Positions 1 to 64,000 of a stretch of 64,000 nt of DNA are shown here, piece after piece. The notes below the pieces were generated by a model, which searched no databases, was not told the DNA's origin, and saw nothing but the letters and a program-made list of their open reading frames with translations. Source of the stretch: Candidatus Zixiibacteriota bacterium. Its GTDB lineage: Bacteria > Zixibacteria > MSB-5A5 > GN15 > PGXB01. Position 1 is the stretch's first letter, and each line of letters begins with the position of its first letter. The stretch lies in NCBI GenBank assembly GCA_026397505.1, contig JAPLUR010000126.1, forward strand, positions 1 to 64,000, in the 5' to 3' direction. A program made the position numbers and the translations under genes.

Positions 1-1246
1 TCACCACTATGAAAATGGGAATAAGTATTAATATTGAATATACCATATAACCAAAGAAGTGTGGGATCTTGATTTTCATTTCCTCGGCAATCGATTTTAC
101 CATAAAATTGGGGCCGTTCCCGATATATGTCATGGCTCCCATGAAAACCGCCCCACAGCTTATGGCACGAAGCAGGTCTACATGGACTCCCGCAATTGTG
201 ACAGGATCCACATTTCCCGCTGCTCTGGTAACACTCTCGGCCAGCGTAAAGAAGGTCAAATAAGTGGGGGCATTATCCAGAAATGAGCTTAATCCACCGG
301 TCCACCAGAAAAACTGCCAGGGCTGAGTGATACCGAGTTCCGCCCCGCGCGTCTTAAGGAGAACCAACAGCGGCACGACCGTGATAAAAATCCCTATGAA
401 AAGAACCGCCACTTCGATAATCGGATGATAACTGAACTTATTTTTCTTCCGGAATTCTTCGCGTGTGAATTTAAGAGACAAAACCGTCATCAAGGCCATA
501 ATCATTTCCCGATAAGGAGTCGGTGTCCGAAAGGAGACCGCCAGGATTACTCCTATAAGAAAAAGAATATTGATCTTGCCGGAAATGCCAATCGGAACGG
601 CCTTCTGAATATCCTTTTTTATGGCGGCCGGAGTCTCCTTGCTATAGCAGTACAAATCCCAGAAATAGAATATCGCCAGCACCAACCCCAGGGTGACTAC
701 CCAGACCGGGAACAAAGTCAAAGTCCAGGTGAAAGGAACACCTTTAAGGTATCCCAGAAAAAGAGGCGGGTCGCCCAGCGGAGTGAGGCATCCACCTATG
801 TTGGAAACGGCGAATATGAAAAATACCGGAATATGATTGGTTATTTTCCTCTCGCTGTTGGTTCGGAGCATCGGCCGGATGAGAAGCATACTGGCCCCGG
901 TTGTGCCGATAAAATTGGCCAGGACCGCGCCAATAAACAGGAGCCGAGTATTGGTGGCCGGAGTGGCTTTCAAATCACCCGTCAGAAGAATTCCGCCCGA
1001 AATTATGAAAAGCGAACCGAGCAGGACTATAAATGAAAAATAATCCTTGAGAGTAAGCATCAGTTCCTGAGGTGAGTTAATAATCAAAAAATACAATAAC
1101 AATATAGGAAGACTTACAATCGCCGCAATCATCGCCTTATTGCGATTTTTGTCCCAGAATTTCGGGAGGGCCAGCGGCATAATCGCTATCAGGAGCAAAA
1201 GTATCACAAAAGGTGCGCCGGCATAAATGGGAACAGAGTTTTCCAT
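1..1246 (-). CDS. Sodium:proton antiporter / CitMHS-type ion transporter (partial)
   Basis: Integral inner-membrane transporter of the ion transporter superfamily, in the group usually annotated as sodium:proton antiporter or putative citrate transporter (CitMHS_2-like). About 415 codons are visible and the C-terminus lies beyond the left edge. The translation is almost entirely hydrophobic, with about ten membrane spans. Family-like signatures are visible: GGCLTPLGDPPLFLG in the first half, and FLDNAPTY and GNGPNFM in the second half, as expected for the two discontinuous half-helices of the fold. The start is the ATG at 1246 (MENSVPIYAG), with GGAAG upstream that lies in the 3' end of the neighbouring gene. 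Only 5 bp separate it from that gene, so the two are probably co-transcribed. The transported ion cannot be read from the sequence; Na+/H+ exchange is a family inference. Confidence 0.8.
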   Translation of the reverse strand, partial: MENSVPIYAGAPFVILLLLIAIMPLALPKFWDKNRNKAMIAAIVSLPILLLYFLIINSPQELMLTLKDYFSFIVLLGSLFIISGGILLTGDLKATPATNTRLLFIGAVLANFIGTTGASMLLIRPMLRTNSERKITNHIPVFFIFAVSNIGGCLTPLGDPPLFLGYLKGVPFTWTLTLFPVWVVTLGLVLAIFYFWDLYCYSKETPAAIKKDIQKAVPIGISGKINILFLIGVILAVSFRTPTPYREMIMALMTVLSLKFTREEFRKKNKFSYHPIIEVAVLFIGIFITVVPLLVLLKTRGAELGITQPWQFFWWTGGLSSFLDNAPTYLTFFTLAESVTRAAGNVDPVTIAGVHVDLLRAISCGAVFMGAMTYIGNGPNFMVKSIAEEMKIKIPHFFGYMVYSILILIPIFIVV

Positions 1247-1251
1247 AACAG

Positions 1252-3405
1252 TCACTTCCATTTTTCAATCTCCGGGATAAAGCCGTTCTCTATATCAACG
1301 CCCACACCAAAATTGCCTGCGCCGAAAGTGCTGTCGGTTTTGGCGGGGGCATACCACATCTGGTTGTCACCCGCCCTGGAATGAGCCGATTTGCTGCTAT
1401 CGGTAAAAGAGTAATAGCCGTCTTTGCCGCCGATATCGATAAAGCCGCCGAACGAATTGCAGTAAGTGTAATAAGGGGTCAGTTTCGACGGTTTTCCGTA
1501 ATCATCACGCCAGGTCGCTTCCCCCAAACCGGGCGTTCCGGAACCGAGCATATAGGTGTCTTCACCGCCGATATCGATCAGAAAGGCATTCGACCGTATC
1601 TGCGCCAGTCCCATGGAAATCATTTTGGCCTTATAAGAATCATTGCCGCCGATATTGATGAGAAAAGCATTGGTATAGTCCCAGCCGAAACCGAGTCCCG
1701 CTCCGGCCGTCTCATAGAGCTCGTGCTTGTCATTACCCCCCTCATCAATAAGAATGCCGTTGCAGTAATGAGCGCCCGACCCCTGCGTGAAATAGCATGA
1801 TTCATAGGTATCGTCGCCGCTACCGTCATAGGCGATACCCGTGCCGAACCAGTAGCCGCATCCCAGCGACCAGTTGCCCGAGAGATAATGGTCGTTGCCG
1901 GAAATATCAATTATAGCGCCCAATCCTCCGGCCCAGGAATGACCGTCGGTGCCATCGCCCCGCCGCCCGAAACCCGACCCCTGCACCGAATTTCCGTTGA
2001 TTTTCAAATTGGAGTGATAATCGCCGCGAGCGACAACTTTCGGATCCGGTTCGGCTTTATAGAAATCATTCCCCGAATAATCGGCCAGAACGCCGACCCC
2101 ACCGCCGACTCCGCCGAACCCCTGACCGTCACCATAAAGGTAATAGTTATCATCCCCCGCCGCGTCCAAACAAAGCCCGATTCCAAAATACCCGCACCCC
2201 TGTGCCGAAAGGGCCGCCTTATACCGGTCGGTTCCCACTTTATCCATCAGAAGACCAACCCCGAATGATCCCGCCCCCTGACAAAAATCTTTGCCGTCAT
2301 ATAAGTCATTCCCGGCATCTTCATAAAGAACGCCGACACCAAGAATCCCGGCCCCCTGCGCCGGGAGTTCCGTGGCAGAGCGGTATTGGTCATCGCCGCC
2401 CAGATCGATAAAAATTGAAATCGGATTCGATAGCTTGAAAGAGGCCCCGCAGGTTCCGGTGAAAAGACCGCTGTTCCCCATGTCAATCACCAGCAGGGTA
2501 TTATTACAGTCAACCGAGGAAATTCTATTTTCATTCAACCCCTTGGCGCCAATCAATATTATTCTTCCAAAGGGCGTCATCATTTCAAAAAAGATTTCCG
2601 GTGGAAGGCCGCCATAATAGGTCAGCGAATCGGCGGTCAGTTCTGCAATGGCCGTCGCCTTAAGAGCGGCATAATGAAGTGACGGCCAGTCAATGGTACG
2701 GGCAATATCATCCATTTCAGGATAATAAACCGTCCCATCCGCCTGGTTGGAGGCCAAATCCCGAATTTCAAAAACCTTCTCCATCGCCGCCGGAGGGCAA
2801 TTGCGGAAAGCAAGATTTCGCCAGCGAATAATATCGATAATGTTGATTATCGCTCCCGCAAGAATGGTTTCGGCACGGCCGGAGAGTTTACCGGCGAATT
2901 CTCTGATTTTGGGCTTGTATTCGGGCCATTCTGCCTTATTGCCGAAAGAATAATAAATCGATTGCTGACCGGCCAGAAGAAATAGATTATCAATCGCCTT
3001 CTCCAGCGGTCGGATCGAATCGGCAACCGGAATAAGATTGGCCGAATAGTTGCGGAAACCGCCCAGCTTGCGGTCAACCCCCAGGGAATATGTCATGAGA
3101 TAAAGGGAGATTGAGGTAGTATCGAGAAACTTCGGGTCAAAATATTTTTCTACGGCATTGGCCATGGTTTTGCCATAGTCATAAAGTTTGAAAGGTTCGG
3201 CAAAGAGAGCATCAAAAGAGGTCAATTTGTAAGGAATATCGAGGGGAAAGCGGTTCCAATACCCTTTCGGCTGGAAACCAATATCAGCCCGGGTAAGCCC
3301 GACCGAATCGAAAACCATTTTCAGAATGTCACCATTATTCTGCGCCGTGACGGGAGCCGTCGTCAGAGCCAATATTAAGAAAAGAAATTTAAAACCCTTT
3401 ATCAT
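1252..3405 (-). CDS. Secreted protein with tandem GxDxY beta-repeats
   Basis: Predicted 717-residue exported protein of unknown function. The start is the ATG at 3405, because GGAGG precedes it and it opens a clean signal peptide (MIKGFKFLFLILALT...VTAQ). The longer upstream reading frame runs through a terminator and is ignored. Residues about 30-330 form an alpha-rich region without a recognised domain. From about residue 340 to the end there are roughly eleven units of 22-45 residues, each opening with a hydrophobic run plus D-x2-G-(N/D/E/T)-D-x-Y and often containing QGxGxxGxG. The Asp/Gly/Asn-rich turns recall calcium-binding beta-roll or beta-solenoid repeats, but the spacing is not that of RTX nonapeptides. 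The gene sits just upstream of the ion transporter. A role as a surface or outer-membrane-associated solenoid is inference. Confidence 0.75.
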   Translation of the reverse strand: MIKGFKFLFLILALTTAPVTAQNNGDILKMVFDSVGLTRADIGFQPKGYWNRFPLDIPYKLTSFDALFAEPFKLYDYGKTMANAVEKYFDPKFLDTTSISLYLMTYSLGVDRKLGGFRNYSANLIPVADSIRPLEKAIDNLFLLAGQQSIYYSFGNKAEWPEYKPKIREFAGKLSGRAETILAGAIINIIDIIRWRNLAFRNCPPAAMEKVFEIRDLASNQADGTVYYPEMDDIARTIDWPSLHYAALKATAIAELTADSLTYYGGLPPEIFFEMMTPFGRIILIGAKGLNENRISSVDCNNTLLVIDMGNSGLFTGTCGASFKLSNPISIFIDLGGDDQYRSATELPAQGAGILGVGVLYEDAGNDLYDGKDFCQGAGSFGVGLLMDKVGTDRYKAALSAQGCGYFGIGLCLDAAGDDNYYLYGDGQGFGGVGGGVGVLADYSGNDFYKAEPDPKVVARGDYHSNLKINGNSVQGSGFGRRGDGTDGHSWAGGLGAIIDISGNDHYLSGNWSLGCGYWFGTGIAYDGSGDDTYESCYFTQGSGAHYCNGILIDEGGNDKHELYETAGAGLGFGWDYTNAFLINIGGNDSYKAKMISMGLAQIRSNAFLIDIGGEDTYMLGSGTPGLGEATWRDDYGKPSKLTPYYTYCNSFGGFIDIGGKDGYYSFTDSSKSAHSRAGDNQMWYAPAKTDSTFGAGNFGVGVDIENGFIPEIEKWK

Positions 3406-3513
3406 CTTCGCCTCCAGAGATAATTTCTGCCATGATAAGAAATTCTCCGGCTTATGCAAAGGAATTTTGTAGGCCCATATTTCTTGAGACAAGCGCTTTG
3501 GAGAAATGGAAAA

Positions 3514-3534
3514 GGGTCCGCCTTCGGCGGACCC
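3514..3534 (-). terminator. Rho-independent terminator downstream of the truncated barrel gene
   Basis: A perfect 9-bp stem (GGGTCCGCC with GGCGGACCC) closes a 3-nt loop. It is followed by T runs on both strands (six T on plus, four on minus), so it may act in both directions. It lies just 3' of the minus-strand barrel fragment and upstream of the true start of the GxDxY-repeat gene. Confidence 0.8.
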
Positions 3535-3560
3535 TTTTTTCAACTCAATCAAGTGATGTC

Positions 3561-4052
3561 TTAGAACATCTTGTACTTCAGTGAAACCTGATAAGACCAA
3601 TCGGTGCTGTTTCCCGAAAGGAAATACGGGCCGTCGGTTACAAGCATCGGATCGACATAGAGATCGGCGCTGAAATTGCCCCAGTGAAGACCGGCGCCGA
3701 GATAAAAGTCATTGCTGACATAGTTATAGTGATACCGGTATTCATAGGTCTGGCCGCCAGTATGGAGATTTTCTTGTTTATCCTTTTCCCAGCATGAGGT
3801 TCCGCCCATACGGAAATCCACCCACTTCAGAACGTTGGCTTCAAGACCAATCCTGAAATATGGAATCGTTGCGTAAGTGCATCTGCCCTTATGAACAGTT
3901 TCCCTATCGCCGGTCGGCTCATAATTATTACCCAAGTTGCTGCGATCATCGTGCCTGGATTGTTTTATTGCACTTTCGTCCACGTGACCAACCAAAAGCA
4001 CCGCTCCTTTCCCGGCCAGTCTACACAGGAACCGGAAGTCGCATACTGACAA
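3561..4052 (-). pseudogene. 5'-truncated outer-membrane barrel gene (paralogue of the 5155-6405 gene)
   Basis: From about residue 14 onward, the 163-codon frame aligns with the last third of the 416-residue barrel protein encoded at 5155-6405: IPYFRIGLEANVLKWVDFRMG here against LPYWKLGLEGEVFSWLDVRFG there. Both end in alternating aromatic strands and a terminal Lys-Tyr-Lys-Met-Phe / Arg-Tyr-Glu-Met-Phe, the typical C-terminal signal of outer-membrane barrels. No signal peptide, convincing start codon or ribosome binding site is present, and the N-terminal two thirds are missing. A decaying duplicate is the best reading. A strong terminator still follows it. An artefact of assembly is possible but less likely, because the upstream DNA is unrelated. 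Confidence 0.65.
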
Positions 4053-4105
4053 ATATTAGCATCGCCGTTACTGGCCATTCGCCGCCCCTTCTCACTATAT
4101 TAAAA

Positions 4106-4127
4106 TTGTCAAGAAATAACTTGACAA
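4106..4127. promoter_or_regulatory. Perfect inverted repeat, possible operator
   Basis: TTGTCAAG and CTTGACAA form perfect 8-bp arms around a 6-nt AT spacer, in the 240-bp gap between the truncated barrel gene (minus) and the barrel gene at 4293 (plus). Each arm contains a TTGACA-like -35 element, one facing each way. No good -10 box was found at the right distance, so an operator is as likely as a pair of promoters. Confidence 0.35.
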
Positions 4128-4292
4128 GAATGTCTCCTTTCCTTTCCTTTCTTTAGTTTTAACTCAAATATCTTACTCACAAGGAGGATGCAACGCATAG
4201 GGAAGCAAGAACATCCTGAGGATTTGGCGAATCAGGCCATCTGTCAATTAGTGTAAATGCATGTTCACAGCAGACGTTTGAAGGAGGATTGA

Positions 4293-5051
4293 ATGACATT
4301 CATTAAGCGAAGATCTACGGTGTTTGTCCTGGCCCTGGTTCTAAGTCAGCTACTCATCTATGCGATTTCTTTTGCTCAATCCGCTGAGCAGCCAGGCACG
4401 AAGCAGTCGTCTCAGAGCGATTCCAGCAATCCCAAGAGAGCGAGAGCCGAATTCGGAGTCAAGGCTGGGCTCAGAATTTCCAATTTGCCATCTGACGGGC
4501 AAGCTACGATGGACCCACGGCTTTCGTTTGCTCTTGCCGGCTTTCTTAAGTACGGTTCAGATATGATAGCTTTTCAGCCGGAAATCTGGTATGCCCAGAA
4601 TGGCTGCAAGGGTCCTTTCTACATTTTAAGTGATGGAGAGCTTTACGGATTGGATGCAACCTTCAGTTTTAGTTATTTAAATGTGCCGCTGCTTTTCAAG
4701 TTCCATAATCCGCTCCCGGAATGGTTTGGCAATAAGGATAAAAGCCAGCGGATGTTCTTAATTGGTCCGGTCATTGGCATCAAGTTGGCGTCAGAAGTGA
4801 AGGGTTCAGGTACTAGTTTTAAGATCGGCAATGCGAAGTCTGTGGTGTTGGGATGGGTGATTGGAGCTGATGCGTCTTGGAGAGCCGGACGGACAACCAA
4901 AATCTACATGGATGCCCGTTTCGAATTTGGCGGCAATCCCTACAATCATAATATGGCCGCGAATTCTCTTTTCATATTTGATCCGGAAACCGGGAAAGCG
5001 CCCGACGTGAGTAATGCTGCTCTCAGTTTGATGTTTGGCCTTTCATTCTAG
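4293..5051 (+). CDS. Outer-membrane beta-barrel protein (PorT/OMP_b-brl-like)
   Basis: A 252-residue exported protein. It opens with a signal peptide (basic MTFIKRR, hydrophobic core, cleavage near SFAQS) and a Ser/Gln-rich linker to about residue 50. The rest is a small barrel: alternating strands beginning FGVKAGLRISNL and continuing through FLKYGSDMIAFQPEIWYAQ and YLNVPLLFKF, which match the PorT-like outer-membrane families common in FCB bacteria. GGAGG lies 8 nt before the ATG. The gene is monocistronic, with a weak GC hairpin at 5061-5073 after the stop. Unusually for this window it faces away from its two barrel neighbours and has no sequence similarity to them. The substrate or partner is unknown. 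Confidence 0.75.
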   Translation: MTFIKRRSTVFVLALVLSQLLIYAISFAQSAEQPGTKQSSQSDSSNPKRARAEFGVKAGLRISNLPSDGQATMDPRLSFALAGFLKYGSDMIAFQPEIWYAQNGCKGPFYILSDGELYGLDATFSFSYLNVPLLFKFHNPLPEWFGNKDKSQRMFLIGPVIGIKLASEVKGSGTSFKIGNAKSVVLGWVIGADASWRAGRTTKIYMDARFEFGGNPYNHNMAANSLFIFDPETGKAPDVSNAALSLMFGLSF

Positions 5052-5103
5052 TTGCACGCGGGGCGAGACGCCCTTCCTAATCCCAATATTCAACAACAAG
5101 CAA

Positions 5104-5127
5104 GAACCCGGCCGCAAGACCGGGCTC
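5104..5127 (-). terminator. Terminator of the 416-residue barrel gene
   Basis: On the minus strand an 8-bp stem (GAGCCCGG with CCGGGTTC, one G-U pair) with an 8-nt loop is followed by a T-rich tail. It lies about 30 bp past the stop of the 5155-6405 gene. Confidence 0.55.
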
Positions 5128-5154
5128 TTATGACCAATCTAGCCAAATAATGCG

Positions 5155-6405
5155 TTAGAACATCTCATACCGAACCGACAACTGCCAGTTCATGTACGTG
5201 CCACCTTCGTTGTTACCACGTCCTGAGATGAAATCAAATCCCCTGAGGAACAGTTCAGGATCAGTATAGGTGTCGATGTGCAAGCGATTCCAGTTGAATC
5301 CCAAACCGAGATACGATGTGTTAGCTGCATAATTGGTTTTAGATATATTCTCGATCTTTGTCGCGGTCCAATTGGAGGTTACACCAAACCGAACATCCAG
5401 CCATGAGAATACTTCACCCTCAAGCCCGAGTTTCCAATAAGGAAGGATCATTGTACTCTGCTTCCATTGGCCTTCACCTGACTCTTCATCGATGACTATT
5501 CCATTAATATCCGTTAAGACAGCCAACCACGCTGTATCTTCCTTGACGTTCCTGTTGGTGAATCCAACGTCAAGAACAGCCAGGACATTCTTAACGGGCG
5601 TGTAGTTCATACCGCAACCAGCCCCGAAAGAAAAGAGCTTGCTGGAATAACCGATTGCCTCGGCATAAATTTCCGCTCCGTCGGTGGCGGCTGCTGCTGC
5701 TAATCCAGTATGTTCCCCAAAAGCAAGGTCGGCATGCGGCACCAATGTAATGGTTGGGTTCATCTCGAAGAAATAGCGACCCCGGATCTCAATGTCATTA
5801 TAGCCGTCCGGCTCTGCGAGGTAAACTACTGCCGCCCCATCCTCGCTAAACGTGTAATTCTCCTTCCATGTAGCAAGTGATAGATAGGACGCCAAGTCCC
5901 AGACTCCGTTGTCTGGGGTCAGACCAAGTGTGAATCCATACCTGGAGTAGCTGTGATCGTAGTTGTAGGCTGTGTCTTCCGGTGACTGGCTGCTGTTGAC
6001 ATAGGTCAATCCTAGTCCAATGTTCAATGATCCAAGCTTATGGCCAAGAAGCAAGTCAACGCGACGATTGCTCGGAAATGACTCAAATTCCGTCCCAAAG
6101 TACCTATTCCCACGAAAAGAGTACGGCGTCTCGGCCCATTCAGTAGAGAAGTAAGTGCCAAGAAACCACGGATTATTCTCATTGAATTTCCAATTCACGC
6201 CAAAGTAGTACATTTCGCCTTCGCAAAATTCGCCGGATCCAATATTCGGATAGTTGCTCACCCGGCTCGGGTATAGCCGGACGTTGGCGTCATCAATCAT
6301 GATATTGTTGTTGTCACCCATGGTCAGCGTCCGGGTCAAGGTGGCATTGCCTGCCGAGAACGCGACCACAAAAATCAAAGCGGTTAAGAGTATCAGTTTT
6401 TTCAT
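5155..6405 (-). CDS. Outer-membrane beta-barrel protein, 416 residues
   Basis: Signal peptide MKKLILLTALIFVVAFSAG-NA, followed by a protein dominated by alternating polar and aromatic strands with short turns. It ends in Arg-Tyr-Glu-Met-Phe, the terminal aromatic signature recognised by the BAM machinery. No catalytic motif or plug domain is visible, so it resembles a porin-like or hypothetical surface barrel. The last 130 residues are duplicated in the remnant at 3561-4052. A promoter candidate lies at 6566-6594, which would give a 150-nt leader containing an 8-bp inverted repeat at 6424-6445 and an orphan AAGGAGGT near 6488-6495. Confidence 0.7.
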   Translation of the reverse strand: MKKLILLTALIFVVAFSAGNATLTRTLTMGDNNNIMIDDANVRLYPSRVSNYPNIGSGEFCEGEMYYFGVNWKFNENNPWFLGTYFSTEWAETPYSFRGNRYFGTEFESFPSNRRVDLLLGHKLGSLNIGLGLTYVNSSQSPEDTAYNYDHSYSRYGFTLGLTPDNGVWDLASYLSLATWKENYTFSEDGAAVVYLAEPDGYNDIEIRGRYFFEMNPTITLVPHADLAFGEHTGLAAAAATDGAEIYAEAIGYSSKLFSFGAGCGMNYTPVKNVLAVLDVGFTNRNVKEDTAWLAVLTDINGIVIDEESGEGQWKQSTMILPYWKLGLEGEVFSWLDVRFGVTSNWTATKIENISKTNYAANTSYLGLGFNWNRLHIDTYTDPELFLRGFDFISGRGNNEGGTYMNWQLSVRYEMF

Positions 6406-6423
6406 ATAATTTCCTCTAGTTTA

Positions 6424-6445
6424 AATTCAAATAGTTGTTTGAATT
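6424..6445. promoter_or_regulatory. Inverted repeat in the leader of the barrel gene
   Basis: AATTCAAA and TTTGAATT form perfect 8-bp arms with a 6-nt spacer, 20-40 bp upstream of the start codon. It could be an operator, or an RNA hairpin close to the ribosome binding site. Confidence 0.35.
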
Positions 6446-6565
6446 CAAAGTTCCAAAATTAATCCTACAGTTTCCTCCGATAGGCTTACCTCCTTCCCTG
6501 CAGGCATTCAGACATTTTTTGTCATGCACCTTTCTACTTGCTGTTTTGCTTAATTATCACTTCAA

Positions 6566-6594
6566 TAAATAGTTTCTTCTCCCTGTTACGTCAA
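6566..6594 (-). promoter_or_regulatory. Sigma70 promoter of the 416-residue barrel gene
   Basis: TTGACG (-35) and TATTTA (-10) are separated by 17 bp on the minus strand. The predicted transcript starts near 6559, about 150 nt before the ATG. Confidence 0.45.
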
Positions 6595-6707
6595 TAAAAA
6601 AACGACGACACAGAAACAGCCATGCCGACCTTTCTCTTAATCCTAATAATTGAGGAAATTTATAAGCAAATCGGTTTTTATTGTCAACAATAAAAAAATG
6701 GCGGGGG

Positions 6708-6748
6708 AAAAATAAAAAACCCCGGGCCGTCGAGCGGATCCGGGGTTT
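6708..6748 (-). terminator. Terminator of the basic-protein gene
   Basis: On the minus strand a 9-bp stem, AAACCCCGG with CCGGGGTTT, is followed by TTTTATTTTT. It lies 25 bp beyond the stop codon at 6773. Confidence 0.85.
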
Positions 6749-6772
6749 CGAGAAAGAAAAATCGGCTTATTC

Positions 6773-7204
6773 TTACCATTTCCTGCGGCTGGGAGTCTGG
6801 GTGACTCTGGTCCGGCGCGGGGTAGCATAGGCCTTACGGGTCGGCTTGGCGGCCAATTTCTTGGTCTTCTTCGGAGTGGCATTATAGGTCTTGCGGGGAT
6901 TATTGGTCCCTTTAGCCTTCATGACCTTGGTCGGAGTCCAAACAGGGTTCCAATTCCAGGTATAATTCTTGGCACGGGAATAAGTTCCACGAGTTGTGGG
7001 CTTGGGCGTGCTTTTCGCCATCCGCTTCACGGCCGGTTTGTGATTGGTCGGGGTATTGGTTGTCCGACGCATGGTCGGTTTCGCGCTATACCTCTTCCGG
7101 GGTGCCGCTTTCCACGTAGGATTTTTTTTCGTGGTTTTCTTTTTGGTCGTGGTCTTCTTTGTTTTGGGGGTCCACCGATTGGTTTTGCGTGTCCGGTTGG
7201 GCAT
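6773..7204 (-). CDS. Small Lys/Thr/Pro-rich basic protein, histone H1-like
   Basis: A 143-residue protein with almost no acidic residues: Lys, Arg, Thr and Pro make up most of it. The start is the ATG at 7204 (MPNRTRKTNR), because GGGAGGAG sits 7 nt upstream; an upstream extension is possible but lacks a binding site. Low-complexity stretches such as KKTTTKKKTTKK and repeated TPKKTKK-like or RKTYNATPKK-like units suggest a disordered, nucleic-acid-binding chain, comparable to bacterial histone H1-like proteins. The Trp-containing YTWNWNPVW segment is unusual for those. It is monocistronic with a strong terminator. DNA or RNA binding is inferred from composition only. Confidence 0.6.
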   Translation of the reverse strand: MPNRTRKTNRWTPKTKKTTTKKKTTKKNPTWKAAPRKRYSAKPTMRRTTNTPTNHKPAVKRMAKSTPKPTTRGTYSRAKNYTWNWNPVWTPTKVMKAKGTNNPRKTYNATPKKTKKLAAKPTRKAYATPRRTRVTQTPSRRKW

Positions 7205-7675
7205 TGACTCTCCTCCCTTCGACATGCGGGTGAATGTTTTCAAACCTGAAAGATTGGTTTGGTTAATCATTTTTCTTATCGACACCTATCAGATTTATTT
7301 TAGCTATCAGGATGAGAACCAAAGAAAGACTCGCCGGCACTGTCCAGGATTTCAACAGCTCAGGATAACACTATTTGGAATCCTCCGTATCTATCCGGGA
7401 TCCATATTGGCTTCATATCTTTCAGATTGTGAAATTCGGTTCATATTATTTGCCCCGCCACGGGGTAGACGACAATGGTCATTTCCGATGATGGATTTAA
7501 CCTGATAAAGCCTCACCCCCATAATAGATACGGTAATTCCAATGCTGATAACAAGTTCCACCAAAACAAGGGAACCGGACTAATCTGCCGCAAATGGTCT
7601 GAGAATGAACCCGCCGAAAGGCATACCCTTTGCTCAAAGGACAAGATAGAAAGAGAGCAACTAGAAGGAGAGAAT
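7205..7675. other. 471-bp divergent intergenic region
   Basis: This separates the divergent basic-protein and 206-residue genes. Reading frames here have no ribosome binding site and no recognisable product. A small hairpin (CCTTTG-CT-CAAAGG) lies about 40 bp before the downstream start. No convincing -35/-10 pair was identified. Confidence 0.5.
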
Positions 7676-8296
7676 ATGTTGGATGGAAAATTTCAGCGCG
7701 GTTTCACCCTTGAAAGACTCAGAAATGTTGCCGAACCGAAAATCCACCATGATTCCGGTGGGTACTATATCTGCACCCTCTCCGAGAATGTAAAAGTCTA
7801 TTTTGACGACTATTATCTTTTCCTTGAAAAAGTCTATGATAAATGCGCCGCGGAAGTGGCCGAAATCGAGAATAAGCTCTCCCAGACGGCGGCGGAATGC
7901 ACCGAAACCTCTTCATACTTCCGCGCCCGGATGATCGTGGTCGATCTGGCCCTTAAAACGGCGCGGGCCTTTTATGTCGATGGCAGCAACCTCGGCGTTA
8001 TTATGACCCCCTGGTGTTTCGGCACGGTCGTGCTCGAGAAAGTCGAAATCTACCGGGAACGGCTGACCCGGGGCGAGGTCAACGACCAGAATGTCCCGGA
8101 ATATCCATATTATGTAATCAAATATATGGACGAAATTTACAAGAAAGCGCTTCTCGACCTGTTCGATTTCCCCGAAGAAGCGTTCAAAATGCGCTGGCAA
8201 TACAGCGAACTGCTGAAGCGGTATTCCAAGGTTTTGACCAATATCACGCAATCCCTCAATTCGGTCCTTTTGCTGATAAAAAATTATGGTGCCTGA
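7676..8296 (+). CDS. Conserved-looking protein of unknown function, 206 residues
   Basis: Not recognised. The ATG at 7676 (MLDGKFQRGF) was chosen because AGAAGGAGAG lies directly upstream; longer frames lack a binding site. The protein is soluble, mostly helical and acidic. It has no signal peptide or membrane span. It has a central Tyr-rich strand region (GGYYICTLSENVKVYFDDYY) and a long helical second half ending in a heptad-like LLKRYSKVLTNITQSLNSVLLL, which suggests oligomerisation. It is followed by a strong terminator, so it is separate from the HD-GYP gene 136 bp downstream on the same strand. Confidence 0.7.
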   Translation: MLDGKFQRGFTLERLRNVAEPKIHHDSGGYYICTLSENVKVYFDDYYLFLEKVYDKCAAEVAEIENKLSQTAAECTETSSYFRARMIVVDLALKTARAFYVDGSNLGVIMTPWCFGTVVLEKVEIYRERLTRGEVNDQNVPEYPYYVIKYMDEIYKKALLDLFDFPEEAFKMRWQYSELLKRYSKVLTNITQSLNSVLLLIKNYGA

Positions 8297-8334
8297 TTAA
8301 CCCTGCAGGCTCATTTCCTCCCTCCTATAGGTTG

Positions 8335-8365
8335 CCCCCGGAATTCCTCCCTTCCGGGGGTTTTT
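8335..8365 (+). terminator. Rho-independent terminator
   Basis: A perfect 9-bp stem (CCCCCGGAA with TTCCGGGGG) with an 8-nt loop is followed by TTTTT. It terminates the 206-residue gene. Confidence 0.9.
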
Positions 8366-8432
8366 ATATGATGAATTCCCCCTCTTCAGCCGATAAACAA
8401 TTAAGACATTTGGCTCGAGTAAAAATCGATTT

Positions 8433-9416
8433 ATGTCGCTACTGATACCGAAAGCAAAGACAGACACTAAATATCTGCCCATCTATCTGGAGTCTCTCCG
8501 CGTAGATACCATTCTCAGTTTTGATCTGTACATCAAATTCAGCGGCGAAATGGTTCTTTACCGTTCAGCCGATCTCCCCTTCACCGAAAAAACCAAAGAA
8601 AAGCTCCTGGGCAACAAGGTCCTCCGGCTCTATGTCAGCGCCAAGGCGAGAGCCAAATATCAGAAATATATTGAGCAAAATCTGGACAAAATCCTGACCG
8701 ACCGGGAAATCCATGAGGAGAAAAAAGCCGGAATACTCTATGAAACCTCAAAAGCTCTGATGAAAGATGTTCTGGAGAATCCCTCCTATGGCGAGAATAT
8801 TCAGCGCTCCAGGAAAATGGTCGAAAATCAGGTGAGCTTTATCTTGAAAGGGCAGGAGGCTTTTCATAATCTTCTCAAAATCAGTTCTTTCGATTATTAC
8901 ACCTACACCCATTCGGTCAATGTCTGCACTTTTGCCATCGCCCTGGCGCAGCAGATCGGCCGCAAGGATGAGGAATACCTTCACAATCTGGGAATCGGCG
9001 CCCTGCTCCATGATGTCGGCAAATCCAAAATTTCGGAGCGGATTCTGAACAAACGCACCGGCCTTTCCACCATGGAATTTGAGCTGATGAAAAAACACCC
9101 CAAATGGGGCGTCGAGATTCTGACGGGCACCGATATGATCGATGCCGCCTCATACTACCCGGTCCTGCAGCATCACGAGCGGGGCTCCAAGACCGGATAC
9201 CCCAACGGGCTGGGGCTGGATGAAATGCATGAGTACAGCCGCATCGTGGCCATTGTCGATACTTTCGATGCCATGACCACCCAGCGGGTATATCAGGGGG
9301 CGATGGATACTTTCCCGGCTCTCAAGGTCATTTTCGCCTTGAAGAACGATTACGATTATGAAATGCTGATCACATTTGCCGAACTGATGGGCCCTGAGGG
9401 GCTGTCGCGGGAATAA
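8433..9416 (+). CDS. HD-GYP domain phosphodiesterase
   Basis: A 327-residue cytoplasmic protein, predicted to hydrolyse cyclic di-GMP or a related cyclic dinucleotide. Residues 1-90 form an N-terminal regulatory region of the kind often found before HD-GYP domains (LPIYLESLRVDTILSFDLYI...). The catalytic domain follows: a first metal-site histidine in YTYTHSVNVCTFA, the HD pair in LLHDVGKSKI, then HHERGSKTGYPNGL, equivalent to the HHE-x-GYP motif, and DTFDAMTTQRVY. Metal ligands and the GYP triplet are present, so activity is likely. No good ribosome binding site precedes the ATG at 8433. The gene ends in the 200-bp structured gap before the convergent dockerin gene. Confidence 0.9.
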   Translation: MSLLIPKAKTDTKYLPIYLESLRVDTILSFDLYIKFSGEMVLYRSADLPFTEKTKEKLLGNKVLRLYVSAKARAKYQKYIEQNLDKILTDREIHEEKKAGILYETSKALMKDVLENPSYGENIQRSRKMVENQVSFILKGQEAFHNLLKISSFDYYTYTHSVNVCTFAIALAQQIGRKDEEYLHNLGIGALLHDVGKSKISERILNKRTGLSTMEFELMKKHPKWGVEILTGTDMIDAASYYPVLQHHERGSKTGYPNGLGLDEMHEYSRIVAIVDTFDAMTTQRVYQGAMDTFPALKVIFALKNDYDYEMLITFAELMGPEGLSRE

Positions 9417-9484
9417 ACTCTATCAATCTCTTGCGCGCTTATCACCTCTAAGACTGATTTCCCAAAAATATGATCCGCTAGTAG

Positions 9485-9592
9485 CGCAAAATCCCGAAGG
9501 GTATTGCGAAACTGACCTGCGCGGTAGTCGTAGTTTTTGAGTAGGTCAAAATTCCCCCTCGGGCGCCGCAAGCGACCGAGCGGGGTTTTGAC
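9485..9592. repeat. Pair of strong hairpins between convergent genes
   Basis: The first hairpin (9485-9508) has ten pairs with one A-A mismatch and a CGAA loop. The second (9545-9592) is a long near-continuous stem of about 19 bp: GTCAAAA pairs with TTTTGAC, then CCCC with GGGG, CTCGG with CCGAG, and CGC with GCG around a CGCAA loop. It may be a bidirectional terminator, a structured RNA or a dispersed REP-like element. No T run follows, so a simple terminator is not the obvious answer. Confidence 0.5.
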
Positions 9593-9617
9593 AACTTTGC
9601 CTAACGCACGATGCTCC

Positions 9618-11387
9618 TTACATGCACCCAATCTTCGGCGCCGGGCCGGCCTTATATAAGAAATTTATCAGATAGGTTATGTCTCTAATATTTATCAGGC
9701 AATCGCCGTTGACATCGCCAACATAAATAGGTGCCGGTGGGGGCGGCGTGCTTCCTTCTGGATAGAGATGGTTAATGACAAAGGTTATATCCTGGATATT
9801 GACCAGCCAATCGCCATTGGCATCACCCAGCTTCCAGGTGCGGAAATTATGGATGCTGGTGCTATATATAGGTAGAGCGGTGTTGTCAACTGCCTCGACC
9901 CGCCACCAATAATGCATGCCAAATTCTAAACTGTCAGCAAGATTATATTGATTTATCCAAATGCTATCGATCTGATATGCAAAATGGAAATTGCTGTCTA
10001 TTGCGACCTCCAGACAATAATGAATGCTATCCAACGGGTCGGGGTCGAATGATAAGCCCCATGAGAACTGGGGTAACATATTGAACACTTTGCCTCCAAT
10101 ATCAGCCAGTGGGACTATGTCAAAAGGCAATGGCGATTCTTCAAACTCATTTACCCAGATCGATTGATTGTCTGACCAATTTGATTTTTCGAACTGATCG
10201 AAACTGCGGCTTCGCCACCAGTATTTCCAATTTTCCATGAGGGGCTCATTAACTGTCCAACCGGTCGAATCGGACGCCTGGGCGATATTGGAATCGGATA
10301 TGAGTATCAGATCGCCGAAAGCGCTGTCATTGACCACTTCATAATCATAGGTCAGGTTATCATTTTCAGCGTCGGTGGCGTTATGAACGCAGAGAATCGG
10401 AGTAGCGATATTAGACACCGCATTATTTTCCGGCCATGCGTGCGTCGGCACGGACGGCACACTATTCATCCTGAATGAGGTCTGATACCAGTTTGACCAA
10501 AAATTATTGTTTTTTACGCGTAGTCTATAAAAGTAAGTAAGCCCGTCTCCTAAGACGGCACCAGCATAGGCAACCGCAGAATCAGAAGATTGAAATGGCA
10601 GCGGATCCCATAATTCCGCCACGCTCCAATTTGTATCTATACCAAATTGAATCTGAAATTCACGTTGAGGTTCATTTTTGAGATCAAGATAACTCCACCC
10701 AATTTCGGGATTATGATTAATTAGATGCATAGTATCAGCATGACCGTCTATCGCAATTGATATGACTGTAGGTATATTTGCCAATTCCCAACAGGCCTTT
10801 GAATTTCCCCCCTCAAAGGTAGGCTGGGGATCCTCGAAATACCAATTATAAACCGGATTACCACATGAACCTGTATCGATGCAGAAAGCGCCCGAATCCG
10901 CCGGTATTTTGACCCCACAGTGCAGAATACGATGATACTGTCCATCCAAATTGAAACAGTCACTATCATTTTCACCAGAAACTCCCACAAGATTAAAAAA
11001 ATCGCCCACTTCTCCAGGGATTATTTCATCGGTCAAATCCCCATCCCAGCTAACGCAAAGTGTGTACGAAAATAAGTCAAGCCTCCCCCTAAATTCCGGG
11101 TCAATCCAATTGTAACACTGCACTTCCCCACCTTCACAGTACCACTGCGCGTTTGTTACATCGCCGGTTCCAGAAAATACAAGTGGCAGATTGAGAACCG
11201 TTCGCCTGTCAGTATTAGCCGCATAGACATCAACAAAGAATTGCGTATTGGGTATAATATATTTGATGCCGTTTTGCTCTGAAGAACCGGGCCCGGAAAT
11301 ATCATAGCGAATTACAAGACCGGCATTAGCCGATGCAAATACTATCGTGACCAGAATCAACGATATCAATAGTTTTGAATGTTTCAT
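9618..11387 (-). CDS. Secreted Fn3-like protein with C-terminal dockerin-like pair
   Basis: A 589-residue exported protein with signal peptide MKHSKLLISLILVTIVFASANA. Residues about 25-210 form a beta-rich N-terminal domain with several Cys pairs. Residues about 215-510 contain three fibronectin-type-III-like modules with recurrent (Y/W)WRxRxxD strands (KYWWRSRSFDQ, HYWWRVEAVDN). The C-terminus (about 520-585) has two EF-hand-like loops, GDANGDWLVNIQDITFVI and GDVNGDCLINIRDITYLI, each followed by a helix ending LYxxG, the dockerin pattern of calcium-bound Asp/Asn residues. The role is probably extracellular or cell-surface. The dockerin partner is unknown, because no cohesin scaffold with multiple modules is visible. 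AAGGAATT precedes the ATG. Confidence 0.8.
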   Translation of the reverse strand: MKHSKLLISLILVTIVFASANAGLVIRYDISGPGSSEQNGIKYIIPNTQFFVDVYAANTDRRTVLNLPLVFSGTGDVTNAQWYCEGGEVQCYNWIDPEFRGRLDLFSYTLCVSWDGDLTDEIIPGEVGDFFNLVGVSGENDSDCFNLDGQYHRILHCGVKIPADSGAFCIDTGSCGNPVYNWYFEDPQPTFEGGNSKACWELANIPTVISIAIDGHADTMHLINHNPEIGWSYLDLKNEPQREFQIQFGIDTNWSVAELWDPLPFQSSDSAVAYAGAVLGDGLTYFYRLRVKNNNFWSNWYQTSFRMNSVPSVPTHAWPENNAVSNIATPILCVHNATDAENDNLTYDYEVVNDSAFGDLILISDSNIAQASDSTGWTVNEPLMENWKYWWRSRSFDQFEKSNWSDNQSIWVNEFEESPLPFDIVPLADIGGKVFNMLPQFSWGLSFDPDPLDSIHYCLEVAIDSNFHFAYQIDSIWINQYNLADSLEFGMHYWWRVEAVDNTALPIYSTSIHNFRTWKLGDANGDWLVNIQDITFVINHLYPEGSTPPPPAPIYVGDVNGDCLINIRDITYLINFLYKAGPAPKIGCM

Positions 11388-11403
11388 AGCTCAATTCCTT
11401 CGA

Positions 11404-11556
11404 TCATAATTTAATACCGTATTGAATTAACCGGGCATCAATCCCCGCTTGAATCGTCGGCTGGTCAGCGGGAACATGTATGGTCGCCGCAAAAACATTG
11501 TTCAGGCCCAATAACAAAAGCCCGAGCACTATCCCAATAATTGATATCTTGCCCAT
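11404..11556 (-). pseudogene. 50-codon remnant of a secreted parallel beta-helix gene
   Basis: A short frame with a good ribosome binding site (GAGGG 7 nt before the ATG at 11556). It encodes a signal peptide (MGKISIIGIVLGLLLLGLNN-VFAA) followed by TIHVPADQPTIQAGIDA. That is the hallmark N-terminus of right-handed beta-helix or pectate-lyase-like surface proteins, in which it normally continues into a long repeat domain. Here the frame ends after eleven unrelated residues, 16 bp before the dockerin gene. The likely explanation is deletion of the body of an older gene and fusion of its 5' end, with its promoter and RBS, to the front of the dockerin gene. A functional 50-residue peptide cannot be ruled out. 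Confidence 0.6.
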
Positions 11557-11580
11557 ATTAATCCCTCGTACGAGAAATTG

Positions 11581-11598
11581 CAGGTAAATATTAACCTG
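11581..11598. promoter_or_regulatory. 18-bp near-perfect palindrome, possible operator
   Basis: CAGGTAAATATTAACCTG reads the same on both strands at 16 of 18 positions. It lies 25 bp upstream of the start of the beta-helix remnant, where a promoter or repressor site would be expected. Confidence 0.35.
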
Positions 11599-11704
11599 TA
11601 ATCAATATAAGCCCAAACCGGCACAACGCAAGCAATTTCTGCCGGATAGATGAGTCAATTGGTCGGGTTTGAGATCACCCGCCCAGTGTTCCAGTTTTTC
11701 TGTT

Positions 11705-11821
11705 GCGTCGGGTCCTGGATTCCGCATTGGCGGAAGCGAGACCTGACGCTTTCAGAAAATCTTCAAAAAGCCGTCAGGTCACCATTCCTCCGCCAGTGCG
11801 GCGGAATTGAGGAACTGACGG
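11705..11821. repeat. Two tandem REP-like hairpins
   Basis: Hairpin 1 (11705-11749): a 10-bp outer stem (GCGTCGGGTC with GACCTGACGC, one G-T pair) surrounds an inner TTCCGC-ATTG-GCGGAA stem-loop. Hairpin 2 (11771-11821): a 7-bp outer stem (CCGTCAG with CTGACGG) surrounds an inner 10-of-11-bp stem based on ATTCC-TCCGC and GCGG-c-GGAAT. The shared design (GTCAGGTC outer, TTCCGC...GCGGAA inner) marks them as diverged copies of one element, as in bacterial interspersed mosaic repeats. Confidence 0.55.
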
Positions 11822-12087
11822 AACAGGTAATGCAAGCCATTTCCGAGGGAAAAGACGAGTAAATCGGTTGGGTTTGGCGGGCCTGTGCCCGCATTTTGCC
11901 TGTAATCCGGAAAAAAACCAACACAATTGGCGCTTTTTGAGATTAGGCCATGACAAAAGCTGGCATTGAAATATTTCACTGCCAGATTGTGTCAGGGCTT
12001 GCTTGTGCGCCTTAATCTTCTTAGATTTATCAAGTTAGTTCTCTTCTCGCACCGAAAGATAACTTTCAAACCCCGGTCGGAGTCGCT

Positions 12088-13020
12088 ATGCCCAAAATCT
12101 CCCGCATATTCCTGATAGCCCTGTGCACATCTATTGTCACAAATCTTGCTATCGGTCAAGACCGTCCCCTGCAAATGGCAGGAGAGGCAGCCAGTAAGCC
12201 TCTCGCATATCATCAGGGCAAATCGCACCCTGCTGATAGTTCGATGGTCACACACGACAGCACGAAACTGCTTCTGGAAATAGACGGCCCCAAAGGAATT
12301 ATGCTCGATAAGAAATATTTCATCATTAATTATGATACGGCATATAAAATACCATACTGGGTCGCCTATTACATCACTGAAAAAGACTTGGAAGGTACGG
12401 CAAAACGAAGAAATCGCTTTACGGAAGATACTGCATTGCCTCCAGAATTTAGGTCTAAGGTATCGGATTATGCAGACACAAACTATGATCAGGGACACAA
12501 CGCCCCGGCGGCCGATTTTAAGCGCAATCAAAAGGCGATGGATTCCACTTTCCTTATGTCGAATATTTCTCCTCAAACGCGCGCGCTGAACCGTGGCATC
12601 TGGAATAAACTGGAAAAAGCGGTGAGAAAACTTGTCGAAATAGATGGCAAGGCATGGATTATTACCGGCAACATCTTTATGAGAGCCGACAGCCAACTGG
12701 AAAAACCATCAGAGTTTATCGGAAAGGGTAGGGTGGCGGTGCCGACACACTGTTTCAAAGCTATTCTCACGCAAAAAGAAGACGGAACTTACGATATGTA
12801 CTCTTTTTTGATCATGAATCAGCCTGAGAAAATCCCGGGTCCGCCCGACAAATATAAACTCACCGTGGATCGTTTGGAACAGATAACTGGATTTGATTTT
12901 TTCCCAAAACTTGATGACAGCCTGGAGAATTCTCTGGAAAGGAAAATCCCCGACGATTTGCCACAGAAGCAACAGGTCACTCATGCGCTGCGTAAGAGCA
13001 GCAGGATACATTCCAATTAA
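12088..13020 (+). CDS. Secreted DNA/RNA non-specific endonuclease (NUC1/EndoG family)
   Basis: A 310-residue exported nuclease of the beta-beta-alpha-Me class, which cuts single- and double-stranded DNA and RNA using one Mg2+. The signal peptide is MPKISRIFLIALCTSIVTNLAIGQ. After a 60-residue linker the catalytic core starts near residue 75. The active-site motif is YDQGHNAPAADF, where the family usually has DRGH; the general-base His is kept but the Arg is Gln. The metal-ligand Asn is in NISPQTRALNRGIWNKLE, a near-consensus match. GGAG precedes the ATG. The gene is monocistronic and lies between two families of hairpin repeats. Roles in scavenging extracellular DNA or in defence are inference. 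Confidence 0.9.
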   Translation: MPKISRIFLIALCTSIVTNLAIGQDRPLQMAGEAASKPLAYHQGKSHPADSSMVTHDSTKLLLEIDGPKGIMLDKKYFIINYDTAYKIPYWVAYYITEKDLEGTAKRRNRFTEDTALPPEFRSKVSDYADTNYDQGHNAPAADFKRNQKAMDSTFLMSNISPQTRALNRGIWNKLEKAVRKLVEIDGKAWIITGNIFMRADSQLEKPSEFIGKGRVAVPTHCFKAILTQKEDGTYDMYSFLIMNQPEKIPGPPDKYKLTVDRLEQITGFDFFPKLDDSLENSLERKIPDDLPQKQQVTHALRKSSRIHSN

Positions 13021-13109
13021 AACGGCCAACCTCCAGCCTTGGGGCTTGTTGAAAAAGCCTCAAAAAAGGGAAGAAGCATGCCCCTGGGCAGAAAGACACA
13101 AGAATTGTC

Positions 13110-13130
13110 ATCCTGAACTTGATTCAGGAT
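13110..13130. repeat. Short dispersed-type palindrome ATCCTGAA-CTTGA-TTCAGGAT
   Basis: A perfect 8-bp stem with a 5-nt loop. The surrounding words (GTCATCCTGAACTTG...TTCAGGATCC) match, from memory, a palindrome seen dispersed in many unrelated bacterial genomes. It lies just outside the RAYT unit. Confidence 0.5.
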
Positions 13131-13167
13131 CCAGAAAACGGAAACTTAAGTGCAAGTATTTGTGGGC

Positions 13168-13187
13168 GGCAGATGTCCACATCTGCC
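13168..13187. repeat. REP-like hairpin, left flank of the RAYT gene
   Basis: GGCAGATGT-CC-ACATCTGCC is a perfect 9-bp stem. Its 22-nt extended core (13167-13188) recurs in exact reverse complement on the other side of the transposase gene. Confidence 0.75.
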
Positions 13188-13217
13188 CCAGCTTGTAGAT
13201 AACGCTCTCTTCCATCT

Positions 13218-13733
13218 TTATAACCAGTTCTTGTCAATCGGCAATAATCCTGGTCGGTTATCCAGCCAATCCCCAGCGCTGGTATATTTATAATCCTCTG
13301 GATTGGACACCAGACCGGCTTTAATCGGATTGTTATGAATATAATTCAACTTAGTGCGCATCTGCTCTTCCGATATGATTATAACGTCATCGAACCTTGG
13401 TTTCCATAAAGAAAATCGCCCTCGCTGGATTAAAGGGCTTTTTTCCTCAACCGTCATCACTTCCTTAATTCGCTTGGCACTTAGAATCTTGAATCCCTGT
13501 ACAAATTGGGACAAATGCTCAATTTTAGGCAGCGTCATTAAGAGATGCAGATGCGTCGGCATCAAGACATAGCCAATTAAACCGGCAGTATGATATCTAA
13601 GGGTTTCCTCGAGTTGAACAATCATGGCCATGGCGAAGCGCTCGTCTGCGAAAATCGGTTTCCATCTAACAACCGTCATGGTCACGAACCCGGCAGCCCG
13701 CCCGGTGATCTTTAGTCTCCTGCGCACCACCAT
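13218..13733 (-). CDS. REP-associated tyrosine transposase (RAYT, Y1_Tnp family)
   Basis: A 171-residue single-strand DNA transposase of the IS200/IS605-related Y1 class. The metal-binding HUH motif is visible as MPTHLHLLM (His-x-His), and the catalytic tyrosine as KLNYIHNNPIKAGLV about 60 residues later. Length and order fit RAYT proteins, which move or maintain REP hairpins instead of carrying their own IS ends. The gene is bracketed by one hairpin in opposite orientations (13168-13187 and 13799-13818), the arrangement expected of an intact RAYT/REP unit. The start at 13733 (MVVRRRLKITGRA) has no clear ribosome binding site; the upstream DNA contains short palindromes and a TATAAT-like word. 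It lies 93 bp from recA. Confidence 0.9.
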   Translation of the reverse strand: MVVRRRLKITGRAAGFVTMTVVRWKPIFADERFAMAMIVQLEETLRYHTAGLIGYVLMPTHLHLLMTLPKIEHLSQFVQGFKILSAKRIKEVMTVEEKSPLIQRGRFSLWKPRFDDVIIISEEQMRTKLNYIHNNPIKAGLVSNPEDYKYTSAGDWLDNRPGLLPIDKNWL

Positions 13734-13798
13734 GCTTTTAGATTATATAATAATCTTGCTTTTGCAAGAGTTATGGCCAAGCTCGAAATCAGCCCACG

Positions 13799-13818
13799 GG
13801 CAGATGTGGACATCTGCC
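13799..13818. repeat. REP-like hairpin, right flank of the RAYT gene
   Basis: GGCAGATGT-GG-ACATCTGCC, the exact reverse complement of the left copy including its loop. It lies between the RAYT gene and the recA stop codon, where it may also serve as recA's 3' hairpin. Confidence 0.75.
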
Positions 13819-13826
13819 GCGCACAA

Positions 13827-14846
13827 TTAGGATTCTTTTACTTCTTTTGGCGCAAACCCCAATTTTTCACGCACCGCCACTGTTATCCGCTGGGCGATAT
13901 CGGGATTTTCCTCGATAAAATGCTTGACCGCTTCACGACCCTGTCCCAGACGGTCACTGCCGTAACTGTACCAAGCCCCCGATTTCTCAACAATTTCATG
14001 ATTGGTGGCCAAATCCAAAAGCTCGCCCGATTGCGAAATCCCCTTGCCGTAGGTAATATCAAATTCGGTCTCGCGGAACGGCGGGGCCACTTTGTTTTTC
14101 ACCACCCGCACCCGGGTGCGGTTCCCCACGACCACCTCGTTCTCCTTTATCGAGGCGATCTTGCGGATATCAAGACGAATGGTGGCGTAAAATTTCAAGG
14201 CGTTGCCGCCGGTGGTGGTCTCGGGATTGCCGAACATGACGCCGATTTTCATCCTTATCTGGTTAATAAAAATGACCGCCGTTTTCGATTTGGAGATGAT
14301 TGCGGTCAGCTTCCGGAGCGCCTGCGACATCAGCCGCGCCTGAAGCCCCATATGCTGGTCGCCCATTTCTCCTTCTATCTCAGCCCGCGGCACCAGCGCC
14401 GCCACCGAGTCGATGACTATAATATCTATGGCACTGGAACGAACCAATGTCTCGGTAATATCGAGCGCCTGTTCGCCGGTGTCGGGCTGGGAGATAAGAA
14501 GATTGTCAACATCCACCCCCAGCGCCTTGGCGTAGGCGGCATCAAGAGCATGCTCGGCATCAATAAAAGCGGCGATTCCGCCCAGTTTCTGCGCCTCCGA
14601 AATAAAATGCAGCGCCAGCGTCGTTTTGCCGGAGCTTTCCGGGCCGTAAACCTCGGTCACCCGTCCGCGGGGAATACCCCCCACACCGAGCGCAAAATCA
14701 AGCCCGAGCGAGCCGGTCGGGATAACCTCAATCGCCTGCACGGCACTATCGCCCAGCCGCATAATCGACCCTTTGCCGAAAGATTTTTCAATCTGGTGAA
14801 GAGCGCTATCTAAAGCTTTTTTCCGGTCAGGTAGCGTAATGGACAT
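13827..14846 (-). CDS. recA: Recombinase RecA
   Basis: A 339-residue RecA, the ATP-dependent strand-exchange protein of homologous recombination and coprotease for LexA. The Walker A motif GPESSGKTT is near residue 68. Also visible are the catalytic FIDAEHALD, Walker [13 protein letters not shown], the L1 loop region, and the L2 segment [28 protein letters not shown]. The family signature [13 protein letters not shown] is intact. The length is typical, with a slightly short C-terminal tail ending KEVKES. It lies downstream of thpR but has its own promoter candidate 105-130 bp upstream; no textbook SOS box was found there. Confidence 0.98.
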
Positions 14847-14950
14847 TTTGACCTCATCTATTAGAGAATTAATTACTTTCCCATCTGCTTGAAATTCAAT
14901 CTTATGCCAATCTAAGCGGGTTCAGCAGATTTGAATATCACATTTTGATT

Positions 14951-14978
14951 AATTTATGATAAAAAAGGCCGGTGTCAA
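14951..14978 (-). promoter_or_regulatory. Promoter candidate of recA
   Basis: TTGACA (-35) and TAAATT (-10) are separated by 16 bp on the minus strand, about 105 bp before the recA ATG. Confidence 0.5.
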
Positions 14979-15045
14979 ATGCTGGCAGTAAAAATGATAA
15001 TCATTCACTTTATATTGAAATTTCCATGAAAAACCGAAAAACAGC

Positions 15046-15612
15046 TTAGCTTTTCAGGTTTGCTTCCAGAAGGCGGCTGTAGATCGGTCCCTGAGGGGTG
15101 AGAATGGATTTGAATAAGACCAGTTTGTCCAATCGGAAAGGCTTAGCGGCAACCTGATAATTCCTTATATATCCGGCCAGGTCATCAAGACCATAACTCT
15201 CTTTTACCCGCCCCAGGGTCAGGTGCGGCTTGAACTTTTTGTCTTCGGGCGGAAATCCGAGCCGCCGCATTTCCTCTTCCATTTCCCCGGCGATAGAATC
15301 CAGAAGCTCGATGCCGCCGCTCAGCCCGGCCCAAAAGACCCGGGGTCGTTTCAGGTCGGGAAAGGCACCGAGACTATTAATAACGCTCTCGACCACCCGG
15401 TACTGGGAGGCCACCCGATGAATTGCTTCTTTAATTGCGGGCAATTTGTCGTCATCAGTCTCTCCCAAAAATCTCACCGTCATATGAATATTTTTCGGCG
15501 CGACCCATTTGATTCTTCCCCCGCCACCTTTCTGCTTAAGAATGAAAATGATCCTGCCCAATTCCTCCTCAATTTCCCTCGGCAATGGTAAAGCAATAAA
15601 GAGTCGCATCAC
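15046..15612 (-). CDS. thpR: RNA 2',3'-cyclic phosphodiesterase
   Basis: A 188-residue member of the 2H phosphoesterase superfamily (LigT/ThpR), which opens 2',3'-cyclic phosphates on RNA ends. The two catalytic H-x-T-x motifs are visible as NIHMTVRFLGE near residue 43 and PHLTLGRV near residue 134. MRLFIALPLP at the start is the usual family N-terminus. Its ATG overlaps the end of cinA (4-nt overlap), showing translational coupling in the pgsA-pgpA-cinA-thpR operon. This gene order before recA is common in bacteria. Confidence 0.93.
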   Translation of the reverse strand: MMRLFIALPLPREIEEELGRIIFILKQKGGGGRIKWVAPKNIHMTVRFLGETDDDKLPAIKEAIHRVASQYRVVESVINSLGAFPDLKRPRVFWAGLSGGIELLDSIAGEMEEEMRRLGFPPEDKKFKPHLTLGRVKESYGLDDLAGYIRNYQVAAKPFRLDKLVLFKSILTPQGPIYSRLLEANLKS

Positions 15613-16850
15613 TCAATCCCCATAATAGTCTTTCGCAATAGTTCCAGCGCGGCATAGACCGAGCGGCCGCGGTTGCTCTCGCGGCTTCGGCCGAAAGAAA
15701 ATTTCCGCGACCGGATACCGCGGGCCGATGCCACCGCAATAAATACGGTGCCGATCGGTTTATCCGCAGTGCCGCCATCAGGCCCCGCGATACCAGTGAC
15801 CGAAACGCCAAAATCCACCCCGGCCCGTTCCCTGATACCGGACGCCATCGCTTCGGCGGTTTCTTTCGAAGCGGCGCCGAATTCGACCAGAGTTTTCTCA
15901 GAAACACCGAGAAGCTCTATTTTGGAGCGATTGGAATAGGTCACCACGCCCCGCTCGAAATATTCCGATGATCCCGGCACTGAGGTTATGTGCCCGGCCA
16001 GAAGGCCTGCCGTACATGATTCAGCCACGGCCAGAGTCTGCTTCTTTTCCTTGAGTAATCGTCCAATGACACTTTCGAGAGTATCTTCACCCTCGCCGTA
16101 GATATAGTTACCGATAGTGGCGCGCAGTTGGCCGGCCAGATTCTCGGCGGAGGTGTCGGCCATCTCTCTGGTCGAACCGAATGAAACGATGCGAAGATCC
16201 ACCCCGCTGTATGATGGCAGGTAGGCCAGATGAATGTTCTCGGGAAGCTTGAGTGCGGGAAGAATTTTCTCGGCCAGGGCCGATTCGATAATACCGGTGG
16301 TACGAAGTTTTATCACGCGGATAAATCCCGGCCGTACCCGCGCCTCCAGAAATGGTATCAACTGCTCGGGAACCATAATCTCGACTTCGTTGGGTACCCC
16401 CGGCAACGAGGCGAAAATCTTTCCTCCCTCAACAATTACAATTCCGACCGCCGAGCCGACCCGGTTGGGAAGATATACCGCCCCCTGGGGAAGCAGCGCC
16501 TGATTCTGGTTTATCGAAGGCATCTTAATCCCACGGGCTTCATATCGCTTTCTGATATCCTCAAGCACGTCCTCCTGAAAGACCAGATTCCGCTTGAAGA
16601 CTCTGACAATCGCTTTCTTGGTGATATCATCATCGGTCGGCCCCAAGCCGCCGGTAGCGATAACGATATCGGCCCGTTTCAGCGCCTGCGAGATTACCTC
16701 CTCCATTCGTTTCAAGTCATCACCGACCGCGGTCTTGTAGGTTACCCAGAGACCTATTTCAGCCAATCTTCCTGCGATATAGGCGGAGTTGGTGTCGATC
16801 GTATGGCCGGAAATAATCTCATCGCCTATAATAACCAGTTCCACATCCAT
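15609..16850 (-). CDS. cinA: CinA-family protein, NMN deamidase domain
   Basis: A 413-residue two-domain protein. Residues 1-165 form the MoaB/CinA-type nucleotide-binding domain (IIGDEIISGHTIDTNSAY, ATGGLGPTDDD), associated with ADP-ribose pyrophosphatase activity. Residues about 250-413 form the PncC-like nicotinamide-mononucleotide deamidase domain (AVAESCTAGLLAGHITSVPGSS, VSVTGIAGPDGGTADKPIGTVF). Both domains appear complete. It works in NAD salvage and is historically linked to competence with recA, which lies two genes away. The reading frame is continuous and the length normal. Confidence 0.95.
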   Translation of the reverse strand: MDVELVIIGDEIISGHTIDTNSAYIAGRLAEIGLWVTYKTAVGDDLKRMEEVISQALKRADIVIATGGLGPTDDDITKKAIVRVFKRNLVFQEDVLEDIRKRYEARGIKMPSINQNQALLPQGAVYLPNRVGSAVGIVIVEGGKIFASLPGVPNEVEIMVPEQLIPFLEARVRPGFIRVIKLRTTGIIESALAEKILPALKLPENIHLAYLPSYSGVDLRIVSFGSTREMADTSAENLAGQLRATIGNYIYGEGEDTLESVIGRLLKEKKQTLAVAESCTAGLLAGHITSVPGSSEYFERGVVTYSNRSKIELLGVSEKTLVEFGAASKETAEAMASGIRERAGVDFGVSVTGIAGPDGGTADKPIGTVFIAVASARGIRSRKFSFGRSRESNRGRSVYAALELLRKTIMGIE

Positions 16851-16874
16851 ATTTCCTCCGCCGAGAAATTTCCC

Positions 16875-17339
16875 TTATTTGGTTACGAAATGACCGACAT
16901 ATATCAAAAGCTGAGTTAGAAGGTTGGCCTGGATTCCGGCGACAACATCATCAGCGGTAACGCCCCAGCCGCGCGGCAGTCTTTCGGCCACATTGGCCGG
17001 GAAAAATTTGACCGCGTCAAGCGCTCTGAACGCCAGGAAAGCCAGAATATAATTCGTCAGCGAATATGGTATCATAATCAAAGAAATCATCATCCCGGCC
17101 CATTCATCAATCACAATTTTCTTTGCATCATGCCCCAGAAGCGGCTCGGCTTTGCCGGCCAGAAAAACGGAAATTATAATAAATGCCACTGAAAAAATAA
17201 TAATCAGGTCGGGATTCCGTCCCAGCATGAAATAGGCAAGCAGCCAGGCCGGAATTGTACCTGTGGTACCCGGCACGATCGGGCTATAGCCGGTGAAAAG
17301 ACCCGAGGCGAAGAACTTTATGAGAAAGGCTCTTTTCAT
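16875..17339 (-). CDS. pgpA: Phosphatidylglycerophosphatase A
   Basis: A 154-residue inner-membrane phosphatase that removes the terminal phosphate from phosphatidylglycerophosphate, the step after PgsA. Family landmarks are visible: GYSPIVPGTTGTIPAWL near residue 20, VIDEWAGMMISL near residue 75 with the conserved Asp-Glu, and FRALDAVKFFPAN plus GWGVTADDVVAGIQAN at the end with the paired acidic residues. Three to four membrane spans are predicted. Its ATG overlaps the end of pgsA by 4 nt, consistent with coupled synthesis of the two enzymes. Confidence 0.93.
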   Translation of the reverse strand: MKRAFLIKFFASGLFTGYSPIVPGTTGTIPAWLLAYFMLGRNPDLIIIFSVAFIIISVFLAGKAEPLLGHDAKKIVIDEWAGMMISLIMIPYSLTNYILAFLAFRALDAVKFFPANVAERLPRGWGVTADDVVAGIQANLLTQLLIYVGHFVTK

Positions 17340-17923
17340 CGCAGCAAATTCTTTATCATGGAGTAATATTTCACGCTATAATCAAAGCCGGTGTAGAGCG
17401 TGATCAGGGTGGTGGCGCCGAGGACGATATCATAAACCAGTTGGCGGTTGAAATTCAGGAGCAATCGCGCCGGATTACTTGAACTCACGAATACCGTATC
17501 AATTGTGACCATGAGAAGGATGAAAGTGATGGCGCTCATCTGCAGGACCGTTTTGGCTTTGGCCCAGGTGGAGGGAGCAATTACCGCCCCTTTATAGGCG
17601 GCCAGCGAGCGAATGCCGGTAACATAGAATTCCCGCCCGACAATCAGCACCACCATCCAGGCGCGGGCATATCCGAGACCGACCAGCGCGATAAGGGCTG
17701 AAGTCACCAGAATCTTATCGGCCAGTGGGTCCATGAATTTCCCAAATCCGGTCACAATGCCGTATTTGCGGGCATAGTGGCCGTCAAAAAGGTCGGTCAG
17801 GGCCGCAAAGATATAGACCGCAAAGCCAAAGATGCGCCAGTATGGATTCTGAAGATTGAAAAATATCATAAAAAGGGGTGAGAGAATGATCCGCAGAAGG
17901 GTTAATTTGTTGGGCATATTCAT
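17336..17923 (-). CDS. pgsA: CDP-diacylglycerol-glycerol-3-phosphate 3-phosphatidyltransferase
   Basis: A 195-residue membrane enzyme making phosphatidylglycerophosphate from CDP-diacylglycerol. The CDP-alcohol phosphatidyltransferase motif DG-x2-AR-x8-G-x3-D-x3-D is present in full (DGHYAR...GKFMDPLAD) near residues 48-70. NMPNKLTLLRIILSP is the standard N-terminus. It is the first gene of the pgsA-pgpA-cinA-thpR operon. The promoter at 17935-17963 would place the transcript start only about 5 nt before the first ATG, and no ribosome binding site is visible, so translation may be near-leaderless. Confidence 0.95.
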   Translation of the reverse strand: MNMPNKLTLLRIILSPLFMIFFNLQNPYWRIFGFAVYIFAALTDLFDGHYARKYGIVTGFGKFMDPLADKILVTSALIALVGLGYARAWMVVLIVGREFYVTGIRSLAAYKGAVIAPSTWAKAKTVLQMSAITFILLMVTIDTVFVSSSNPARLLLNFNRQLVYDIVLGATTLITLYTGFDYSVKYYSMIKNLLR

Positions 17924-17934
17924 ATTAAGAAAGG

Positions 17935-17963
17935 AATGTACGGACTCAAATTATGGCTGTCAA
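17935..17963 (-). promoter_or_regulatory. Promoter of the pgsA operon
   Basis: TTGACA (-35) and TACATT (-10) with 17-bp spacing on the minus strand. The predicted start of transcription is near 17928, next to the ATG at 17923. Confidence 0.6.
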
Positions 17964-18011
17964 TTACAAATAATAGAGTGAAAAAAACCATCAACAATGG
18001 CCACAAAATAC

Positions 18012-18040
18012 TTGACAAAACCATGGAATATTATTATAAT
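18012..18040 (+). promoter_or_regulatory. Consensus sigma70 promoter of the cohesin/dockerin gene
   Basis: TTGACA and TATAAT, both perfect, are separated by 17 bp. The predicted start of transcription is near 18047, giving a leader of about 105 nt that ends in AAGGAGG. Confidence 0.85.
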
Positions 18041-18151
18041 TATACTTGATACAAGGAGTTACCCTCAAAACCCACTTGAAGGCAACAGAATCGTTACTTC
18101 GCTAAGGGATTGATTTAACATTACCAGTTCTCAAACCTCAAGGAGGATGCT

Positions 18152-20431
18152 ATGTTTGTCCGCCCTAACCCTTCGCGGTACGGTTTACTTATTGTCATTT
18201 TTGGCCTCGCCATGTCCATGCTGGCGCTGGCCGGGCTGTCCCGCGCAGAAACAATCCCGTTCAGAATTGAAATCGGCAAGGCTTATGAAATCATGCCCGG
18301 CGATACCGCCCGGGTCAATGTCATCAAAACGGGAGGAGATCAGGATATCCATGGATACGATTTATTCATCGGATATGATCTCAATATCCTGACTTTTGTC
18401 GAGGTTGTCCCCGGGGTGCTTTATGATATTCCCGGTCCATACGAATGGGAGTATTTCAGCTACCGCAATGGTGTCCCCAGTTGTCCCGATACCATCTGCC
18501 CCTCGGGCGTGATTCGGGCGGTCAGTCTTTCGGATATGCTCAACGGGTCGCATCACCCGGTTCTGGAGAATATTATCGACGGGACAATCCTGTTTACCAT
18601 GAAGTTTCTTGTTCCCAGCGATCCGGCTCTCAACTGCACCAAATTTCCGCTCCGCTTTTTCTGGCATGACTGCGGTGACAATGGAATCAGTTATCCCGAT
18701 AGCGGTTTTGAAAGATTTTCTGTCTCCAACATCATTACCGATTTGCAGGGGATCAATATTACCGATTCATTAGTAGATTTTCCTACCTTGTACGGTGCAC
18801 CGGAAACCTGTATTGTAACTTCCGCGCCTCATCCGGCGAAAAGATTCACAGACTTTGTCAACGGCGGAGTGAGTGTTTACTGCCCTAATCCGCCATCGGA
18901 GGGAGATATCAACCTCAATGGACTTGCCTATGAGGTTGGCGATGGCGTGCTTTTCGCCGATTATTTCCTGAAGGGTCAGTCGGTATTCACCATTGACCTT
19001 GAGGCTCAGATCGCCGCCACCGATATCAAGACAGATCAAATTCCGTTAACTCTGGAAGATTATGTTTATCTCCTGCGGGTCATCAACGGCGTCCTTCCTC
19101 CCTGGTATTCCGGCCCGCCGCCGATGACTACCGAGAAATTCAACGGTCTGCTTTCCATCACCGAGACCGATTCCTCACTCATTATCCGCACCGATTTCGA
19201 TGATTCGGTTTCGGCCATGCAAATCTGTTTCTACGCCCCGGGATTGAGCGGTTACAGAATAAAATTCTTCTCTGATATCGACAGTACGCTGGTGGCCGGA
19301 AATCTTACCGATGACTCGCTCAAAATACTTATTGCCGACTCGCTTGAAACTGCCCATGCCACGGTGCTGGATACCGGTATTCTCAATGTTCTGGAACTGG
19401 TTTATACCGGCCCGAAGCCGGTCTTTGTTCATGCTTCTGCCGCCGGTTTCTGGGCCCAGCATGTTAATCTCATCGTAGCCGCCCTGCCGAATAACCCGCC
19501 GGTTTTTGTCAACCCGCCGGAGGAACTGAGAAACGACTTCTCTGGCGGATTCCATTATATTTTCACGGCGCAGGACCAGAACACCCCGCCTGACTTGATT
19601 GAATATCATATTGTCTCGGGCCCGGGGGAGATAAATCCTCTTACCGGCAAGTGGTTCTATTACCCACTCTGTCTTGATAGCGGGACAACGCTGATGCTTG
19701 AGTTATGCGCTTCCGATATTGCCCACCCCTGCCCTCAGCCGGATAGCAATCTTCATGCTTTTGTCCGGATTGTAGTCGATTCCGCGCCGCCGTTGCTTGG
19801 CGATGTCGACAGCAGCGGGGTGCTTAATATCGCCGATGTTACATATGATATCAACTTCATTTATAAGAATGGACCGGCTCCTCTGCCGGTGCCGGAGGTA
19901 GCCGATGTCAACAGTGACGGCCTGATCAATATCCGGGATATCACCTATATGATCAATTACCTCTATAAAAACGGGGCGGCGCCGAGATGTCCATCCGAGA
20001 ATCCCCCCATGGGTTATCTGACCGGGCACAGCGACTGCAAAGCGCCCGGCCCGGCCAAAGCGCTCGCCGATTCATTGAACGAGGACTGCCTGACCTATCA
20101 ATATGACGGATTTGGCACTCTCATTCTCAAGCATATCAACGCCCTCTTTAATTGCTGTCCGCTGTTTATTGCCAATGTCTATATTCAGGGGAATGAGATA
20201 ATTGTCGAGGAATTTGATTCGCTTGACAACGGCGGCTGTGATTGTGTCTGCCCGTTCGATATGGACTACCGGATCGATAATCTTCCGGCGGGGCAATATA
20301 CGATACGGGTAATTGAGCCGTATGTGCCGCAGGGCGATCCGGTTCTGGAGTTTCCCATTGATTTGAATCTGAATCCGGTCGGGTATTATTGTGTGGATCG
20401 TCCCTGGTTGCCGTGGGTGGCCGGGAAGTAA
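18152..20431 (+). CDS. Secreted protein with cohesin-like N-terminus and internal dockerin-like pair
   Basis: A 759-residue exported protein. AAGGAGG precedes the ATG at 18152, and the signal peptide ends near LAGLSRA-E. Residues about 35-180 resemble a cohesin module (PGDTARVNVIKT, IHGYDLFIGYD, ILTFVEVVPG). Residues about 235-315 hold a GDINLNGLAYEVGDGVLFAD segment like a diverged calcium loop. Residues about 320-430 form a second beta-sandwich, and about 440-540 a cadherin/Ig-like domain. A dockerin-like pair follows at about 548-613 (GDVDSSGVLNIADVTYDI and ADVNSDGLINIRDITYMI). Unlike its relatives in this window, it continues for another 145 residues of Cys-rich beta structure. The calcium loops and the beta-sandwiches suggest a surface or matrix protein; the partner is unknown. 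Confidence 0.78.
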   Translation: MFVRPNPSRYGLLIVIFGLAMSMLALAGLSRAETIPFRIEIGKAYEIMPGDTARVNVIKTGGDQDIHGYDLFIGYDLNILTFVEVVPGVLYDIPGPYEWEYFSYRNGVPSCPDTICPSGVIRAVSLSDMLNGSHHPVLENIIDGTILFTMKFLVPSDPALNCTKFPLRFFWHDCGDNGISYPDSGFERFSVSNIITDLQGINITDSLVDFPTLYGAPETCIVTSAPHPAKRFTDFVNGGVSVYCPNPPSEGDINLNGLAYEVGDGVLFADYFLKGQSVFTIDLEAQIAATDIKTDQIPLTLEDYVYLLRVINGVLPPWYSGPPPMTTEKFNGLLSITETDSSLIIRTDFDDSVSAMQICFYAPGLSGYRIKFFSDIDSTLVAGNLTDDSLKILIADSLETAHATVLDTGILNVLELVYTGPKPVFVHASAAGFWAQHVNLIVAALPNNPPVFVNPPEELRNDFSGGFHYIFTAQDQNTPPDLIEYHIVSGPGEINPLTGKWFYYPLCLDSGTTLMLELCASDIAHPCPQPDSNLHAFVRIVVDSAPPLLGDVDSSGVLNIADVTYDINFIYKNGPAPLPVPEVADVNSDGLINIRDITYMINYLYKNGAAPRCPSENPPMGYLTGHSDCKAPGPAKALADSLNEDCLTYQYDGFGTLILKHINALFNCCPLFIANVYIQGNEIIVEEFDSLDNGGCDCVCPFDMDYRIDNLPAGQYTIRVIEPYVPQGDPVLEFPIDLNLNPVGYYCVDRPWLPWVAGK

Positions 20432-20806
20432 TCCGAATATATTTAGCGACTTCGGGCGGGAGATTATTGCTCCCGCCCTTTTTGTTTGAATTGTCGAAAT
20501 TTCGAAGCTTGGCGTTAAATCTAAATTTTTCAGCAAATCCCTTGACATCCGGTTCTTCTATATATAGCTTATTTGAAGATTTTTCTTGACATTACTGAGG
20601 ATCAGCGCAATTCGCATCACGTACAGCCTATTGGTCAGTCAAGAATATTTATCTGACATTGATAGACATCTTCGTGTAACGCGGTGATTTCCAATCGTGA
20701 GATTGCCGCGGAACTCATCCTTTCCTTCAAGAAGGAGGTGATGACAAGCATAGTAAATACTTAAAATAAGAGAGGACTCCAACATAATGAAATCATAGGA
20801 GGAGAA
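20432..20806. other. 375-bp gap between the two large dockerin genes
   Basis: This contains the terminator at 20454-20483 and a TTGACA at 20542-20547 with only weak -10 candidates. A second TTGACA lies near 20586. An AAGGAGG at 20732-20738 sits 2 nt before a 7-codon frame (MTSIVNT-stop). No other gene was seen. Confidence 0.5.
20454..20483 (+). terminator. Rho-independent terminator
   Basis: A perfect 9-bp stem (GGGCGGGAG with CTCCCGCCC), 7-nt loop, then TTTTT. It ends the cohesin/dockerin transcript. Confidence 0.92.
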
Positions 20807-23110
20807 ATGCGTACCAAATGGAAAAGGCTCGGAATGGTTTACATGGTTCTAATGCTTGTGCTGGCAAGCTCACCCGACTTGTCGGCACAGAATCCGGCAA
20901 GCCCTGTCCCTAATGGCGATGTAACCATCCATCTTAATGGGGGTGCTGATGTCGCCTATATCGGCGACACAAACACAATTGAATTCTGGATAAGAAATGA
21001 TGCCAAAATAATGGCCATGTCGATTGCCTTTGAATTCACAATCGGGAGGAGCTATTACTTTGATCCAACGCACGGGCCTAAGGGATATGTCAGGCCGGTC
21101 GGAGACGCCGTCGACGCTTTCGACATGGGCGGGCATCAGGAAAACAAACGAATAGATAATGTGACCCCTGACAGCGTGTTGTTTGGAGGAGTCGCTCAGT
21201 TTAACGGATTGCCTGTCCATATGACTCTTGCACTCTGCTATACCATGAAGCTCTTTATCCCGCCCGGCCAAAATCCCCTCCCCGACGGCTTATGCATCGA
21301 TAATATATTTTCCCCTCCCGCCGGACAGTGGACCTTTGTCGAGGAAGACCAATCCACTTATCCGCCCACATATCAAGGCAATCCCAATGCCAGTTCGAGT
21401 AACCCCGATGCCCCGCCGGTCTGCTTCGACATCGTAAACCTCCCCAGCGTTTCATTCTGCCAAATCGATTTTGTTCTTGATGGTTCTACATATGCCAATT
21501 CCGATTGGGGAAAAGCAATCTTGACCCATGATGGTTTCGACGATGTCCGATATTTCAACTTGAATGTCGACGGGATATGGTCACTGCAGAATATTCCGAT
21601 AGTGAGTGTAGAACAAGACGTAGTACAGTCGATAGCTTTTGTATTCGACCTCGGAGTCCCGGCAGGAACCGACATCACCAGCATTCAATACGGGTATTCG
21701 CTAACCGCGACCGCATTGAGCACAAAACCGCCGATCAGCGGCACTGCCGCTGTTACGGACTGTCCAGAAATATGCTACAGCGGCATAAGCGGAGTCCCCG
21801 TCCCCTTACCCGGTCCGGCCGGCCCAATCATACTGGGACCCATTTTCCTGCCGCCGGTTGTTAATCCGGTACATCCCAATTTCCCCAATCAGGAGGCCGG
21901 GCTGATGGAATGCGTTCCAACCGCTGTCTCCAATAGCCTTAAATTCCTGAAGGAGAAATATAACCTGGACATTAAAGACGACGATATTTCAATCGACAGC
22001 CTGAAGAGGGGCTGTGGATTTATTCCCGGCTGGGGATGCGATGCAGACGAGTGGTGGAAAGATAAGAAAGCATACTTGGAAGAAAAGAAGATTCCTATTA
22101 CCACCAGAAAAGAAACCGATATATCCAAACTAAAGGAGGAGCTTGAAAAGGGTCAGGACGTCGAATTGGAGGGCGAATGGCATTGCGCCGCTATCGTGGG
22201 GATAATCAGGTTGGCCGACGGCAGATATGTAATCCTGGTTGCTCATGATAAACAACAAGGGCATGGTGGCGGCATGGTGGTTGAACCGGTCGTTTATGAC
22301 CCTACAACGGGAAAGTTAAGCGGCAGCCCCGGCTTCTTCGATGGTTCATCTTTACTCTACGGCGTTGTGGAATGTCCCAAAACTGAGGAGACCCCGGGTA
22401 CTAATAGAGACAATACTAATAAGTATAACGGCGGTAATCCTGAAGGTTCCCCCTGGCACGAATTATATCCGGCTTACTGTCGAAATTGGACCCTCGACAA
22501 ATGGCATGACAATGGCGACAGCACGCTCAGCTACTGCGACACCGTGGAATTTACTGATGACCAGACTCATGCGAGGTCTATCGAACATATCGAGGAGGTC
22601 ACCACGACCATCACCGTCACCCAATACAATCCGCCGACCAGTGATACAATCTACGCCGACTTCTGGTATGGCAATCCCGACATGGGTCCGATAATACCCG
22701 AGCCCGGAGATCTATGGCACGAAGTCTACCCGGTTTATTCGCGGCTGTATCGTCTGGAATGGTGGGATGATAATGGCTCCGGGAAACTTGATTCCTGTGA
22801 TTATCTGACATTTAAGAGGATCAATCCGCTGGACTCCACCACTCTATATTGCTGGCATGTGGAAAAGGTGGAGGTGGATATAATTTCCACGCCGCTTTCG
22901 TGCTGTGATATGCCGGGTGACGCCAATAATGATGGGCTTATCAACATCAGGGATATTACCTATCTAATCAACTACCTGTACAGGAGTGGCCCCCTGCCAC
23001 CATGTGCGGCTGAGGGCGATGCTAATGGCGACGGAGTTGTTAACATTCGCGATATCACGTATCTGATTAACTATCTCTATAGACAAGGACCGGCGCCTGT
23101 TTGCCCATAA
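20807..23110 (+). CDS. Secreted C39-like cysteine peptidase-domain protein with C-terminal dockerin-like pair
   Basis: A 767-residue exported protein. AGGAGG precedes the ATG, and the signal peptide ends near DLSAQ. Residues about 30-340 are beta-rich. Residues about 360-525 resemble a C39/papain-like domain: MECVPTAVSNSLKFL places a candidate nucleophile Cys at about 369 at the start of a helix, EWHCAAIVGI gives a candidate His at about 459, and VAHDKQ follows. Next come two related modules starting WHELYPAYCRNWTLDKWHDNG and WHEVYPVYSRLYRLEWWDDNG. The last 65 residues carry two dockerin-like loops (GDANNDGLINIRDITYLI and GDANGDGVVNIRDITYLI). Peptidase activity is inference; an inactive, binding-only fold is possible because the rest of the family signature is weak. 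Confidence 0.75.
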   Translation: MRTKWKRLGMVYMVLMLVLASSPDLSAQNPASPVPNGDVTIHLNGGADVAYIGDTNTIEFWIRNDAKIMAMSIAFEFTIGRSYYFDPTHGPKGYVRPVGDAVDAFDMGGHQENKRIDNVTPDSVLFGGVAQFNGLPVHMTLALCYTMKLFIPPGQNPLPDGLCIDNIFSPPAGQWTFVEEDQSTYPPTYQGNPNASSSNPDAPPVCFDIVNLPSVSFCQIDFVLDGSTYANSDWGKAILTHDGFDDVRYFNLNVDGIWSLQNIPIVSVEQDVVQSIAFVFDLGVPAGTDITSIQYGYSLTATALSTKPPISGTAAVTDCPEICYSGISGVPVPLPGPAGPIILGPIFLPPVVNPVHPNFPNQEAGLMECVPTAVSNSLKFLKEKYNLDIKDDDISIDSLKRGCGFIPGWGCDADEWWKDKKAYLEEKKIPITTRKETDISKLKEELEKGQDVELEGEWHCAAIVGIIRLADGRYVILVAHDKQQGHGGGMVVEPVVYDPTTGKLSGSPGFFDGSSLLYGVVECPKTEETPGTNRDNTNKYNGGNPEGSPWHELYPAYCRNWTLDKWHDNGDSTLSYCDTVEFTDDQTHARSIEHIEEVTTTITVTQYNPPTSDTIYADFWYGNPDMGPIIPEPGDLWHEVYPVYSRLYRLEWWDDNGSGKLDSCDYLTFKRINPLDSTTLYCWHVEKVEVDIISTPLSCCDMPGDANNDGLINIRDITYLINYLYRSGPLPPCAAEGDANGDGVVNIRDITYLINYLYRQGPAPVCP

Positions 23111-23137
23111 TATTAAGATGGAATCACATCTCGCAAG

Positions 23138-23161
23138 AGGGGTCTGAATAAACAGACCCCT
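23138..23161 (+). terminator. Hairpin after the peptidase/dockerin gene
   Basis: A perfect 9-bp stem (AGGGGTCTG with CAGACCCCT) and a 6-nt loop. It has no T run, so termination may be Rho-assisted, or the hairpin may protect the mRNA end. Confidence 0.5.
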
Positions 23162-23315
23162 CCGGCGAATTGGCACTAAAGAATGGTTGGAATCGGCTGC
23201 AGAGAATTCTAGTGAAACCTGAGAAAACGCGCAGCCGGACTTAGCTGCTTTTGACCTATGCGGTGTCGGGAGTCTCCCGATGCCGCATTATTTTTCCTGA
23301 GGTTCGAATGGAGAC

Positions 23316-23345
23316 AAAAAACGGGCAGGAAAGGGTTCCTGCCCG
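23316..23345 (-). terminator. Terminator of the ffh-rplS operon
   Basis: On the minus strand a perfect 10-bp stem (CGGGCAGGAA with TTCCTGCCCG) and 4-nt loop are followed by TTTTTTG. It lies 80 bp beyond rplS. Confidence 0.9.
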
Positions 23346-23427
23346 CGTTCGTTTCAGGCATACTGCCTGCGTGGATTCCTGACAAATCGCCTGCGAAATT
23401 TAGTCAAGAAGAGATATCTGTCCCTTC

Positions 23428-23796
23428 CTACTTGCTTTGCGGCTGCTCTTTCTCGCTCAGCATCTCGTCAATACGCGCCGATTTGCCGGTCAATTTGCGC
23501 ATATAATAAAGCTTACTCTTGCGAACTTTCCCCTGCCGGATCCGCTCAATCTTGGAAACATTGGGGGAATGCAATGGAAATATTCTCTCTACCCCGATTC
23601 CGGAGGACATCTTGCGAACCGTGAACGTCTCGCCCATGCCGCCGCCGCGGCGGCTGATAACCGTCCCCTGAAAAACCTGCACCCGCTCTTTATCGCCCTC
23701 CTTGATTTTCACATGCACCTTGACCGTATCTCCCGATTTGAAAGTCGGGACATGCTCTTTCATCGAAAGCTTGTCGAGTTGCGCTATCTGTTTCAT
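23428..23796 (-). CDS. rplS: Ribosomal protein L19
   Basis: A 122-residue large-subunit protein at the 30S-50S interface. Family features are complete: [71 protein letters not shown]. It is the last gene of the ffh-rpsP-khpA-rimM-trmD-rplS operon, 15 bp after trmD. Confidence 0.98.
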
Positions 23797-23811
23797 AAAT
23801 TTATCCTCTCG

Positions 23812-24561
23812 TTAAATATTATCTTCACCTTTTTTCAATTTATCCAAATATTTTAATTCTTCTTTATCCAATTCCTCATCCTGCAGAAGCTCCGGGCGGT
23901 TGCGGAATGTTTTCCTGATCGATTCCAACCGGCGATGCTTCTTTATCAGGGCATGGTTTCCCTCCAGAAGCGGGGCCGGGACTTTCAATCCCATAAACTC
24001 CTCGGGGCGGGTATAGACCGGAGCGCCCAGAAGTTTTTCGGTGTGCGAATCCGCCAAGGCCGACTCAAAATTACCCAGCACCCCCGGTATCAGCCGGGCC
24101 ACCGCATCGAGTATCACCGCCGCGGCCGCCTCACCTCCGGTCATCACATAGTCGCCAACCGAGATTTCCTCGATTTCGAACAGCGTCAGTATGCGCTCAT
24201 CCACCCCCAGATAATGGCCGCAGATAATTGTCACCCGCTCCAGAAGCGAGTATTGTACCGCTCTTTCCTGCGAGAACAGTTTCCCCGCCGCCGAAGTCAA
24301 TATCAGGCGTTCGGTGGGGGCAGTGGCCGAGCCATATCCCAATGATTTCAGACAGTTGTAAAGCGGCTCGATTTTCATCACCATGCCACCCCCGCCGCCG
24401 AACGGTTTGTCATCGGCGGTCTGGTGACGGTCGGTCGTGAAATCCCGCAGGTTGATTATTCTGATGTCAAAGAGCTTCTTTTCCAAACCTTTTCCCAATA
24501 TCGACTGGGTTATCACCGAGTCGAAATAAGCCGGGAAAAGGGTAATTATTTCAATTTTCAT
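23812..24561 (-). CDS. trmD: tRNA (guanine-N1-)-methyltransferase
   Basis: A 249-residue SPOUT-class enzyme that makes m1G37 in tRNAs and so prevents frameshifting. The ATG at 24561 (MKIEIITLFPAYF) is preferred because it gives the standard N-terminus; an upstream TTG at 24585 overlaps the rimM stop. Visible motifs are LRDFTTDRHQTADDKPFGGGGGMVMK, the AdoMet-binding knot region ICGHYLGVDERILTLF and EISVGDYVMTGGE. It is longer at the C-terminus than some homologues, with a lysine-rich tail. Confidence 0.97.
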   Translation of the reverse strand: MKIEIITLFPAYFDSVITQSILGKGLEKKLFDIRIINLRDFTTDRHQTADDKPFGGGGGMVMKIEPLYNCLKSLGYGSATAPTERLILTSAAGKLFSQERAVQYSLLERVTIICGHYLGVDERILTLFEIEEISVGDYVMTGGEAAAAVILDAVARLIPGVLGNFESALADSHTEKLLGAPVYTRPEEFMGLKVPAPLLEGNHALIKKHRRLESIRKTFRNRPELLQDEELDKEELKYLDKLKKGEDNI

Positions 24562-24581
24562 CCGGTTCAAGACCGCCGGTT

Positions 24582-25109
24582 TCAAGCCGGCAAATCAAAT
24601 ATCCCCTCCGGAGGGTCAATTACTATCAGTTTCTTCTCTATATCAATTTCTTTCAAGAACTGCTTCACCAGCGGCAGCGAATATCTTTTCCCTTCGGCCG
24701 ATTGTATCGCCAGAAGGTCTTGGCCGGGGAACTCCTCGATATCGGTTACCCGACCCAGCTCAAGGCCGGCAGTATCCACAACCCGGCAGCCGATCAGGTC
24801 GAAATGATAGTAATGTCCTTCCGGAAGTATTCCCAGAGCCTGACTTCCTACATACAAGTACTGATTTGTGAGAAGTCGTGCCTGCTCGGGGCTATCTATT
24901 CCCTTCAATTTTGCTACCAGCCGACCGGAGATCTCCTCGACCGAACATCCCTCCAGCTCTTTCCAGCCGCCGGCGGTTTCCATCCAGAGCGGTTCTTTGT
25001 TCTTGAACCTTTCCGGATTGTTTGTCAGAGGATTTATATATATCTCTCCGGTCACGCCGCGAGGCCGTCCAAACCGGCCGACGACGATATATTCCGGTTT
25101 ATCTGTCAA
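24582..25109 (-). CDS. rimM: Ribosome maturation factor RimM
   Basis: A 175-residue 30S assembly factor acting on S19 and the 16S 3' domain. The N-terminal RimM barrel begins VVGRFGRPRGVTGEIYINPLTN, with the family's G-x-HG-like turn as RPRGVTG. The C-terminal PRC barrel follows (LIGCRVVDTAGLELGRVTDI, then IPLVKQFLK-like SLPLVKQFLKEIDIEKK). The start is adjacent to the khpA stop and the end touches trmD, so the three genes are tightly coupled. Confidence 0.95.
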   Translation of the reverse strand: MTDKPEYIVVGRFGRPRGVTGEIYINPLTNNPERFKNKEPLWMETAGGWKELEGCSVEEISGRLVAKLKGIDSPEQARLLTNQYLYVGSQALGILPEGHYYHFDLIGCRVVDTAGLELGRVTDIEEFPGQDLLAIQSAEGKRYSLPLVKQFLKEIDIEKKLIVIDPPEGIFDLPA

Positions 25110-25340
25110 CTATTCCAAAATCTCCAGGACAGCTCTTTTCCCCTTTTTGGCGGAAATGGCGGAAATCAGGATCCGAATCGATTTCGCCGTCTGTCCATGT
25201 TTGCCGATAACCTTACCCAAATCACCCGCGCCCACGCGCAGCTCATAAACGGTAGTTCGCTCACCTTGCACTTCAGTCAGGTTAACCTCATTGGGATTAT
25301 CAACCAGCGCTTTCACAATAGTCTCGATGAATTCTTTCAC
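25110..25340 (-). CDS. khpA: KH-domain RNA-binding protein KhpA
   Basis: A 76-residue single KH domain of the type encoded between rpsP and rimM in many bacteria. The RNA-binding GxxG loop is in [15 protein letters not shown]. KhpA proteins bind many transcripts and partner with KhpB/Jag in cell-size and RNA control. The neighbours match the usual rpsP-khpA-rimM order. Confidence 0.95.
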
Positions 25341-25407
25341 CGCAGTCTCCTTTTGAAGAAATCAGTTTCTGGTTTGCTTAACTATCAGGCAATTAGGGGA
25401 AAGCAAC

Positions 25408-25779
25408 CTATGCTTCAGCCTTGGTTTCCTTAGCTTCTTTGGTTTTTTTGCGCTTCTTTATCCGCTCGGTGATGGTTTCGGCCACTATCATGGTGGAAAC
25501 ATCACCACCCTTTTTCAGGGTCTCATATTTTTTGAGAAAACCGACCTGCTTGAGCAGGGTCATGACCGTATCCGAGGGAAGCGCTCCCTGGTTGAGCCAG
25601 TAGGTCATCTTATCCTCAAAGATTTTCACCCGGGCCGGTCTTTCAATGGGGTTATAGTAACCCAGAATTTCCACAAAGCGTCCATCTCGGGGCATGCGTG
25701 AATCGGTTGCCACAAAGCGGTAAGTAGGTCTTTTCTTTGCGCCCAAGCGTCTTAATCTGATCCGTGCGGCCAATTTCAT
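25408..25779 (-). CDS. rpsP: Ribosomal protein S16
   Basis: A 123-residue small-subunit protein. The ATG at 25779 gives MKLAARIRLRRLGAKKRPTY, the standard S16 N-terminus. GGAGGT lies only 2 nt before it, an unusually tight spacing; a TTG three codons upstream would overlap that site and is less likely. SRMPRDGRFVEILGYYNP is conserved. The last 40 residues are an extra Lys/Glu-rich tail common in longer S16 proteins. Confidence 0.97.
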   Translation of the reverse strand: MKLAARIRLRRLGAKKRPTYRFVATDSRMPRDGRFVEILGYYNPIERPARVKIFEDKMTYWLNQGALPSDTVMTLLKQVGFLKKYETLKKGGDVSTMIVAETITERIKKRKKTKEAKETKAEA

Positions 25780-25791
25780 TACCTCCAACAG

Positions 25792-27126
25792 TTAGAGAAT
25801 CATTTGGAAAGGGAAGGCGCCTTTCGGCAAACCTTTTAATTTAAATTTACTTACGTTTTTAATCATCTTCTGCATGGCAACAAATTGCTTCAGAAGAAGG
25901 TTGATATCCTGCACCGAATTGCCGGAACCTTTGGCAATCCTCACTTTGCGGGAACCATCGATAATCCCCGGATTCTGCCGTTCCTGAATGGTCATCGACT
26001 GAATCATCGCCTCCACCCGGGCCATCCCCTTTTCATCTATCTGTATCCCCTTGAGAGCTTTCCCCATCCCGGGGATCATTCCCATGATGGACTCCAGCGG
26101 CCCCATTTTCTTGATTTGCTGCATCTGATCGTAAAAATCCTCGAGGGTGAACGCATTTTTCTTGAGCTTTTCCTGAAATTTGGCCGCCTCGTTGAGGTCG
26201 ACCGATTCCTGCGCCTTTTCGACCAGACCGACAATATCCCCCATACCGAGAATCCGGGAGGCCATCCGGTCGGGGTGGAATGGCTCGATATCGGCCAGCT
26301 TCTCTCCGGTCGAAATCACTTTAATCGGGCAGCCGGTGACAGCTCTAATCGAGATCGCCGCGCCACCGCGGGCATCGCCATCCAGCTTGGTGAGCGCCAC
26401 GCCGGTTAGTTTCAGCCGCTGATGGAATTTCTCGGCCAGATTGACCGCATCCTGCCCGGTCATCGAGTCGGCCACCAGAAGCAATTCATCAGGGGCGACT
26501 TTCGCCTTTATCTGCTCCAGCTCCACCATCAGCTCTTCATCGATATGGAGCCGGCCGGCGGTATCTATAATCATCAAATCGAAGAAATTTTTCTCGGCAT
26601 ATTTTTTGGCTTCATAACAAATTGTCGGCGGCTTTTCATTGGCCAACTGGAAAACCTCCACGCCAATCGAGTCGCCGAGGACTTGCAATTGCTTAATGGC
26701 GGCCGGGCGGTAAATATCGGCGGCCACCAGAAGAACCTTCTTGTTTTTCCGCTTAGTCTGAAGACCCAGTTTGCCCGCCAGAGTGGTCTTACCGGAACCC
26801 TGAAGGCCGCAAAGCATGTAAATAGTCGGGGCCTTATCGACCGGTGCCAGGGCTTCCGCTTTCTCACCCAGCAGTTTGACCAGCTCATCGTGGACAACCT
26901 TTACGACCTGCTGCCCCGGCTCGATCGATTTGAGGACCTTCTCGCCGATGGCCGAATCCTCAACCGTCTTAATAAAATCTTTTACAACCTTATAATTGAC
27001 ATCGGCTTCGAGCAGCGCCCGCCGAATCTCGCGCAGTGAATCCCGGATATTCTTCTCGGTCAGCTTTCCGGCGCCGCGAAGGTTGCGGAAAATGTCGTCA
27101 AATTTGTCTATCAGTTCGCCAAACAT
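25792..27126 (-). CDS. ffh: Signal recognition particle protein Ffh
   Basis: A 444-residue SRP54 GTPase that delivers nascent membrane proteins to FtsY. The N domain spans residues 1-90. The G domain contains the G1 loop GLQGSGKTTLAGKL near 107, VAADIYRPAAIKQL, DTAGRLHIDEELM and TKLDGDARGG. The methionine-rich M domain (about 300-444: GMIPGMGKAL, MARVEAMIQSMT, GSGNSVQDINLLLKQF) contains the SRP RNA-binding helix-turn-helix. It is the first gene of the operon, with its own promoter at 27186-27213. No 4.5S RNA gene was recognised in the window. Confidence 0.98.
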   Translation of the reverse strand: MFGELIDKFDDIFRNLRGAGKLTEKNIRDSLREIRRALLEADVNYKVVKDFIKTVEDSAIGEKVLKSIEPGQQVVKVVHDELVKLLGEKAEALAPVDKAPTIYMLCGLQGSGKTTLAGKLGLQTKRKNKKVLLVAADIYRPAAIKQLQVLGDSIGVEVFQLANEKPPTICYEAKKYAEKNFFDLMIIDTAGRLHIDEELMVELEQIKAKVAPDELLLVADSMTGQDAVNLAEKFHQRLKLTGVALTKLDGDARGGAAISIRAVTGCPIKVISTGEKLADIEPFHPDRMASRILGMGDIVGLVEKAQESVDLNEAAKFQEKLKKNAFTLEDFYDQMQQIKKMGPLESIMGMIPGMGKALKGIQIDEKGMARVEAMIQSMTIQERQNPGIIDGSRKVRIAKGSGNSVQDINLLLKQFVAMQKMIKNVSKFKLKGLPKGAFPFQMIL

Positions 27127-27185
27127 AATTTCTCAATAGCTCAAAAATCCCAAAAGGCAAAAATTCCCTTTTGAGGAATCTTATA

Positions 27186-27213
27186 AATATATACAAATGC
27201 CCCCGAATGGCAA
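27186..27213 (-). promoter_or_regulatory. Promoter of the ffh-rplS operon
   Basis: TTGCCA (-35) and TATATT (-10), 16-bp spacing, minus strand. Between the predicted start near 27179 and ffh lies a CAAAAGG...CCTTTTG hairpin in the leader. Confidence 0.55.
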
Positions 27214-27220
27214 GCCTTTT

Positions 27221-27928
27221 CTAAGTCTTCATCTTTCGGATAAATTCCCCGTAGTCCGGCGCTTTAAAAAAAGAGGACCCGGTCACCAGAATATCGGCGC
27301 CGGCAGCGGCCAGCCGGGCGGCATTATCCAAGCCGATCCCACCGTCAACCATAATCTCAAAATTTAGCCCCTTTTCTTTCCTGAACCCGGCGGCTGCGGA
27401 TATTTTGTCATAGACATTATCAATAAATTTCTGCCCAGCAAAACCGGGATTAACCGACATCAGAAGTAGAAGGTCAATTTCACTTAAGAAAGGGAAAACC
27501 AGTTCAATTTTGGTCGGGGGATTAAGGCTCAATCCGGGTTTGCATCCCGCTTTCCTTACGGCCGAAATTATCTTCCTCACCCGTTCCACATTAACAACTT
27601 TGTCTGTCACATACACCCATCGTCCGGGCCCCAAATCCTGTCTGATACCTTCGATTTCAAGGTGAAATGTGATATATTCCACGCCAATTTTGGCAAATGA
27701 ACCGATATAGTATTCCGGGTCGGTCACCATCAGATGCGCATCATGCGGCAGAGTTGAGACCGCTTTCGACATAGCCGCAATCGCCTCACCAAGGGAGAGA
27801 TTGGGAACAAAGTGGCCATCCATGATATCCAGATGAATCATATCGGCGCCGGCCGTTTCGGCGGCTTTGATTTCCTCGCCGAGACGAGCGAAATCGGCGG
27901 CCAGAATGGAAGGGGCTATTTTTGTCAT
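27221..27928 (-). CDS. rpe: Ribulose-phosphate 3-epimerase
   Basis: A 235-residue TIM-barrel enzyme interconverting ribulose-5-phosphate and xylulose-5-phosphate. The start is the ATG at 27928 (MTKIAPSILAADFARLG). Metal and catalytic residues are in HLDIMDGHFVPN, DAHLMV, the MSVNPGFAGQKF loop and VDGGIG. After the conserved ITFH, an insertion of about 20 residues (around LEIEGIRQDLGPGRWVYVTD) is not found in typical sequences such as the E. coli enzyme. It is encoded next to the PASTA and rsmB genes, as in many bacteria. Confidence 0.93.
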   Translation of the reverse strand: MTKIAPSILAADFARLGEEIKAAETAGADMIHLDIMDGHFVPNLSLGEAIAAMSKAVSTLPHDAHLMVTDPEYYIGSFAKIGVEYITFHLEIEGIRQDLGPGRWVYVTDKVVNVERVRKIISAVRKAGCKPGLSLNPPTKIELVFPFLSEIDLLLLMSVNPGFAGQKFIDNVYDKISAAAGFRKEKGLNFEIMVDGGIGLDNAARLAAAGADILVTGSSFFKAPDYGEFIRKMKT

Positions 27929-27965
27929 AACGTCATCCGAATACAAAATTGCTCGATTTTTCGAA

Positions 27966-28766
27966 CTAATCTGTCGTCGAAACTACCAAGTCTATTTCTT
28001 CCCCCGGCTGCAATTCGGTCGATGCTTCCACCGATTGCTCCATTACTGTTTCAGGGAGATAGTTATTGTCGTGAACATGCTTGACCAGACCAATTTTCAG
28101 ACCGGCCTCCTCAATCATTCTCTGGGCCTCCTCCAGTTGACGACCAATCAGGTTCGGCATCAGAATTCCCGCCACCAAGCGCCCACGGTTGACCATCAGG
28201 TTTACCACCGATCCGCTCGGTATTTCCGTGCCGGTCGCCGGGTAGGCGAAAACAACAACATTTTCCGGAAGCGAATCGGAGAATGTCCAGGCAATATCAC
28301 CCAAAAGAAGTCCCGTCGCTTCGATATAAAGCTGGGCCTGTCTGACGGAGAACCCAGCCAGAGCCGGCACCCGGACCATTTTCTGCCCTATTGAAGTCGA
28401 TACCTTCACAATTCGACCGGACTTGACTTTGGTCCCGACCGGTGGATACTGCGAGACAACCACTCCCTCCGGTATCCCCGGACGGTACTCCCGGGAGGTT
28501 ACTTCCATCCCCAATCCCTCTTCATTCAAAATCTTTCTGGCCGCTTCCTCGCTTTTGTCGTTGACATCGGGGAGTGCAAACTCGGAACCGTGGCGGGTCG
28601 TGATCGGCATCACAATCCGGTCGAAGAGGATATATACCAGGAGAAGGCTGACCAGCGGGATGGCCATATAATAAATGAGAATCCGTCCCCATATTTCTTT
28701 AGGTACCAGCCGTTCCCAGAAAGGCTTCTTAGGTCTCTGGCTTTTGGGTCTCGGTGTAAATTCCAT
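27966..28766 (-). CDS. Membrane-anchored PASTA-domain protein
   Basis: A 266-residue protein with a basic cytoplasmic N-terminus (residues 1-28), one membrane helix (about 29-52) and three extracytoplasmic PASTA domains. The domain starts are recognisable as FALPDVNDKSEEAARKIL, VRVPALAGFSVRQAQLYI and ILMPNLIGRQLEEAQRMI. PASTA domains bind peptidoglycan fragments, usually on Ser/Thr kinases, but no kinase domain is present here. A kinase-less PASTA gene between rsmB and rpe is a recurring arrangement in FCB bacteria. A structural or sensing role at the cell wall is inferred. Confidence 0.88.
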   Translation of the reverse strand: MEFTPRPKSQRPKKPFWERLVPKEIWGRILIYYMAIPLVSLLLVYILFDRIVMPITTRHGSEFALPDVNDKSEEAARKILNEEGLGMEVTSREYRPGIPEGVVVSQYPPVGTKVKSGRIVKVSTSIGQKMVRVPALAGFSVRQAQLYIEATGLLLGDIAWTFSDSLPENVVVFAYPATGTEIPSGSVVNLMVNRGRLVAGILMPNLIGRQLEEAQRMIEEAGLKIGLVKHVHDNNYLPETVMEQSVEASTELQPGEEIDLVVSTTD

Positions 28767-28798
28767 ATCACCACATTATACCGCCGAAACAGGCGGAA

Positions 28799-30166
28799 TT
28801 ATTTATCATTTTTTGCCGCAATTACTTTCTTCATGCGGGCGGCAAAAGCACCGGAAAGGTCGGGTTTGTTGGGATAGATTTTCAGGAAACCGCGTTCCGA
28901 AACCACCTCATTATCAAAATACTCCCCGGCTGATTCCAGTTCAAAGTCTCTCCGGCGCACTAGAAATTCCTCCACCACCTGATCATTCTCTTTCCGAATG
29001 ATAGTACAGGTGGAATAAATCAGGATCCCCCCCGGCTTGACCAGTTTGGCCGCCTTATCAATCATCATGCTCTGCACTTTGAACAGTTTCTCCACATCCC
29101 CAGGCTCTTTGGTCCAACGCAGGTCGCTGTGCTTGCCGGCGTTGCCCCACCCGGTACAAGGCGCATCGAGAATCACGCGGTCAAACGGTTCCGTCTGAAA
29201 TTCCAGTATATCGGCCACGACCGGATTGACAATCTTGATTCCCAGACGGAGGCAGTTTTGCATCATCATTTCCAGACGGGGCCGGGAACGATCAACCGCC
29301 GTTACCATTCCCTTATTGCGCATCTTGATCGCAGCATAAGTGGTCTTACCGCCCGGCGCCGCGGCCATATCGAGCACGTGCATACCCATCTTGGGATTCA
29401 TCAAACGGACTGCCATTCCGGCTGACTCATCCTGAATATAGACTTTACCGCTCTTGACCAGCTCATTTTCCAACGGAAAACCGCCGTTGTCGAGATGAAT
29501 GAACTCTGGGAGATATTTCCCCGCATGATATTTGATGTCTTCTTTATCCAGCAGCCGGCTCACTTCTTCCGGCTTGGCCTTAAGAAGATTAACCCGGTAA
29601 GTAATCTGGGGAGGACGATTCATGCCGCTGAGAAGCTTTTCGGTTTGCTCCAGCTTGAATTCCTCGAGACAATAGGCGACAAACCAGTCCGGATAGGAGT
29701 AATAGTTGGCCAGATAATTGACCGGGTCCTCGTCCTTGTTTCGGAAAAAAATTTTCTCCGGATTACGCACCGCGGCACGCAAGACAGCGTTGACTACTCT
29801 GGCCCTCGAGGAATCACAGAAATAATGCGCCAGATTGACCGCCTCGGAGACCGCCGCCGCCGGTGGAATTTTATCCGTGAAAAAAATCTGGAAAAATCCG
29901 AGGCGAAGAATATCAATCAATTTGCGGGGCATTTTTTCGGAGGGTTTGGCCAGAAAAAATCGCATGTCATGATCGAGACGCCGTTTCAATTTGACTGTTC
30001 CGTTGACCAGCTGCCGCAGAAATCTGATATCCAGAGGAGAAAGATTCTTCTCCGGGATGACCCCGGCTATCGCCTCTTCGGTCGTATGCTTGCCGGCCTC
30101 TACCAGACCGATCGCCTCCACCGCCAGCGCCCGAACCGGATCAATCTTATGTTCTTTATCAGCCAT
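28799..30166 (-). CDS. rsmB: 16S rRNA m5C967 methyltransferase RsmB
   Basis: A 455-residue enzyme. Residues 1-150 form the NusB-like RNA-binding domain (FLRQLVNGTVKLKRRLD). The Rossmann methyltransferase domain contains the AdoMet loop VLDMAAAPGGKTTYAA, VTAVDRSRPRLEMM, motif IV DAPCTGWGNAGKHSDLRW and the catalytic cysteine motif IYSTCTIIRKEND. All catalytic residues are present. The stop is 32 bp from the PASTA gene and the start follows the radical-SAM gene by 3 bp, showing one transcription unit. Confidence 0.95.
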   Translation of the reverse strand: MADKEHKIDPVRALAVEAIGLVEAGKHTTEEAIAGVIPEKNLSPLDIRFLRQLVNGTVKLKRRLDHDMRFFLAKPSEKMPRKLIDILRLGFFQIFFTDKIPPAAAVSEAVNLAHYFCDSSRARVVNAVLRAAVRNPEKIFFRNKDEDPVNYLANYYSYPDWFVAYCLEEFKLEQTEKLLSGMNRPPQITYRVNLLKAKPEEVSRLLDKEDIKYHAGKYLPEFIHLDNGGFPLENELVKSGKVYIQDESAGMAVRLMNPKMGMHVLDMAAAPGGKTTYAAIKMRNKGMVTAVDRSRPRLEMMMQNCLRLGIKIVNPVVADILEFQTEPFDRVILDAPCTGWGNAGKHSDLRWTKEPGDVEKLFKVQSMMIDKAAKLVKPGGILIYSTCTIIRKENDQVVEEFLVRRRDFELESAGEYFDNEVVSERGFLKIYPNKPDLSGAFAARMKKVIAAKNDK

Positions 30167-30169
30167 TAA

Positions 30170-32695
30170 TCAAAATTCCATTGGCGAAATTCTTGCCCCA
30201 TCAGGATTGATATAGAGCAAATCCCGACGGTGAATAATCAGGGCGGGAACGGTTTTCTCGTCGCCCAACCCCGCCGCCAGAATGACCTCTTGCGGACGCA
30301 CGTACCCCGCCGAACCAACACCCAGTTCCATCACCACCACCGCCTTTTCCGGCGCAAGGGTGCTTTCCTCCAGATAAGAAAGCTCATAAATGGCCGGGCG
30401 AATATTCACAACTTTGATTTCATCTTTGGCGGTACGATTTACTTCAACCTTCTCTTGAGACAGTAGATAAGCTAATTTATCACGGCAATCAATACTTTTA
30501 TCTATAACAACCTCATATACGGCCCGGTTGAGCTTGCTGGATAAAGACTCCTTACCGCCGATAACCGGCCTGGCCATAACCAGAAAATACCCCTGCGGGA
30601 GTGACTCGCTGAGCCGACCGGCCATAGGAGGATAAAACGGCCTCTCCAGCGACAGGTCGAAATATTCCGCATCCGAGGTGAATCCGAGCGGCAAGGGCGG
30701 GCCATACGATACTTTCATGTGCGGGTGATATCCCTGGGAATATTCAATCGGCAGTCCCGACCGGCGGATTGCCCGCTCCATGACGCGAAGATTATCGAGA
30801 TGGGAAAGGAATCGGGTCAGTCCTTTTCTTCCCCAGCGCACCCGCACCTGCCCTTTGGTGGGGGCGACCCCCGCTTTCTGAACCCCCTTCTTGCGGGAGC
30901 GGCCAAAACCGCTTTCTTCTTCATCGCCATTCTCAATGGCCGGTATGGGCGCCGTCGATCCTTTGGTTGACTCCCGAAGAAGGGTTGAGGTGCGGTTTCT
31001 TTCGTGGATGAGATGCTCCACTGAAATATCAAGCTCGATATGCGACCAGGGCAGAATTTCGGAAAAGGGTTTTTCTTTCAAGTAGTCATGGGGATTGAGA
31101 TTATTTTTCTCGAAAGCTCTCTGCCAGAGCCCAAAATCAAATCCCTCGCTCCAGCCGTCGAAACGGGCGCCGTCATGGAAAGCCGTTTCTACCACCGAGG
31201 CCATCTCCTGTCCGCCGCGCCCCAGAACACCCTCCAGAAAAGATAGCTCCTGGTCACGCAGCTTTATGTTCACAAAGGAACTGCCGGCATTCCTCCGAAT
31301 ATATTCACTCTTCTGCCGCACATCATCCGGCGCCGGCTGCCGGTCCCACTGGAACGGCGTGTGTGATTTCGGGGAAAAAGGTGAAATGGTCACATTGATG
31401 GCATTTTTCCCCTTAATCTCGCGGGCTATCCGACTGACCTGCTGGATCATCTGCACGATCCCCTTTATATCGTCATCCGTTTCGGTCGGCAACCCGACCA
31501 TGAAATACAACTTAACCAGATTCCAGCCGTTTCCAAAAGCGAGACGAATAGTATCGTACAGTTCCTTGTCGGTAATATCTTTTCGTATCAACGCCCGCAG
31601 CCGCTCGGTGCCCGCCTCGGGGGCAAAGGTGAGACCGGTCTTGCGGGTCAACTTTATAGCCGTTATTAATTCCGGGGTCAGAGTGCCGGGGCGGAGTGAG
31701 GGAAGCGATAAGGCCACCTTTTTCCCCAGCAGTTCGCGCGATAATTGGGCGGTCAGAGGAAGGATATCGGGATAATCACTTGATGAGAGCGATAGCAGTG
31801 TCACCTCATCAAAGCCGCTGCGTTCGATCTGGCGGTGCACCTGCGCAATAATTTCTTCTTTGGAACGCAAACGCAATGGGCGATAGATGGCGGTGGCCTG
31901 GCAGAAACGGCAGCCGCGGGGGCAGCCGCGCATGATTTCCACCGCCAGACGGTCATGCACCGTCTCTACAAATGGCACCAGCGGCTGAGCAGGATAATAA
32001 TCTTCCTTGAGCTGTTTGAGACGGTGGCTCCGGATCTTGGCCGGGGCAAAATCTACTAAAGGTTTATGGGTTATCGGGTCGTAGAAGCGCGGAACATATA
32101 CTCCCGAAATCTCACGGGCTATTCTCTCGAGCTTATCTACACGGGACAGATTCCTATTATCACTGATTATTTCCAGCAACCTGATGATATTATCCTCGGC
32201 ATCACCGATGTAAAATAAATCAATGAAAGGTGCGGTCGGCTCGGGATTGTGCACCACCGGACCGCCGGCAATTATCAGCGGATGATCCTCCCCGCGGTCG
32301 GCCGCCCGGAGCGGTATCCCCGAAAGATCGAGAATGTTGAGCAGATTGGTATAAACCATCTCATAGGCCAGCGTAAAACCGACCAGGTCAAATTGCGCCA
32401 GCGGCCGGAAGGATTCCAGGCTGAAATATGGAATTTTCTCACGGCGGAGAATCGCCTCGGCATCTATATCGGGGGCATAAAACCGCTCGCAGAGGAAGCG
32501 GTCGTCGGAATTGATAATATTATATAAAATCTGTGTCCCCAGATAAGACATCCCAATTTCGTACATATCGGGATAGCCAATCGCCACTTTCAGCCGATTT
32601 TCCGGGGGCTTGACAATCTGCCCCAATTCGCCACCGGTGTACCGCCCGGGTTTAATGACGAAGGGCAAGAGTTTTTCTTCTAGAAGTTGCCGCAT
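30170..32695 (-). CDS. Fused B12-binding radical SAM protein with DUF2344 domain
   Basis: An 841-residue fusion. The first 600 residues match the TIGR03960-type B12-binding radical SAM family: PDMYEIGMSYLGTQILY in the cobalamin-binding part, then the 4Fe-4S cluster motif CPRGCRFC (C-x3-C-x2-C) near residue 260. Residues about 625-841 match DUF2344/TIGR03936 (WGRKGLTRFLSHLDNLRVME, GYHPHMKVSYGPPLPLG). In other genomes these two parts are often separate adjacent genes near ribonuclease G and rplU. The exact reaction is unknown to me. No ribosome binding site precedes the ATG, and a promoter at 32703-32730 would make the transcript start at or within 2 nt of the ATG. Confidence 0.9.
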   Translation of the reverse strand: MRQLLEEKLLPFVIKPGRYTGGELGQIVKPPENRLKVAIGYPDMYEIGMSYLGTQILYNIINSDDRFLCERFYAPDIDAEAILRREKIPYFSLESFRPLAQFDLVGFTLAYEMVYTNLLNILDLSGIPLRAADRGEDHPLIIAGGPVVHNPEPTAPFIDLFYIGDAEDNIIRLLEIISDNRNLSRVDKLERIAREISGVYVPRFYDPITHKPLVDFAPAKIRSHRLKQLKEDYYPAQPLVPFVETVHDRLAVEIMRGCPRGCRFCQATAIYRPLRLRSKEEIIAQVHRQIERSGFDEVTLLSLSSSDYPDILPLTAQLSRELLGKKVALSLPSLRPGTLTPELITAIKLTRKTGLTFAPEAGTERLRALIRKDITDKELYDTIRLAFGNGWNLVKLYFMVGLPTETDDDIKGIVQMIQQVSRIAREIKGKNAINVTISPFSPKSHTPFQWDRQPAPDDVRQKSEYIRRNAGSSFVNIKLRDQELSFLEGVLGRGGQEMASVVETAFHDGARFDGWSEGFDFGLWQRAFEKNNLNPHDYLKEKPFSEILPWSHIELDISVEHLIHERNRTSTLLRESTKGSTAPIPAIENGDEEESGFGRSRKKGVQKAGVAPTKGQVRVRWGRKGLTRFLSHLDNLRVMERAIRRSGLPIEYSQGYHPHMKVSYGPPLPLGFTSDAEYFDLSLERPFYPPMAGRLSESLPQGYFLVMARPVIGGKESLSSKLNRAVYEVVIDKSIDCRDKLAYLLSQEKVEVNRTAKDEIKVVNIRPAIYELSYLEESTLAPEKAVVVMELGVGSAGYVRPQEVILAAGLGDEKTVPALIIHRRDLLYINPDGARISPMEF

Positions 32696-32702
32696 TTGCG
32701 CT

Positions 32703-32730
32703 AAGATACAAAAAAACCCGCTTTTTTCAA
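32703..32730 (-). promoter_or_regulatory. Promoter of the radical-SAM/rsmB unit, nested in a terminator
   Basis: TTGAAA (-35, inside the loop and stem of the terminator at 32708-32738) and TATCTT (-10) with 16-bp spacing, minus strand. Transcription would begin at about 32695-32697, where the ATG is 32695. Confidence 0.45.
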
Positions 32731-32738
32731 GCGGGTTT
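32708..32738 (-). terminator. Terminator of the DUF4388 operon
   Basis: On the minus strand a perfect 10-bp stem (AAACCCGCTT with AAGCGGGTTT) and a 5-nt loop are followed by a T run. It lies 20 bp after the zinc-ribbon-like gene and 13 bp before the next start codon. Confidence 0.88.
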
Positions 32739-32758
32739 TAATGATAAACCTTATTCAA

Positions 32759-32944
32759 TCAACCATATACTTCAGAATGGTTACATTTACAGACGCCGAC
32801 ATTGGTGCTTTTGAACCTCCAACCGTTCTCCGAACGCTCTGCTTTCACATACTTGACAAAATTCATCGGCTGTTCGCAGACCGGGCAGAGAGTAAGGTGT
32901 TTCTTTTTCGAGGCTTTATCGGCGAAACTCTGTTTCTTTGCCAT
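32759..32944 (-). CDS. Small zinc-ribbon-like protein
   Basis: A 61-residue basic protein not recognised by name. A CPVC pair near residue 20 and a CKC triplet near residue 53 (KHLTLCPVCEQPM ... GVCKCNHSEVYG) could hold one metal ion, like a treble-clef or zinc ribbon. GAGGAG lies 10 nt before the ATG. The first 29 bp overlap the 3' end of the preceding gene. It is the last gene of a four-gene operon that ends at a strong terminator. Confidence 0.75.
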   Translation of the reverse strand: MAKKQSFADKASKKKHLTLCPVCEQPMNFVKYVKAERSENGWRFKSTNVGVCKCNHSEVYG

Positions 32945-33164
32945 GGTTTATTATCTCCTCTATCTCAATTCGACCATTTTCCAGTTCAAAAATATCTTCT
33001 TTGACCGCCAGAAGCAGCTCGGTCGTTTCCTTTAATATACGAAAATCGGCCGATTCCGCAAACTGATTTTCGGCGCTCCGAAAAAAACCTGAAGCTGAGG
33101 CATAATCCTGCTTTTTCAGCGCCAGAAGCGCCCGCATATAGGCCTTTTCCGCATTAGACAACAT
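32916..33164 (-). CDS. Small helical protein of unknown function, 82 residues
   Basis: An all-helical sequence (MLSNAEKAYMRALLALKKQDY...) with a single TPR-like pattern (A-x6-A-x2-GF-x3-AE). No membrane span or signal peptide. It overlaps both neighbours (11 bp upstream, 29 bp downstream), which supports translation and coupling. A chaperone-like or partner role to the adjacent operon products is only a guess. Confidence 0.6.
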   Translation of the reverse strand: MLSNAEKAYMRALLALKKQDYASASGFFRSAENQFAESADFRILKETTELLLAVKEDIFELENGRIEIEEIINHGKETEFRR

Positions 33165-33798
33165 CTTTTACCCCGAATTTGTTCTTCTCAATCTCTTTCA
33201 ATCGTCTGACAAACGGCCCCACCTTATATCCGTTGATTTTGAGATAATAGATTACCGACCCCGCCAGATGCATAAACATCCGGTCCTCTTTGGCTTCCGC
33301 CGACTTGAGAATATCATCAAGAATCGATATCAGATGGGCGCTCCCTTTCTGCTCAAATTCGAGATGTTCGCTCTCCTGTTTCAGAAGCGCCACAAATTTC
33401 TCGGCAATATTTTGCTCCGCACCCTCCCCTTTGATTTTCAGCACCAGCTTTCTCTTGGGAACCACTCCTTTTTCGCGCCAGCGCTCAATTTCATCGGATA
33501 GTTTCTTAGTTTCCGGGTCGGAACTGTCCAAACCGCTTTTTATCTCGCTTAGAATATTGGCAATAGTCGAGACTTCATCTTCTTTCAAGCGCCCTCCATC
33601 TACAACCCGGCCGTAGCGGGCAAACCAGTTACCGAGTTGATTGTTGATAAACCGTCCCTTGAACGAATCCCTGGCGATATCATCAAGAGTGTCAATCCCG
33701 CGGAACGCCTCAATCTGCTCGGTCTCGGTCTACACCACCACGGCCAGAAACCGCTCCAGAACCGATTCAAGCTTTTTCAATGTCTCCAGGCGTGTCAA
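33154..33798 (-). pseudogene. Unknown 214-codon gene interrupted by an in-frame TAG
   Basis: The downstream 144 codons (33154-33588) are an open frame, but the same frame reads sensibly further upstream through a TAG at 33730-33732 to a TTG at 33798 preceded by AGGGAAG. The sequence before the stop ends LERFLAVVV and after it resumes TETEQIEAFRGIDTLDDIA and RGRFINNQLGNWFARYG-like coding text. The first start codon after the TAG is 47 codons on (TTG 33588) with no binding site. TAG is used as a normal stop elsewhere in this window, so genome-wide recoding is unlikely. A nonsense mutation (GAG to TAG would restore Val-Glu-Thr-Glu) or a sequence error is the simplest reading. The product is helical and acidic, and its function is unknown. 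Confidence 0.6.
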
Positions 33799-33816
33799 GG
33801 CTAGCTCTTCCCTGCT

Positions 33817-34701
33817 TTAAATCTCGTCCGAATCTTTAAGAACCGTCTCGATGTTGTTTCTCAGGACCTGCACTGTGGTGCGCTCATTGGGTGCCGCTTT
33901 TTTCTTACCGGCAATGTATTCCTCGAGGAGGCCCGCGACTCGGTCAACCATGGCGGCCAAACGATCCGCTTCCGCCTCTTTCTTTCCGCCGACCGTTACC
34001 AGTCCGGCCAGTTTCAGCGCGCCTAACTTGCGAAGCGCATCCTGACGCGGCATTTTCGACAGATCCGAAATCTCGCCGGCAGTCCGGCGGCCGTTAACCA
34101 GGGCCAAAAGGTTCCATTCATCGGCCTGAAGCGAGACATTGGTATGTTTTTCCGGCGGCGCCGAAGCGATTGCCAGAACGGCATTTATATCCGGAAGCGT
34201 CTCTTTGACATGATTTTGTTCATCCAGACGGCGCATCCCCTCCAGAATGGCGTTTTCAACCGAAATATTGACCGTTATTTCCTCTTCGGTGGGATATTGA
34301 TTCTCATAAAACTTAAACGACCCGCTCTCCCATGAGAGAAGCGAAAAAATCAGTTCTTCGACCTGCGTTTTGACCACCTGCTCAAGATCCTGGCGCTTGA
34401 TATATCCTTTTTCTATAAGAATCCGCCCCAGACGTTTGGAGCTTTCGGTTCTGGCCTGAACATTGACCGCATCATTGAGCTGTTCGGCGCTGATTTTCCC
34501 CTTTTCGCGGAGAAGCTCCCCCAGATGATAGGTCTGGCGCGGCCCATAGCCGTAGACAATCTGACCCTGTTTGAAATAGACCATGACGATATCATCGTCT
34601 TTCTGAATTCCGAGGGTGCCGGTTTTGCGGCTGTTGGCGATAAGTTGGAATATCTCGGGCAATGTAAAGCGGCCGATTTTACCCTGTAAATCCTGGTCCA
34701 T
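33817..34701 (-). CDS. DUF4388 (PATAN-like) domain protein
   Basis: A 294-residue cytoplasmic protein. Residues 1-140 match the DUF4388/PatA N-terminal type: GRFTLPEIFQLIANSRKTGTL, VYFKQGQIVYGY, then a GspE-like segment LGELLREKGKISAEQLNDAV and LGRILIEKGYIKRQDLEQVV. Residues about 195-240 form a winged-helix-like module (LALVNGRRTAGEISDLSKM). DUF4388 proteins are associated with gliding, signalling and polar-protein regulation. It heads a four-gene operon whose other members are unknown. GGAG precedes the ATG. Confidence 0.85.
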   Translation of the reverse strand: MDQDLQGKIGRFTLPEIFQLIANSRKTGTLGIQKDDDIVMVYFKQGQIVYGYGPRQTYHLGELLREKGKISAEQLNDAVNVQARTESSKRLGRILIEKGYIKRQDLEQVVKTQVEELIFSLLSWESGSFKFYENQYPTEEEITVNISVENAILEGMRRLDEQNHVKETLPDINAVLAIASAPPEKHTNVSLQADEWNLLALVNGRRTAGEISDLSKMPRQDALRKLGALKLAGLVTVGGKKEAEADRLAAMVDRVAGLLEEYIAGKKKAAPNERTTVQVLRNNIETVLKDSDEI

Positions 34702-34729
34702 TGGTTCTCCAAATTAAGGTTTGGCTATG

Positions 34730-34757
34730 AATATAAACGGCGGCGCGTTTTTGTCAA
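34730..34757 (-). promoter_or_regulatory. Promoter of the DUF4388 operon
   Basis: TTGACA (-35) and TATATT (-10), 16-bp spacing, minus strand. The predicted leader is about 22 nt long. Confidence 0.7.
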
Positions 34758-34867
34758 TGAGTTAATTTTTTATGGCCGGGAAGTTCGGCAGGCGGACGAA
34801 AACATGAAATTGCTGTCATTTAGTTCAATAAAAAGGCGCTCACATCGAAACAAAAAGATGAAAGATT

Positions 34868-34897
34868 GGAATAGGCGACCAAATTGTCGCCTATTCC
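34868..34897 (-). terminator. Terminator of the FG-GAP/dockerin gene
   Basis: A perfect 12-bp stem (GGAATAGGCGAC with GTCGCCTATTCC) with a 6-nt loop, followed on the minus strand by a T-rich stretch (AATCTTTCATCTTTTT). It lies 32 bp past the stop at 34929. Confidence 0.75.
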
Positions 34898-34928
34898 GTA
34901 ATCTGCTATCAATTAATAGCTTCAACTT

Positions 34929-36896
34929 CTACCAACCGCAGGGGGCCGCACCGCCCAAATACAGGAATTTAATCAAATGGGTTATATCCTGAATATTGGT
35001 CTGCCCGTTGCAGTTGATGTCTCCCGCCTCGGGCGGAATGGGGCTGGGTCCCCCGCGATAGAGGAAATCGATCAGGTAAGTAATATCACGAATATTCGCA
35101 ATATCATCACCGCTGACATCACCCGGAATATAGGTAACCGCCGTTACAGCAAAAGCGTGGGAATATTCCGTCCAATCGGCACCGTCAAAAGTTCGCACCC
35201 GCCAATAGTACACTATGTCCGGGCTAAGCGGAGCGGAGGAAATGTATTTCGGGGAAACCAGCCCGCCGACATCGATAATCGGGGCGCGAAAATCATAATA
35301 GCGGTCGAGCTGGATTTGGTACCGGTAACCGGGTTGCGGATTGGCGATCAAGCCGGTCCAGTCAAAACTGGGTCTCCCGGCCGCCATGGTCTGGCCGTTG
35401 GCCGGCTGTATCGAAGAGGTCGGTTCGACTTTGTAGTAGAAAACGAGACTGTCGGAAGCGCTGCCCGGCACATCATAGTCCTTAAACAGCGTCGCCTTAA
35501 TATTGCCGATATTGATATCACCGGAGAATTTGGATCCGGCCGGTGCATTCGGTTTCTTCCTGAAGACCAGTTTGTATTCTCCGTTCTGGAGGTTATAGTC
35601 AATCGACTGCTGATCAATCAGATTGTCCTGGTTGGCATCGAGGCGACAGAAAGCGGCACCGGCGACAGTCGTGAAATCTCGGGAGAGACGGAAATTATCC
35701 GGGTTGGTGATAGCAACCGAGGCATTGGAATAAACGGTGGTAATCATACGATTATCGAGAATCGGCCGGTCGGGAAGTTGATTCATGAAAAGCTTGATAC
35801 TATCCTCACCAGTAGAACCAGAGACAAAATCGGGGTTACCGTCGCGGTCGATGTCTCCCGGCGCCAGTGCCACCGCATAAGGTTCGGTAGTGAAAGAGAC
35901 TTGAAGGGAGTTGCTAAAATATCCCTGGCCGTCTCCCAGAAAGAAGACCATCTCTCTGTTAGTCGGATCCATGACAATCAGGTCAAGGTTATTGTCGCGG
36001 TTGACATCGGTAATCGCCATCCCCCAGGCATAACCATATATACTCAACGTATCCATGTGAATCACGCCACCGGCGCCATCGCCATACCCAATCGTCACAT
36101 AAGCCAGGCTGCTCGGGATCATCGCCGTGATGAAAGCAAAATCCTCGTTGCCGTCGTGGTTGAAATCGGCGAACGGCTCGGTAATCGAGACGGCCGCAGT
36201 AAAATTCCCCAGATTGAAAGAATAAGACTGAGTGAAATTGGTGTTGCCGTCATTCAAAAAAATTCCTGCCAGGCCGGCCCAATCGATGCCGATAATGTCA
36301 TCGATGCCATCACCGTTAAAATCACTGACATAGACCGTCTGCGCGGGAATGCGCCCCTCATATATGGTCGGAAAATTTCCATTTCCGTCACCGAGATAGA
36401 TATTTCCGGAAGCGGCTATATCAAGATATTGGTCGCTATTGAAATAACCGGTAGCGATACCCTGCAGGTTACTGTAGGGTTGAGATATTGAATCGACTGC
36501 AAAATTGCGGCTACCATCATTGACAGCTACCATGATATCATACACAAAATTGGTGGCAATATCGGGAAGAGTGTCGCCGTTGATATAGCCGATGGTAAAA
36601 GTCGTCCCCTCAAATCCATAGACCACCGGCGTTTCAAAATGACCATCCGGCATCCCATACATAATTCTTATATTAGCGTTGATATCGCCGACAAAGATTA
36701 TATCCATATTTCCATCACGGTCGATATCGGCAGTCTGCACACCAAAAATACTGCCGGGATGTGTTTTGACGATTTCGAAATAAAGGCTGTCGGCCGGGTT
36801 AAGAGCCAGCGCGATTCCGGTCGGAACCGAAAGCCAGAGCAATAAGAAAATCACCGACAATCCTATCGCCATTTGAGGGGAAGCAACTTTCCTCAT
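34929..36896 (-). CDS. Secreted FG-GAP/VCBS propeller protein with C-terminal dockerin-like pair
   Basis: A 655-residue exported protein. The start is the ATG at 36896 (MRKVASPQMAIGLSV), because GGAGGG lies 5 nt upstream; the signal peptide ends near GIALA. Residues about 45-380 hold seven FG-GAP-like repeats with D-x-(D/N)-x-(D/N)-G-x2-D calcium loops (ADIDRDGNMDIIF, SDFNGDGIDDIIG, TDVNRDNNLDLIV), the makings of an integrin-like seven-bladed propeller. A beta-domain and an Fn3-like module (YYWRVRTFDGADWTEYSH) follow. The C-terminal pair is GDVSGDDIANIRDITYLI and GDINCNGQTNIQDITHLI. The role is probably surface adhesion or carbohydrate binding; no enzyme motif is seen. Confidence 0.85.
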   Translation of the reverse strand: MRKVASPQMAIGLSVIFLLLWLSVPTGIALALNPADSLYFEIVKTHPGSIFGVQTADIDRDGNMDIIFVGDINANIRIMYGMPDGHFETPVVYGFEGTTFTIGYINGDTLPDIATNFVYDIMVAVNDGSRNFAVDSISQPYSNLQGIATGYFNSDQYLDIAASGNIYLGDGNGNFPTIYEGRIPAQTVYVSDFNGDGIDDIIGIDWAGLAGIFLNDGNTNFTQSYSFNLGNFTAAVSITEPFADFNHDGNEDFAFITAMIPSSLAYVTIGYGDGAGGVIHMDTLSIYGYAWGMAITDVNRDNNLDLIVMDPTNREMVFFLGDGQGYFSNSLQVSFTTEPYAVALAPGDIDRDGNPDFVSGSTGEDSIKLFMNQLPDRPILDNRMITTVYSNASVAITNPDNFRLSRDFTTVAGAAFCRLDANQDNLIDQQSIDYNLQNGEYKLVFRKKPNAPAGSKFSGDINIGNIKATLFKDYDVPGSASDSLVFYYKVEPTSSIQPANGQTMAAGRPSFDWTGLIANPQPGYRYQIQLDRYYDFRAPIIDVGGLVSPKYISSAPLSPDIVYYWRVRTFDGADWTEYSHAFAVTAVTYIPGDVSGDDIANIRDITYLIDFLYRGGPSPIPPEAGDINCNGQTNIQDITHLIKFLYLGGAAPCGW

Positions 36897-36978
36897 GACT
36901 CCCTCCGTTTCTAAAAGTGTTAACGACCTATTATACAGGTACACGTAATAGTAGCTATGGTCTTGATTTCAATATCTA

Positions 36979-37007
36979 AATATCTATCAAAATTACATTT
37001 TTGTCAA
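36979..37007 (-). promoter_or_regulatory. Promoter of the FG-GAP/dockerin gene
   Basis: TTGACA (-35) and GATATT (-10), 17-bp spacing, minus strand. A 7-bp-arm palindrome lies 8 bp upstream of the -35 box (37015-37031), where an activator or repressor could bind. Confidence 0.55.
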
Positions 37008-37241
37008 GGGAATTAATGGCCTGAGGCCATTTAGACCATCAATTGGACGCAGAAACGGGAGCAAATCACTCCCCTTTTTCTCCAATTGGACCTATGCCTG
37101 CGTGCTTCACCGCTCGCTGTGAGTTAGTACCGTTCATCAACCGGATGCCACTCCTAAACTGCCCGCCCTCCGCGGTATAAGCACAGCGGTGCCGTGCCTT
37201 TGTATGGTTTAATCAAGCGACACATTACTATACACTGCAAT

Positions 37242-37267
37242 AAAAAAGGGCGACCCGAAAGTCGCCC
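37242..37267 (-). terminator. Terminator of the DUF1028/dockerin gene
   Basis: A perfect 7-bp stem (GGGCGAC with GTCGCCC) and a 6-nt loop, followed on the minus strand by TTTTTT. It lies 28 bp past the stop. Confidence 0.85.
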
Positions 37268-37294
37268 AAATGCTTGTACAAGGCTCTTCCAACG

Positions 37295-38524
37295 CTACGG
37301 ACAGATCGGCGGCGGCCCGCCTTTGTAAAGAAATGCAATCATATAGGTTATGTCCTGAATGTTCCTTTTGCCGTCATTATTGAGATCCCCGCGCGCGAGG
37401 GGATCGGGCGCCGGCCCGCCTTTGTAGAGGAAATTGATAAGAAACGTTATGTCGCGGATACTCGCTTTCCCGTCCCCATCAACATCGCCGCAGAGATAAT
37501 ATTGCAGCACCGGTTTCTGGGTGAGAAGCGTCTCCTGCCCGCCGGCTGTAACCGTCACTTTTATCGAATCGCTGCCTGCTGTCGCCGGGGCTTTCATGAA
37601 AGCCAAGAACGTCCCATCGCCATTATCGACCACCGGGGTTAGGATTCCACCTCCGCTGTGGGCTATCGCCACTGCGGCGCCCATCACCGGCGGCTGCCCC
37701 TGGTTGTTGAGCGGTGTCACGGTGATACGTATCGAATCCTGCCCGCCGCTCGCAAGAATTGTCTTATCGACCGTCACGGTCGAGATATTCGGATCGGCAT
37801 AACGCAGTGCTTTCCAGGCATTGAATCGCACCAAAAGCGAATCAAGGGGATTCTTGGAGCAGAGTGTATTGTCGACATATTCCCAGAGGTATGGTGTCGC
37901 GCCGTCGCCGATATGCACCACTTTGATAAAAGAGGAAATAGCCGGTTTGTCGCACGACCAGCAGCGAGTGTCGGCGCCGGGCGTATTGGCCGCCATCAAT
38001 GCCGCCATTAATTTATCTTCGAGCGGCCCGGTTGTCCGGAGGAATGCCGCCTGCATCGAATCAAGTATCCAGCCATCGAGAAGGATATTCCCCTGAATGG
38101 AGTATCCTATTCCGGTCAGATGTCCGGCCCATGGTGAGTTGATAGTTCCCGTGTACCCCGCCGAAGCTCCCGACCCGGCCAGGGTGACCACTCCATATTG
38201 GCGGTACCCCGGATCACCCTCGACATCATTTGCCGCCAGCCAGCCGATAATCGAATCCGGTGTCAGTCCCTGCAGCATACGATTATGAGCATTATTCTGA
38301 TTTTGCACCAGATAGTACGCCTGCGTGTGGATCGCACCGATCCCCTCAATAAGATCGTTGATAATTCTTGAGTTGGCGATGCAGGAGGCACCGGCCCCGC
38401 CGACGGCGCCGGTTTCGGTGTCAACCGCCACAATGGAAAATGTGGCCAGGGCCGCCGTGGGCAAAAGCAACAAAAGGCAAATAATCGGTGCCTTATGCAA
38501 TAAGCTCTCTTTAATAAGTCTCAT
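37295..38524 (-). CDS. Secreted DUF1028 protein with Ig-like domain and C-terminal dockerin-like pair
   Basis: A 409-residue exported protein; signal peptide MRLIKESLLHKAPIICLLLLLPTAALA-T. Residues about 28-240 match DUF1028, a family with an Ntn-hydrolase-like start (FSIVAVDTETGAVGGAGASCIA ... GIGAIHTQAYY), whose activity is not established. Residues about 245-335 form an invasin/Big-like beta-sandwich (TVDKTILASGGQDSIRITVTPLNNQG). The C-terminus carries GDVDGDGKASIRDITFLI and GDLNNDGKRNIQDITYMI, each followed by FLYKGGP. AGAAGGAG precedes the ATG. It is the only protein here that joins a possible enzyme of known fold class to the dockerin pair. Confidence 0.85.
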   Translation of the reverse strand: MRLIKESLLHKAPIICLLLLLPTAALATFSIVAVDTETGAVGGAGASCIANSRIINDLIEGIGAIHTQAYYLVQNQNNAHNRMLQGLTPDSIIGWLAANDVEGDPGYRQYGVVTLAGSGASAGYTGTINSPWAGHLTGIGYSIQGNILLDGWILDSMQAAFLRTTGPLEDKLMAALMAANTPGADTRCWSCDKPAISSFIKVVHIGDGATPYLWEYVDNTLCSKNPLDSLLVRFNAWKALRYADPNISTVTVDKTILASGGQDSIRITVTPLNNQGQPPVMGAAVAIAHSGGGILTPVVDNGDGTFLAFMKAPATAGSDSIKVTVTAGGQETLLTQKPVLQYYLCGDVDGDGKASIRDITFLINFLYKGGPAPDPLARGDLNNDGKRNIQDITYMIAFLYKGGPPPICP

Positions 38525-38818
38525 ACCAGATTTCTCCTTCTGGACTAAGGAGTGATAATTTTGCGGCAGATTCTTCCTCTTTAATTCGATTTACTTTCAG
38601 ACCCTGCCTGCCGGAATAATGGCGAGTAATCTATGGTTTTCTATGTCTTACAATAAGTTAATCTATTCGCAAATTCTGTCAAGACATTTTTGACCATCGG
38701 CAATAGACGGCCCTCAATTAGCCAGAGTATCAGTACCTTCAGGGCTTATCGACTTTATGACATGACAAAGAGAAGGGAGGCTATCTGGGCAACGGATGAA
38801 AAATAATACCGCGGGGAT

Positions 38819-39394
38819 TTACGGCTCGACTCCTTCGGTGCTCTTAAGCGCCCCGCTGACCTGCTTCTTGATTTTTATTCGAGTCAATTTCTGATCCGCC
38901 TCAAGACCATAACCGGTAGTCGTATCCCCCTTCTGAATTATCCGGACGAATTTATCGGTCTCGATCTTGTTATCGCGGGCGTTCCAGAGAAGTTGCTCGG
39001 TTTCCAGGCGGGAGCTATCCGCACTAACAACGATCACATGACCGTTGGCCACCATTGAATTAGTCCGTTCCCGCACCAGTCCGCTGTCGGCCGTGAGGTT
39101 GGAAATCTCATTGCCGGCGGAATCAAAGAAATCGACTTTCAGATTCCAGGCCAGGGTCGAATCGAACTTGTCATATTTCTCAATATAATCGGCTCGGATA
39201 TCGGTGGTGCGGGTGGCCTTGTTGTAAAGGAAGATGCGGGCATTGCGCAGTTGCTGGTCGGGGCGAATCTTATGGGCGGAGGTGCTGTCAGGTCCCGAAG
39301 CAGGCGCCTTGATTTCATTCTTGCTGCCGCAGTTTATAAGCACGGCAGCCAGAACGAAGACCAAAATTGTATATAGAATCTCAAGTCGGCTCAT
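38819..39394 (-). CDS. lptC: LPS export periplasmic lipoprotein, LptC-like
   Basis: A 191-residue lipoprotein: an N-terminal hydrophobic helix ends in the lipobox-like VLINC-G. The rest is a beta-jellyroll typical of LptC (NARIFLYNKATRTTDIRADYIEKY, LTADSGLVRERTNSMVANGHVIVVSADSSRLETEQLLWNA). LptC links the LptBFG ABC transporter to LptA in lipopolysaccharide transport. It is the last gene of the kds operon and overlaps the acyltransferase gene by 14 bp. No lptA or lptB follows here. Confidence 0.85.
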   Translation of the reverse strand: MSRLEILYTILVFVLAAVLINCGSKNEIKAPASGPDSTSAHKIRPDQQLRNARIFLYNKATRTTDIRADYIEKYDKFDSTLAWNLKVDFFDSAGNEISNLTADSGLVRERTNSMVANGHVIVVSADSSRLETEQLLWNARDNKIETDKFVRIIQKGDTTTGYGLEADQKLTRIKIKKQVSGALKSTEGVEP

Positions 39395-40304
39395 ATTTAA
39401 TGTCTATCGGCTTTTCAGGCCTGGTTAACCATCGGTTATGCATCCAAATCCACTGGTCCTTGAACTCGGTTATAAACTCCTCCAAGACCTCAGTGCAGTT
39501 CTTTGGCATATTATACACATCTTTTTCGAAATTATCACTTCTTTCAATAACAATTTCCGGCCGGATAATCAGCCGATACTTTTTCCCCCGGCGCACGCAG
39601 ACCATGGGGATAAAGGCGGCCCCGGTGCGCAATCCCAGCACCGATTGCCCCACCGGCGTATTGGAGAGCCTTCCAAACGCGGGCACAAACATGCTCCGGA
39701 TTCGCATCGAATCGGTATCGATCAGGACGGCAATAGCATACCCCTGATGGAGCAGGCGCACTACCCGCCGCGGCGACTGCCGGGTATCGATCATCGCCAC
39801 CTTCATCGCCTCCCGATTCTCATTGAGCAGGATATTAAGCCTTTTATCATACAGCTCTCTGGCGATAGCCGCAACACTATAGCCGGAATTGGCCAGATGA
39901 ATGGCCAGCAGTTCGAAATTCCCCAGATGCCCGGTGATGATTAAGACTCCTTTCCCCCGCTGATACGCCTGCTCGAAATGCTCCCGCCCTTCGATGGCAA
40001 CCAGGGGGGAGATTTCATAATAATGTTTCCTGAGGCGGATGACATCGACTGCATTTCGGCCGATGTTCAGGAAAAGATTCCGGACGATGCTTTTGCGCTT
40101 TGAATGGCTCAGCTTGTCGCCAAAAGCGAAATCAAGGTGCCGGTAGGCTTTAAGACGGTCTTTCCGAATCAGCAAATGGGCGACAAATCCAAGCAGGGAG
40201 CCTATAAAAAGAGCCGGTGAACGCGGCATAATATTGAGAAAAGCAACTATTGCTCGGATAAAGTAATAGATGATGTCATTCTTGACTTTCTTGAATCTCC
40301 CCAC
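39381..40304 (-). CDS. Lipid A acyltransferase, LpxL/HtrB family
   Basis: A 307-residue inner-membrane enzyme that adds a secondary acyl chain to Kdo-lipid A. One N-terminal membrane anchor (residues about 10-50) is followed by the catalytic H-x4-E motif in TGHLGNFELLAIH near residue 126, and a substrate region (GQSVLGLRTGAAFIPM, DQWIWMHNRWLTRP). The acyl specificity (lauroyl or myristoyl) cannot be told from the sequence. It lies between kdsD and lptC, consistent with lipid A/Kdo maturation. Confidence 0.92.
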   Translation of the reverse strand: MGRFKKVKNDIIYYFIRAIVAFLNIMPRSPALFIGSLLGFVAHLLIRKDRLKAYRHLDFAFGDKLSHSKRKSIVRNLFLNIGRNAVDVIRLRKHYYEISPLVAIEGREHFEQAYQRGKGVLIITGHLGNFELLAIHLANSGYSVAAIARELYDKRLNILLNENREAMKVAMIDTRQSPRRVVRLLHQGYAIAVLIDTDSMRIRSMFVPAFGRLSNTPVGQSVLGLRTGAAFIPMVCVRRGKKYRLIIRPEIVIERSDNFEKDVYNMPKNCTEVLEEFITEFKDQWIWMHNRWLTRPEKPIDIKYEPT

Positions 40305-40310
40305 GGATAA

Positions 40311-41270
40311 CTATACCAGCTTGGATTTGAGAATATCATGCAGATGGATAATGCCGACCGGCTGATGATTCTGATCGACAACCGGAAGAACCATAATAGA
40401 GAATCTTTCCATCACCGCCAGCGCTTCATCGAGAATGGCATGCGGGCCGATGGTTTTCGGATTTCTGGACATAACATCACCGGTCTTACGAATAAAGAAA
40501 TTGTCATCCTTTTCGGCCAGCCGGCGGAGGTCGCCATCGGTGAAAATCCCCAGAAGCATATTGTTATTATCCACGACCAGAGCCGTGCCGAGCCGTTTCC
40601 CGGTAATCTCCAGAATCGTATCGCGAACAATCGTCTCCGGGTGGACAATGGGGATCTCCGAGTTGGTGTGCATCAGTTCCTCGACTGTCATCAATAGACG
40701 CCGTCCGATCGACCCGCCGGGGTGCAGAAAGGCAAAATCCTCGGGAGAAAAATCACGTTCTTCCAGAAGGGCAATGGCCAGAGCATCACCCATTACCATC
40801 GCCGCAGTCGCCGAGGAGGTCGGCACCAGATTATTGGGGCAGGCCTCGGATCTGACCGAGCAGTCCAGCACAATGTCACACTTGGCCGACAGAGGCGAAT
40901 CGACCTGTCCGGTCATGAGGATTATTTTCACCCCCAGCCTTTTGACAGCGGGAAGAATTTGATAAAGCTCTTCAGTTGCACCCGATTTGGTGATGGCAAT
41001 CATTATATCGTCGGAACGAACCAGGCCGAGATCGCCGTGGACACCCTCGGCGGGATGCAGGAAGAAGGCGGCAATACCGGTGGAAGCAAAAGTGGCGGCA
41101 ACTTTTTTACCGACCAGACCAGATTTCCCCATGCCGGTGATAATGACTCTCCCCTTACATTCCAATATCAGTTGAACCGCACTGACAAAATTCTCATCCA
41201 GCCTTTGGGCCAGTTCGGCAATCGCCTCGGCCTCTTTCCTAATTACTTTCCGTCCATTTTCCAAAATCAT
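40311..41270 (-). CDS. kdsD: D-arabinose-5-phosphate isomerase
   Basis: A 319-residue enzyme converting ribulose-5-phosphate to arabinose-5-phosphate, the first committed step of Kdo synthesis. The SIS domain (residues about 40-180) holds GMGKSGLVGKKVAATFASTG, EGVHGDLGLV and ITKSGATEELYQIL. Two CBS domains follow (about 205-319). The domain order matches KdsD/KpsF. It lies 6-9 bp from its neighbours in the operon. Confidence 0.96.
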   Translation of the reverse strand: MILENGRKVIRKEAEAIAELAQRLDENFVSAVQLILECKGRVIITGMGKSGLVGKKVAATFASTGIAAFFLHPAEGVHGDLGLVRSDDIMIAITKSGATEELYQILPAVKRLGVKIILMTGQVDSPLSAKCDIVLDCSVRSEACPNNLVPTSSATAAMVMGDALAIALLEERDFSPEDFAFLHPGGSIGRRLLMTVEELMHTNSEIPIVHPETIVRDTILEITGKRLGTALVVDNNNMLLGIFTDGDLRRLAEKDDNFFIRKTGDVMSRNPKTIGPHAILDEALAVMERFSIMVLPVVDQNHQPVGIIHLHDILKSKLV

Positions 41271-41279
41271 ATTCAGAAC

Positions 41280-41819
41280 CTAAATCAAATAGGCGGCCGG
41301 GTCAAGATTATTTCCCTGAAAATAGGCCCGGATAATTTCGCGAACCGCCCCGTAGCCGCCTTTGGCGGAAGTAACGTAATCCACTTCCCTTTTCAATTCC
41401 TCGGCCGCATCGGCCACCGCGATAGCCAAGCCGACCTCGCGCGCCAGCCCGATATCCAGAATCTCATTACCGACAAAGGCTACCTGCGAAAGGTCTATTC
41501 CCAGTTTTTCCAGCAACGGGATAATCTGTTTCCGCTTGTCTTTCATTTCCTGAAGAACATATTTCACGCCAAGGTCTTTCATGCGGGTAGTGGTTGCAGC
41601 CGACGGACGTCCGGAAACCACCGCAATTTCCAATCCCGACCGAAGCGCCAGGACTATGAAGAAGCCATCGGATATATTGAATTTTTTCAACTCAAATCCA
41701 TCGGGGCCGAAAAAGATACTGTCATCGGTCAGAACACCGTCAACATCAAGAGCAAGGAGTTTTATATTTTTTATCCTCCCGGCCAACTGGTCAAAGGTCA
41801 GATATTTCTTTAGTGCCAT
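41280..41819 (-). CDS. kdsC: Kdo-8-phosphate phosphatase
   Basis: A 179-residue HAD-family tetrameric phosphatase. Motif I is LALDVDGVLTDDSIFFG, followed by VVSGRPSAATTTRMKDLGV (motif II), the conserved Lys in the KDKRKQIIPLLEKL region, and FVGNEILDIGLAREVGLAIAVADA. It removes phosphate from Kdo-8-P made by KdsA; kdsA is 2 bp upstream. Confidence 0.96.
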   Translation of the reverse strand: MALKKYLTFDQLAGRIKNIKLLALDVDGVLTDDSIFFGPDGFELKKFNISDGFFIVLALRSGLEIAVVSGRPSAATTTRMKDLGVKYVLQEMKDKRKQIIPLLEKLGIDLSQVAFVGNEILDIGLAREVGLAIAVADAAEELKREVDYVTSAKGGYGAVREIIRAYFQGNNLDPAAYLI

Positions 41820-41821
41820 GT

Positions 41822-42643
41822 TTATAATTTATCTCCGGTCATTTCCTGAAGTTGCCTGATTTTCCAGACCTCGGACACGAGCATCTCCATGCTGGCCAGA
41901 GGAAGCATGGTAGCCGAATCGCTCAACGCCTTGGCCGGCTCCGGATGCGTTTCGACAAAGAGACCATCGACCCCGATGGCCACCGCCGCCCGGGCAAAGG
42001 GAATGATGAATTCCGGCTGGCCGGAGGAGATCTTTCCGCCGCCGCCGGGAAGCTGCAGGGAATGGGTGGCATCAAAAATAACCGGATAGCCGAATTTCCG
42101 CATGATGAGAAGCGAGCGAAAATCGACTACCAGATTATGATAGCCGAATGAGGAGCCTCTTTCGGTCAGCATCACTTTTCCCGACTGAGCTTTGGCGGCA
42201 ATTTTATCCATATCCTCCGGGGCAAGGAACTGGCCCTTTTTGATATTGATCCATTTGCCGGTGGCGGCCGCCTGCCGCACCAGCTCCGTCTGGCGCGATA
42301 GAAACGCCGGAATCTGCAGGATATCAGCCACCTGTGCGGCCAGATTTATTTCGGGCGTTTCGTGAACATCGGTCAAAAGCGGCAGGCCGAACTCCTTCCC
42401 CACCTTTTGAAGAACGGTCAGACCAAAATCAATCCCCCGCCCGGCAAAAGAATCGCCCGAGAGACGATTCGCCTTGGCATACGATGACTTGAATATCAAA
42501 GGAATATCATACTTTTCCGAAAGCTCTTTTAGCTTATGCGCCACCCGGAAGCAGAGCTCTTCCGACTCGATAACGCAGGGGCCGGCAATCAGGAAAAGGG
42601 ATTTCCCATCGATTATGCTATCCACATTATTTCTTTTGGACAT
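41822..42643 (-). CDS. kdsA: Kdo-8-phosphate synthase
   Basis: A 273-residue TIM-barrel enzyme condensing arabinose-5-phosphate with phosphoenolpyruvate. Conserved segments: FLIAGPCVIESEEL, FKSSYAKANRLSGDSFAGRGIDFGL, LLTDVHE, DILQIPAFLSRQTELVRQAA, IFDATHSLQLPGGGG and GLFVETHPEPAKALSDS. A metal-ligand Cys at the start (PCVIE) suggests the metal-dependent class, but the remaining residues do not settle this. SD-like GGTGGAA precedes the ATG. Confidence 0.97.
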   Translation of the reverse strand: MSKRNNVDSIIDGKSLFLIAGPCVIESEELCFRVAHKLKELSEKYDIPLIFKSSYAKANRLSGDSFAGRGIDFGLTVLQKVGKEFGLPLLTDVHETPEINLAAQVADILQIPAFLSRQTELVRQAAATGKWINIKKGQFLAPEDMDKIAAKAQSGKVMLTERGSSFGYHNLVVDFRSLLIMRKFGYPVIFDATHSLQLPGGGGKISSGQPEFIIPFARAAVAIGVDGLFVETHPEPAKALSDSATMLPLASMEMLVSEVWKIRQLQEMTGDKL

Positions 42644-42662
42644 GAGTATTCCACCTTTCCCA

Positions 42663-43025
42663 TTAGAATTTCCGGAAATGCCATTTGATTATATCGCCGC
42701 CTCTGGTGACAAAGCGGTCTGAGGCGATCTGGCCAACGGTGTCGTTAACAGAATATATCCAGCCGTAATAATATCCCGATTCAAGGGAATCAATGGCTTT
42801 CACAAAGACTCCGGCCGGGCTATCCAGGTAGTCGACTTTATGATTGGCTCTCGTTATTTCGAAAACCGACTTGCCGGTTTGCCCTTTGAGAGAGATGATC
42901 AGGCTATCGGGCGAGGCAGTTGTATCGGCCCCGCTTTTTTCCCGGGGACCTGATTTCCCGGCACAACATATAATGATCGGAATTAGCAGAAGCATCGACA
43001 TGAAAATATTATAACGATGTCTCAA
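42663..43025 (-). CDS. Predicted lipoprotein with DUF4430-like domain
   Basis: A 120-residue exported protein. The TTG at 43025 is chosen because GGAGG lies 8 nt upstream, and it gives a signal peptide (basic MRHRYN, hydrophobic core, then ICC-AG), possibly lipid-modified on Cys. The mature domain (about 40-120) with VFVKAIDSLESGYYYGWIYSVND resembles DUF4430/transcobalamin C-terminal-like domains, which bind cobalamin or related ligands. It leads the kdsA operon, 20 bp before kdsA. Confidence 0.7.
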   Translation of the reverse strand: MRHRYNIFMSMLLLIPIIICCAGKSGPREKSGADTTASPDSLIISLKGQTGKSVFEITRANHKVDYLDSPAGVFVKAIDSLESGYYYGWIYSVNDTVGQIASDRFVTRGGDIIKWHFRKF

Positions 43026-43067
43026 CAAACAGACCTCCAAAGATAGTCTCTCAATCCGGCAGACTCA

Positions 43068-43096
43068 AAGATAGATTATCTGATTACCAATGTCAA
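43068..43096 (-). promoter_or_regulatory. Promoter of the kds operon
   Basis: TTGACA (-35) and TATCTT (-10), 17-bp spacing, minus strand. The leader is about 36 nt. Confidence 0.6.
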
Positions 43097-43212
43097 AGGT
43101 TAGAATTGCGGCTATTGTAAAAGAAACGGGACGCGAAACAAACTCGCCGAGCCAGCGTAAACTATTATCAGATGAACCTCATAATAAAAACAAAAATCAA
43201 AGAGAGTATAAA

Positions 43213-44301
43213 ATGGTAAAAAAAATTATCCTCATTGCCTTCGCCGTTATTGTCGTGGGGGCCGTTCTGTTTTTCGCCATTGACGGCTCCGCCAAGAAAA
43301 CAAATGATTTCAAAACGGTTAAAGTGGAAAAGGGCGCCATTATCGACAAAGCTTTGGCGGTCGGAAAAATCGAACCGGAAAGAGAAATATCGGTTAAGTC
43401 GAAAATTTCCGGAATTGTCAAAAAGATCTATGTCGATATCGGCGACTTGGTCAAAATAGGCGATCCTATAATTGATGTCGCTCCTGACCCCACCCCGATC
43501 GAATTCGCCGAGGCCAAACGTCAGGTGGAAATCTACGAAGTGGCTTTCGACAATTCCAAGCGCGAATTCGACCGCGTGCAGTCTCTCCGCGACAAGCAAT
43601 TAATCTCCAATCAGGAATATGAATCAAAGAAAGCCGGTTATGATGAAGCTGACTTACGCCTCAAGCTGGCCCGCGAAAAGCTCTCGTTGATTCAATCGGG
43701 ACAGACACAGATTGCCGATATCAAGGTCGATAATACTATCCGCTCGCCTATCAATGGCACGGTGCTGGCCAAGCTGGTCGAGGAGGGGGACCCGGTAGTG
43801 CCGCTGACCTCTTATCAGGCCGGAACCGACTTGATGTCGCTGGCTTATCTGGAAGACCTGATTTTTAAAGGAACGGTTGACGAGATCGATGTCGGGAAAT
43901 TGCGGGTCAACCTCCCGGTGGAAATCAAAATAGGAGCCATCCCGGGCGACACGATCAAGGGAATCCTCGACAAAATTTCGCCCAAGGCGCATAAAGAAGA
44001 GGGTTCCACCCTTTTTGATATTGAAATAAAGCTGACCGAAGTCGGCAAATCCTTCCTTCGAGCCGGTTACAGTGCCAACGCCAATATTATTATCAATAAA
44101 AAAGAGGATATCCTCCTGGTTCCGGAAAGGCTGCTGAAAATCAGCGACACTTCCTCAACCGTAGAGGTGCAGGATTCTGCCGGAATTATTAGTCCCAGAA
44201 ATGTCAAGACCGGCCTCTCGGATGGAATCAACATTGAGATTGTCGAGGGGTTGGCGGAAGGGGAATTGCTGGTGGAACGTCCTCCCAAGGAAATAAAGTA
44301 G
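43213..44301 (+). CDS. MacA-like periplasmic adaptor of an ABC efflux system
   Basis: A 362-residue membrane-fusion protein. The ATG at 43213 (MVKKIILIAFAVIVVGAVLFF) is chosen because it starts an uncleaved N-terminal anchor helix; 41 upstream codons add only polar sequence. A lipoyl-like half-motif (GKIEPEREISVKSKISGIVKKIYVDIGDLVKIGDPI), a coiled-coil hairpin (about 85-150) and the second lipoyl half (TIRSPINGTVLAKLVEEGDPV) are followed by beta-barrel and membrane-proximal domains. It feeds two permeases and an ATPase encoded next. The substrate is unknown; an outer-membrane TolC-like partner is not in the window. Confidence 0.92.
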   Translation: MVKKIILIAFAVIVVGAVLFFAIDGSAKKTNDFKTVKVEKGAIIDKALAVGKIEPEREISVKSKISGIVKKIYVDIGDLVKIGDPIIDVAPDPTPIEFAEAKRQVEIYEVAFDNSKREFDRVQSLRDKQLISNQEYESKKAGYDEADLRLKLAREKLSLIQSGQTQIADIKVDNTIRSPINGTVLAKLVEEGDPVVPLTSYQAGTDLMSLAYLEDLIFKGTVDEIDVGKLRVNLPVEIKIGAIPGDTIKGILDKISPKAHKEEGSTLFDIEIKLTEVGKSFLRAGYSANANIIINKKEDILLVPERLLKISDTSSTVEVQDSAGIISPRNVKTGLSDGINIEIVEGLAEGELLVERPPKEIK

Positions 44302-44316
44302 GGAAATGGCCTTTCG

Positions 44317-45552
44317 ATGATTCCTCTTCTTTCGGTAAAGCAATTCCTGCGCGACATGCGCAATCAGAAGCTTCGCACCTTTATGACCATGGGCGGAGTT
44401 CTATGGGGCACACTGGCGATAGTCCTTCTTTTCGGCTTCGGGAAAGGGATCCACAAACAACAAATGAAGTCCCAGCGCGGCCTGGGTGAAAATATCGCCA
44501 TCGTCTGGCCCAACATCACCTCAAAGCCATGGCAGGGCCTGCCCCGGGGCCGGAACATCAATTTCACCGAAGAGGATGTTGCCCTGATGAAATCCCGCAT
44601 CGGCAGCATCAATTATATTTCGCCGGAATATTCCAAGTGGGGCGTACGGCTTAAGTACGGTCGGAACGAAGTGATTCAGAATATAATCGGCGTGTGGCCG
44701 GAATTCGGTGAGATGCGCAACCTGATTCCCGATAGCGGCGGAAGATTTATCAACGCATATGATATCGGCTTGAAGCGAAGAGTAATTTTCATCGGTGATG
44801 AACTGAAAAAACAACTCTTTGGAACCGATGAGGCTATCGGGAAATATATTCTCGTCAACAATGTTCCTTTTCAGGTCATCGGCGTCCTCAAACCAAAAAA
44901 GCAGGACAGTTCCTACAGCGGCCGCGATAATAACAAAGGGGTTATTCCCTCCAGCACTTTCCAGGGGATGTACTCACGGCGGTATCTGAACGACTTTGTG
45001 GTGCAGCATAAAGAAACCAGCTCCATGCAAAGCGTGAAGGATGAAATATACACTCTGCTGGGAAATAAGTACCGCTTTGACCCTTCCGATAAGGAAGCAC
45101 TGTCGATTTGGGACACGACCGAAGGGATGAAGTTCCTGAGCACTTTCTTCTGGGCTTTCAGAATTTTTCTGATCGGCATCGGCGTGGCGACTCTCATTAC
45201 CGGCGGCATCGGGGTTTCCAATATCATGAATGTGGTACTGGAGGAGAGGACCAAGGAAATCGGGATCAAGATGGCGTTGGGGGCGAAAAAAGCGATGATA
45301 AAGCTGCAATTTGTTTTCGAGACGCTGCTCCTGACCACGGTCGGCGGGCTGGCCGGATATTTAATCGGTATCGGGATAATAAAGATAGTTCCACTTTTCA
45401 AGTTTGATGACTTCATAGGTATCCCCGAAGTTGATGTACTGGGGACGGCGGTAGCGGTGGGTGTGCTGGGCATAATCGGCCTGATCTCCGGATATTTCCC
45501 GGCCCGGCGGGCGGCCAATCTTCAACCGGTGCAGGCCCTGAAACTGTATTGA
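44317..45552 (+). CDS. MacB-like ABC permease, first copy
   Basis: A 411-residue membrane protein of the MacB/FtsX class: one N-terminal helix (about 20-45), a large periplasmic domain (MacB_PCD type, about 60-270) and three C-terminal helices (FtsX core, about 285-400: GGIGVSNIMNVVLEERTKEIGIKMALGAKK). It is a paralogue of the next gene (shared NQRGLGE/SQRGLGE and KEIGIKMA signatures). It has no fused ATPase, unlike E. coli MacB. It follows the adaptor by 15 bp. Confidence 0.93.
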   Translation: MIPLLSVKQFLRDMRNQKLRTFMTMGGVLWGTLAIVLLFGFGKGIHKQQMKSQRGLGENIAIVWPNITSKPWQGLPRGRNINFTEEDVALMKSRIGSINYISPEYSKWGVRLKYGRNEVIQNIIGVWPEFGEMRNLIPDSGGRFINAYDIGLKRRVIFIGDELKKQLFGTDEAIGKYILVNNVPFQVIGVLKPKKQDSSYSGRDNNKGVIPSSTFQGMYSRRYLNDFVVQHKETSSMQSVKDEIYTLLGNKYRFDPSDKEALSIWDTTEGMKFLSTFFWAFRIFLIGIGVATLITGGIGVSNIMNVVLEERTKEIGIKMALGAKKAMIKLQFVFETLLLTTVGGLAGYLIGIGIIKIVPLFKFDDFIGIPEVDVLGTAVAVGVLGIIGLISGYFPARRAANLQPVQALKLY

Positions 45553-45555
45553 GAT

Positions 45556-46803
45556 ATGAATCCAAAACTTCTATATAACGTTTTCATGCGCGATTTCCGC
45601 AAACAGAAAAAGCGGATGACGCTGACGATCCTGGCCATCGCCTGGGGATCGATATCGATCATGCTCCTGCTGGCTTTCGGTGAAGGGCTTAAGAGTCAGA
45701 TGCTGAATAACCAGCGCGGCCTTGGAGAAGGGATCTCAATAATGTGGGGCGGGCAAACCTCGATTCCATTTCAGGGATTAGGCAAGGGGCGGCCGATCCG
45801 TTTTACTTCCGATGATGTCGAGTATCTCCAGCGGCGCATGCCGGAATTGCGCCATGTTGCCGGTGAATATACGGCCTGGGGAACAAATATCAAATACAAA
45901 GATAAGATCTTCTCCGAACGTGTGACGGGTGTCTATCCCTGCTATGAAGACATCCGCACCCATTATCCGATGTCGGGCGGGCGATTTATCAATAATCTTG
46001 ACATGGAGCAGAAACGGCGAGTGGTTTTTCTGGGCGATGAATTGAAAACAAAACTGTTCGGCGCCGAAGATGCTGTCGGGAAGCAGGTGCTGATAAATTC
46101 CATTCCCTTCATGGTAATCGGAGTGATGCAAAAGAAGAACCAGATGTCCATGTATAACGGCCCGGATGCGGCTTGCGCCAGCATCCCGGCGACCACTTTT
46201 GCGGCCATTTATGGCTATCAATATTTCAGTCTCATGATATACCAGCCGAAAGACATCTCCACTTCTGCGGCGGTTGAAACCCGCGTTTACGAGGTGATGG
46301 GAGCCAAACATAAATTCGACCCGAAAGATGAACGGGCTCTTTCAATCTGGGATGTGGCCCAGGAGGCGCGTGAGTTCAGTAACATCATGATGGGAATCCA
46401 GATATTCCTGGGATTAATCGGCGGGATGTCGCTTCTTATCGCCGGAGTCGGTGTCGCCAATATCATGTATGTCTCGATTAAAGAACGGACACGCGAAATC
46501 GGCATCAAGATGGCTGTCGGCGCCAAGCGAAAGTACATTCTGATTCAGTTTCTGGTGGAATCGCTTTCCATCACGGCGGTCGGCGGCTTCTTCGGCATGT
46601 CGCTCAGTTACATACTGACCGAAGCATTCAAAAGAATACCGATTCAGAGCGACGTCCTCGATTTCATGGGCCGACCCACCGTCTCGGCGGAAATCGGTCT
46701 CATCGTCGTTGCCGTGCTCGGCGTCATCGGATTCGTCTCGGGGATTTTTCCGGCGGCCAAGGCGGCCTCGGTCAATCCGGTGGAATCGCTCCGCTATGAA
46801 TAG
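45556..46803 (+). CDS. MacB-like ABC permease, second copy
   Basis: A 415-residue paralogue of the preceding permease, with the same topology and the C-terminal signature GVANIMYVSIKERTREIGIKMAVGAKRK. Its start is 3 bp after the stop of the first copy. Two different half-permeases plus one separate ATPase suggest a heterodimeric transporter. This is inferred from the tandem arrangement. Confidence 0.93.
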   Translation: MNPKLLYNVFMRDFRKQKKRMTLTILAIAWGSISIMLLLAFGEGLKSQMLNNQRGLGEGISIMWGGQTSIPFQGLGKGRPIRFTSDDVEYLQRRMPELRHVAGEYTAWGTNIKYKDKIFSERVTGVYPCYEDIRTHYPMSGGRFINNLDMEQKRRVVFLGDELKTKLFGAEDAVGKQVLINSIPFMVIGVMQKKNQMSMYNGPDAACASIPATTFAAIYGYQYFSLMIYQPKDISTSAAVETRVYEVMGAKHKFDPKDERALSIWDVAQEAREFSNIMMGIQIFLGLIGGMSLLIAGVGVANIMYVSIKERTREIGIKMAVGAKRKYILIQFLVESLSITAVGGFFGMSLSYILTEAFKRIPIQSDVLDFMGRPTVSAEIGLIVVAVLGVIGFVSGIFPAAKAASVNPVESLRYE

Positions 46804-46828
46804 AAAATCAGATGACGAGGTTCAATTT

Positions 46829-47518
46829 ATGATACAAATGAAACTGCTGCGAAAGAAATATATAACCGGCAAGGTGGAATTCGAGGCGCTTAAGGGTATC
46901 GATCTCACCGTGGAGCGCAATGAATTTGTGTCCATCATGGGGCCTTCCGGCTCGGGGAAATCGACCCTCATGAATATCATGGGCTGCCTTGATGTCCCCA
47001 CGACGGGGGATTATCTGTTCGATGGGATCAATATCAGAACCCTTTCCTCGAACGCACTGGCGGAAATCAGAAATCAAAAGGTCGGATTTGTGTTCCAGTC
47101 TTTTAACCTTCTCCCCTACGCATCCGCCTTCGAGAACGTTGAAATTCCGCTTCTTTTCGCCGGCATGAAGGGGAAAGCACGCCGCGAGCGGGTGGTGGAG
47201 CTTCTGGCCAGTGTCGGCCTGGCCGATAAAATGGCCAACAAGCCGACCGAGATGTCGGGCGGCGAAATGCAGCGGGTGGCAATCGCCCGGGCGCTGGCCA
47301 ACAAACCGAATTTGATTCTGGCCGATGAGCCAACCGGCAACCTTGACAGCCTTTCCGGCGGCGAAATCATCAAGCTGTTTATGCGGCTCTGGGAAGAAGG
47401 GCATACCATTATTATCATCACCCATGACTCGAATATCGCCCGGCAGACGAAACGGACAATCCGGCTGAAAGACGGCCGAATCGATGACGGGAATGGAAAC
47501 GGCCATTCGGCGAAATAA
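46829..47518 (+). CDS. ABC transporter ATPase (LolD/MacB-type)
   Basis: A 229-residue ATPase of the lipoprotein/macrolide export class. Walker A GPSGSGKST near residue 39, Q-loop FVFQSFNLLPYASAFENVE, signature MSGGEMQRVAIARAL, Walker B LILADEPTGNLD and switch His IIITHD are all present. The ATG at 46829 (MIQMKLLRKKY) gives the family N-terminus; an earlier ATG at 46796 would overlap the permease stop by 8 nt. The permeases precede it directly. Confidence 0.93.
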   Translation: MIQMKLLRKKYITGKVEFEALKGIDLTVERNEFVSIMGPSGSGKSTLMNIMGCLDVPTTGDYLFDGINIRTLSSNALAEIRNQKVGFVFQSFNLLPYASAFENVEIPLLFAGMKGKARRERVVELLASVGLADKMANKPTEMSGGEMQRVAIARALANKPNLILADEPTGNLDSLSGGEIIKLFMRLWEEGHTIIIITHDSNIARQTKRTIRLKDGRIDDGNGNGHSAK

Positions 47519-47574
47519 TCAAGGAGTCAGCCGCTTCGGATTTTTTTGTTGATTCCCGGTCCTTTAATCTATAA

Positions 47575-48468
47575 ATGGTAGATATGGATTACGGAAAGCT
47601 ACTCAACCGCTCTTTCAGCATCAGTTGGGAATTCAAATTACTCTGGGTGCTCGGATTTTTCGCTTCATTTTTCGGCGGCAGCAGCATGTTTATCAGCCAG
47701 GAGCATCAGGCTAAAGTCGCCGGTGTGGTGAGCGATCATCCCTATCTCATTATGATCATCCTTATTTACGCTCTCCTTCTCGTTTTCTTCTTCTTGATTA
47801 TGCACCTTATTTGCGCCGCCGGCCTGACCGATGCCGTGGTGAAAGTGGAAAGGGAAGCCCGATGCAGTCTTAAGGAATCTTTCAAAGTGGGGGCGCACTA
47901 TTTCTGGAGTTTCGGCGGCTTGTGGCTCATTGCCCTGTTTACCATGATCGCCATTATTGCCCTTCTGGCCGTACCAGTGGCCGTTATATTTGCCGCCTCG
48001 GTAGTAGTCGGTTTCCTGATACTTGCTCTTGTCATCCCGATTTTTATGGTCGCCCTTTATGCGTTTACCTCTGTTTACGGCCTCTCTCAACGGGAGCTAA
48101 TCATCGGCGGCCGCGATATTGCCGATGCCATAATGGAGGGCTTTCATCTGTTTAAGGCGCATCCCGGCAAGAATCTGGTCGTTTTCCTGATATCGCTTGC
48201 GATAGGATTGATCCTCTTCACCCTGAATGCCATGCTGGTGCTGGTTTTTGCCCTGCCGCTGATTTTCGGAAGTTTCGGTTCGGCAACCACGGCGGTAATT
48301 CTTTTGATTGTTGAAGTTCCTGTTTTTATTTCCGTGGCCATCGTCGTCACCGGCTATTTCGGGGCGATGCTCAGCTCCTTTTTCACACTCTTTTATCTCG
48401 AATTGCGAAAGCTGACTCCATACCAGCCAATCGCAACAGTTCCGGTTCCGTCCGACCTCATTTCCTGA
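47575..48468 (+). CDS. Multi-pass membrane protein of unknown function
   Basis: A 297-residue protein with about six hydrophobic spans and a conserved-looking start (MDYGKLLNRSFSISWEFKLLWVLGFFASFFGG), followed by SLKESFKVGAHYFWSFGGLW. The layout resembles the DUF4013/glycerophosphoryl-diester-phosphodiesterase membrane-domain group often next to ABC genes, but I do not assign a family. No ribosome binding site is visible before the ATG at 47575; a later ATG three codons on is possible. It may be co-transcribed with the efflux operon 56 bp upstream. Confidence 0.65.
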   Translation: MVDMDYGKLLNRSFSISWEFKLLWVLGFFASFFGGSSMFISQEHQAKVAGVVSDHPYLIMIILIYALLLVFFFLIMHLICAAGLTDAVVKVEREARCSLKESFKVGAHYFWSFGGLWLIALFTMIAIIALLAVPVAVIFAASVVVGFLILALVIPIFMVALYAFTSVYGLSQRELIIGGRDIADAIMEGFHLFKAHPGKNLVVFLISLAIGLILFTLNAMLVLVFALPLIFGSFGSATTAVILLIVEVPVFISVAIVVTGYFGAMLSSFFTLFYLELRKLTPYQPIATVPVPSDLIS

Positions 48469-48521
48469 CTTCTGCATTTATCACTTGATTTTCAGGCTGA
48501 CTATCGCCAAATTCTATTGGT

Positions 48522-49619
48522 ATGCGAGTTATTTCTTTGCTTATTCCGCTTTTTCTCATAATCGGATTTGCTTCGGCTCAGGAGCCGTTAACAGAAGCGG
48601 CGCCGCTCTCCCCGAAAGATGTTGATTCGACACTGCCAATAGTCAGGTTTACCTCAGATAATTACTATCTGACAAAAGCATTTTATCCTGATTATGATCC
48701 GGGACGGTTTGAAATCGGTCAGGATATCATGATGACAGACTCAAAAGCCGGCCCCCTGGTGGCGATGTGGAGTGTTCTTGGGGATTCCATCATGACCGCT
48801 ATCAGCGACCTATCCGGTATCAGCTGGGTGGAGCCGGGAATCAAGGTGCATCTGCTGAAATACCTTCCGGTATCGCTTCTATATGAGCCAGCCGTCTTGC
48901 CGGTGGAAGGAATAAAGGAGGGAACGGCCATAATTGCCGCACCATCCGGTTTACATCAACTGCTGAAATTAATACAGGTGCTCTGCGGACGAAATCTTCT
49001 TCAAACAGATTGTCCCCGACTCGTGCAGCCGGAGGAATCGAAACATCCCTTGATGGAACCGGGGCCGTTCCGATTGGATATTATGGTCATGACACTGGCC
49101 GTCGCCTGCGCCGAAAAATTCATCCCGGCTGATACCCTCAGGGTTATCTTTGCCTCGGATGAATGGCGCCGCTATAATCCCGGCTGGGAAATTTACAGAA
49201 GCAACTTCAGACAGCAATGGAAACTCTCTGCCGAAAAGCCCCTGCTGGCCTATTTGGCCGAAGTGCCTCCCAATTCACCTTTGATTGAGGTCACGGCTCC
49301 ACTCGAAGAAGAAGCCGGGGCCACCGCACCCACGGGAGAGAAAAGTTCCGCGGTTGGAGTAGGCGGGCGCCTCGGTCTGACCGTGACGAAAGATCCGGAT
49401 GGACTGCTCAAGGTAATTTCCATCGATTCCACCAGGCTGGCGTTTATCGGCGGGCTCCGTATCGGAGATAAGATTCAGACCGTAAATGGGGAAAGAGTGA
49501 CCAATGCCCGCCAACTCACGGATAAAATGATTGAAGGGCTTGGCGCCACCGGCGTTTTTCTGGTGATTGTGAGAAACGGCGAAACAAAGGACCTCCTGAT
49601 TCGTTCCTCAAAAAAATAA
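48522..49619 (+). CDS. Exported protein with C-terminal PDZ domain
   Basis: A 365-residue exported protein; signal peptide MRVISLLIPLFLIIGFASA-Q. Residues 25-270 have no recognised domain. Residues about 280-362 form a PDZ domain (GGRLGLTVTKDPDGLLKVISI, FIGGLRIGDKIQTVNGERV, GVFLVIVRNGETKDLLI), of the kind that binds C-terminal peptides in periplasmic proteases. No protease catalytic triad is seen, so a scaffold or adaptor role is more likely. Confidence 0.78.
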   Translation: MRVISLLIPLFLIIGFASAQEPLTEAAPLSPKDVDSTLPIVRFTSDNYYLTKAFYPDYDPGRFEIGQDIMMTDSKAGPLVAMWSVLGDSIMTAISDLSGISWVEPGIKVHLLKYLPVSLLYEPAVLPVEGIKEGTAIIAAPSGLHQLLKLIQVLCGRNLLQTDCPRLVQPEESKHPLMEPGPFRLDIMVMTLAVACAEKFIPADTLRVIFASDEWRRYNPGWEIYRSNFRQQWKLSAEKPLLAYLAEVPPNSPLIEVTAPLEEEAGATAPTGEKSSAVGVGGRLGLTVTKDPDGLLKVISIDSTRLAFIGGLRIGDKIQTVNGERVTNARQLTDKMIEGLGATGVFLVIVRNGETKDLLIRSSKK

Positions 49620-49653
49620 TTTCAGCTTGCCGCCATCTGCCATGGACATTTTC

Positions 49654-49681
49654 TTGACAAATGACACCTCGCCGCTATATT
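49654..49681 (+). promoter_or_regulatory. Promoter of the terC-like gene
   Basis: TTGACA (-35) and TATATT (-10), 16-bp spacing. The predicted leader is about 34 nt, too short to hold a yybP-ykoY riboswitch, which often controls TerC-family genes elsewhere. Confidence 0.7.
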
Positions 49682-49721
49682 TCCAAAAATGATGAGAATC
49701 AGGAAGAGTAAATTTTAGCTT

Positions 49722-50717
49722 ATGATGCTTCTCGCCACAATTATTTCAAGCAAAATCATTCTCTGGGTCGGTTTCAATATTTTCATTCTGATTCTGCTGG
49801 CTATCGATTTGGGGATATTCCATCGCAAGGATCATGTCATTACGGTCAGAGAAGGACTTATCTGGAGCGGGATCTGGATTTTCGTTGCCCTGGCTTTTAA
49901 TCTTGTCGTCTATCTCTGGAAAGGGCATGACTCCGGCCTGCAGTTTCTGACCGGCTATCTCATAGAGCGGGCACTCAGCATCGATAATATTTTCGTATTT
50001 CTGGTCGTCTTTACCTATTTTCAGGTTCCTGGACGATATCAATACCGGGTCCTATTCTGGGGCATTCTGGGGGCGTTGATCCTGCGAGGTTTGTTCATTG
50101 TTCTCGGAACCATCCTTATCGCCAAGTTCCATTGGATACTGTATGTCTTCGGCGCCTTTCTGATCATCACGGCAATCAAACTTGCAATCGGGAAAGAGAA
50201 AGAAATTCAGCCGGAAAAGAATCCGCTTTTGAAACTGGTGCGTCGATTCCTGCCGATTACCGAAAATTATGAGAAAGGGCATTTTCTGGTACGCAGGAAA
50301 GGGAGAACCTACGGAACGCCTCTCTTGATCGTGCTGCTGGTTGTGGAATCCACCGATTTGGTCTTTGCACTTGATTCCATCCCGGCAATTTTCGCCATCA
50401 CGCTCGACCCGTTCATTGTCTACACTTCCAATGTTTTTGCCATTCTGGGGTTACGCGCCCTTTATTTTGCCATCGCCGGGCTGATGCAGCTTTTTTATTA
50501 TCTGAAGTACGCTCTGTCGGCGATTCTGGCTTTCGTAGGATTAAAAATGCTTTTCGCCGATATCATCAATATCTCATCCGCCCTCGCCCTGATTATCATC
50601 GCCGGAATTTTCGTGCTGGCCATCGTTCTTTCGCTGATATTCCGCCGCGGCGAACCGGCGAACAGCGCTCTTGACCGGCCGGCGGCTTCCATAGATAAAG
50701 CTCCCAAGAAAAATTGA
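49722..50717 (+). CDS. TerC-family membrane protein
   Basis: A 331-residue inner-membrane protein with eight or nine spans, of the TerC/Alx family linked to manganese export and metallation of exported proteins. Family signatures: FILILLAIDLGIFHR, ERALSIDNIFVFLVVFTYF, ESTDLVFALDSIPAIFAIT, VYTSNVFAILGLRALYFAI, with the conserved acidic residues (D in AIDLG, E and D in ERALSIDN, E and D in ESTDLVFALD). Its own promoter precedes it. Metal specificity is inferred from the family. Confidence 0.93.
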   Translation: MMLLATIISSKIILWVGFNIFILILLAIDLGIFHRKDHVITVREGLIWSGIWIFVALAFNLVVYLWKGHDSGLQFLTGYLIERALSIDNIFVFLVVFTYFQVPGRYQYRVLFWGILGALILRGLFIVLGTILIAKFHWILYVFGAFLIITAIKLAIGKEKEIQPEKNPLLKLVRRFLPITENYEKGHFLVRRKGRTYGTPLLIVLLVVESTDLVFALDSIPAIFAITLDPFIVYTSNVFAILGLRALYFAIAGLMQLFYYLKYALSAILAFVGLKMLFADIINISSALALIIIAGIFVLAIVLSLIFRRGEPANSALDRPAASIDKAPKKN

Positions 50718-50764
50718 AGGATTTGCCCCGGGAGGAATGGGGTGAGATCGCGAGCGCGGCTCTC

Positions 50765-51670
50765 CTAGCCGCGTATGATCATGTTGACAATATCTTTGCG
50801 GACAAGAATGCCGACAAGCTTACCATCCTTGGTCACGAAAATTTGCCGCAGGTCTTTATATATCATCAGCGCCGCTGCATCGACCAGTTTTGTCTCCATG
50901 GAAGTCGTGACATGGTCGGTTTTGTAAAGTTGAGAAACCTTGATTTTTTCTTCCTGTTTTAAAAGTTCTTCGAAAGGTTCCACATCCATGGTATAGTTCA
51001 GGTTTTCCATCATGGCACGGTAATCGGGAAGGGCGGCCTGAATCAGGTCTTTGTCGGTAATCTGGCCCAGAAGATATCCGGTGTCGTCAACCACGGCCAG
51101 CGCCGAAAGACGATTTTTAAACATCAAATTGGCCACTTTCTTGAGCGAATCTTCCGCGGTCACGTTCACGACATCCCGCCGCATCATATTTTTTACCAGC
51201 AGTTCTTTCTCTACCCTCACTCCGCTCTGCCAAATAATATCAACCATTTCGACATTGGTCCTGGCCCCGGTGAGTTTCTTGAGATTGCCCTCTATCCGGG
51301 CGAAGGTGGCAAGAGCCGAAAGAGTCTGGAGATACAACCGGGAAATATTCGACGGCGTCAGAAGCAGGACAATGACCGCCAACGGAACATTATCGGGGGT
51401 CCTGTCCCTGAGACCGACCTTGGAAATTCCCAGAAGAATCTGCATGTCATCAACCTCATCAGTGCGGGCATGGGGGAAGGCAAAACCGCGACCGTAGGAG
51501 GTGTTTTCGATTTCCTCCCGTTCGATAATGAGCTCTTTAATAACCTCCAGATTGACCGATGGGTCTTCCTTTTTCAGGAGCTCCAGCAACTCGTCAATGG
51601 CGCCTTCTTTGGTGGTCGCCCTAAGATCATCCAGAATAAATGATTCTTTCAGCATATTGGCCAGACGCAT
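50765..51670 (-). CDS. EIIA-like (PTS-Ntr type) domain fused to two CBS domains
   Basis: A 301-residue cytoplasmic protein. The start is the ATG at 51670 (MRLANMLKESFIL), 7 bp after the DUF502 stop; an earlier in-frame extension overlaps that gene. Residues 1-145 resemble the PTS nitrogen-type EIIA fold (LLKKEDPSVNLEVIKELIIEREE, YGRGFAFPHART with the likely phospho-His, LLGISKVGL). Residues about 165-300 hold two CBS domains (NMMRRDVVNVTAEDSLKKVANLMF, VTTSMETKLVDAAALMI). CBS pairs sense adenine nucleotides. No other PTS gene lies here, so a regulatory role is likely, but the target is unknown. Confidence 0.8.
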   Translation of the reverse strand: MRLANMLKESFILDDLRATTKEGAIDELLELLKKEDPSVNLEVIKELIIEREEIENTSYGRGFAFPHARTDEVDDMQILLGISKVGLRDRTPDNVPLAVIVLLLTPSNISRLYLQTLSALATFARIEGNLKKLTGARTNVEMVDIIWQSGVRVEKELLVKNMMRRDVVNVTAEDSLKKVANLMFKNRLSALAVVDDTGYLLGQITDKDLIQAALPDYRAMMENLNYTMDVEPFEELLKQEEKIKVSQLYKTDHVTTSMETKLVDAAALMIYKDLRQIFVTKDGKLVGILVRKDIVNMIIRG

Positions 51671-51677
51671 GATCTTC

Positions 51678-52319
51678 TTAAGCCTCCCCGATGGTACGAC
51701 GTGCGTGAAGATTAATGGTTTGCGGCGAGACAATGCCCCCGGAAACTATCAGCTTGATTCCCTCTTCCACCGTGATATCCATGCAAATAACATCTTCCTC
51801 AGCAATAAATACGACCATGCCGGTCATCGGGGTCGGCGTGGAGGGGATAAAAACGCCGACCAGTTTCTTGTCGCCGTCCTTTCCTCCCTGGAATTTGATC
51901 TTGGCGGTCGCGAATCCGACCGCATAAAGCCCCTGGCGGGGATATTCGATCATAACCACTTCTTTAAAGGTCTTGATATTGGGGACCGAGACCGCCTCAA
52001 TAAGCTGCTTGGCAGCCGAGTAAATGATGCGAATAAGCGGCGTTTTCGTGAGCATCTTATCACCATAGCCATATAGCTTGGCCCCGACCAGATTGCGTGT
52101 CACAATACCCATAAGAAGGATGATCAGAACTGTGGCAATAATCCCCAGACCCGGTATGGAATAGCCGAGAAGCTTGAAGATCAGCGGGGAAAGAATGCCA
52201 TCGACAGTTTCGAACAGGAAACGGAGGACCAGATAAGTCAGAATCAGAGGGACAACGACCAGGACCCCCGAAAGAAACTGCCGTTTGATGATATCCCGCA
52301 TGACTCTTAAAATAGACAT
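51678..52319 (-). CDS. DUF502 family membrane protein
   Basis: A 213-residue protein with two N-terminal membrane spans (about 12-35 and 55-75) and a C-terminal soluble region, matching DUF502 (KRQFLSGVLVVVPLILTYLVLRFLF, YSAAKQLIEAV, VFIPSTPTPMTGMVVFI). The family's function is not established. It is the first gene of a two-gene operon with the EIIA-CBS gene, behind the promoter at 52360-52388. Confidence 0.9.
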   Translation of the reverse strand: MSILRVMRDIIKRQFLSGVLVVVPLILTYLVLRFLFETVDGILSPLIFKLLGYSIPGLGIIATVLIILLMGIVTRNLVGAKLYGYGDKMLTKTPLIRIIYSAAKQLIEAVSVPNIKTFKEVVMIEYPRQGLYAVGFATAKIKFQGGKDGDKKLVGVFIPSTPTPMTGMVVFIAEEDVICMDITVEEGIKLIVSGGIVSPQTINLHARRTIGEA

Positions 52320-52359
52320 CTTTCTCCAGCCAAATAAAACACCGGCTTCAAGCAGAGAT

Positions 52360-52388
52360 TATATACTCTGATAAGTCGTTTCTGTCAA
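52360..52388 (-). promoter_or_regulatory. Promoter of the DUF502/EIIA-CBS operon
   Basis: TTGACA (-35) and TATATA (-10) with 17-bp spacing on the minus strand; a TATAAT shifted by 2 bp overlaps the -10. Confidence 0.65.
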
Positions 52389-52410
52389 TAGTTTTGGTGG
52401 GTGGCCTGCC

Positions 52411-53874
52411 TTAGAAGGCAAAAAGTTTGGCGGCCTCTCCGGCCATATTGAGAATCGGCCCGGGAAAAATGCCGAATATTATGACACCCGCGGCGCCCAG
52501 CAGGAGAACCAACTTGGCGGGGAAGGAAGGATTAATCTTAAGGGTCGGTGTCTCCGGGGCAAAATACATCATCTTTATGACATTGGCATAGTAGTAAAGT
52601 GACACCACGGCCGTAAGAAGCGCTAGAATGACCAGCCAGGTGTACCCGGCCTGAATACCGGCGGCAAAAACCAGATACTTGGCCGCAAAACCACCCAGGG
52701 GAGGAATCCCGGCAAGCGAGAGCAAAAATATCGCCATACAGGCGGCAAAAGTGGGGGAGGATTTTGAAAGCCCGGAGTAACTGATTATACCGTCCGAGCC
52801 GGTTCTTTCATTGAACGCGGTGGCGATTGCAAAAGCCCCCATGTTGGCGAACAGATAGATAAACATATAATAGGCAACGGCGGTAATACCCCGCTCGGAG
52901 GCGGCCACCATCCCCACCATAACATAACCAATCTGTGCGATGGAGGAATAAGCCAGCATACGCTTGATATTTTTCTGCCGCAGCGCGGTTATATTTCCGA
53001 GAATCATGGCCGCGGCGGCCAGCACCGCCACGATTATACCCCAGTCCAGCGGTTTCATAACATCGGTGGCAAAGCCGATCATGCCGTTGACAAAGATTCG
53101 GGAAAAGGCGACAATTCCGGCCGCTTTCGAACCGACCGAAAGGAAAGCGGTAATCGGGGTCGGCGCCCCCTGATAGACATCGGGCGCCCACATATGAAAC
53201 GGCACCAGCGCCAGTTTGAAGCCGATTCCGGCAATAACCATGACCGTGGCCAGAATAAATCCCGGCCCGATTTTTCCGTTGGACAGAAAGACCAGCGAGA
53301 GGTTTATTTTCATAAGGACAATGTCGGTGGTTCCGGTCAGACCGTAGAGAAGCGAGAGACCATAAAGCAGGATGGCCGAGGAAAAAGCGCCGACAATGAA
53401 ATATTTCAGCCCCGCCTCAACCGAAAGGCGATCATCCTTAAAATAAGCCACCAGCACATACAAAGGTATGGTTGTCAATTCCAGCCCGACATACAGAGTC
53501 AGCAGTTCACCGGCCGATGACAGGAACATCATTCCCACGGTCGAGAGCATGATCAATCCATAGTACTCCCCCCGGTGATGGCGAATCTTGTCGGAAGCGA
53601 TTTCGAAGGAAGAACCGACAGCCATGAACGCCGACCCGAGAAAAATGATTTTGAAGAAGAGGGCCAGTTCATCCGATAGAAACATCGCCTTGAATGAATT
53701 GCCGCCGTGGAAAAGGGCCAGCAGCACGCCGGTCACGGCGATGCCGAAAAGAGTAAGATAACCGATTTGTCCCGGATTCTTCCGTTTGGTCCCCAGATCA
53801 TAGGTAATGATAAAGAGCGCCCAGAGGAAAAGGAAAATTTCCGGAATCAATATTCTCAGATTTACATCGGTCAT
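52411..53874 (-). CDS. nuoN: NADH-quinone oxidoreductase subunit N
   Basis: A 487-residue proton-pumping antiporter-like subunit with about 14 spans. Family landmarks are visible: LELTTIPLYVLVAYFK, FKLALVPFHMWAPDVYQGAPTPITAFLSVGSKAAGIVAFSR and RQKNIKRMLAYSSIAQIGYVMVG. It is the last gene of the nuo operon, 13 bp after nuoM. It probably shares a terminator region with the divergent DUF502 promoter that follows. Confidence 0.96.
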   Translation of the reverse strand: MTDVNLRILIPEIFLFLWALFIITYDLGTKRKNPGQIGYLTLFGIAVTGVLLALFHGGNSFKAMFLSDELALFFKIIFLGSAFMAVGSSFEIASDKIRHHRGEYYGLIMLSTVGMMFLSSAGELLTLYVGLELTTIPLYVLVAYFKDDRLSVEAGLKYFIVGAFSSAILLYGLSLLYGLTGTTDIVLMKINLSLVFLSNGKIGPGFILATVMVIAGIGFKLALVPFHMWAPDVYQGAPTPITAFLSVGSKAAGIVAFSRIFVNGMIGFATDVMKPLDWGIIVAVLAAAAMILGNITALRQKNIKRMLAYSSIAQIGYVMVGMVAASERGITAVAYYMFIYLFANMGAFAIATAFNERTGSDGIISYSGLSKSSPTFAACMAIFLLSLAGIPPLGGFAAKYLVFAAGIQAGYTWLVILALLTAVVSLYYYANVIKMMYFAPETPTLKINPSFPAKLVLLLGAAGVIIFGIFPGPILNMAGEAAKLFAF

Positions 53875-53887
53875 AATATCTCTATGC

Positions 53888-55369
53888 CTATCGCGCCATC
53901 AAGTTAACCAGGTTTTCCAGGGTCGCCCGCATCAGGTTGGACAGAGGCGAAGGATAAATCCCGATGATAATGGTCAACACCGCCAGCGGCGCAACGGTCA
54001 AAATTTCGCGGACATTGATTTCCGTCAATGCACCCCATTTGGCCATATTAAATTCACCGAGAAACATCTTTTGCACCATGCGGAGCATGTAGGCGGCGGT
54101 CAACACCACGCCCAAAACGGCCACGGCGGTGATGATCTTGAAACTGCCGAACGAGCCGACAAAGACCATGAATTCGGACACAAAGCCGGACATTCCGGGC
54201 AGGCCCAGCGAAGCCATCGAAAAAAGCACCATCAGCCCGGTATAGATCGGAATCTTGACACCCAGACCACCGAAGGCCGCAATCTCGCGGGTGTGGGCCC
54301 GGTCATAGAGCATGCCCACCATAAGGAATAGCGCCCCGGTAATCAGACCATGGCTGACCATCTGGAACATCACTCCGGTAAGAGCGGTCACCGAACCAAA
54401 AGCGCCCAGCGCCAGCATGCAATATCCCATATGCGAAACCGAGGAATAAGCCACCAGCTTTTTCAAATCCTTCTGGGCCATCGAGACCAGCGCACCATAG
54501 ATAATACCTATCAGGCCGAGGATGGCGATCGGTATGGCGAAGTATCGAGCGGCCATGGGGAACATCGGCCAGGATACGCGGAGCATACCGTATGTTCCCA
54601 TTTTCAACAGAACGCCCGCCAGAATAACCGATACGGCCGTGGGCGCCTCAACGTGCGCATCCGGCAGCCATGTATGGAACGGGAAGACCGGCACTTTGAT
54701 GGCAAAGGCTATGAAGAAAAAGACAAAGCTCATTATCTGCAGCGTATGAGTCATACCCGGAGCGGTTTTGATCAGTTCCATCATATTGAGGGTGTGCGGA
54801 TTGCTCGTAAAATAGAGAATCAGTATCGCCACCAGCATGAAGACGGAGCCGAAGAGGGTATACAGGAAAAACTTGATCGCCGCGTACTCTTTACGCGGCC
54901 CGCCCCAGATGCCGATCAAAAAATACATCGGAACCAGCATCACTTCCCAGAAAACATAGAAAAGGAAGAAGTCGAGAGCGCTGAACACGCCCATCATGCC
55001 GGTTTCCAGCAGGAGGAAGAAGGCAAAATATTCTTTTACGCGATTGGAGATATTAAACGAAGCGATAATCGAAAGGAATGAGAGCAGTCCCGTCAAAAAT
55101 ATCATCGGGACCGAAATACCATCAACGCCCAGAAAATACTGCGCATCAATGGCCGAAATCCACTCAAACGGACCCTCAACAAAAGCCATTGCGGAGGAGG
55201 AAGCATAATTGAAGAAATAGTCGTAGGTCAGAATAAAAGAAAGAATCATCGGCACAAACGAGAATATCGCCGCCGTCCAGCGGACCGCCCAGACCCTTTC
55301 CTTTGGAATAAAAAGTATCGCGAGAAATCCCGCCATCGGCAGGAATATCGTATAACTCAGCAAACTCAT
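53888..55369 (-). CDS. nuoM: NADH-quinone oxidoreductase subunit M
   Basis: A 493-residue antiporter-like proton-pumping subunit. Conserved stretches include FVFFFIAFAIKVPVFPFHTWLPDAHVEAPTAVSVILAGVLLKMGTYG and QKDLKKLVAYSSVSHMGYCML, with the essential Lys/Glu pattern. It is 18 bp after nuoL. Confidence 0.96.
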   Translation of the reverse strand: MSLLSYTIFLPMAGFLAILFIPKERVWAVRWTAAIFSFVPMILSFILTYDYFFNYASSSAMAFVEGPFEWISAIDAQYFLGVDGISVPMIFLTGLLSFLSIIASFNISNRVKEYFAFFLLLETGMMGVFSALDFFLFYVFWEVMLVPMYFLIGIWGGPRKEYAAIKFFLYTLFGSVFMLVAILILYFTSNPHTLNMMELIKTAPGMTHTLQIMSFVFFFIAFAIKVPVFPFHTWLPDAHVEAPTAVSVILAGVLLKMGTYGMLRVSWPMFPMAARYFAIPIAILGLIGIIYGALVSMAQKDLKKLVAYSSVSHMGYCMLALGAFGSVTALTGVMFQMVSHGLITGALFLMVGMLYDRAHTREIAAFGGLGVKIPIYTGLMVLFSMASLGLPGMSGFVSEFMVFVGSFGSFKIITAVAVLGVVLTAAYMLRMVQKMFLGEFNMAKWGALTEINVREILTVAPLAVLTIIIGIYPSPLSNLMRATLENLVNLMAR

Positions 55370-55386
55370 ATATTTACTCCATCCTC

Positions 55387-57453
55387 CTAATTTTCAGCTT
55401 TCGGCTCGGTATCAATATCGCGGATATCAAAAATTCTGGGCAGAAGTCTCGCCAGAGCGACGATCACAAGACCCGCCAGATAATAATAGAATCCAGTCGG
55501 GGTGGCGCGGTAAATGACCGTACCGATCGCCGCGGCGATAACAACCAGCGTATAAAACTGCACCGAACCGTTCTGCAGATAGCGGAACAACCATGACCCG
55601 GCCATGCAGACATAGCCGACTCCGTTGACCGCGCCATCGACAATATATTGATCAAACCATTGTTTGAGATCGGCCCATTTGACCGTTAGCCAGCCGGCAA
55701 AATTAACCAGCCCGTCGATAATGTTGGCATCAAACCACCAGAGAACATTGGTCAAACCAAGAAGTGGCTTTATGATGACGGCATCATAGATTTCATCGAT
55801 ATAATATTTATTATAAAGGGTGGTATAAATCGGCTTAAACCTCTCGGCCAGAGCATCAGCCGAAATCTGTTTTCGGTAATAGATAAGATAAGCCAGCCCG
55901 ATGCCGGAAACAGCCACGATGGTTGAGATCAGCATCAACAGGTACTGCGGGCCGGCATGATGCACTTCCTCATGAAAAACAAACGAGGAGAATCCGTGCG
56001 AGAGCCAGGGAAGCCCGACCCAGCCGGCGAATATCGCCAGAAAGGCCAGAAACATCAGCGGCCAGGTCATGCTCCGCGGCGATTCATGGGCGTGATGATA
56101 TTTTTCCTCATTGCGCGGCCGGCCGGTGAAAGTCAAAAAGCAGAGGCGGAACATGTAGAAAGCGGTCATGAAGGCGATAAGCAGAGTCAGCACCATAAAA
56201 ATCGGATGTCCCTGCGTGGTCGCCACGATCTCATCCTTTGACCAGAATCCCGAAAGCGGGAAAATCCCGGCGATGGAAAGTGAAGCGATGAAGAATGTAA
56301 TAGACGTAATTTTCATTTTTCTCGACAGGCCGCCCATTTCCTGAATGTCATTCGTGTGGACGGCGTGAATCACCGAACCGGCGCCGAGAAAAAGCAGGGC
56401 CTTGAAGAAGGCGTGGGTCATCAGGTGGAATGTCCCGGCGGTAAATCCCGCCGAATGATGCCCATGCGCAAAATCAACGCCGTACAGGCCCAGCGCCATA
56501 ATCATATATCCAAGCTGGCTGACGGTTGAATAGGCCAGTACTCTCTTGATGTCATTTTGCACGAGTGCAATGGTTGCCGCCATGAGTGAAGTGATGACAC
56601 CGATAATGGCCACGACCATTGAAGCCTCGGCCGAACCGACAAAAAGCGACATGGCGCGGGCCACCAGATAAACACCGGCCGCGACCATGGTTGCGGCATG
56701 AATCAGGGCCGAAACCGGGGTCGGGCCCTCCATGGCATCGGGCAACCAGACATGCAGCGGGAACTGGGCCGATTTACCGACCGCACCGCAGAAGATAAAG
56801 ATGCCCGCCAGCGTAATCATCCCCGGCGCAAGTGCCCCCGAAGATACTTTCTCGAAAACCTGCTGGTAATTCAGAGTTCCCGCATATGAGGCCAGAATCA
56901 GAATGCCGACGATAAATCCCAGATCCCCCACACGCGTGGTTATAAAAGCTTTTTTACCGGCATCGGAGGCCGACTTTTTCTCGAACCAGAAGCCGATCAA
57001 AAGGTAACTTGTCAGACCGACCAGTTCCCAGAAAATGAATATCATGAAAAAGTTGTTGGCGATAACCAGACCAAGCATCGAAAAAGTGAACAGCGATAAA
57101 TAGGCAAAGTACCGGCTGTACCGCGGGTCGCCGTGCATATATCCAATGGAATAGATTTGCACACAACCGCTGACAATGGTCACCACCAGAAGCATCACCG
57201 CCGTGAGCGAGTCGATATACATTCCCAGCTCCAGGGTCAGTGACGGATGCGAAACGAAAGGAATAATCTTTTCCAGTGGGAGCCCGCCCCGGGAGAGCAT
57301 GGCCGCCATGACAAAAATGGCATGGACAAAGCCGGTTAGCACCATCCCAATCGACAGATATGACGACAGTTTCTCGTTCCAGCGGGTGAAGAATATTATC
57401 AGCAAAGACGCCAGAAGCGGATAGAACGGTATGAAATAAGCAGTCTCAAGCAT
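55387..57453 (-). CDS. nuoL: NADH-quinone oxidoreductase subunit L
   Basis: A 688-residue subunit, the largest antiporter-like one, with about 16 spans and a long C-terminal lateral helix region (from about 560). Visible features: YMHGDPRYSRYFAYLSLFTFSMLGLV, FWELVGLTSYLLIGFWFEKKSAS, HVWLPDAMEGPTPVSALIHAATMVAAGVYLV and DIKRVLAYSTVSQLGYM. It follows nuoK by 2 bp. Confidence 0.97.
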   Translation of the reverse strand: MLETAYFIPFYPLLASLLIIFFTRWNEKLSSYLSIGMVLTGFVHAIFVMAAMLSRGGLPLEKIIPFVSHPSLTLELGMYIDSLTAVMLLVVTIVSGCVQIYSIGYMHGDPRYSRYFAYLSLFTFSMLGLVIANNFFMIFIFWELVGLTSYLLIGFWFEKKSASDAGKKAFITTRVGDLGFIVGILILASYAGTLNYQQVFEKVSSGALAPGMITLAGIFIFCGAVGKSAQFPLHVWLPDAMEGPTPVSALIHAATMVAAGVYLVARAMSLFVGSAEASMVVAIIGVITSLMAATIALVQNDIKRVLAYSTVSQLGYMIMALGLYGVDFAHGHHSAGFTAGTFHLMTHAFFKALLFLGAGSVIHAVHTNDIQEMGGLSRKMKITSITFFIASLSIAGIFPLSGFWSKDEIVATTQGHPIFMVLTLLIAFMTAFYMFRLCFLTFTGRPRNEEKYHHAHESPRSMTWPLMFLAFLAIFAGWVGLPWLSHGFSSFVFHEEVHHAGPQYLLMLISTIVAVSGIGLAYLIYYRKQISADALAERFKPIYTTLYNKYYIDEIYDAVIIKPLLGLTNVLWWFDANIIDGLVNFAGWLTVKWADLKQWFDQYIVDGAVNGVGYVCMAGSWLFRYLQNGSVQFYTLVVIAAAIGTVIYRATPTGFYYYLAGLVIVALARLLPRIFDIRDIDTEPKAEN

Positions 57454-57454
57454 A

Positions 57455-57757
57455 TTACCACTTCATTATATTAATCCGGTCGACATCGATGCCGTGCCAG
57501 TTACGGTACAACAGCAGGACAATGGCCAGTCCGACCACCGCCTCCGCCGCCGCCACCGCAATGATAAATGTCGCAAAAATCTGACCGGTCAGATTATCCG
57601 GGCCGATATATTTATTAAAAGTGACCAGGTTGATATTGGCCGCATTAAACATCAATTCCAGAGACATCAGGATACCAACCGCGTTGCGCCGGGTTAGCAC
57701 CCCGAATACACCAATCGCAAAAAGTATTGCCGCCAGAGCCAGGTATTGAAGCATCAT
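57455..57757 (-). CDS. nuoK: NADH-quinone oxidoreductase subunit K
   Basis: A 100-residue three-span subunit. The membrane glutamates used in proton transfer are present (GILMSLELMFNAANINLV and AAAEAVVGLAIVLLLYRN). The ATG at 57757 shares one base with the nuoJ stop. Confidence 0.96.
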   Translation of the reverse strand: MMLQYLALAAILFAIGVFGVLTRRNAVGILMSLELMFNAANINLVTFNKYIGPDNLTGQIFATFIIAVAAAEAVVGLAIVLLLYRNWHGIDVDRINIMKW

Positions 57758-58260
57758 CAGGCGCCTTCCTTCCGGGCCAGAACAATGGCGCCGATCAGCG
57801 CGGCCAGCAGCACTATCGATACAACTTCAAAAGGCAGGACATATTCATTCATAAGCATCTTGCCCATGGCCAGAGGATTATTTTCCGGCAGGGGGCGATC
57901 GACTATTCTCCAGACCGTCTTGGACAGCGAACCGAGGCTGACGAGAAGAAATCCGGCGCAGACAAAAATCCCCAATGTTACCTGTTCGTTGCTCTGCTTG
58001 ATTTGACGGGAGGTAAGCTGGCTGGTCAGCATGATCGCGAATATAATCAGCACCGAAACCGCGCCGACATAAATCAGCACTTGCACCGCGGCCAGGAATT
58101 CAGCATGAAGCATGACATAAATCCCGGCGACGGCAAATAATGTGAGAATAAGAAACAGCGCCGAATGAAATATATTCTTCAGCGTCACCACATAAATAGC
58201 GGAAATTATTATAATAAACGACAGCAGATAAAATATTGTCTGGGAAACTTCAGTTTCCAT
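57757..58260 (-). CDS. nuoJ: NADH-quinone oxidoreductase subunit J
   Basis: A 167-residue five-span membrane subunit with the conserved LNAEFLAAVQVLIYVGAVSVLIIFAIML-type stretch (HAEFLAAVQVLIYVG). It overlaps nuoI by 11 bp and touches nuoK. Confidence 0.95.
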   Translation of the reverse strand: METEVSQTIFYLLSFIIIISAIYVVTLKNIFHSALFLILTLFAVAGIYVMLHAEFLAAVQVLIYVGAVSVLIIFAIMLTSQLTSRQIKQSNEQVTLGIFVCAGFLLVSLGSLSKTVWRIVDRPLPENNPLAMGKMLMNEYVLPFEVVSIVLLAALIGAIVLARKEGA

Positions 58261-58843
58261 CGTCTTTCTCCGCGGGAGGCGTGCTTTCTCCCATTTCCGT
58301 TTTCTTTTCTGTTACCGCTGACGGATTTACGACCGCTTCAGATTCCGCAGGCTTTGGAGTTGGTTTCACCACAGGTTTGACCTCGGGCTTTTTCCGTTCC
58401 GCCTTCTCATAGGGAACATCACGCCCGATTTCCTGAAGCTTATCTCTATGCCAGACTAATTCATCATCATTATAAGTGGAAAACTCATATTTGGTAGCCA
58501 TTTTTATGGCCGAAAAATTGCAGGCCTCTTCACAGAGCCCACAAAAGCAGCAAAGGCCGTTGTTGACGATAAAATCCTTGAGTATCCTCTTCCCTTTTTC
58601 ATCTTTATCATACTCGATGGTTATGGCCGCTGCCGGACAGGCCCGCATGCAGAGCAGGCAGGTGGTACAATTGAGTTCGCCGGTTTCTTTATCGGAAAGA
58701 AGCACCACAATGCCGCGCGACCGTTCCGGCATGGTCCATTTCTCGGTCGGGTACTGCACCGTGATCGCATGCCGCCCGAGATGCTTGCCGGTGGTCACCA
58801 GCCCGATAACCAGATTCTTTATGCCGTCAATTAACTTCTTCAC
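58250..58843 (-). CDS. nuoI: NADH-quinone oxidoreductase subunit I
   Basis: A 197-residue 2[4Fe-4S] ferredoxin-like subunit in the peripheral arm. Cys motifs CTTCLLCMRACP and CCFCGLCEEACN each supply C-x2-C-x2-C-x3-C. In the second, Asn replaces the usual Pro. The last 55 residues (from about 143) are a Lys/Pro/Glu-rich, probably disordered extension that is absent from standard NuoI. Confidence 0.95.
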   Translation of the reverse strand: MKKLIDGIKNLVIGLVTTGKHLGRHAITVQYPTEKWTMPERSRGIVVLLSDKETGELNCTTCLLCMRACPAAAITIEYDKDEKGKRILKDFIVNNGLCCFCGLCEEACNFSAIKMATKYEFSTYNDDELVWHRDKLQEIGRDVPYEKAERKKPEVKPVVKPTPKPAESEAVVNPSAVTEKKTEMGESTPPAEKDDGN

Positions 58844-59883
58844 CAGTTAAAATACTCCGAATATTTCATGAACCCGGCCACTATCAGATTGGCAAACGAC
58901 ACCGGGAGCAAAAACTTCCAGGAAAACTCCATCAACTGATCCACCCGCAATCTCGGATAGGTCCAGCGGAACCACATCAGTACAAAAACCAGAAAGAGGC
59001 TTTTCCCCATGAACCAGACCCACGACGGGAGGAACGGCCCCTGCCAGCCCCCCAGAAAGAGAGTGGCGCCGATAGCCGAGATGGTAAAGAGGTTGATGAA
59101 TTCCGCAAAGAAAAACATCGCAAATTTCATCCCGGAATATTCGACATTAAACCCGGCCACCAACTCCTGCTCGGCCTCGGGCAGATCAAACGGCGTCCGG
59201 TTAGTTTCGGCCGTGCCGGAAATGATATAAATTATGAAGGCAATCGGGCCGAATGGAAGCCGGAAAATGTACCATTGATAAATCTTGGCCTGTGACTCGA
59301 CAATATCGACCATCGACATCGATCCGGCAAAAAGGACCACTGCCAGAATCGAGACGACCATGGGAACTTCGTAACTGACCACCTGAGCGGCCGATCGCAT
59401 CCCGCCCAGAAGCGAATATTTATTGTTGGAGCCCCAGCCGGCCATCAATAAAGAGATAATAGTGAAAGTGGTGATGGCCACCATAAAGAGAATGCCGATG
59501 TTAAGATCGGATACAATCAATCCCTTGCCGAAAGGCATCACTACATAGGCCGCAAAGGCGGCGGTAAGCGCAATCACCGGAGCCCAGAAAAAGACAGGGC
59601 GGTCGGCGGTTGCCGGAGTGATGTCCTCTTTCTGCAGTAATTTTATCATATCGGCAATTGTCTGAAGCCAGCCATGCCAGCCGGTGCGCATCGGGCCGAA
59701 ACGCTGCTGGATATGCGCCGAAACTTTACGCTCCCACCAAACCAAAAAGAGCGCCACGACCGCCAGAAATCCGAAAACAACAAAGGCCGCGGCTACCAGC
59801 GAGATCAAATCAATCCAGACCTGCGGCAGACCGGTAGAAACCAGAAGCTCATATAAGTATTTGAAGATGCCGGCCAGTTCCAT
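58840..59883 (-). CDS. nuoH: NADH-quinone oxidoreductase subunit H
   Basis: A 347-residue membrane subunit at the junction of the arms, contributing to the quinone chamber. Conserved segments: WWERKVSAHIQQRFGPMRTGWHGWLQTIADMIKLLQKEDITP and AETNRTPFDLPEAEQELVAGFNVEYSGMKFAMFFFAEF. It overlaps nuoI by 4 bp and nuoD by 1 bp. Confidence 0.97.
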   Translation of the reverse strand: MELAGIFKYLYELLVSTGLPQVWIDLISLVAAAFVVFGFLAVVALFLVWWERKVSAHIQQRFGPMRTGWHGWLQTIADMIKLLQKEDITPATADRPVFFWAPVIALTAAFAAYVVMPFGKGLIVSDLNIGILFMVAITTFTIISLLMAGWGSNNKYSLLGGMRSAAQVVSYEVPMVVSILAVVLFAGSMSMVDIVESQAKIYQWYIFRLPFGPIAFIIYIISGTAETNRTPFDLPEAEQELVAGFNVEYSGMKFAMFFFAEFINLFTISAIGATLFLGGWQGPFLPSWVWFMGKSLFLVFVLMWFRWTYPRLRVDQLMEFSWKFLLPVSFANLIVAGFMKYSEYFNW

Positions 59884-60992
59884 TACCTGTCAACCTCCGG
59901 CATGATGATATCCATGGAAGCCATAACCGCCACCAGATCGGCAATCTTGCCGCCTTTGACTATTTCCGGCATGACTTGCAGTTGATTGAACGAGCCGCCT
60001 CTAAGTTTCAGACGGAGAGGCTTCTTGGAATCACCGGCCGACTGAATGTAGACCCCCATCTCGCCGCGGGAGTTTTCAATCCGACTGTAAACTTCGCCCT
60101 TGGGAGGCTTGAAATTGGTCGGGACTTTGGTCTTTATCTCCCCTTCGGGCATCTGCTCGATCGCCTGCCTGACAATCTTGGCCGACTGGCGCATCTCTTC
60201 AAGCCGAACCAGATATCTATCGTAGCAATCGCCATTGGTGCCGGTCGGGATTTCGAAATCAAAACGGTCATAGATAGAATACGGGTCATCCTTGCGGATA
60301 TCGAACTTGACACCCGAGGCACGCAGGGCCGGGCCGGAGACCCCGTATGATAAGGCCAGTTCCGCGCTCATAACACCGACTTTCTGATTGCGCACCATCC
60401 AGATCGGATTTTCATTGAGAAGGCGGACATAGTCTTCAACTTTTTCCGGAAATTTCTCCAGAAAAGCTTTTGTCTTAGGGATAAAATCCGACGGGATATC
60501 GCGCGAAACACCGCCGACCCTTATATAATTGTATGTCAATCTCTGACCGCAGGTCATTTCATAGAGATCGAGAATATCTTCCCGCTCGCGGAATCCATAC
60601 AGAAACGGAGTTATGGCGCCCAAATCCAGAGAGGTGGTGCCAAACCAGATCAGGTGACTGGCGATACGGTTGAGTTCCACCATGATTATTCGAAGGTATT
60701 CCGCCCGCTCCGGCACCTTAATCCAGGCCAGCTTTTCGGTCGCCAGACAAAAAGCCAGCTCGCAAGACATCGAGGTGCAATATTCGAAACGATCAATAAT
60801 GGGGATACACTGGGCATAGGTTCTATTTTCACATATTTTCTCGATCGCCCGGTGCAGGTAGCCGATATATGGTACTGCTTTGACCACGACCTCGCCATCC
60901 ATGGTCAGCAGGAAACGGCAGACACCGTGGGTCGAGGGATGGTGCGGCCCCATGTTGACCAGAAATTCTTCGGTTCTCAAACCCTGGGTCAT
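59883..60992 (-). CDS. nuoD: NADH-quinone oxidoreductase subunit D
   Basis: A 369-residue 49-kDa-type subunit. The start is the ATG at 60992 (MTQGLRTEEFLVNMGPHHPSTHGV), with GGAG 7 nt before it; the 25-codon upstream extension lies inside nuoC. MGPHHPSTHG is the quinone-site loop. YIGYLHRAIEKI, EFCYCTSMSCELAFCLA-like sequence, and RGEMGVYIQSAGDSKPLRLKLRGGSF-like sequence are also present. nuoC and nuoD are separate genes, not fused. Confidence 0.96.
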   Translation of the reverse strand: MTQGLRTEEFLVNMGPHHPSTHGVCRFLLTMDGEVVVKAVPYIGYLHRAIEKICENRTYAQCIPIIDRFEYCTSMSCELAFCLATEKLAWIKVPERAEYLRIIMVELNRIASHLIWFGTTSLDLGAITPFLYGFREREDILDLYEMTCGQRLTYNYIRVGGVSRDIPSDFIPKTKAFLEKFPEKVEDYVRLLNENPIWMVRNQKVGVMSAELALSYGVSGPALRASGVKFDIRKDDPYSIYDRFDFEIPTGTNGDCYDRYLVRLEEMRQSAKIVRQAIEQMPEGEIKTKVPTNFKPPKGEVYSRIENSRGEMGVYIQSAGDSKKPLRLKLRGGSFNQLQVMPEIVKGGKIADLVAVMASMDIIMPEVDR

Positions 60993-60993
60993 G

Positions 60994-61464
60994 CTACAGC
61001 TCCGGCATCCTAATAAAATCGGGCGCATCCCAGTTCTTGCGCATCGGGTTCCCCTGGTTCCAGTCATCGGGAAGTAGAAAGCGGGTCAGATTATCATGAT
61101 TGCGCACATTAATGCCAAAAAGTTCCCAGATTTCCCGCTCGTGCCAGTTCGCTCCCGCCCATACGGTTTGCACCGATTCTACCTCCGCCTCCTCGTACGG
61201 CATGACCACCTTAAAATCAAATCGAATCCGATTCTTTGCCGATGCGACCGAATAGACTACTTCCAGTTTCTCGCCGGTATCGACCGCGGCAATATTGCAG
61301 AGAAAATCTATGGTGAGTGTTTCATCGGTCTTGATACTGCGGCAGAATTCAAGGAGATATTCTTTGTCGAGCGCAAAAAACGGTTCCACTTTGCCGGTAT
61401 CGAGAAGCTCGATTTTTCCGGGATGCTTTTCGAGCAGATAATTTATGAGATTGTCGCGATTCAT
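60994..61464 (-). CDS. nuoC: NADH-quinone oxidoreductase subunit C
   Basis: A 156-residue 30-kDa-type subunit of the peripheral arm. The family signature WHEREIWELFGINVRNHDNLTRFLLPDDW is present. It is short, and separate from nuoD, whose start lies just past its stop. Confidence 0.95.
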   Translation of the reverse strand: MNRDNLINYLLEKHPGKIELLDTGKVEPFFALDKEYLLEFCRSIKTDETLTIDFLCNIAAVDTGEKLEVVYSVASAKNRIRFDFKVVMPYEEAEVESVQTVWAGANWHEREIWELFGINVRNHDNLTRFLLPDDWNQGNPMRKNWDAPDFIRMPEL

Positions 61465-61475
61465 TGGATGATGAC

Positions 61476-61982
61476 CTAGCTCCAGTCACCGATTTTGAGT
61501 CTCTTGATTTTCTTCTGAAGCGTCAGGCATCCTTCCAGAAGCGATTCGGGACGGGGCGGACACCCGGGGATATAGACATCAACCGGAACAATATGGTTGA
61601 TTCCCTTTTCGACCGCATAACTGTCATAATAGAAAGGGCCGCCTTTGACCGTGCAGCCGCCCATGGCGATAACATAACGCGGCTCGGCCATTTGATCGTA
61701 CAGAAGACGCAGCCGGGGCGCCATTTTCTTGGTGATGGTGCCGGCGGCGATAATCAAATCGGACTGGCGCGGCGAGGCACGGAAAATCATGCCGAGACGG
61801 TCAAAATCGTAGCGCGAGGCGCCGGTAGCCATCAGTTCGATTGCGCAGCAGGCCGTGCCGAACAATAGATACCAGAGGGAACTGGCCTGCGACTGGCTGA
61901 AAACATAATCGAGGCTGGTGGTGACAAGGCCGCCACCGGGGAATTTTTCCAGATAGACCGGGAGTTTCCTGATCAGGCCCAT
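61476..61982 (-). CDS. nuoB: NADH-quinone oxidoreductase subunit B
   Basis: A 168-residue subunit holding the terminal N2 [4Fe-4S] cluster. Cys ligands lie in [11 protein letters not shown] (adjacent Cys pair), [12 protein letters not shown] and [14 protein letters not shown]. The segment after the third Cys ([10 protein letters not shown]) differs from the usual ANSGGMF-like sequence. It overlaps nuoA by 10 bp. Confidence 0.95.
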
Positions 61983-62326
61983 TTGAGAACCCCTCTCTTC
62001 CAGGCATAAAAAAGTCCGAAAAGAAGTATGCCGATGAAGATCACCATTTCGATCAAAGCATACAGTCCCAACTGCCCGAACGCCACCGCCCAGGGGAACA
62101 GGAAAACAGCTTCCACATCAAATATGACAAAAATCAGCGCAAAAATATAGAAACGGTTATTGAACTGAATCCAGCCGCTTCCGATCGGGGTTTCGGCGCA
62201 CTCATAATTCTGATTCTTCGCTTTGTAAGGGTGGGCCGGTCGGATTAGGCGAGCCAGAAAGAAGGTGAACAGCACCATGCCAATCCCGACCAGAAGGAAT
62301 ATCAAAACGGCCAAATATTGCGACAT
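61973..62326 (-). CDS. nuoA: NADH-quinone oxidoreductase subunit A
   Basis: A 117-residue three-span subunit. The ATG at 62326 ([18 protein letters not shown]) is preferred over a GTG three codons upstream. [41 protein letters not shown] is the family core (Cys in the quinone-switch loop). It is the first gene of the operon; a promoter and a Crp/Fnr-type palindrome lie upstream. Confidence 0.96.
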
Positions 62327-62355
62327 TTCTCTCACGCCTTCTATTTCAAAACAGC

Positions 62356-62375
62356 TTTGTGACTTAGGTCACAAA
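62356..62375. promoter_or_regulatory. Crp/Fnr-type palindrome upstream of nuoA
   Basis: TTTGTGAC-TTAG-GTCACAAA, perfect 8-bp arms, containing TGTGA-N6-TCACA. It lies about 30-50 bp before the nuoA start, and just downstream of the predicted transcription start, a position that suits repression. Confidence 0.65.
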
Positions 62376-62386
62376 TTAAGTTAACG

Positions 62387-62414
62387 AAATTATGCAATTT
62401 TCTGGTTTTGTCAA
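62387..62414 (-). promoter_or_regulatory. Promoter candidate of the nuo operon
   Basis: TTGACA (-35) on the minus strand with a weak TAATTT at 16 bp, or a better CATAAT at 14 bp. The imperfect -10 suggests dependence on an activator, or that the real promoter is elsewhere. Confidence 0.4.
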
Positions 62415-62556
62415 GGGGTTTCGGAAAAAATATCAATATTGTCCTGTTTTGCCACGACTCATAAGCCATTTAGATAATTGCCCATATTCATATGTCATCT
62501 AACATCTTATGAGATTGAATCCAATTGACTCCAACTCTTATCAACTCTCTTATTAC

Positions 62557-62585
62557 TTGACATTCCGCTTATTTTCGAATATCCT
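62557..62585 (+). promoter_or_regulatory. Promoter candidate of the PAS sensor gene
   Basis: TTGACA (-35) and TATCCT (-10), 17-bp spacing. The leader would be about 78 nt and ends in AGGG 7 nt before the ATG. Confidence 0.5.
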
Positions 62586-62669
62586 ATGCTGGCACAAAAT
62601 GGCTCCGTACTTAGCGATCATGAATGATCTTGCGCCACAAATTGCTGGTTTTCTATTTAGGGTATTTTT

Positions 62670-64000
62670 ATGAGTAAGAGCATCGAAGAAATTCTGGGGG
62701 GGAAAGCAGAAGAGATTAAGCTCTATGACTTGCCGATGGGCCTCTATCTAAGGAAGAAGGATGGCCCAATTCTAGTGCACAACGATGAGCTTCGCAAAAT
62801 CCTGCAGATTGGCAACGAAAGTGAGATGCCGGGTGATTTTGGACAGTTTTACGCAGATCCGAAGGAACTTGAGCGACTTACCAAAGAAGCCGACGACGCT
62901 AAAGGTGAATGGCTAATCGGTAAGGAAATTCGTTTTATCGTTCACGAAAGAGAAATTTGGGTGCGGGATACTTGTCGGGCAATTTCACACCCTGTTACCA
63001 AAGAACCAATCGGATACTTGGGTTATCTGGTTGATGTCACCGAAGAAGTAAATAGGCGCAGGCTGTTTGATCAACTCCCCGCCGGTCTTTATAGACTAGA
63101 TAAAAATGGCAGGGTAGTTATGGTCAATCAGGCACTGGCAGAGATGCTGGGATATGAAGACGAACAAGAGCTTATAAGCAGGCCGATTTCCGAACTCTAC
63201 GCTGATGCGAACTTTGATGTTGAATTCAGGGAATTGGTGGAAAATGGCCCGGTAAAAAATGTAGAGGTGGCATTACTCAAGAAGAATGGAGAAAGCAAGA
63301 ATATTTTGATGAGTGCCTCGATGATATTTGGGTATGACGGTTCCTATGCCGGAAGGGAAGGAATAATCATTGATGTCACGGCAGAATATATCTCCGAAAA
63401 GATATTGAATTGGCTCCCAGTAGGTATTTACAGAATCACAAAGAAGGGTGACCATGACATAGTGGACTTCTGTAATGATGCTTTTGCCCGTATTCTTGGC
63501 TTTAAAGAGGCGAAAGAGGCTAATGGCATTGATTTAAAGGAGCTCTACCAATCCAGGGAAGCTTACAAGCAATTTGTGGATCAAATGATGGCTGAGCATA
63601 GGCTCGAGCGTCCAATATTGGCTTACCCGGCAAAGATGAAAGATAAGAATGGAAATCCATTAGCAGTGGAAGTCAACGGCAGCTTTATAACAGACAGAAA
63701 CGGCACAATTGTGGGTCGAGTAGGGATTATTCGCGACATTACGAAGGAAGCATCGCTGTGGACAGTCCGTGAGGATATCGGCCGGACTCTCCATCACTAT
63801 ACATCTATGCTGATGATGATTCAACACACACTTTCACCCATGTTGAATATGTTACCACGCGCCCCATTTGCAGGTGAATTAATAACCACACCCGATCAGG
63901 CCTTTGCCTTCTTGAAACAACTTGCCAATAGGCTGCGCGATAAGTTGGATGAGGCTCTCGTGTGCGACAAGTTTAGAGAATTTCTTGCAGTCGAATTGGA
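62670..64000 (+). CDS. Multi-PAS sensor protein (partial)
   Basis: 443 codons are visible before the right edge; the frame remains open. There are three PAS-like repeats, each opening with LPxG(L/I)Y: about residues 20-125 (DLPMGLYLRKKDG), 130-245 (QLPAGLYRLDKNGRVVMVNQALAEMLGYEDEQEL) and 248-365 (WLPVGIYRITKKG). The PAS-PAC joints are visible as YLVDVTEE, IIDVTAEY and IIRDITKE. The region after (EDIGRTLHHYTSMLMMIQHTL) might start a histidine-kinase dimerisation helix or another output; this cannot be settled from the visible part. It is transcribed divergently from nuo. Confidence 0.8.
   Translation, partial: MSKSIEEILGGKAEEIKLYDLPMGLYLRKKDGPILVHNDELRKILQIGNESEMPGDFGQFYADPKELERLTKEADDAKGEWLIGKEIRFIVHEREIWVRDTCRAISHPVTKEPIGYLGYLVDVTEEVNRRRLFDQLPAGLYRLDKNGRVVMVNQALAEMLGYEDEQELISRPISELYADANFDVEFRELVENGPVKNVEVALLKKNGESKNILMSASMIFGYDGSYAGREGIIIDVTAEYISEKILNWLPVGIYRITKKGDHDIVDFCNDAFARILGFKEAKEANGIDLKELYQSREAYKQFVDQMMAEHRLERPILAYPAKMKDKNGNPLAVEVNGSFITDRNGTIVGRVGIIRDITKEASLWTVREDIGRTLHHYTSMLMMIQHTLSPMLNMLPRAPFAGELITTPDQAFAFLKQLANRLRDKLDEALVCDKFREFLAVEL

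Follow-up and report, generated by a model that had tools for sequence, protein, structure and literature searches.

A lone in-frame TAG interrupts a conserved operon gene in one Candidatus Zixiibacteriota assembly

A conserved bacterial gene is interrupted by a single in-frame TAG at its 23rd codon in a genome assembly of Candidatus Zixiibacteriota (GCA_026397505.1), in the 64,000-nucleotide stretch of contig JAPLUR010000126.1 that was analyzed and is referred to here as the window. The interruption of a single gene, reported in the initial annotation, was confirmed. The TAG is best read as an isolated one-base lesion in a single assembly, either an error in the consensus sequence or a nonsense mutation of very recent origin. 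This reading is favored because all 14 other genomes of the family are free of a stop in the gene, the remainder of the gene is undecayed, and the TAG is the only interior stop among 45 stretches of the window that were compared with relatives. As a premature stop, it is an ordinary kind of event.

Results

Reading frame. The features of the locus are listed in Table 1. The TTG start is preceded, eight bases upstream, by GGGAAG, in agreement with the proposed start and ribosome binding site 22 codons ahead of the TAG (the TTG counted), and 191 codons lie between the TAG and the TAA that ends the gene. The coding potential of the frame was measured with a dicodon score, for which 251 long frames from 464 kb of the same genome served as the training set. 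The score was positive before and after the TAG, with 7.2 over the 22 codons before it, 10.9 over the 47 codons up to the first possible restart, and 43.2 over the rest, while the other two frames of the same strand scored negative in the two pieces to which the test was applied. A single antisense frame across the 47 codons also scored 7.5, and homologues therefore weigh more than the coding score in our argument. The exact TAG site is present once in the assembly.

Table 1. Features of the interrupted gene and its neighborhood (window positions)
Feature	Position	Strand	Basis or remark
Conserved gene, full frame, 214 codons (TAG counted)	33157..33798	minus	frame and homologues
TTG start	33796..33798	minus	same placement in relatives
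In-frame TAG, codon 23	33730..33732	minus	stop absent at this column in 29 compared relatives
TTG, first in-frame ATG/GTG/TTG past the TAG	33586..33588	minus	not the native start
TAA ending the gene	33154..33156	minus	frame reading
DUF4388 gene, upstream	33817..34701	minus	PF14332, 1.6e-38; adjoins the gene in 29/29 relatives
82-aa frame, downstream, overlapping the gene	32916..33164	minus	29/29 relatives, cut by contig end in L002
61-aa zinc-ribbon-like frame	32759..32944	minus	PF21957 below its cut-off; 27/29 relatives
Fused B12-binding radical SAM protein	30170..32695	minus	TIGR03960/TIGR03936; 16/29 relatives, whose loci held only ~1.5 kb of flank

Homologues across the TAG. With the TAG read as Glu, the protein matched all 15 genomes of the family, its own included. 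In the other 14, the alignment begins at query residue 1 or 2 and continues across the TAG without an internal stop, so that its own genome is the only one of the 15 with a stop inside the gene. At the class level, 80 of 132 genomes matched, again including its own. The only other stop listed inside these matches was one TAG in the marginal match of G108, a weak C-terminal alignment (E value of 3.6e-4, residues 131 to 211). These alignments and the positive coding scores bear out the claim that the frame is coding-like both ahead of the TAG and past it, and the homologues show that the segments before and after it are one gene.

A full-length alignment was made with 29 relatives, for which the start codons were chosen by the analyst. 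The column of the TAG is variable among them, with Glu in nine, Ala in five, Gly in four, Arg in three, and Asp, Lys, His, and Gln in two each; in the 14 family members it holds Glu in nine, Arg in two, and Asp, Ala, and Lys in one each. Glutamate, which the initial annotation had guessed from a GAG codon, is thus the commonest residue at this position (9 of the 29 relatives and 9 of the 14 family members). The comparison with related genomes that had been proposed as a check gave a sense residue at this column in all 29 relatives, and a stop was found there in none of these or of the 14 other family genomes. With the starts so chosen, the relatives begin with TTG (19), GTG (5), or ATG (4). 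Relative L002 has no ATG, GTG, or TTG at the conserved start; a CTG lies there ahead of a conserved Thr codon. A homologue that is 61% identical occurs in DYGG01000017.1, a record titled Ignavibacterium sp., a title that may be wrong.

Constraint after the TAG. Past the TAG, the protein departs from the family at 1 of the 37 columns that are invariant in the other 14 members, and the corresponding numbers for the others range from 0 to 3. The ratios of its terminal branch to those of three neighboring genes (1.29, 1.95, and 1.07) fall inside the range of the other members. Neither measure gave a sign of relaxed constraint or of further lesions, in a test in which decay would not yet show for a very recent lesion. 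Apart from the TAG, the protein is undecayed.

Isolation of the stop. Interior stops were sought in 464 kb of 3.44 Mb, made up of the window and 20 stretches of 20 kb, using a coding scan that misses frameshifts as well as stops with a start codon fewer than 20 codons downstream. The scan returned 13 candidates, 10 of which were translated around the stop. Only the TAG described here had no opposite-strand frame over the stop, and it is not covered by any frame of at least 60 codons. The 12 others were taken as antisense shadows, each stop lying under an opposite-strand frame that scored 20.1 to 299.6. The least clear of them is at 10561 of L077, where an opposite frame of 96 codons scores 20.1, and the 416 codons that precede the stop in the frame on its own strand score 67.5. 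When single-codon scores were used instead, the scan gave no candidates and missed the target as well. With no second interior stop in the 464 kb, TAG readthrough across the genome was rejected.

The window was also compared with the frames of two relatives. Six of the 45 best nonoverlapping stretches contained a stop, which was interior in the target alone. In three, the stop lies at the margin of the stretch (13220, 24584, and 39427/39406 ahead of the own start). In the stretch 45511 to 46800, the stop terminates the preceding gene, as the stretch's own frame starts at 45556, and the stretch 57501 to 57860 is a weak one that runs antisense to two minus-strand frames. The stretches 19790 to 23107, 34941 to 35174, and 37298 to 38440 share matches to the same proteins of the relatives, close to the C termini, through a common segment, which we take to be dockerin-like.

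Decoding of TAG. The tRNAs, pyrrolysine models, release factors, and TAG usage of this genome gave no indication of a special genetic code. None of the 44 tRNA genes that matched RF00005 (43 with a named anticodon) has a CUA anticodon, in a search that a very atypical tRNA could escape. ARAGORN assigned no type to the remaining tRNA gene (180 to 252 of L071), in whose loop no CUA occurs. This gene has an odd anticodon arm, scores 51.4 bits against the Rfam cut-off of 29, and is presumably Gly(TCC)-like; another Gly(TCC) tRNA gene is present in the genome. The models for the N- and C-terminal parts of PylS had no match in the genome; among 14 controls, one of these models matches only Methanosarcina acetivorans and the other matches 13, with one over its cut-off. 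The PylB model likewise had no match, and it matches 13 of the 14 controls, with one over its cut-off. The sole MttB homologue (2800 to 4197 of contig C98) has no internal stop and is probably a nonpyrrolysine member of that methyltransferase family. Two release factors with the GGQ motif are encoded, one with an SPF motif and one with PQT, which we assume to mark the RF2 and RF1 types, respectively. The 251 long frames end with TGA in 97 cases, TAA in 86, and TAG in 68. The 83 bases from the TAG onward showed no notable RNA structure (z of -0.17), as 74 of 200 shuffled sequences folded at least equally well.

Predicted protein and gene neighborhood. No Pfam or NCBIfam family, methyltransferase families included, matched the protein above its cut-off, and IFT81_CH was matched by one of nine aligned members at 0.001. 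No relative was found among solved structures (best E value, 0.08), by a fold search (best E value, 0.37), or by a single-protein search. The structure model from the single sequence was poor (pLDDT of 44.2) and that from nine sequences was moderate (pLDDT of 69.6 and pTM of 0.46). The protein is predicted to be mostly helical, and the nine-sequence model places the TAG within a long first helix predicted for residues 3 to 46.

The compact operon with overlapping neighbors that had been described for this gene holds on the downstream side, where the 82-aa frame overlaps it by 11 bases, but the DUF4388 gene on the upstream side is separated from the TTG by 18 bases. The group from 30170 to 34701 (DUF4388, helical, 82-aa, zinc-ribbon-like, and radical SAM proteins) occurs together in the 29 relatives, partly cut by the ends of their loci. 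In NCBIfam, the DUF4388 protein scores 55.3 bits, against a cut-off of 38, with NF053729, a cyclic di-GMP-binding domain related to MshE. The interrupted gene is an ordinary conserved bacterial operon gene of uncharacterized function.

Discussion

Mutation, error, and readthrough had all been listed as possible origins of the TAG. The first two remain, and readthrough found no support in the tRNAs, pyrrolysine models, release factors, TAG usage, or RNA folding. We give about an even chance to an error in the consensus sequence of a metagenome-derived genome, or to a minority variant that entered this consensus, and the source DNA would in that case read a sense codon at this site. The assembly is fragmented, with 147 contigs and 3.58% contamination, and the eight named relatives are all titled as metagenome-assembled genomes, as this genome would itself be. 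Against an error, the assembly is not visibly error-rich, since no second interior stop was found in the 464 kb.

To a real and recent nonsense mutation or strain variant we assign somewhat less than an even chance. Translation would then halt after 22 residues, with the remainder of the gene not yet decayed, and polarity may lower the translation of the overlapping downstream genes. The single clean lesion in an otherwise intact sequence is consistent with such a mutation, and with RF1- and RF2-type proteins present, the TAG should terminate translation. PMC7918605 also describes the vast majority of the in-frame stops that it detected in bacterial genes as short-lived and roughly SNP-like. 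However, all 15 family genomes have kept the gene, so its loss should be costly, and no sign of relaxed constraint was seen, although such a sign would not yet be expected from a very recent event. The single nonsense substitutions in intact bacterial genes in PMC7918605 resemble the present case in having one in-frame stop, conserved flanks, and an apparently recent origin. The present case differs from them in that there was no second genome of the genus among those searched and in that a consensus error is possible.

Functional readthrough or recoding, in which an amino acid is inserted at the TAG and some full-length protein is made, is unlikely. The frame does stay open and conserved past the TAG, and PMC7918605 argues for frequent readthrough of in-frame stops in prokaryotes. 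However, no stop occurs here in the 29 relatives or the 14 other family genomes; there is no CUA tRNA among the 44 genes and no match to the PylS and PylB models; the MttB homologue is free of stops; an RF1-type factor is present; TAG ends 68 of the 251 long frames; and no RNA structure follows the TAG. An in-frame TAG inside a gene is shared with pyrrolysine decoding, but here no PylS or PylB match, CUA tRNA, stop in relatives, or methyltransferase family match was found. The same feature is shared with reassignment of TAG as a sense codon, but here TAG closes long frames in number and release factors of both types are present. In contrast to conserved programmed readthrough, the stop is not kept in relatives and has no stimulating RNA structure. 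PMC8318568 lists a Zixibacteria bin, and its title places code expansion in Deltaproteobacteria. Still less likely, in our estimate, is a real TAG with low-rate near-cognate readthrough that serves as recent dosage control of the DUF4388-linked helical protein in one Zixibacteria species.

Least probable of all is that the real gene begins after the TAG, at 33588 or at a rare start, and that the open frame upstream arose by chance: a TTG does exist at 33588, but alignments with the 14 other family genomes begin at query residue 1 or 2 and span the TAG, and a start at 33588 would lose the conserved LDDIAR segment. The initial annotation had allowed that homologues might begin at 33588, without the residues upstream of it; those residues are present in the relatives, and 33588 is therefore not the native start. 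A start after the TAG is contradicted as the ancestral state, and only a secondary restart after the lesion could hold.

If the TAG is real, a 22-residue peptide would remain and the predicted long N-terminal helix would be cut. For annotation, some caution is warranted, as a gene call at 33588 would drop the conserved N terminus. As a stop codon, the TAG is of little importance. The by-product of its analysis is an uncharacterized conserved gene group, which is open to study in genomes where the gene is intact.
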